Position numbers and translations under genes: made by a program. A stretch of 21,163 bases of DNA from a virus. The notes under the pieces were generated by a model. That model worked only from the letters and a program-made list of their open reading frames with translations. It was not told the origin of the DNA and made no database searches. The stretch's first letter is position 1; each line of letters starts with the position of its first letter. Below, one piece after another: positions 1 through 21,163 of the stretch. The DNA is taken from IMG/VR virus record IMGVR_UViG_3300025118_003125, positions 1 through 21,163 of that record; one strand, given 5' to 3'.

Positions 1-1022
1 TCTGGGAATGCGCCCTGGACTCCTGGACCTGAACCTCCGAGGGGTCTATCTTTTGGCATTCCGTATGTCATTGGAATTACTTGTTTTCTATTAACATAAT
101 ATGTCAAATCGTCCTCAAGGGCACTAGCGGCGGACCAAAATACGGGCAGCCCCCCACCCTTGTTAGCCGGTATACGTAAGTACGTTCGAATTGCGGCTTC
201 GGTTGCGCCTGGGATTTCCTGAACTCTCGTCTGAATTATAAGCTCTTCCATTTCATTTAATATTGCATTAAAAAGATTTCTCCACTGGGGGGATCTCGGT
301 GTTTTTTGAGACTTTCCAGTTAGAAAAGATTGTTTTCCTGGGCTGTCATCATATACATCAACCATTGTGTACACCTGTGGAACTGTATTCTTTGGCACTG
401 TTTTGTTTACCAAATATGCTCTAAGTGCCCGCTTTGCCGCAGCCTCCATAGCCTCTTTTTCTATGCCCATATATTTTCTTTCGGCTCGTAGTATGCTGTT
501 CTTCTTCAAGACATCAAGAATAATTTCATAAACTGCGTTTTCGTCTTTGAGAAGTCTCTCTTCCTTTTCCGGTGAATATTTTCCTTTTATAGCATCAGTG
601 GAGGCAAATATTTGGTTCACAACATTTTCTGGAGCGGGTTTAAGAAGCTCCATAAATATAATTAAATGTTTACCGCTTGAATCCTCAAATAAATTATAAA
701 CATCCACCACATATTCTTTGACATCATCAGGCAGTTTGTCCCTATTCTTTATTATCCAATTATAGTTTTTGCGCTCACTATAATATTGAGGCAGATGCCT
801 TCCTACAATTTTGGCTGCAAGTCGTTGTCTAGTTTCTTTATCCTCGACCTCGTAAACTACTCCCATCCTTCCCTCTCCAAGATATTTAATCAGGGTATAC
901 CCAGCTTCCTCAATGGCTGTTGCGTGGGTTGGTGGTAACGGCGGCAACACATTGCGATTGTCGTCGTAGCGAGTGTCTTCTTCGTTAATGAACTTGCGCC
1001 AATGCTCGAATAGGAGTTTCAT
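1..1022 (-). CDS. Protein-kinase-like protein, 3' end beyond window
   Basis: The reading frame starts at ATG 1022 and stays open to base 1, giving about 340 residues with the C-terminus missing. Residues 41-73 look like a protein kinase N-lobe: glycine-rich loop GEGRMGVVY (49-57) followed by LAAKIV, whose Lys71 fits the beta-3 ATP-binding lysine. Residues 102-129 (VVDVYNLFED, then LIIFMELLKP) fit beta-4, beta-5 and the hinge. No HRD or DFG motif is visible in the 210 residues after the hinge, so the catalytic loop either lies beyond the window after a large insert or is absent. The N-terminus, MKLLFEHWRKFINEE, is a short amphipathic leader resembling that of the gene upstream. The start overlaps the upstream stop as ATGA, which suggests translational coupling. 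Kinase-like fold is fairly likely; activity is unproven. Confidence 0.72.
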   Translation of the reverse strand, partial: MKLLFEHWRKFINEEDTRYDDNRNVLPPLPPTHATAIEEAGYTLIKYLGEGRMGVVYEVEDKETRQRLAAKIVGRHLPQYYSERKNYNWIIKNRDKLPDDVKEYVVDVYNLFEDSSGKHLIIFMELLKPAPENVVNQIFASTDAIKGKYSPEKEERLLKDENAVYEIILDVLKKNSILRAERKYMGIEKEAMEAAAKRALRAYLVNKTVPKNTVPQVYTMVDVYDDSPGKQSFLTGKSQKTPRSPQWRNLFNAILNEMEELIIQTRVQEIPGATEAAIRTYLRIPANKGGGLPVFWSAASALEDDLTYYVNRKQVIPMTYGMPKDRPLGGSGPGVQGAFP

Positions 1023-3469
1023 TTTTTGAGCCGCTCTGCTATTATTGAACGAACTCTTGCCCGAACGCTTTCCACGATATCGTCTCGCTTTCCTTTCCAT
1101 TCATAGCTCTGTTTCTGATTGTGGCTGGCACCGCGAGTGCCTAGTTCATCCCGAACATATTTCTTCCAAAATTGCGGAACGCCGTTGTTATCAGGATATA
1201 CGTTGGCATACGGTGTTCTTTCACTTTCCAGTCTATCCAAATAAACAACTGCCGCATGCTTTTCAACCCCGCTCATTTTACCAAAGTTCTCTTTGAACCA
1301 TTGTAGGACTTGGACAATGCTAGTGCGAATATTTTCTGGCTCAGATAATATTTTATTGTCTATTCTTACGATATGACCAAGTGCCATTGAGCCGTCAAGG
1401 ATGCTTTGCTCGCCCTCTTTCTCTATCCCTCTTTGCTCAGCGGTCATCTCATCATATACATCTCTTAGTTTTTGAACGATATCATCGTAATTCTTGTCTA
1501 GGCTCTTTATGAATGCCATGGTTGCGTGAGCCTCATCGGTAGTATGATATTTAGTAAAAGTAACTTGCACGCTGCCCCTAAGTTGCTTTGCGTCTAATGG
1601 TCCGTCTTTCAAGTATACCATCATTGAAGGATCTTCCCACCCTTCTTTGCCGGTTGTCTCTGGTTCCTTATATGCTCCTTTAAGTGGCAGTTCAAGTTGC
1701 CGCTGAGCGGCTTCGTGAGCCTCTACAAAATATTGCTTAATAGCGTTGCCTGCTTTAAGATCAAACTCAGAAGAATACCACCCACGATCACTCCCCGCAG
1801 GTTGCGTTGCCCTCATTACATTAAACAATATTTTATCTCTACTGCCTGGACCATGAAACGTCTTACCATAGTCACCGATAGGGGGAGGAGTTGCAGCGTC
1901 ACCGAGATCTGCGTTTTCCACCATCTCATAAAGAAGCGCAATTATTCCTCCGGTTTTGTTAATATGAAGTCTGAAGTGCTGTAAATCTAACTCTGTAATT
2001 TGACTGGTTATATCTTTTTGTGCTCTATCCCATCTTTCAGGAGCAAGAACTTTATTTTTAACAAGCTCGTTGCGGAGTTCTTCTTTGTATTCCACATACT
2101 CTTGCCCTGCATATAAGCCAATAATATTGTCAATAAAATTTTCTGCGTTGTCTCGATACTCTTGTCTCTGCTCGTTGCCTATATCCCATCCTCCCATACA
2201 ATCGTCGCAAGTCATCCTTGCCCGAATTTGTAGAGTTGGCCAACCGTCTGATTCGTGATTGGTGAAATCATACTCATACTGAAGGTCCATATAATCTTGA
2301 TCGACTCCCTCCTGATATGATTTTTCTATTGCCTCCTCGTCGTCCCAGACGTATTTCTCATCTTCCTCTTCAGACTCCACATTCCATCCCACGGGAAATT
2401 CAAATATTATGTTTGCTACTGCGGTCATACCCTCGTCGTTGTCGCCATAGATTTCAAACCCAATCACATCGGGTGTTCCCGTCTCGCTTAGTTCGACATT
2501 GGCATATTCGGAAAGTTTCTGACCTTCTTCATATAAGTCTATTCCAGGATCAGGTGGGTCATCGTCAAGGCTTTCTTGAATGCCGCCAACTATTTCCATC
2601 CACTTTTCCTCACCCCAAATCTGCTTATAATCATATAGCGCCTCGCCTCCAGCAAGCTGATCATCGGTTTCGTCATAGGCATCCCAAGGATCATTGGCTT
2701 CCAGATGATCTCCGTCATAAACAAAAGCAACTTTGCCTCGATCTGAAGTCTCCATCTTGTCTACGTCTGCTGCGTCTTTATCAAGAATAAAGAAGAACAC
2801 TGCTCCTTGCTCATTGGTATATTGATCCCAATAGTTGCGGGCTTCTGTTGCTGAGATACACCACTTGGTGCCTTGTCCATAATAACAAGAAGCTTCTTCT
2901 GAACCTGGACGAACAACAAGGGTTGTCTTGTCCTGGTAAATTCTATCTGCGTCTCCCCGGACCTTTTCTTTAAAGAGCGCTGCTTCATCTTTAGATTTTT
3001 TCTTTGCTTCTGCATTTTTTACTGCCTGAGAAAGATCCTCAACTGTTTTGTATGAGTGAATGTCTCTCCCACCTTTCTCGGTAGGTATAAATTTATTTAA
3101 CGCATGAAACTTTTCAACCTTATCTCCAACAGCATATATGCCAGAACGCCATTGATACTCTTTGTCAAACTTCTCTGTTTCCCCTAACTTGAGAAGCAAT
3201 TTGACCATATGGGCTAAATATTTATTATTTCCCGAGGGATCATACTTGGCGAGCCTGTCAATAAAATCAGTGCCGCCGGGGAGTTTGTCCCCGTATTTCT
3301 TTTTAACATCCTCAAGTCGTCCTTCAAGCAGGACGCGATTAAAAATCATCCGATCAACTTTCCAGTTTTCACGCCTCTCCCAAAGCATATCCTTCATGCT
3401 TTTTCTTTGGTTGGAGGTTTGGACTTTATTTAAATATTGCCGCCAGCCGTTTACAAAGTTATTGTTCAT
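1019..3469 (-). CDS. Large phage protein with YGxGTKWC motif, unknown function
   Basis: 816 residues. I do not recognise a function. Residues about 176-230 hold a distinctive block, RIYQDKTTLVVRP followed by CYYGQGTKWCIS (195-206) and a hydrophobic strand VFFFIL. I recall similar GTKWC blocks in uncharacterised proteins of large phages, but cannot name the family. Residues 240-400 are rich in Asp, Glu and aromatic residues; the last 300 are mixed and mainly helical-looking. No membrane segment or signal peptide is seen. The N-terminus MNNNFVNGWRQYLNK resembles the leader of the downstream kinase-like protein. It is the first gene after the terminator at 3524-3549 and is coupled to the kinase-like gene by a 4-base overlap. 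The ribosome binding site is weak (AGGG about 10 bases upstream). A late or virion gene is my guess from position and leader. Confidence 0.85.
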   Translation of the reverse strand: MNNNFVNGWRQYLNKVQTSNQRKSMKDMLWERRENWKVDRMIFNRVLLEGRLEDVKKKYGDKLPGGTDFIDRLAKYDPSGNNKYLAHMVKLLLKLGETEKFDKEYQWRSGIYAVGDKVEKFHALNKFIPTEKGGRDIHSYKTVEDLSQAVKNAEAKKKSKDEAALFKEKVRGDADRIYQDKTTLVVRPGSEEASCYYGQGTKWCISATEARNYWDQYTNEQGAVFFFILDKDAADVDKMETSDRGKVAFVYDGDHLEANDPWDAYDETDDQLAGGEALYDYKQIWGEEKWMEIVGGIQESLDDDPPDPGIDLYEEGQKLSEYANVELSETGTPDVIGFEIYGDNDEGMTAVANIIFEFPVGWNVESEEEDEKYVWDDEEAIEKSYQEGVDQDYMDLQYEYDFTNHESDGWPTLQIRARMTCDDCMGGWDIGNEQRQEYRDNAENFIDNIIGLYAGQEYVEYKEELRNELVKNKVLAPERWDRAQKDITSQITELDLQHFRLHINKTGGIIALLYEMVENADLGDAATPPPIGDYGKTFHGPGSRDKILFNVMRATQPAGSDRGWYSSEFDLKAGNAIKQYFVEAHEAAQRQLELPLKGAYKEPETTGKEGWEDPSMMVYLKDGPLDAKQLRGSVQVTFTKYHTTDEAHATMAFIKSLDKNYDDIVQKLRDVYDEMTAEQRGIEKEGEQSILDGSMALGHIVRIDNKILSEPENIRTSIVQVLQWFKENFGKMSGVEKHAAVVYLDRLESERTPYANVYPDNNGVPQFWKKYVRDELGTRGASHNQKQSYEWKGKRDDIVESVRARVRSIIAERLKK

Positions 3470-3499
3470 ATGTTGTGTGCCCTAGACGCAGAGATTCAC

Positions 3500-3516
3500 T
3501 ATAAATAGTATTTATA
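3500..3516 (-). promoter_or_regulatory. T4-late-promoter-like palindrome upstream of the 816-residue gene
   Basis: A 17-base inverted repeat, TATAAATA-C-TATTTATA on the minus strand. Its left arm equals the T4 late-promoter consensus TATAAATA and lies 40 bases before the ATG at 3469, just after the hsp20 terminator. The site also contains ACTATTTAT, which recurs in two other gaps. AT-rich sequence makes chance occurrence possible, and no T4-type late sigma (gp55) is visible in the window. Confidence 0.35.
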
Positions 3517-3523
3517 AAAACAA

Positions 3524-3549
3524 AAAGAGGCACCAATTGGTGCCTCTTT
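3524..3549 (-). terminator. Rho-independent terminator after hsp20
   Basis: A perfect 26-base palindrome with arms AAAGAGGCACC and GGTGCCTCTTT around AATT. On the minus strand it is followed by TTTTTGTTTTTAT, a good U-tract. It begins 31 bases after the hsp20 stop and separates hsp20 from the 816-residue gene. On the plus strand only a short T run follows, so it should act mainly on minus-strand transcripts. Confidence 0.88.
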
Positions 3550-3579
3550 AGGGTGATGCTAAACTTACTTTTTATAAAC

Positions 3580-4017
3580 TCACTTAACCTTGATGGTGCG
3601 AGCGTAAGTTTTAACATCTGCGTTGGGAACCGATAGGGTAAGGATACCATTATCGTAGTTAGCGGCGATGTTGTCGGCATCGGTTCCCTCTGGAAGTCGC
3701 CAAGAGCGACTGAAAGAAGAGCAGGCGAAGGAGGTGTTCGTGTTATCTTCTTGGGTATAAGAAATTGTAAGAGTATCCGAATCAATATTCACATTGATAT
3801 CATCCTTCTTAACGCCGGGAGCGGCAACAGAAATCTGATATCCCTTGTCGGTCTTCGATACGTTATAATTAGCGTCGATCCCTCTCGACCGGCGAGATGT
3901 GTTTGTGAACGGATAAGCCACGGCATCGTCAAAAAACGAATCGAATAAACGATCCGAAAGAAAAGATCCGAATGGACTGGTGAGTGTGCCCCGAAAGGGG
4001 GTAAGTGTGTTTGACAT
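3580..4017 (-). CDS. Small heat shock protein, Hsp20/alpha-crystallin family
   Basis: 145 residues, usual size for bacterial and phage Hsp20. It is an ATP-independent holdase that binds unfolding proteins in the cytoplasm. The alpha-crystallin domain spans about residues 48-132, with the core APGVKKDDINV (66-76) and the conserved A-x-x-x-NGIL motif (119-126). A C-terminal I-x-V motif (IKV, 142-144) fits the oligomer-anchoring tail. The N-terminal arm is rich in Phe, Ser and Leu as in the family (SPFGSFLSDRLFDSFFDD). The start has AGAGGAG upstream. The gene stands alone between its own sigma-70-like promoter and a terminator. Phages of the T4 superfamily, including cyanophages, commonly carry Hsp20, where a role in virion assembly or host stress is assumed but not settled. 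Confidence 0.95.
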   Translation of the reverse strand: MSNTLTPFRGTLTSPFGSFLSDRLFDSFFDDAVAYPFTNTSRRSRGIDANYNVSKTDKGYQISVAAPGVKKDDINVNIDSDTLTISYTQEDNTNTSFACSSFSRSWRLPEGTDADNIAANYDNGILTLSVPNADVKTYARTIKVK

Positions 4018-4043
4018 AGTGTGTGTTCTCCTCTAAGTTGTCA

Positions 4044-4060
4044 ACCCCTCCTGTGAGGGT
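4044..4060 (-). promoter_or_regulatory. Hairpin at predicted 5' end of hsp20 mRNA
   Basis: On the minus strand CCCTC-ACAG-GAGGG forms a 5-bp stem with a 4-base loop. It sits directly after the -10 box at 4067-4072, so the transcript would begin at or just before the stem. The ribosome binding site AGAGGAG further down is left free. A 5' stabilising hairpin is more likely than a thermosensor. Confidence 0.4.
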
Positions 4061-4066
4061 ATCTAT

Positions 4067-4095
4067 AATATAATCACCTTTAACGCAATCGTCAA
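4067..4095 (-). promoter_or_regulatory. Sigma-70 promoter for hsp20
   Basis: On the minus strand, -35 TTGACG (4090-4095), 17-base spacer, -10 TATATT (4067-4072). The match is 5 of 6 at both boxes and the spacing is optimal. The -35 lies just after the stop of the preceding gene (4104), a layout shared with the other promoters in the window. Confidence 0.72.
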
Positions 4096-4103
4096 GTGAA
4101 AAT

Positions 4104-4319
4104 TCAAACTTTTTTATTATATTTTGCTCTCGTAAGCGTGAGGTCCACATCAGGAATAAACGTTGTCCCCTCATGACTGCCTTTGGTAATAGACATTACC
4201 AAGTTTGGCGTTTGTTTACTGATATCCACATATGCCTTGTTGGAGTCCATTGACGACTCAACAAGATCACACTGTATTTTCTCAGTGCTATAGTTAAAAC
4301 TAATAACTGTCCAAATCAT
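4104..4319 (-). CDS. Small hypothetical phage protein
   Basis: 71 residues from ATG 4319 (MIWTVISFNYSTEKIQ). This start, rather than the longer frame to 4382, is chosen because AAAGGATG lies at good spacing upstream and the ATG overlaps the upstream stop as ATGA. The sequence looks like a compact beta-rich protein with a basic C-terminus (ending NKKV). No motif or family is recognised. It is the last gene of the five-gene unit that starts at the promoter 5628-5656. Confidence 0.72.
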   Translation of the reverse strand: MIWTVISFNYSTEKIQCDLVESSMDSNKAYVDISKQTPNLVMSITKGSHEGTTFIPDVDLTLTRAKYNKKV

Positions 4320-4762
4320 TTTGCATCCTTTCGTGGTCTTCCACGTTTTCTGGGTACTCGTCCAATTCCGCCAGCACCCCAAAATTGTTTATTCTTTCTT
4401 TGATCTGTAATAAGAAGTGCCTCGATATATTCTCCTTCATCATCCGTTTTAAAGCGATAATAATAAGGCATTTCTTCCAATGTGCCGTATAAAGGCTGTG
4501 GCTTTTTTTTCTGGTACTTTTTCCGTGGTGGAGGCTGATTTAAATATTCAATACAACCTCGCACAACACCCTCTTCTGTTAAGCCTTCTTCAAGATATTT
4601 GCTGTGGTCTACGTTAATATAAACACCAACCACCCACCGGGTTGTTCCAAATGTTTTAAAATTAAAGTTAGAGCCGTGATATCTTCCAAGTTTCTTTTTT
4701 GTATTATACCCTGGAAGTACATTATGATACTCCTCTTGGGAACGTAGCATACATTCAATCAT
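4316..4762 (-). CDS. Hypothetical protein with C-terminal AT-hook-like tail
   Basis: 148 residues. The fold is not recognised. Residues 135-148 read RVPRKRGRPRKDAK, which contains the AT-hook core RGRP flanked by basic residues, as in HMGA-type minor-groove DNA binders. A second basic, Pro-rich patch (PPPRKKYQKKKPQP) lies near residue 90. The N-terminal half has Tyr- and Gly-rich strands (GYNTKKKLGRYHGSNFNF). The start at 4762 has AAAGGAT upstream. It is flanked by other small hypothetical genes with 3-base spacing upstream and a 4-base overlap downstream. AT-rich DNA or RNA binding is inferred from the tail alone. Confidence 0.78.
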   Translation of the reverse strand: MIECMLRSQEEYHNVLPGYNTKKKLGRYHGSNFNFKTFGTTRWVVGVYINVDHSKYLEEGLTEEGVVRGCIEYLNQPPPRKKYQKKKPQPLYGTLEEMPYYYRFKTDDEGEYIEALLITDQRKNKQFWGAGGIGRVPRKRGRPRKDAK

Positions 4763-4765
4763 ATG

Positions 4766-5071
4766 TTATCCTTTTAATAATGTTGATTTTGGTTGCGCGA
4801 GCCTTTCTTTTATAGAATCGGGCGAACCAATTACTACAATATCAAAAGAACCGTGTCCACCATTAATGTGCAGTTTTGTGAACTGGTGGCGTCCATCTAG
4901 TTCCTCGGGTAAAGCTCCTTCGTTTTCTTTTAAAACCTGTAATGTTTGTTCATCTTCTCGCAAACAAACGACAAAATCAGGATTTATATAGACAGAACGA
5001 ATTTCATATCTATTATTGTTTGATGTAAAACGGTTCTGCTTAAACACTTCTGTCAATTTGACCGTTGCCAT
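4766..5071 (-). CDS. Small hypothetical phage protein
   Basis: 101 residues with a strong ribosome binding site (AAGGAGC, 5-6 bases before ATG 5071). The segment SVYINPDFVVCLRED (26-40) resembles short beta proteins in which V-NPDHVV precedes an acidic turn, loosely like flagellar FlbD. I would not assign function on that. A glycine-rich HINGGHGSFDIVVIG follows at about 68-82. No membrane segment. The start overlaps the upstream gene by 32 bases. Probably an early accessory gene in the unit from promoter 5628-5656. Confidence 0.78.
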   Translation of the reverse strand: MATVKLTEVFKQNRFTSNNNRYEIRSVYINPDFVVCLREDEQTLQVLKENEGALPEELDGRHQFTKLHINGGHGSFDIVVIGSPDSIKERLAQPKSTLLKG

Positions 5072-5282
5072 TTTCGCTCCTTGTCATAGGATATAAGCTA
5101 TTTTGTTCTACAATCCAGCTTTCTCCTTCAAATAAGACTTCATAACAATTATCCATTGCTCCCAAAACCACAGCAGATGAGGGCTTTGTGAGTATATGAT
5201 ATTTATGTAATGCAGTAGTTCCCTTCTTAAACTGTTTTAATGTTGCCGCTGAAGGGATAAAAGCAAGATCACCCTTCTTCAT
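5040..5282 (-). CDS. Small hypothetical phage protein, SH3/KOW-like pattern
   Basis: 80 residues. The pattern MKKGDLAFIPSAATL, then AVVLG, then YEVLFEGESWIVEQNSLYP looks like a small SH3- or KOW-like beta barrel. Such proteins are frequent and uncharacterised in phage genomes. This is pattern recognition only. The start at 5282 has AGAGGAAG upstream, lying inside the end of the previous gene (14-base overlap), and the C-terminus overlaps the next gene by 32 bases. Part of the five-gene cluster of small proteins. Confidence 0.75.
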   Translation of the reverse strand: MKKGDLAFIPSAATLKQFKKGTTALHKYHILTKPSSAVVLGAMDNCYEVLFEGESWIVEQNSLYPMTRSENGNGQIDRSV

Positions 5283-5607
5283 TTTCTTCCTCTTGTTCTG
5301 ACGGCTCCTCTTCGGGATCTGGAGGGTTTTCTATATGGTCTATATATCCACTAAGAATAGCCATACAGTCCTCCATTCTAGTGTCTATTTTTGCCATATG
5401 CAGCCGTATCCTGTGAAGCGATACTAGTTCAGTTTTACCATGATTAAGAAGAGACTCTTGATCTATATGCTCGGTTACTATCGTTCTTGAAAGACCGGCT
5501 ACGTTTTCCGCCGCGAGATCTAGCTCTTTTTGTACAGCTTGTAGCAGATATGCGACCTCTCTTGGAATATCATCGAATTCCGTTTGTACGCTAAATGTTA
5601 CGTTCAT
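5269..5607 (-). CDS. Small hypothetical protein, helical with acidic tail
   Basis: 112 residues, first gene behind the perfect sigma-70 promoter at 5628-5656, with GGAG before ATG 5607. The body (about 15-90) looks like two or three amphipathic helices (REVAYLLQAVQKELDLAAE and following). The last 20 residues are almost all Pro, Glu, Asp and Gln, ending EEENEEG. No family is recognised. An acidic tail on a small helical protein near an early-type promoter is compatible with a host-takeover or DNA-mimic role, but nothing shows this. Confidence 0.78.
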   Translation of the reverse strand: MNVTFSVQTEFDDIPREVAYLLQAVQKELDLAAENVAGLSRTIVTEHIDQESLLNHGKTELVSLHRIRLHMAKIDTRMEDCMAILSGYIDHIENPPDPEEEPSEQEEENEEG

Positions 5608-5627
5608 ATTTTCTCCATGTTAGTAAT

Positions 5628-5656
5628 ATTATAACCGGTTTTTCGGTTTGTGTCAA
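5628..5656 (-). promoter_or_regulatory. Perfect sigma-70 promoter for the small-gene cluster
   Basis: On the minus strand, TTGACA (5651-5656), 17-base spacer, TATAAT (5628-5633). All 12 bases match consensus. The spacer holds a small inverted repeat (AACCG and CGGTT, 5633-5648) that could be an operator or chance. The leader to ATG 5607 would be only about 14 bases. Confidence 0.85.
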
Positions 5657-5662
5657 GTATTT

Positions 5663-6310
5663 TTATTTTTTTATTGCAAATTTTAGCCATCGCTCTTCCA
5701 CGTTATAAGTAGTGGTATCATCGAGTGGCAATATTTTATATTTCTTTGTGTTCTTCGCGGCAGTTGTAATTGGTTCTGACGCTACCTGAATAACAATGAA
5801 AACATTTTTATTGTTTGGAATATCACAAGGATTATTTTTCCTTAATGAAACATAGTCATTAACTTTAAATTTAGATTTTGAAAAATGAGATTCTAAAACT
5901 TTTTGAGCATATTTGTTTTGAGTCAACGCTTTGTATTGTCTTTCGGAGGGTATAAAATCCTTATCGTACAGTGCGCGATATGCCAAATCGCCATAATAGG
6001 GAGGATTGGCACAATAATATAAAGCACATATTTTGGTTGTTTCTCTTTTCATATCGCCATAATTCTCAAACCAAGTGGCATCCAGATCTGAATTTGCGTG
6101 AAGATAACTCTTCTCAATTTCACAAAAAGCATCGTATTGTTTTTTTGTAATTCCACCATATTTTTTATATCCAACAAGCAACGAAGAAAGAAAAGAAAGC
6201 GCATTTGGGCTAATATTATATTCATCCTTAAGCTTATTGATTCGCTGCAAGGTGTCAGGATCGGCAGTACGAGGAGTGTTAACTTTCTTATATGAAGAAT
6301 AGTAATCCAT
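5663..6310 (-). CDS. Hypothetical phage protein
   Basis: 215 residues from ATG 6310 (MDYYSSYKKVNTPRT). This start is preferred to the in-frame ATG at 6352 because AGGGGGC lies about 5 bases upstream and the longer version would run into the previous gene. The protein is Lys- and Tyr-rich, with a helical N-terminal half and a middle segment CANPPYYGDLAYRALYD. The NPPY there is probably not a methylase motif IV, since no AdoMet-binding Gly-rich motif precedes it. The C-terminal third looks beta-rich (VFIVIQVASEP). Function not recognised. It is the last gene of the long unit beginning at promoter 11933-11961, and its stop lies 6 bases before the next promoter. Confidence 0.75.
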   Translation of the reverse strand: MDYYSSYKKVNTPRTADPDTLQRINKLKDEYNISPNALSFLSSLLVGYKKYGGITKKQYDAFCEIEKSYLHANSDLDATWFENYGDMKRETTKICALYYCANPPYYGDLAYRALYDKDFIPSERQYKALTQNKYAQKVLESHFSKSKFKVNDYVSLRKNNPCDIPNNKNVFIVIQVASEPITTAAKNTKKYKILPLDDTTTYNVEERWLKFAIKK

Positions 6311-6318
6311 TTTGCCCC

Positions 6319-6603
6319 CTACAAGCTTCCTCCTTGTATCACAGCGTCCCAAAACATTTTAACCATAAGTATTAAAACGCTCGATGACACCAACCATTGT
6401 GCTTTTGATGTGTTGTCTTTCCATTGTTCTAATGCTCTCAGCCGCGCATATAGTCCTTCATCTGGGTTGTATACCGCTTCTTTAATCTTAGATATGTCTT
6501 CACACATGCGCTCCTGGTTTATACCAAGCGTATCTATCCCATTAAGCAATCGCTCAAGTTTGGCATTAAGTTCAATCAGGGTTTCAGAATGCTCATCCAT
6601 CAT
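6319..6603 (-). CDS. Small coiled-coil membrane protein, possibly holin/XhlA-like
   Basis: 94 residues. Residues 5-60 form an amphipathic, probably coiled-coil region (ETLIELNAKLERLLNGI and ISKIKEAV onward, ALEQWKDN near 58). They are followed by one hydrophobic segment at about 68-88 (WLVSSSVLILMVKMFW) and a short tail. This architecture is that of XhlA-type holin accessory proteins and of many phage one-TM proteins, so a lysis role is possible but not shown. Translation could begin at either of two adjacent ATG codons (6603 or 6600). No clear ribosome binding site is seen. It lies 21 bases after groEL. Confidence 0.7.
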   Translation of the reverse strand: MMDEHSETLIELNAKLERLLNGIDTLGINQERMCEDISKIKEAVYNPDEGLYARLRALEQWKDNTSKAQWLVSSSVLILMVKMFWDAVIQGGSL

Positions 6604-6624
6604 TTATATATAGTAGCTTGGTTC

Positions 6625-8196
6625 TTATTGAGACTCCACGATGGCATAATTTGCAGTGATTAAAGTGCCTGCCGCAGAAGCGGCATTTTGAAGTGCACAA
6701 CGTGTAACTTTAGCAGGGTCTATAATACCAATCTCTAACATATCTTCAAGCTCCCTCGTAGTAAAATCATATCCCCAGTTGCTGTCTTCTTTCGAAACCC
6801 TCGATACAATAAGATCTGGGGATTCTCCAGCGTTAATGGCCATTTGTCTCATTGGTTCTTCGGCTGCCCCCTTAATAATTTCAAGCCCCAGCGCTTGCTC
6901 ATCGTTATCTGTCACTATATTTAGATTTGCGGCGGCGCGAAGCAACGCCACGCCTCCACCGGCAACAACTCCTTCTTGCTGGGCGGATTTAACCGCTTCC
7001 AGGGCATCTTCAATACGGTGTTTTCTCTCAATCATTTCTACTTCTGTTGCTCCCCCGACACGAATAACCGCAACACCAGAAGCCAGTTTGGTAATCCTAT
7101 CTTGAATGCGCTCGCATTCATGCAGATTATCATTTTCTACCAGTTGTGCCTTGAGAGATTCAATTCTTTTTTCAATTTCGTCAAAGTCGCCGCTGCCACC
7201 CATTATTGTAGTCATGTATCGTGTAATCTCGACTTTTGTTGCAGAACCTAGATCTTGTAGCTTTGCCGCCTGTGTTCGCACACCACTCAAGCGACTAATA
7301 AAAGTTGCACCCACGGAGATTGCCAAGTCCTCAAGAATCCCCCTGCGCTCTTCGCCATAACGAGGAGCCTTGACCGCAACCACCTTCATGGTTCCGCGCA
7401 CTGTGTTCATAATAAGAGCCGCTAGCGCTTGTCCCTCTATTTCTTCACAAACAATGACAAGTGGGCGACCCTCCCTGGCAACCACTTCTAAAACAGGAAG
7501 AATCTGATCAACTGTGTCAATCTTTTCATCAGTTATCAAGAAAAATGGATTGGCATATGTGGTGGTCGCAGTTCGCTCATTTGTGACGAAAGCAGAAGCT
7601 GCCCATCCAGAAGCAAATCGAAAACCCTCAATCAAATCAAGTGACGTTTCAACAGAACGTGCCTCTTCAATAGTTATAGCACCATCCTTACCCGCCTGAT
7701 CTACAGCGGTTGCAACAAGCTTACCAACAATCTCATCGCCGTTTGCAGAGATGATTGCAATCCTCTCAATATCATCCAAAGAAGAAATGGGGCGGGAAAG
7801 TTCCTCTAAGTTGCGAACAACAACTTCAACCGCTTTGTCAATACCTCTCTTAAGCTCTACAGGCGACACCCCAGCCGTAATATATCTCTGAGCATGCTGG
7901 AGGATTGCACGACATAAAATGGTCGTGGTAGTCGTTCCATCACCCGCATCAGAGTTTGTCTGCTCTGCTGCCTGCTTAATAACCTGCGCCCCTGCATTCA
8001 TAAAATAATCTTCAAAGTCTACAAAGCGTGCTACCGTAACACCGTCTTTGGTGATTATAGGGCGCTTGCCTGTTTCTTGCAGAATGACGTTGCGACCCTT
8101 GGGACCAAGTGTTGTCGCAACATTATCTGTTAGCGTTTCAACGCCTTTCAAAATCTTTGATTGTAACTCTTCATTTGAACAATATTTCTTTGCCAT
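6625..8196 (-). CDS. groEL: GroEL-type chaperonin (Hsp60)
   Basis: 523 residues, slightly shorter than E. coli GroEL (548). A group I chaperonin that folds proteins in an ATP-driven ring. Conserved elements include ATTLGPKGRNV near the N-terminus, KDGVTVAR, GDGTTTTT (phosphate binding, GDGTTTAT in bacteria), the apical VLPVLEVVA/EGQALAALIMNT-type region (here ILPVLEVVA), VKAPRYGEERR, RIEDALEAVK with the catalytic Asp, and GVVAGGGVALLR. The protein ends TANYAIVESQ without the GGM-repeat tail of bacterial GroEL. No groES is in the window. Phage GroELs exist, for example in Pseudomonas phage EL, and can work without a co-chaperonin. The start has AAGGGA at 5-6 bases. Its first 49 bases overlap the dam gene. 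Confidence 0.97.
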   Translation of the reverse strand: MAKKYCSNEELQSKILKGVETLTDNVATTLGPKGRNVILQETGKRPIITKDGVTVARFVDFEDYFMNAGAQVIKQAAEQTNSDAGDGTTTTTILCRAILQHAQRYITAGVSPVELKRGIDKAVEVVVRNLEELSRPISSLDDIERIAIISANGDEIVGKLVATAVDQAGKDGAITIEEARSVETSLDLIEGFRFASGWAASAFVTNERTATTTYANPFFLITDEKIDTVDQILPVLEVVAREGRPLVIVCEEIEGQALAALIMNTVRGTMKVVAVKAPRYGEERRGILEDLAISVGATFISRLSGVRTQAAKLQDLGSATKVEITRYMTTIMGGSGDFDEIEKRIESLKAQLVENDNLHECERIQDRITKLASGVAVIRVGGATEVEMIERKHRIEDALEAVKSAQQEGVVAGGGVALLRAAANLNIVTDNDEQALGLEIIKGAAEEPMRQMAINAGESPDLIVSRVSKEDSNWGYDFTTRELEDMLEIGIIDPAKVTRCALQNAASAAGTLITANYAIVESQ

Positions 8197-8963
8197 TCTA
8201 TTCCCTTGTTAATTATTAATACTTCTTTAGAGTTTTTGTCAGAAGACATGCCATACTTCCAATCTGGATATAATATATCATAGTTCTCGTATAATTTCAA
8301 TATCTCCGGGCAATTATTATAAGATAATATCCAGTTATCTCGCCCTCTTAATATATTCGCCAAACCCATATGGTCGAACCCTTTGTGGGCGTTTCCCCTG
8401 TCTCCATATAATGTTTCTTTGTCCTTGCCCAAAAGATAAGGAGGGTCAAGATATAAGAAAGCATCCGGGTGCTTTGCGATAGAATCTTTGAAGTCAGCTT
8501 TCTCAACTGAAAAGTTCTCTGCCTTAAAATCTCTTATCCTTTGAATCGATGACTCTGTAAATCTTTTCTCTGCCGCCTGTTTGGAGTAGCCTCCAGCAAT
8601 AGTTGCACCAGAGAACGAACTCCGGTTGAGGGCATAGAATATGGCAGCATAACTATTGTCGCCTGTTGGCATATTGCGTAAGTCTTCTTGTAGTGTTTTA
8701 AATGTTTCCTTATCCAGTGGTCTGTATGACGCAGCGGCGGTTGCCAGCTTTTCTGGATCTTCAATTAGATGCGTCCAGAAACAGACAAGCGGATCGAATA
8801 TATCATACGCATATACGCGAATACCCTCTGTTGCCAGGGCGAGTTCAATTGAGCCGCCTCCAACGAAAGGAGAGCATAGTTCTTTTATATTATTTGGAAA
8901 ATGGGGCAAGATGTGTTTAACTGCTCTGGTCTTGCCGCCAGGATACCTAAGTGGTGATTTCAA
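8148..8963 (-). CDS. dam: DNA adenine methyltransferase, Dam (N6-A) family
   Basis: 271 residues. It transfers a methyl group from AdoMet to adenine N6. Motif X is YPGGKTR (7-13), motif I PFVGGGSIE (32-40), NRSSFSGATIAGG (113-125) is typical of the D12/Dam class, and motif IV is LDPPY (172-176). The target sequence cannot be read. The only usable start is TTG at 8963: an in-frame TAA lies 22 bases upstream and the next ATG would lose motif I. No good ribosome binding site is visible. The 437-residue gene ends 8 bases upstream. The C-terminal 17 residues, after EVLIINKG, are encoded in the overlap with groEL and look like an added tail. Could protect phage DNA or interfere with host methylation signals. 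Confidence 0.93.
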   Translation of the reverse strand: MKSPLRYPGGKTRAVKHILPHFPNNIKELCSPFVGGGSIELALATEGIRVYAYDIFDPLVCFWTHLIEDPEKLATAAASYRPLDKETFKTLQEDLRNMPTGDNSYAAIFYALNRSSFSGATIAGGYSKQAAEKRFTESSIQRIRDFKAENFSVEKADFKDSIAKHPDAFLYLDPPYLLGKDKETLYGDRGNAHKGFDHMGLANILRGRDNWILSYNNCPEILKLYENYDILYPDWKYGMSSDKNSKEVLIINKGIEWQRNIVQMKSYNQRF

Positions 8964-8971
8964 GTTTTGCT

Positions 8972-10285
8972 CTATCTGGTTTTAATTTTTAAATTGCCCC
9001 TATTGGTCGCCAATAAGTTTGATCTAAATTTTACCGAGTTAATATACACTTTGTGCATTCCCGGAATATCAATAATAATTGTAGAGGTTGGAGCGCCTGC
9101 TGACGACTTTCTAAAGTATACCATATTTTTTGGCATTAATTTATTCATTTCAATCTCGACCATATTAGGTGTTGTCTGCGGGACTTCCTCAAGGGATATA
9201 CCCGATGGAGCAGACTCTAGCTTATATAGTGGCATTCTCGCCTCATTTGGAGCCGCCTTTCCAAGATGTGCATCTTCGACAACATCAGCTAAATTTTCTA
9301 AAGTCATATTTCCTAGAGATTCAAAAAGAAGATTTCGTATTTGAGCAAATAAATTAACCACAACCGCTTTATAGATTGCAGAATATTGTTTTTTTGCCTC
9401 AAGCATCCAGTCAGGGGGGTTATAATCAGACGAGTTCGGATCATACACGATATCTTGAGGAAAACCTTGCTGTTGTCTCAATTCACTAAAAAATCGCTTT
9501 CTTCCAATCATCCACCAGGGCTCTCCTGTTGGGGACGGAATGAGGCTTTTTGCTTCTGAGCCATCTCCAAGATCTTTGTTGTAAATATATATGTTCGTGG
9601 AACCAATGGCAAGCTTTAAAGAAATACCAACTTTATTGCCATCGGCCAAGGTAAGTACTAAATCAGCCTTAGAGCCCGTTCCTCCAGCAACAGTTGTATT
9701 TTTGATCTCGCCAAGCCTTTCTTCAATTGAGACACGCGCAGCCTGCGCCCTTTCGACGTATTGTGCCCATTTATCCGAATCTAACATTCTAAAAACATCT
9801 TGCTTATCGGTGTTTTGGGGCAGGTCTATAGCTTTTTTTAATTTATCTGTTATCTCGCCAGTCATTACATAAGCCAGTATGTGCTCAAATGCAAGTCCCA
9901 CCCTGGTTTGAATATCATATTTATAAACGAGCTTGATTGTTCCCAAACTGGGGTCACCACCAGATATATAAGATACAGGAACACTATGAGCGCTTAATTT
10001 TCTATCTTCTACGGCAAATCCGCTATCAACCAATAGTTGCTTTACGCCCGCAATCCCATTAGCTCTATCTCGTTTAGTCTTGAATCTAACATATAGTGTA
10101 CTTGCACCAGATTTCATAATTGACGCTATGTGTAATTGTTCTTTCTGTGAATTTAGTGCAGATCCAATTTGTTGAAAAAGTGTATCCGATGCTTCCACCA
10201 TCACCTGCTCAACCAACCGAAATAGATCGGAGGTTTCAAAAGAATCGGTGAAGTAGTTTTCAACTAATAGGTCAAGCTCGTTCAT
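8972..10285 (-). CDS. Hypothetical protein with PD-(D/E)xK-like nuclease signature
   Basis: 437 residues. The best clue is at 200-226: GGTGSKADLVLTLADG, then GISLKLA. Here Asp208 and S-x-K (222-224) are spaced as in PD-(D/E)xK nucleases that use a variant third position; Glu134 (LAFEHILAY) could be the helix-1 acid. The flanking GSTNIYIYNKDLGDG and a C-terminal beta-rich part (370-437) have no assignment. N-terminus MNELDLLVENYFTD and the following LFRLVEQVMVEA are amphipathic, like a capsid-targeting leader. No Shine-Dalgarno precedes ATG 10285; the next ATG (residue 29) has only a badly spaced one. It lies between the candidate L,D-transpeptidase-like gene and dam. Nuclease identity is a moderate inference. 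Confidence 0.7.
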   Translation of the reverse strand: MNELDLLVENYFTDSFETSDLFRLVEQVMVEASDTLFQQIGSALNSQKEQLHIASIMKSGASTLYVRFKTKRDRANGIAGVKQLLVDSGFAVEDRKLSAHSVPVSYISGGDPSLGTIKLVYKYDIQTRVGLAFEHILAYVMTGEITDKLKKAIDLPQNTDKQDVFRMLDSDKWAQYVERAQAARVSIEERLGEIKNTTVAGGTGSKADLVLTLADGNKVGISLKLAIGSTNIYIYNKDLGDGSEAKSLIPSPTGEPWWMIGRKRFFSELRQQQGFPQDIVYDPNSSDYNPPDWMLEAKKQYSAIYKAVVVNLFAQIRNLLFESLGNMTLENLADVVEDAHLGKAAPNEARMPLYKLESAPSGISLEEVPQTTPNMVEIEMNKLMPKNMVYFRKSSAGAPTSTIIIDIPGMHKVYINSVKFRSNLLATNRGNLKIKTR

Positions 10286-10290
10286 AATAT

Positions 10291-10299
10291 ATAAATAGT
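10291..10299 (-). promoter_or_regulatory. ACTATTTAT element, possible regulatory site
   Basis: The minus strand reads AAAACTATTTATATATT, ending directly before ATG 10285. The 9-mer ACTATTTAT also occurs in the gaps at 3501-3509 and 13233-13241. Here it lies only 5 bases from the ATG, too close for an ordinary promoter of this gene unless the message is leaderless. It may simply be AT-rich spacer. Confidence 0.2.
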
Positions 10300-10300
10300 T

Positions 10301-10936
10301 TTAATATCCGATTAAATCGCCTTCTGTAATCAGAGTATAAGTAAAAGAATTACCAAATCGTTTTTCTGACCTCTTCATTAGTTCCATGAAGTCTTTAAAA
10401 TCCGTGGCATTTTTGAAAACCTGACAGCCTGCCGAATATGCATTTACGAGTTCTGCCTCGCCTGTGGACCGACTTCGATGTATATTAATACCGAATATCC
10501 CCTCGTCAATGGTCCCCGCATCCCTGTCATGCTCGTGGTTTAAATTCGCATCCCTGTATACCCTAACATTTTTGTTCCTCTGGCACATCGCCTCATACAT
10601 GCCACGATGGAGATCAATTTTATATGCACCTCGATATTGATCTGGTACAAGCAACGCGCAGCCTTTGCTGTTCATTGGTTTTTCTTGCCAAACTTTGCCA
10701 GGGTCGGTAGTGATAGAGTAGCTTCGTACTTCCCAGTTTGCTCTTGAGTCGCGGTATATTACGAGAAGCGCATCATCAAATTTATTAAAGATGTCCACCT
10801 CGCTGCGGACGCCAATAATATTAACGTTCCAGGGCTTTTTGCTCGTTAAGCCAAAAAAGGCATAATTCTTTGCCTCCAAAGCTCTTCTAAACTGTTCTTT
10901 AATTATAAAGGCGTGAAGCCCTTTTATAGTAGCCAT
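10301..10936 (-). CDS. Candidate L,D-transpeptidase/YkuD-like cell-wall enzyme
   Basis: 211 residues. The C-terminal half carries FGINIH (148-153), 14 residues, then SAGCQVF (168-174). This H-x14-S-x-G-C arrangement matches the active-site pattern of L,D-transpeptidases and relatives, with Cys171 as candidate nucleophile and His153 as partner; the usual His before Gly is Ala here. Around it are VRVYRDANLNHEHDRDAGTIDEGIFG and DFKDFMELM. No signal peptide or TM is present, so the protein would act on the wall only after lysis, via a holin, or from the virion. Endolysin or wall-remodelling enzyme are both possible. AAAGGAA precedes ATG 10936. It sits 9 bases after the clpP-like gene. Confidence 0.7.
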   Translation of the reverse strand: MATIKGLHAFIIKEQFRRALEAKNYAFFGLTSKKPWNVNIIGVRSEVDIFNKFDDALLVIYRDSRANWEVRSYSITTDPGKVWQEKPMNSKGCALLVPDQYRGAYKIDLHRGMYEAMCQRNKNVRVYRDANLNHEHDRDAGTIDEGIFGINIHRSRSTGEAELVNAYSAGCQVFKNATDFKDFMELMKRSEKRFGNSFTYTLITEGDLIGY

Positions 10937-10945
10937 TAGATTCCT

Positions 10946-11602
10946 TTAAAAAATAGTATCAGCAATACCCAATTCAACTGCTTCTTCTGCGGTGAAGTAG
11001 GCATTGACTTTTCTATTTATAATTTTCTTAAGATGCGCTTTGGTCATATTTGTTTCCTCAACCATTGCCTCAATATATTTGTTTTGGGTCCAACGAATCT
11101 CATCCATTTCATTTTCAAGAGTATGAAGGGAGCCCATGTTACCACCGAGAACGCTATGGATCATGACACGACAGTTTTTGCCGATTCGACGTTTTCCTGG
11201 TGTGCCCGAAGCCAACAGCAGGGTTCCAGCAGAGAATACTTTTCCCAAGCCCACTGTATAAATATCACAGTTTTCTCGCACGACGCGCATTAAGTCGTGA
11301 AGTCCAAACATTTCTTGTGCGTTTCCGCCAAGAGTAGAGATAACAAATTCAAATGGTTTATAACTTGTTATAATATCCGACTTTTCATCTTCGGGATCTT
11401 CTAGCGAATATGTTATTCCGCTTTCATATAAGGATATCATACCATAGATTAATTCGCCTGCTTTTTCTTCATCAAGATCGCCACAGAGCCCCATAACACG
11501 CGGTGCCTCATCTTCCTTCGCTATAACATGAACTGCTTTTTTTTCTTCTTCGTCTTTGCCTTCTTCTTTTTTCTTTTGTCCCAATTGCGGTGTAAAGATC
11601 AC
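10946..11602 (-). CDS. ClpP-like serine protease (family S14)
   Basis: 218 residues, close to ClpP length but with a Lys/Glu-rich N-terminal extension of about 25 residues. Core features: VISTLGGNAQEM (88-97, the SPGG strand), GKVFSAGTLLLASG (120-133) with Ser124 as nucleophile, and CRVMIHSVLGG (144-154) with His149. Aligning FTAEEAVELGIAD with the E. coli ClpP FLSAPEAVEYGLVD region puts Asn200 where the catalytic Asp is expected. It starts with GTG at 11602, with AAGGAGC 8 bases upstream, and overlaps the preceding stop as GTGA. Phage S14 proteins serve as capsid-maturation proteases or as protease subunits; no ClpX/ClpA partner or capsid gene is in the window, so the role is open. Confidence 0.9.
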   Translation of the reverse strand: MIFTPQLGQKKKEEGKDEEEKKAVHVIAKEDEAPRVMGLCGDLDEEKAGELIYGMISLYESGITYSLEDPEDEKSDIITSYKPFEFVISTLGGNAQEMFGLHDLMRVVRENCDIYTVGLGKVFSAGTLLLASGTPGKRRIGKNCRVMIHSVLGGNMGSLHTLENEMDEIRWTQNKYIEAMVEETNMTKAHLKKIINRKVNAYFTAEEAVELGIADTIF

Positions 11603-11907
11603 AGAACTGCTCCTTGTTGGATCATTTTTTTATTTCTAATTTTTTCGTTACCGTGAGAAGTCATTTCAACCAAATGAATTGGGAAAGTTTCCGCCCATGT
11701 TTGCCATGTATGTGTATTGGCAAATGTTTTTGCGAAGATATAAGTAAATTCTTTTGTTTTTATATTGTAGCCATCGCCAACAACCGTCCATTCAGACAAT
11801 ATTTTTAAAACCTTGTTTAACCCTCTCTTGCCCTTAATACTGTCCACTTGTATACAATATTCTGTTTCATCATGTTCGTTTTCTCGTTTCCATGCCCAAG
11901 CTTTCAT
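11599..11907 (-). CDS. Small hypothetical protein
   Basis: 102 residues from ATG 11907 (MKAWAWKRENEHDETE). The frame extends to 11961, but that start lies upstream of the -10 box; ATG 11907 has AAGGAGGG 4-5 bases before it and lies about 19 bases after the predicted transcription start. The protein has a Trp/Lys/Glu-rich N-terminus and a middle strand-rich part (EFTYIFAKTFANTHTWQTW). No family recognised. First gene of the unit that leads into the ClpP-like protease, to which it is coupled by GTGA overlap. Confidence 0.75.
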   Translation of the reverse strand: MKAWAWKRENEHDETEYCIQVDSIKGKRGLNKVLKILSEWTVVGDGYNIKTKEFTYIFAKTFANTHTWQTWAETFPIHLVEMTSHGNEKIRNKKMIQQGAVL

Positions 11908-11932
11908 AGTACCCTCCTTTGTGTATGTATAT

Positions 11933-11961
11933 ATTATAACAAGATCCACTCTACGTGTCAA
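11933..11961 (-). promoter_or_regulatory. Perfect sigma-70 promoter of the protease/chaperonin unit
   Basis: On the minus strand, TTGACA (11956-11961), 17-base spacer, TATAAT (11933-11938): full consensus. The -35 overlaps the stop codon of the P-loop kinase gene (11958). Should be read by unmodified host sigma-70 RNA polymerase, hence probably early. No terminator is seen until after 5663, so transcripts may run through groEL. Confidence 0.87.
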
Positions 11962-13199
11962 GTATTATTTTTTTTATTAAATTTTGCAACAAAGTCTTTT
12001 AATTCACTTAAATTTAATACCTCTTCTTTAACAATATCTTTAGCGGTAGGCGCTCCAGGTTTTGTATATACTGGTCCCGTATATTTTACATTAATGCCTG
12101 AGTATCTTGGATCCATTTCTGGTCGTTTTTCTGCTGGGGCTGTTCGTTTAATTTTAGTGAGGAGGTCAGTGGCGGCTTCTTTTCCTTCCAGTTCTCCTCC
12201 CAGTGACAGAAAAAGCGCCTCATGTACCTCGGGTGGGAGAGGAAGCCTTTCAGGATCTTGCGTATGTTCAATTCCATATTGAATAATATCTGTGATTTCG
12301 TCGCCCAGAGTTCCAACTCCACGTCCTTGGATATACTTAAGTGCATCATATATTAGACGACCGGTGGGATTTAGTGGTGCCTCTGGTGCGAGCCATTCGG
12401 AAAGATTCGTTTGTGCTACCTTTAGAATATCGCTGGCTTCGTCCCATGTTACACCTTGAAACGGGTTACGCATAAATTGCGAACGTTTCCCACCCTTTGG
12501 ATCTTTTAATTCCAGCTTATCGTCTTGTAACACGGACTCATCAAAGTCCTCTCTAATTTCACCTGTATTAATATCAAAAATATTTGGATATATTTTATCC
12601 GAAAGAAGGGTAACGCCTCGTTCCTCTCCTAACTGGAGATATGCTGCATCTCTTACAACATTTTTTTGATATTGATTGGCGATTTGTCTTGTGAGTTTTG
12701 GACCAACTTTTCTTTCTCCCTTTTTTGCCCACCGCTCTTCATCAGATTGAACTGAATAGTCAGGGGGGACATTGATCTGAAAGAGTGCTACATCATATCC
12801 TATTTCAACAAGGGCGCGGACGATATCGCGTATCTTGTTAATTTTTTCACCGGGAGTGTCAATTAATAACGGCATACATTTATTAACATATTTTCTCATC
12901 CTCTCTGCGGTGGCTTGCTGTAATAGTTTTCGCAATTCTTGTTTAACTACCTGCGGACCTTCTTCAAAATTAAGCGATAGTCCGTATCTAGGGAACACGT
13001 CTTCAACAAGTTCATCAGTATTAATAACAATAAAATTATCAGGGAGCCCAAGCACATCTTTAATGAATGTTTTACCTGCGCCTGCGGGTCCAAAAATAAA
13101 AACTACCTTAAAGGGGTTTTGAACTTGAGTTATTCCCTTTTGAAGCGCTTCTTGGATCTTTACTTCTTGAATTAATTGTCTAAGTTCGCTTATCTGCAT
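11958..13199 (-). CDS. P-loop kinase, zeta-toxin-like
   Basis: 413 residues. Walker A GPAGAGKT at 37-44 after strand VVFIF, then FIVINTDELVEDVF (56-69), where Asp62 fits the substrate-binding acid of zeta-toxin/AAA-type small kinases. A Walker B-like strand LLIDTPG lies near 110-116, then DVALFQINVP. Arg- and Lys-rich WAKKGERKVGPKLTRQ (about 153-168) could hold phosphate-binding arginines. The C-terminal 200 residues have no assignment. Such kinases phosphorylate UDP-sugars, nucleotides, RNA ends or proteins; substrate unknown. Zeta toxins usually pair with an epsilon antitoxin, and none is seen. N-terminus MQISELRQLIQEVKIQEAL resembles capsid-targeting leaders with a possible LIQE cleavage site. 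The start has only a weak Shine-Dalgarno. Alone between a terminator and the next promoter. Confidence 0.85.
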   Translation of the reverse strand: MQISELRQLIQEVKIQEALQKGITQVQNPFKVVFIFGPAGAGKTFIKDVLGLPDNFIVINTDELVEDVFPRYGLSLNFEEGPQVVKQELRKLLQQATAERMRKYVNKCMPLLIDTPGEKINKIRDIVRALVEIGYDVALFQINVPPDYSVQSDEERWAKKGERKVGPKLTRQIANQYQKNVVRDAAYLQLGEERGVTLLSDKIYPNIFDINTGEIREDFDESVLQDDKLELKDPKGGKRSQFMRNPFQGVTWDEASDILKVAQTNLSEWLAPEAPLNPTGRLIYDALKYIQGRGVGTLGDEITDIIQYGIEHTQDPERLPLPPEVHEALFLSLGGELEGKEAATDLLTKIKRTAPAEKRPEMDPRYSGINVKYTGPVYTKPGAPTAKDIVKEEVLNLSELKDFVAKFNKKNNT

Positions 13200-13232
13200 T
13201 GTAGCCTAAATAGAAACCATAAGTGGTTAAAC

Positions 13233-13241
13233 ATAAATAGT
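13233..13241 (-). promoter_or_regulatory. ACTATTTAT element upstream of the P-loop kinase gene
   Basis: The minus strand reads AGAACTATTTATGTTTA, with the 9-mer 33 bases before ATG 13199. The same 9-mer lies 31 bases before the ATG of the 816-residue gene. The matching distance is suggestive of a shared late-gene element, but two such cases in AT-rich DNA are weak evidence. Confidence 0.28.
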
Positions 13242-13261
13242 TCTTTGTTGTTGTTAATGCT

Positions 13262-13270
13262 ATTATAACA
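13262..13270 (-). promoter_or_regulatory. Extended -10 promoter fused to a terminator
   Basis: Immediately after the hairpin 13271-13300 the minus strand reads TGTTATAAT, a perfect extended -10 (TGN-TATAAT). No -35 hexamer is found at 16-18 bases upstream, since that region is the hairpin itself; an extended -10 does not need one. It would start the P-loop kinase transcript about 55 bases before its ATG. Confidence 0.5.
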
Positions 13271-13300
13271 TAAAAGCCGTGGTGGGAACCACGGCTTTTA
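13271..13300 (-). terminator. Strong hairpin terminator after the acidic-protein gene
   Basis: A perfect 12-bp stem (TAAAAGCCGTGG with CCACGGCTTTTA, 13271-13282 and 13289-13300) around a 6-base loop, with the T-rich arm serving as U-tract. It lies 28 bases after the stop at 13328. The A/T arms on both sides could let it act in both directions. Confidence 0.85.
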
Positions 13301-13327
13301 ATTATTTTAGGAGATTGGTGTTACTGC

Positions 13328-14008
13328 CTACTTCTTGCCTGAAAGGCGGGCAACAACACGTCGGAGGACTTCGTTAACGACTTCCTCATCATCAAGCACT
13401 TCTGCGAGTTCTTCCTCGTCACCCTCTTCAAGAGACTCTTCTTCGTCTTCTTTTAGCCAGCGACCAGTGGGATGTCCATTTCCGTCTTTTACTTGCTTGC
13501 CGGGTCCGTGACCCTTGTTGGCAGTCTTATCTTCTTGGAGGGCAAGCTCTTCTTCTTCGTCGCCAGCTTCCGGTGGGAGTCCTTCTGGCTCCACCCCGCC
13601 CATCTCCATATCTACTGGCTCTTCGAGCCCGACTTCTAGGTCTTCCGCACCGCCTACTCCGGGTTCTACTTCGACTTCAATTGGCTCGGGTAAGCCAAGA
13701 GCGTCTTCTAACTCTTGTGCAACAGCCCGAACAATATCAGCAGCAAGATTTTGCGCTTGTTCAGGTTCTAATCCTAAATCCTCACCCCCTTCATCGGAAA
13801 CTTCCAGATCTGCAACCTCAACACCCTCGACATCGCCGCCGAGGTCATCACCCATATCGGGTGGTAATTCTTCTCCTGGTCCTGCATCGCCGGGTAACTC
13901 ATCTTCATCTCTGTCGCCATAAACTCCTCCCACCTCATTAATAGCGGGAATACCAGCAAGACCCTGGAAGCGACGGACCTGGGCTTCTGATAATAACTTT
14001 TTGCTCAT
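13328..14008 (-). CDS. Very acidic low-complexity phage protein
   Basis: 226 residues, dominated by Glu, Asp, Gly and Pro, with one short basic, Gly-rich island (KGHGPGKQVKDGNGHPTGRW, about 166-185). The ends are structured-looking: N-terminus KKLLSEAQVRRFQGLAGI, a helix I associate with similar acidic proteins in uncultured marine phages, and C-terminus VVNEVLRRVVARLSGKK. The middle contains one helix (AQNLAADIVRAVAQELEDALGL, about 85-106). Base composition is visibly more GC-rich than its neighbours because of the codons needed. Possible scaffold, head-core or DNA-mimic protein; none is proven. AGGAGAG precedes ATG 14008. It ends the unit at a terminator. Confidence 0.82.
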   Translation of the reverse strand: MSKKLLSEAQVRRFQGLAGIPAINEVGGVYGDRDEDELPGDAGPGEELPPDMGDDLGGDVEGVEVADLEVSDEGGEDLGLEPEQAQNLAADIVRAVAQELEDALGLPEPIEVEVEPGVGGAEDLEVGLEEPVDMEMGGVEPEGLPPEAGDEEEELALQEDKTANKGHGPGKQVKDGNGHPTGRWLKEDEEESLEEGDEEELAEVLDDEEVVNEVLRRVVARLSGKK

Positions 14009-14044
14009 TGTAGAACTCTCCTAAATTTGATATTGTGCAAAATA

Positions 14045-14074
14045 ATCATATATAATTAGAAAGCTAACCGACAA
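14045..14074 (-). promoter_or_regulatory. Possible weak promoter for the acidic-protein gene
   Basis: In the 78-base gap before the gene, the minus strand has TTGTCG (14069-14074), 18 bases, TATGAT (14045-14050): 4 of 6 and 5 of 6 matches. The gap is unusually long for this unit, which supports a separate promoter, but the boxes are imperfect. Confidence 0.32.
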
Positions 14075-14086
14075 AAGGCAGAAAAA

Positions 14087-14311
14087 TCACATAAGTTTCT
14101 TTAACTTGGCAAGGACGCTTTTTTCTATCTGCTGTACCCTTGCTGGAGTTAAGCTTAATCGTTCTGCAATTTCTCTTAATTTCATTGCTCCATTGTTTTT
14201 AATAGCTATATTGACACAATTCAAGTCTTCTTTATAGGCAATCCAGCAGCGGCATTCCTTAATTGGACAGGTCACATCTAATTCAACACATTTTTCGGCG
14301 CACTCTATCAT
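14087..14311 (-). CDS. Cys-rich mini-protein with sigma-70 region 4-like HTH
   Basis: 74 residues. Residues 43-72 (MKLREIAERLSLTPARVQQIE, then KSVLAKLKKL) follow the sigma-70 region 4.2 helix-turn-helix that binds the -35 element. Residues 1-32 hold six cysteines (4, 8, 15, 20, 22, 32; CPIKECRCW at 15-23), suggesting metal binding. Regions 2 and 3 of a real sigma factor are absent, so it cannot melt promoters alone. It could be an RNA polymerase adaptor, an anti- or co-sigma factor, or a DNA-binding regulator of phage middle or late genes. Its ATG overlaps the upstream stop as ATGA, with AAGGAGC some 11 bases upstream. No Cys-to-stop or frame disruption. Confidence 0.83.
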   Translation of the reverse strand: MIECAEKCVELDVTCPIKECRCWIAYKEDLNCVNIAIKNNGAMKLREIAERLSLTPARVQQIEKSVLAKLKKLM

Positions 14312-14646
14312 AATTCAGGGTGCTCCTTGGCAAGAACATCAAATATATCTTCAATTTCTCCATCATTAATACCAAATTTTGATGCAAGCTCTTCTCCTGC
14401 TTGCTTCAGTTTATCAGATTTGTGGTGACGTTGGGCAGACTTAACACTGCTATTTTGTAGCTTCCACGCGCCGAACCATTCCATAAAGCGGTCATCCTCT
14501 TGCAAAAAAGCTTTTACAGCCCCCCTTAAAAAAGCCGACTGGGTGACACCATGATGATGAAGCTTGATCTTTAAATCAACTTTATGTGATTGTGGAAGAT
14601 TTGCGTATATTTTTTCAGCAGGCTCATCCCATTGTTTTTTAGGCAT
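14308..14646 (-). CDS. Small hypothetical protein, possibly ribbon-helix-helix
   Basis: 112 residues. Residues 15-52 (ANLPQSHKVDLKIKLHHHG, then VTQSAFLRGAVKAFLQED) have the strand-helix-turn-helix spacing of ribbon-helix-helix regulators, but without a decisive match. The C-terminal helix region ends DIFDVLAKEHPEL. The middle is rich in Lys, His and Gln. GGAGG lies 5 bases before ATG 14646. The gene overlaps the IMPDH-like gene by 8 bases and is coupled by ATGA to the sigma-like gene, so a joint regulatory role is plausible. Confidence 0.72.
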   Translation of the reverse strand: MPKKQWDEPAEKIYANLPQSHKVDLKIKLHHHGVTQSAFLRGAVKAFLQEDDRFMEWFGAWKLQNSSVKSAQRHHKSDKLKQAGEELASKFGINDGEIEDIFDVLAKEHPEL

Positions 14647-15676
14647 CGTACCTCCACTTAATATGGGTATTACTTTCTGCTAATCCTGATTGGGTTTGGC
14701 GAACAAATTGAGCATTCTCTCTTAACTCTTTGAGATTGCGAGCGCCGCTATATGATAAACCGCTCCGTATTCCATTTTCTAGCTCTTGTAATATATTAAT
14801 AACGGGCCCTTTATATGGAATAACTGTAGTGACGCCTTCCAGAGAGGACACGTTGCCACGCCAATCCATTTGTGCATCTTTGCTTGCCATTCCGCGATAC
14901 GACTTAAGCTTTTTATCCATTTGATGGATAACATCTCCTGGTGCCTCGGTTGTCCCGGCGAGCAAAGACCCTACCATAACAAAATCAGCACCTACTGCGA
15001 GTGCTTTTACAATATCACCAGAATTCTTAATACCGCCATCAGCAATAATTTTTATATCTGGGAACTTATCTTTAATTCGTGTACAATCGATAATCGATGC
15101 TAGAGTTGGCACCCCATGTCCAGTTTGAATACGAGTTGAGCAAATAGATCCCCCTCCTATTCCAACTCGGATACTGTGTGCTCCAAATTGTGCTAATGCA
15201 AAAGCACCTGTATATGTTGCAACATTTCCTGCCATCAAATGAACTATGTGTCCATACTTGTCTTTTAGATTGTGGAGCGCAACGTGCATTAATAAGTGAT
15301 CACCATGGGCTACATCGAGACATAGCACGCTAGCACCGGCAGATACAAGTTCTCTTGCTCTCTCTAGATAATCTCCAGTGATTCCAATAGCTGCGCCTAC
15401 TGTTTTTATACCACCTTCCGATGCTTCCGATACCATAGTCGCCTGTTTATCAATAGAATTATATCTATGAATAATACCTAACCCGCCGAACTCTGACATC
15501 TTCTGTGACATTCTTGTGCCACACACAGTATCCATTGGGCTGGCAATAATTGGTACCCTAAGTTCAATCCCCTCCGATATCTCCGAAGATAATGTCACCT
15601 CGCTTCGTGATTTGATATCACTATATTGGGGCAATAATAAAATATCATCAAAAGTTAAAAGTGTTTCAAGATCCAT
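14639..15676 (-). CDS. CBS-less IMP dehydrogenase/GMP reductase family enzyme
   Basis: 345 residues, a TIM-barrel purine enzyme. Motifs: [10 protein letters not shown] (7-16), ASPMDTV (45-51), catalytic loop [11 protein letters not shown] (172-182) with Cys179, ADGGI (212-216), [13 protein letters not shown] (235-247), SYRGM (259-263), and ESNTHI near the end. The CBS pair of bacterial IMPDH is missing, which sets the length near GMP reductase. Sequence around [13 protein letters not shown] and the C-terminus is IMPDH-like. But the flap between YRGM and PYKG is short, as in GMP reductase, and lacks the IMPDH Arg-Tyr pair (WRGN here). The reaction (IMP to XMP, or GMP to IMP) therefore stays open. 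Strong GGAGGAAG precedes ATG 15676. Likely feeds the phage purine pool. Confidence 0.9.
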
Positions 15677-15950
15677 CTTCTTCCTCCATAGTTTTTAGAA
15701 AACTGTTAATTACTTCTTGTGCCGTGTTCCAGCACGTCGGACAATAAAGCCGAACAGGATTATCTTCTTCTTGCTCTCTAACCACAACATTCCATGTCGT
15801 AGCCATTTCTTTATCATTCTTATCATATGCCGCCGTACAAGCAGTACACTCTTCAGGTAATTTACCGAACATGGCAACTTTAGCTGATAGTTCTTCGTTA
15901 CTGTCTTTTCGCAATTGTGCTTCTTGGGCTCGTCTTTGTTTTCTATTCAT
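15666..15950 (-). CDS. Small Cys4 zinc-ribbon-like protein
   Basis: 94 residues from ATG 15950 (MNRKQRRAQEAQLRKD). This start is chosen over 15989 because it overlaps the upstream stop as ATGA and has GGGAGCG upstream. Two Cys pairs, C-x2-C at 35-38 and C-x2-C at 70-73, could bind one zinc ion across a charged 31-residue linker. The N-terminus is strongly basic and helical; the C-terminus is acidic. No assigned function. It links the methylases to the IMPDH-like gene, overlapping the latter by 11 bases. Confidence 0.78.
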   Translation of the reverse strand: MNRKQRRAQEAQLRKDSNEELSAKVAMFGKLPEECTACTAAYDKNDKEMATTWNVVVREQEEDNPVRLYCPTCWNTAQEVINSFLKTMEEEDGS

Positions 15951-16435
15951 CGTTGAAGCGCTCCCATACGGGGGTAGTCGTCCGCCCAACCCTCGGGCAG
16001 ATTATTAAAGACTACTACTGCCGATGGGAATGGGGCACTGTTTGAGCTATCGCCAAACTTCAGACGACCTTTAACAAAATATACCAGTTCCGCCTTCATA
16101 ACGTAGTCGTGCCAATATCTCGTATCTGTCCGTGCCGGGATCAGCATTACAACTTTTGTATTGGAGTCTTGCGACTCTTCATATGCCTTCTTGATCCATG
16201 CTTCAATTCCTCTACCATATGGAGGATTAACAAATACTGTGTGTCCTTGCCAACTTTTTGATAGTCCATTTTCTGGCTCGGTGTAAAAATTGTCGCACTT
16301 AGCATTGTGAGGGCTTGCACAAGGGTCAAGATCAAAAGGTCCAAACCTCCAATTTAATTTATTATAAAAATCTTGGGGAGTTGACCATTCTCCCGATTTG
16401 CTGGAAAACATTGTTTCCTGGGTTGCCTTGTTCAT
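15947..16435 (-). CDS. Phage DNA N6-adenine methyltransferase (Dam/PF05869-like)
   Basis: 162 residues from ATG 16435 (MNKATQETMFSSKSGEWSTP). That start fits the ATGA overlap with the previous gene and the upstream AAAGGAAG. The pattern is that of short phage adenine methylases: EWSTPQDFYNKLN (16-28), FGPFDLDPCAS (31-41), NPPYG (70-74, motif IV), then VVMLIPARTDTRYWHDY and GRLKF. Size is close to family members of about 160-180 residues. Target site unknown. Directly adjacent and coupled to a second adenine methylase, so the two may differ in target or serve with the candidate nuclease upstream. Confidence 0.93.
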   Translation of the reverse strand: MNKATQETMFSSKSGEWSTPQDFYNKLNWRFGPFDLDPCASPHNAKCDNFYTEPENGLSKSWQGHTVFVNPPYGRGIEAWIKKAYEESQDSNTKVVMLIPARTDTRYWHDYVMKAELVYFVKGRLKFGDSSNSAPFPSAVVVFNNLPEGWADDYPRMGALQR

Positions 16436-17286
16436 TCTCGCTCTTCCTTTGCTTTTGAATAAAATGTTATGAGATCGTGTTTCGATATACTTGGATTGCC
16501 AGCGGTGTCGTATTTTGGACTTTCGTGAAAATTCCAATTTATAGATTGCATTATGTGATAAACATCTTTAGTCTTTTGTTTTATATAATAGTGACTTTTC
16601 CAATCTCGTTTTTTCTGTTTAAAGTCTGTATAAACTTTACCAGCATTGCCCCCGACCCGCCTTACACAAAAGTCGGATTGCTGTTGTTGCGCTTTTGTAT
16701 GCCCTAGAGTTGGTTTTTTAGTTTTTTTATCAACCTCAATTGAAACAAAATCAAAATCTTGACACACTATAGTTGTCTCAATTCTATCTCTTTCTATGTT
16801 TTTTCGTTCCCATACTTGAAACACTGTGGGGACCGCATATGACTCTCCAGAAGGTAAATAAAATGCATCTACTTCTAATATTTCTTGTTTAACTAAGTGA
16901 AAACCTGAATTTAATCGATTAATTAATGAAGGCTTTCTAAATGTTCTCGGCACGATAAAAGCAATACAATCAGAAAATTGTGCTGCATGATTAAAGAATT
17001 TAACGGCAAGACTAGAGTTTTTGCCGAAGGGGGGATTGCCAATAGTCAGAACCCCGCTCATCCTATTTGGAACAAAATCAAAGAAGTCTCCTTGTCTTAT
17101 TTCAGATAAGGCTGGCTCTAAATCGATTCCAATTCTCTTATCTTGTGGTAATCTTTTTAAGAAATCCCCTGCGCCAGCAGAGGGCTCCACAATTAAATCA
17201 AACGTAGAACAATCAATCATTTCGAGAACTTTCTCGACGATTGATGGCTTTGTATAAAATTGATCTAGACTATGCTGCTTCGGCAC
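16432..17286 (-). CDS. N6-adenine methyltransferase, NPPF class
   Basis: 284 residues when started at GTG 17286: AGGAG lies 7-8 bases upstream and the protein begins PKQHSLDQFYTKPSIVEKVLEM, a usual methylase opening. The longer frame to 17370 would overlap the previous gene by 101 bases and has no ribosome site. Motif I IVEPSAGAGDF (32-42), acidic motif II IGIDLEP (52-58), motif IV GNPPFG (83-88), then CIAFIVPRTFRKPS. The C-terminal half is basic and Gln/Lys-rich and may carry DNA recognition. Could methylate DNA; RNA or protein targets are less likely. Coupled to the next methylase by ATGA. Confidence 0.88.
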   Translation of the reverse strand: MPKQHSLDQFYTKPSIVEKVLEMIDCSTFDLIVEPSAGAGDFLKRLPQDKRIGIDLEPALSEIRQGDFFDFVPNRMSGVLTIGNPPFGKNSSLAVKFFNHAAQFSDCIAFIVPRTFRKPSLINRLNSGFHLVKQEILEVDAFYLPSGESYAVPTVFQVWERKNIERDRIETTIVCQDFDFVSIEVDKKTKKPTLGHTKAQQQQSDFCVRRVGGNAGKVYTDFKQKKRDWKSHYYIKQKTKDVYHIMQSINWNFHESPKYDTAGNPSISKHDLITFYSKAKEERE

Positions 17287-17743
17287 CAAATAGCTCCTGC
17301 CTTTTTGTTTTTGTGATGCACCCATTGGGATACTGAATAGATAAATCTTGTCCTTTCTTAAAAACAACATTTACTTTGGGAAAGTCAACAATGTCACAAA
17401 TAATATAATTCATATTTTCCGTTTTAAACAAAAACTGCTTCTCATCAAATTTGCGACCTGTACCAATCATTCCAGAAGGCATAAACTTACAGCCACTTGC
17501 TGTTGTAAAGTTCTTGGCATCATACTTTATGTTTTCATCATCCCTGTTAACATGATCGTGATCCTTACATCCCTTGATGTGTTTTAATTCGGGGAACCAT
17601 GTTACCAATTGCGGTTCCAATAGATGCGAAGCTACGCGACCATCTTTAAATATCTCCACTAGAGCCTCGGTGGTAAGATTTCCAAACCCAAAAGTTCCAG
17701 TTAGATTAAATTTATAAACATTATTGAACTTAATTTTGCTCAT
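17270..17743 (-). CDS. Putative PD-(D/E)xK endonuclease next to methylases
   Basis: 157 residues from ATG 17743 (MSKIKFNNVYKFNLTG), which has GGGGAGC upstream; the longer frame to 17842 lies mostly inside dUTPase. Residues 38-78 contain Glu43 (HLLEPQLV), Asp61/Asp63 (CKDHDHV) and DAK (75-77, NIKYDAKNFT), in the order and spacing of a PD-(D/E)xK core. The following GCKFMPSGMIGTGRKFDE (84-101) and YIICDIVDFPKVNVVF (113-128) are a conserved-looking block I recall from uncharacterised phage proteins near methylases. It overlaps dUTPase by 14 bases and the adenine methylase by 17. A restriction-like partner is attractive but unproven; DNA repair or recombination nuclease is the alternative. Confidence 0.7.
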   Translation of the reverse strand: MSKIKFNNVYKFNLTGTFGFGNLTTEALVEIFKDGRVASHLLEPQLVTWFPELKHIKGCKDHDHVNRDDENIKYDAKNFTTASGCKFMPSGMIGTGRKFDEKQFLFKTENMNYIICDIVDFPKVNVVFKKGQDLSIQYPNGCITKTKRQELFGAEAA

Positions 17744-18194
17744 CTGTGCTCCCCAAGGCTCCATCGCCTCGTTCACTGATTGTAATTGGATACCATCCAT
17801 AAAGATCAGAGTTGGAAGTTTCCATTGCCCTAAATGAAACAACCGGAACCATTACAACCTGTGCAATTTTTGCATGGGGTTCGATTACCTGCTCCTTCGT
17901 ACCGATATTGTGAAGGTTAACAAATAACTCTCCATCGTATCCGCTGTCCACTACGCACGCCCCCACAACGAGAGAGCGCATAGCCGCTATACTTGATCGG
18001 TTCTTAACCTCAAGCATATATCCGTGAGGGACGCCAAACTTTAGCCCCGTCGAGAGGATTGCACTTTCTCCTGGCTGGATAGTAACGGGTTTTTGCTCCT
18101 TGGGTGAAAAATAGACATCCAATCCTGCATCACTTGGGTTGCTGCGGCTTGGTGGGTGTGCGTTCATATGCACTCTATGATATTCAATAATCAT
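17730..18194 (-). CDS. dut: dUTP diphosphatase (trimeric type)
   Basis: 154 residues, standard length. It hydrolyses dUTP to dUMP and PPi, keeping uracil out of DNA and supplying dTMP synthesis. The five motifs are present: SDAGLDVY (21-28), NRSSIA (65-70), VVDSGYDGEL (81-90) with catalytic Asp83, KIAQVV (109-114) and ERGDGALGST (141-150). In motif 5 the usual Phe of GGFGST is Leu, which may weaken uracil stacking. First gene behind the consensus promoter at 18217-18245, with AAGGAG before ATG 18194. It begins the nucleotide and DNA-modification unit. Confidence 0.95.
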   Translation of the reverse strand: MIIEYHRVHMNAHPPSRSNPSDAGLDVYFSPKEQKPVTIQPGESAILSTGLKFGVPHGYMLEVKNRSSIAAMRSLVVGACVVDSGYDGELFVNLHNIGTKEQVIEPHAKIAQVVMVPVVSFRAMETSNSDLYGWYPITISERGDGALGSTDEQN

Positions 18195-18216
18195 TGTGTT
18201 GCTCCTTAATGTTTAT

Positions 18217-18245
18217 ATTATAACTGGGTTTTTGTTTGCTGTCAA
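18217..18245 (-). promoter_or_regulatory. Perfect sigma-70 promoter for the dUTPase unit
   Basis: On the minus strand, TTGACA (18240-18245), 17-base spacer, TATAAT (18217-18222), all consensus. It overlaps the stop of the polymerase gene (18242). The predicted leader to ATG 18194 is about 16 bases. Surrounding bases (GTTATAATAT) match the promoters at 11933 and 5628. Confidence 0.87.
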
Positions 18246-21163
18246 CTTAATAATCTAAAATTATGACGAATTGATCTTGTTGAGTAACCCCATGTTGGGT
18301 GATGATCTAATCTGGCCATATAAGGTCGATTAAGAAATAAAATATCACGATTTGAATTTACGCCCCAACATTTGATACTGGTGGTGTGCCCTGTGTCATC
18401 AATTACTTCAACCACCCAGTATTCCTTATTGTGTTTTGTCTTTCTCGGAAGAATCTTGCGAGGAATAAACCAAGTGAGTTGCAGTTCGGGATCAAACTCT
18501 CCAATTGGCGGAATGAACTTGTCTTCCAGTTTCTTTCTAATCTCACGATTCATTACTTCGCTCATCGGAAAAACACCAGTTAGCTCAACCGTATATTGAA
18601 TTAACTCTTCTTCCTCAAAGTCTCCTTCTGGTCGATAAAGTTCAATATTATCTTCAAGTTGCTTAAGCTTTCTTGGTCTATCAACCGCAACGGCAGACCA
18701 GAAATGTTTTAATCCACTGAACCTTGAGTCTACTAAACTATTCAACGCACCAGAGCGAACCAGAACATCGACTGCCTTTTTGTTTAATTTAGAATAAGTA
18801 ATGTTTTCATTAAATAAGAAATCTTCAATTGTTTCAAAAGAACGATTATTTAAGATCTGATCGATTGCGGCGTCTCCTAGACCCTTAATAGAAGTTAGCG
18901 GCTGAATGAGCGTGGAGCCATCTTCACTAATTTCCCAAACACGACCAGATGTGTTTATATCCAGCTTTTTGATATTAAAGCCAAAGCCTTTCGCAATATT
19001 GATCGCTTTTTCTTTTCGACTCTCGGGTTCTTTATCAAGAAATGCTGCCATCCACTCTGCCGGATAATGATAAGCCAGCCAAGCACATTGATATGAGAGC
19101 ATAGAGTACGAGACGGCATGCGATTTATTAAATCCATAGCCAGAAAAATATTCAAACTTGTCCCAGATGCTTTGTGCGACATCCTGACGAATGCCCTTTT
19201 CCATGCAGCCTTCAATAAACTTTGCGTGGATTTTCATCTTGGCTTCATGTCCCTTTCCAGTACCCTTTTTGGTCAACAGTTTGCGAAGTTTGTTCCCTTC
19301 ATCAAGAGAGAGATCTTTTCCAAGCTTATGGGCAAGGATAGCGATCTGTTCCTGAAAGATTAGGAATCCATATGTCTCTTGAGTGACTTCTTCGATCAAA
19401 GGGTGTGTGTATTTAATATATTGAGGGTTTTCCTTCGCATCAACATATTCATCATCTACGTTTGCCGATAGAGGTCCAGGGCGAAAAATAGAAGTAATCG
19501 CAGAAATATCAATAATGCTGGTAGGTTTTGCGCGTTTACAAAATGCCTGGGCACCTTTCTCAGTGAACTGAAAAATCCCTGCCCATTTTCCACTGTGGAA
19601 AATGTTCTTGTATACATCTTGGTTGTTTAGATCAATAACATCTGGATCCAGGTGCTTGCCATAGTATTCTTTGACATCGGCAAATGTCGGTTCTTGAATT
19701 CCATGGTGTCGCTTCAAAATATGTCGAATTGCACCGTCGAACATTGCCAAGGTGGAAAGACCAAGAATGTCAAACTTAATAAATCCCATTGGTTCAAGAT
19801 GCCGAACATGCTGTCCTTCAGCCCAAGGTGTTTGTCTGATGCCCTTGCTATTAATAATGGGCATCCATTCATCTAGATTTTCACCCACGACGACACCGCC
19901 AGCATGACGCGAACAAGATCGTACCTGACCATAAAGAATATCGATATGATTAGCGATATGGGGATTCTTAGCCAAGAATGCTTGTAGAGTAGGCGAGTAT
20001 TCTTTAACCTCCTCAAAAGTCGGGTTATATACTCCCGCCTTGATTCCGTGCGCTTTCTTTGCTGCTGGGGTTGCCTCCATGAGCATCTTGCCAGTAACTT
20101 CATTAACTTCTTTAAAAGGAATTCCATAGAACTTAGAAATATCTTTGATTAAAGAGCGAAGCTGAAGTGTGTTCCAATTTGAAATAGGAACGACTGTTGT
20201 ATCGCCCCATTCTTTAATAAGCCGCTCTTTTAGCTCCATCGGAGCCGCAACATCATAATCAATATCGGGATAATCAGTGGCATCTGAACGTAGGAAACGC
20301 GAAAACAACAGTCCGTGTTTGATCGGATCAATTTGAGTAATGCCAAGAACATATGCTACCAGGGAGCCAGCGGCAGAACCACGACCTGGACCTGTGAGCA
20401 TGCAGTCGTTTGCCCTGTCTGCAATTGCCTTCATTGTTAAAAAGTATTTGGGAAATCCTCGATCATCGATAACGCTAAGTTCGTGCCGTAATCTATCCAT
20501 GTATTCTTGATTATTGTGCAGACTCTTGTTCCTAAGCCCTTCCAGGGACATATTAACCAGCGCTTGGGTCGCAGTGTGTCCAGCGGGGACAACAAAGTCT
20601 GGTAGACGTACTGTATTATCGGGAAGAAAATCGGTAATTTGTTGATGTGCGATTGTATGTGTATTTGTAATAGAAGCCAAAATAAGCTTATCGTCGTATT
20701 CGACGCCACACTCTTCTGAATACTTCTTATAACTCTCCCACATTTCATCGCCATTCTTTGGATAAAGTTCGTACCCAATCTCGTCCACAGAAATAGGAAG
20801 TTCGCTACTCATATAATCAGGCTGAAATGATGCTTTTCCAAGCCATCCCAGGCGCTTATAAAGCTCTCTATCTTTCCAGGCATCGCGGTTCGGGTAATGG
20901 CTATCAGCCGTGGAAATTAATCCAATTCCGAACTCCTTGTGCATCTGGATAATATATTTATTAATGATGTGCTGTTCTGGTACATTATTCCACTGAAGCT
21001 CTCCATACCAGCGATTTCCAAAAATGTCTATCATGCGTCGAGTTGTTTCGCGCATTGCATCAAGAATGGCTTCTTCGCCCTGTTCTCGGTTTTCCCAATA
21101 GTTTCCAGAATATACGCCCCCTAAGCAGGCAGAAGCAGCAATGACTCCTTCGCTATATTTTGC
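18242..21163 (-). CDS. dnaE: DNA polymerase III alpha subunit (family C), 5' end beyond window
   Basis: At least 973 residues are visible. The frame is open to base 21163, so the first part of the PHP domain lies outside; ATG 21055 is internal. The visible start, GVIAASACLGGVYSG, matches the PHP segment GLI..SGCLAG, and STADSHYPNRDAW the PHP ATNDVHY region. The palm has GPGRGSAAGSLVAYVLGIT, then DYPDIDYDV (about 20253-20279) with the catalytic Asp pair, and KFDILGL (about 19760-19780) with the third Asp. FRPGPL, GFLIFQEQI, GYGFNKSHAVSYS and a helix-hairpin-helix (IKGLGDAAIDQIL) follow, ending with an OB-fold-like C-terminus. This is a replicative polymerase and rare among phages, which mostly use family A or B. 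No frameshift or intein is seen. Confidence 0.96.
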   Translation of the reverse strand, partial: AKYSEGVIAASACLGGVYSGNYWENREQGEEAILDAMRETTRRMIDIFGNRWYGELQWNNVPEQHIINKYIIQMHKEFGIGLISTADSHYPNRDAWKDRELYKRLGWLGKASFQPDYMSSELPISVDEIGYELYPKNGDEMWESYKKYSEECGVEYDDKLILASITNTHTIAHQQITDFLPDNTVRLPDFVVPAGHTATQALVNMSLEGLRNKSLHNNQEYMDRLRHELSVIDDRGFPKYFLTMKAIADRANDCMLTGPGRGSAAGSLVAYVLGITQIDPIKHGLLFSRFLRSDATDYPDIDYDVAAPMELKERLIKEWGDTTVVPISNWNTLQLRSLIKDISKFYGIPFKEVNEVTGKMLMEATPAAKKAHGIKAGVYNPTFEEVKEYSPTLQAFLAKNPHIANHIDILYGQVRSCSRHAGGVVVGENLDEWMPIINSKGIRQTPWAEGQHVRHLEPMGFIKFDILGLSTLAMFDGAIRHILKRHHGIQEPTFADVKEYYGKHLDPDVIDLNNQDVYKNIFHSGKWAGIFQFTEKGAQAFCKRAKPTSIIDISAITSIFRPGPLSANVDDEYVDAKENPQYIKYTHPLIEEVTQETYGFLIFQEQIAILAHKLGKDLSLDEGNKLRKLLTKKGTGKGHEAKMKIHAKFIEGCMEKGIRQDVAQSIWDKFEYFSGYGFNKSHAVSYSMLSYQCAWLAYHYPAEWMAAFLDKEPESRKEKAINIAKGFGFNIKKLDINTSGRVWEISEDGSTLIQPLTSIKGLGDAAIDQILNNRSFETIEDFLFNENITYSKLNKKAVDVLVRSGALNSLVDSRFSGLKHFWSAVAVDRPRKLKQLEDNIELYRPEGDFEEEELIQYTVELTGVFPMSEVMNREIRKKLEDKFIPPIGEFDPELQLTWFIPRKILPRKTKHNKEYWVVEVIDDTGHTTSIKCWGVNSNRDILFLNRPYMARLDHHPTWGYSTRSIRHNFRLLS

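Follow-up and report, generated by a model that had tools for sequence, protein, structure and literature searches.

Leader-bearing genes of the window

The window is an entire IMG/VR record, 21,163 bases long, and a fragment of a larger phage, with almost all of the coding on its minus strand. No head module is present in these 21 kb. Among its genes, some of them named from reading translations, are those for a DnaE-type polymerase, a dUTPase-like protein, an IMP dehydrogenase/GMP reductase-like protein, a ClpP-like protein, GroEL and Hsp20. The initial annotation drew attention to a similar short N-terminal segment on four products and likened it to the segment that directs T4 internal proteins into the prohead. 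These four genes, and a fifth that it did not name, are as follows, the protein behind a leader being termed its cargo.

3 to 1022, minus strand: kin340, protein-kinase-like cargo, an open reading frame truncated at the window end, with its leader codons at about 981-1022
1019 to 3469, minus strand: p816, an open reading frame of 816 amino acids whose class I leader, MNNNFVNGWRQYLNK, is degenerate, as assigned from leader score and homologue comparison
8972 to 10285, minus strand: p437, 437 amino acids, with a class III leader of about 31 residues (MNELDLLVENYFTDSFETSDLFRLVEQVMxE), assigned from synteny comparison
11958 to 13199, minus strand: ploop413, a zeta-toxin/AAA-type P-loop kinase of 413 amino acids with a class II leader, assigned from Pfam and leader score
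13328 to 14008, minus strand: core226, an acidic protein with the start LSEAQVRRFQGLAGIPAINE, which its homologues share

The first residues of kin340 and p816 read as originally given. The four-gene claim stands for kin340, which has a canonical class I leader, for p816, whose leader is a degenerate form of it, and for the kinase starting at 13199 (ploop413), with the qualification that the leader there is of a second class. For p437 only part of it can be kept: its start is conserved before differing cargo in related phages, but as MNELDLLVENYF it fits neither the class I nor the class II matrix.

The mutational map of the T4 IPIII leader is reportedly due originally to Mullaney and Black in 1996. 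On this map residues 4 and 7 serve targeting, residues 8 and 10 serve processing, and Asp at position 10 blocks processing while leaving targeting unaffected (PMC9026906). The L/I-x-x-E cut site first put forward for the window has to be amended, as the published T4 processing positions, I8 and E10, give [LI]-x-E. The ends on which it was based, FINE, LIQE and LLVE, still finish in INE, IQE and LVE and fit [LI]-x-E or [LIV]-x-E.

The ATG of kin340 (start 1022) overlaps the TGA of p816 as ATGA. Its leader, MKLLFEHWRKFINEE, is a perfect copy of MKLL[MLF]ENWRK[YF]LNE and, when scored by a matrix from which the window was left out, exceeds all 17,760 internal control windows from the proteins of relatives. 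The predicted cut is MKLLFEHWRKFINE^E, that is FINE^E. The kinase identity is weakly founded, resting on a Pfam Pkinase match (E=7e-5) whose 22.8 bits are under the curated cut-off of 31.7, the gene being incomplete, and on a relative in L112 that starts MYQKFWNQFLVE and contains HMGN...VDLG.

The p816 leader has a score of p = 0.00006, again with the window excluded from the matrix. It keeps the W and Y assigned to targeting and has Lys at the predicted cleavage Glu, so that it ends in L-N-K without a fit to [LI]-x-E. The Glu is also missing in several homologues. One homologue (L182) has a canonical class I leader, MKLLFENWRQYLNE, three (G001, G010, L192) have a degenerate one, and none is evident in L094, Paride or SCTP-2. 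A mean pLDDT of 39.6 makes the AlphaFold prediction for p816 unusable. At residues ~190-220 a conserved ASCYYGxGTKWCISATxxxNYFxQY defines a family that extends to Pseudomonas phage Paride and relatives, where its gene immediately follows that for the terminase, and to Salicola phage SCTP-2; the Paride and SCTP-2 members are without the WR leader. Within the window class I scores are strong in kin340 and p816 only, the weakest other match (17270-17767) having p = 0.01.

The product of ploop413 starts MQISELRQLIQEV, and its class II leader scores at p<0.0001 under a matrix that likewise excludes the window. Matches to Zeta_toxin (PF06414, E=1e-10, 41.6 bits with a cut-off of 22.3) and PF13671 (27.8 bits, cut-off 27) mean that the curated Zeta toxin and AAA_33 P-loop kinase models are met by the predicted protein; for toxin activity there are no data. 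Cleavage is predicted at MQISELRQLIQE^V, LIQE^V, and the MQISELRQLIQE form of the leader is retained among the homologues. No other class II score in the window is strong, the next being at 15666-15956 (p = 0.003).

The start of p437, MNELDLLVENYFTDSFETSDLFRLVEQVM, is conserved over ~31 residues at the syntenic locus in L007, L010, L016, L017, L018, L022 and L075. The sequences behind it differ, being of one kind in L017/L018, another in L007/L022, others in L016 and in L010, and in the window and L075 at best distantly alike; downstream of the leader p437 has no match to the seven related loci at E<=1e-3, the best being E=0.009 (L075). A cut after Glu is possible at LLVE^N or at a later site. 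The earlier description of p437 as nuclease-like finds no support from Pfam, PHROGs or NCBIfam.

At its start, LSEAQVRRFQGLAGI, core226 is similar to the C-terminal end of the scaffold core proteins of relatives (L099, L305-L314), which finish in R-M-x-x-L-A-G-I, and the protein is for this reason a candidate internal head-core protein. Flavobacterium phage immuto has a protein, gp083, encoded near its head module, that begins LSEQFRRMQKLAGI, the same start as core226. The motif R-[FM]-x-x-L-A-G-[IL] is thus found at the core226 N-terminus, at the scaffold core protein C-terminus and near the start of gp083, and is perhaps a core-binding motif.

Modular leaders and their exchange between cargo

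The class I search pattern fixed M1, K2, hydrophobic residues at 3-5, E6, W8, R9, an aromatic residue at 11 and a hydrophobic one at 12, and left positions 7, 10, 13 and 14 free; MKLLMENWRKYLNE is a leader peptide with W8, Y11 and E14. A stricter first pattern (FE...NE) had no IMG/VR match. The class I pattern matches at least 120 IMG/VR stretches, and the leader starts at least 155 distinct IMG/VR proteins, which form at least 91 unrelated groups when the proteins are cut at residue 20 and compared by BLASTP at E<=1e-3. Remote homology will lower these group counts somewhat, though the diversity of Pfam matches keeps the number of unrelated folds at about a dozen or more. Behind the leader are protein kinase, zeta toxin and other P-loop kinase domains, M23 peptidase, RNase T-type exonuclease, NUDIX, GDSL lipase, HD_4, acetyltransferase and nucleotidase-like domains. 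The original observation is borne out on a larger scale than first reported, with the same leader on many unrelated proteins.

At the unconstrained positions of the class I proteins among the matches listed, E14 is present in 90% and N7 in 82%. From 2.9 bits at E14 the relative entropy drops to 0.77, 0.30 and 0.17 at residues 15-17, so that the module has 14 residues and conservation collapses after residue 14-15. The DNA encoding it has 140 versions among the matches listed, with all six Arg codons used at R9; since it varies freely, selection acts on the peptide, and a DNA-level signal as the cause of the conservation is rejected.

Enrichment at N-termini was assessed in eleven long relatives, read from among 80 related loci fetched by DnaE. 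In these relatives, chosen without selection for the leader, 36 predicted genes have W-[RKN]-x-[FYLW]-hydrophobic among their first 16 residues, as against 4.4 expected from the internal rate. With the matrices, 29 (class I) and 32 (class II) of 1,206 N-termini lie above the 99.9% level of internal windows, where 1.2 are expected for each. This second result is not fully independent because the matrices were trained partly on leaders of the same relatives; the regular-expression count is independent. Without the ATG, the leader pattern has ~70 matches in 28 long records, 17 of them picked for carrying the leader, versus 3 for a reversed-pattern control. Two of the eleven DnaE-chosen relatives (G005 and G006) have no class I leader in their predicted genes.

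With E14 fixed, the pattern occurs twice in bacterial and archaeal genomes totalling 257 Gb, and one of the two occurrences lies on a phage contig that bears several class I leaders and one class II leader. A chromosome of a candidate division WOR-3 MAG (L437) has one class I leader gene, from a prophage or a mis-binned phage. Searches of cultured phages by tblastn with the short leader peptides gave one weak match each, their power being too low. None of the papers searched contains the leader strings looked for, with preprints and most subscription papers outside that search.

The class II leader, MKIT[KR]xQLKQIIKEE, starts at least 185 proteins in at least 149 groups. Conservation of its cleavage site lacks independent support as E14-E15 were fixed in the search pattern. 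In six cargo groups among the matches listed the leader is of class I or class II depending on the phage, as with L252 and L421 (64% identity, E=9e-96) or L249 and L089 (70%), and the zeta-type kinase L266, whose leader is of class I, falls in one group with class II zeta kinases. A 5'-3' deoxyribonucleotidase is without a leader in Agrobacterium phage Atu_ph07, MNTLFCDLDGVL, and with one, placed ahead of the catalytic start, in L205, L220 and L241. The initial annotation had allowed that homologues might share the leader only through whole-protein homology. This is ruled out by the 91 or more groups for class I, the 149 or more for class II and the swapping of p437 cargo at one locus.

In immuto, gp080 starts MKKSQLRQIIKE and gp069 starts FDIHKWQAKFLKE. 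The adjacent gp077 and gp076 of the same phage (L432 7632-8932) share an N-terminal FxLxxFLxENKLTxNxxxLKE, possibly a further leader class, in a cultured phage.

Proposed prohead targeting and its alternatives

The head module of the relatives is ordered terminase, portal, protease, small core protein, scaffold, MCP, as in T4-like phages, and their MCP matches those of T4-like phages, with an LLRE^A site that aligns with FLTE^A of T4 gp23. Lack of a prohead protease would have counted against the targeting proposal from the start; a gp21-type enzyme (PF03420) is encoded in 13 of the 13 relatives with records of at least 139 kb, and in 19 of 30 records overall, the remainder being fragments. 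Leader-bearing genes are present within the head module (G001 3999-6188; L304 8981-10051), and in G001 and G014 they adjoin the protease. The N-terminal propeptide of the MCP (L099, L305-L314 and T4 gp23), LLNKWxxxxLLEG, resembles class I LLxENWRxYLxE, and the leaders may mimic its scaffold-binding part.

It is concluded, from sequence comparison, that the leaders are CTS-like sequences of uncultured T4-like phages known mostly from environmental metagenomes. That they are capsid-targeting propeptides working like those of T4 internal proteins has in our estimate a probability of about 0.8, and the steps from docking on the core to action in the host, with cleavage, packaging and injection among them, are inferred. 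Directly observed are the modular leader with its sharp Glu14 boundary and T4-map spacing, leader exchange, and, in relatives, a protease and head module of T4 type. The sequences give good support to packaging, cleavage and injection, which remain inference, since no virion proteome of this phage group was found; the search, which extended to N-terminal mapping and included immuto, yielded neither kind of data.

During prohead assembly the short helix, by way of W8 and [FY]11 in class I, would dock on the scaffolding core and bring the attached protein along. The T4-type prohead protease would then cut after the Glu of [LI]-x-E to release the cargo within the head, from which it would exit with the DNA at infection. 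Class I (MKLLxENWRKYLNE) and class II (MKITKxQLKQIIKEE) would be interchangeable on the same cargo, and the third, longer leader would hold a locus where cargo is exchanged. The cargo of the window would comprise kin340, the zeta-type kinase, p816 and p437. By T4 precedent p816, with Lys in place of Glu, would be targeted and packaged yet not cut at that point. The interchangeable propeptides, of at least two classes and probably three, then likely act as an all-purpose means of loading enzymes into the head, for an arsenal that is very large and changes fast, and N-termini by themselves would suffice to identify, in metagenomes, the injected proteins of whole phage groups; as members of the arsenal we propose kinases, zeta-type kinases, NUDIX and HD hydrolases, nucleases, acetyltransferases and peptidases.

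The leaders could instead send cargo to another part of the virion, such as the neck, tail tube or baseplate, or else fix it permanently inside the head with no cleavage. The Lys of p816 and the variation of its homologues at the cut Glu would accord with this, and some cargo, M23 peptidase and endolysin-like, suits the tail as well. That possibility is nevertheless unlikely given that in 90% the leader stops sharply at [LI]-x-E, the motif expected of a gp21-type protease acting in the prohead, and that leader-bearing genes lie beside the protease in the head module. An intracellular docking motif unrelated to virions, recruiting enzymes to a phage or host complex for instance, needs no Glu at a fixed end nor a loss of conservation right after it, and it leaves aside the spacing of the T4 CTS map and the matching protease that the phages encode. 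It draws on the many cargo enzymes that could act in the cell (NUDIX, nucleotidase, kinases) and on the absence of virion-location data, and we consider it quite improbable.

Chance, whole-protein common descent or recent gene duplication can scarcely account for the similarity. Some groups are true families, the largest of 12 members among the matches listed, and BLASTP can miss remote homology. Against this stand the N-terminal enrichment over internal windows, the many different Pfam folds in unrelated groups behind one leader, the number of DNA versions with their codon variation, and leader exchange on the same cargo, and on these grounds chance and whole-protein homology are rejected.

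Proteins of early infection are hard to find because they have no common fold. If the capsid-targeting reading is right, a portable 14-residue tag with its cut site would allow a list to be drawn up, from sequence alone, of the proteins that uncultured phages may inject, new anti-defence proteins among them, and would itself be available for packing proteins into phage heads.

Comparison with known phage head propeptides

Head proteins of the giant Salmonella phage SPN3US have long N-terminal propeptides thought to target them into the prohead (PMC5694885). Unlike the leaders described here, those propeptides are mostly of more than 100 residues where lengths are quoted and are without a shared 14-residue module. 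In the SPN3US-related phiKZ the reported cut motif also differs, being S/A-x-E.

A parallel also exists with T4 Alt and other ejected head proteins, likewise enzymes for which entry into the host along with the DNA is proposed, and Alt too has a short processed N-terminal propeptide. The cargo of the present leaders, in contrast, varies from phage to phage, and Pfam found no ADP-ribosyltransferase homology in the cargo tested. ADP-ribosyltransferases had been suspected from YHxS/YHGT motifs; Pfam gave no support.

A close counterpart is the T4 CTS of IPI, IPII and IPIII, which like the leaders is a short N-terminal propeptide on diverse proteins. The T4 internal proteins are a diverse set with the CTS alone in common (PMC3012670). 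The start MKTYQEFIAEA that the initial annotation cited for them is present in IPII and IPIII. The class I residues themselves differ (MKLLxENWRxYLxE, with W-R), and the phage leaders span a much larger range of cargo, have a second interchangeable class and are without virion evidence. By eye only, T4 gp22 (MLKEQLIAEA) and gp24 (MAKINELLRES) resemble class II and class III, respectively, in L-I-x-E and E-L-L-x-E. The T4-type head, scaffold and prohead protease are shared by relatives of the window, and the likeness proposed at the outset extends to residue spacing: by alignment, without mutation data, class I W8, [FY]11, [LI]12 and E14 are spaced as Y4, F7, I8 and E10 of T4. If the proposal holds, the T4 CTS, which has been described on a few internal proteins, would be one version of a widespread loading system.
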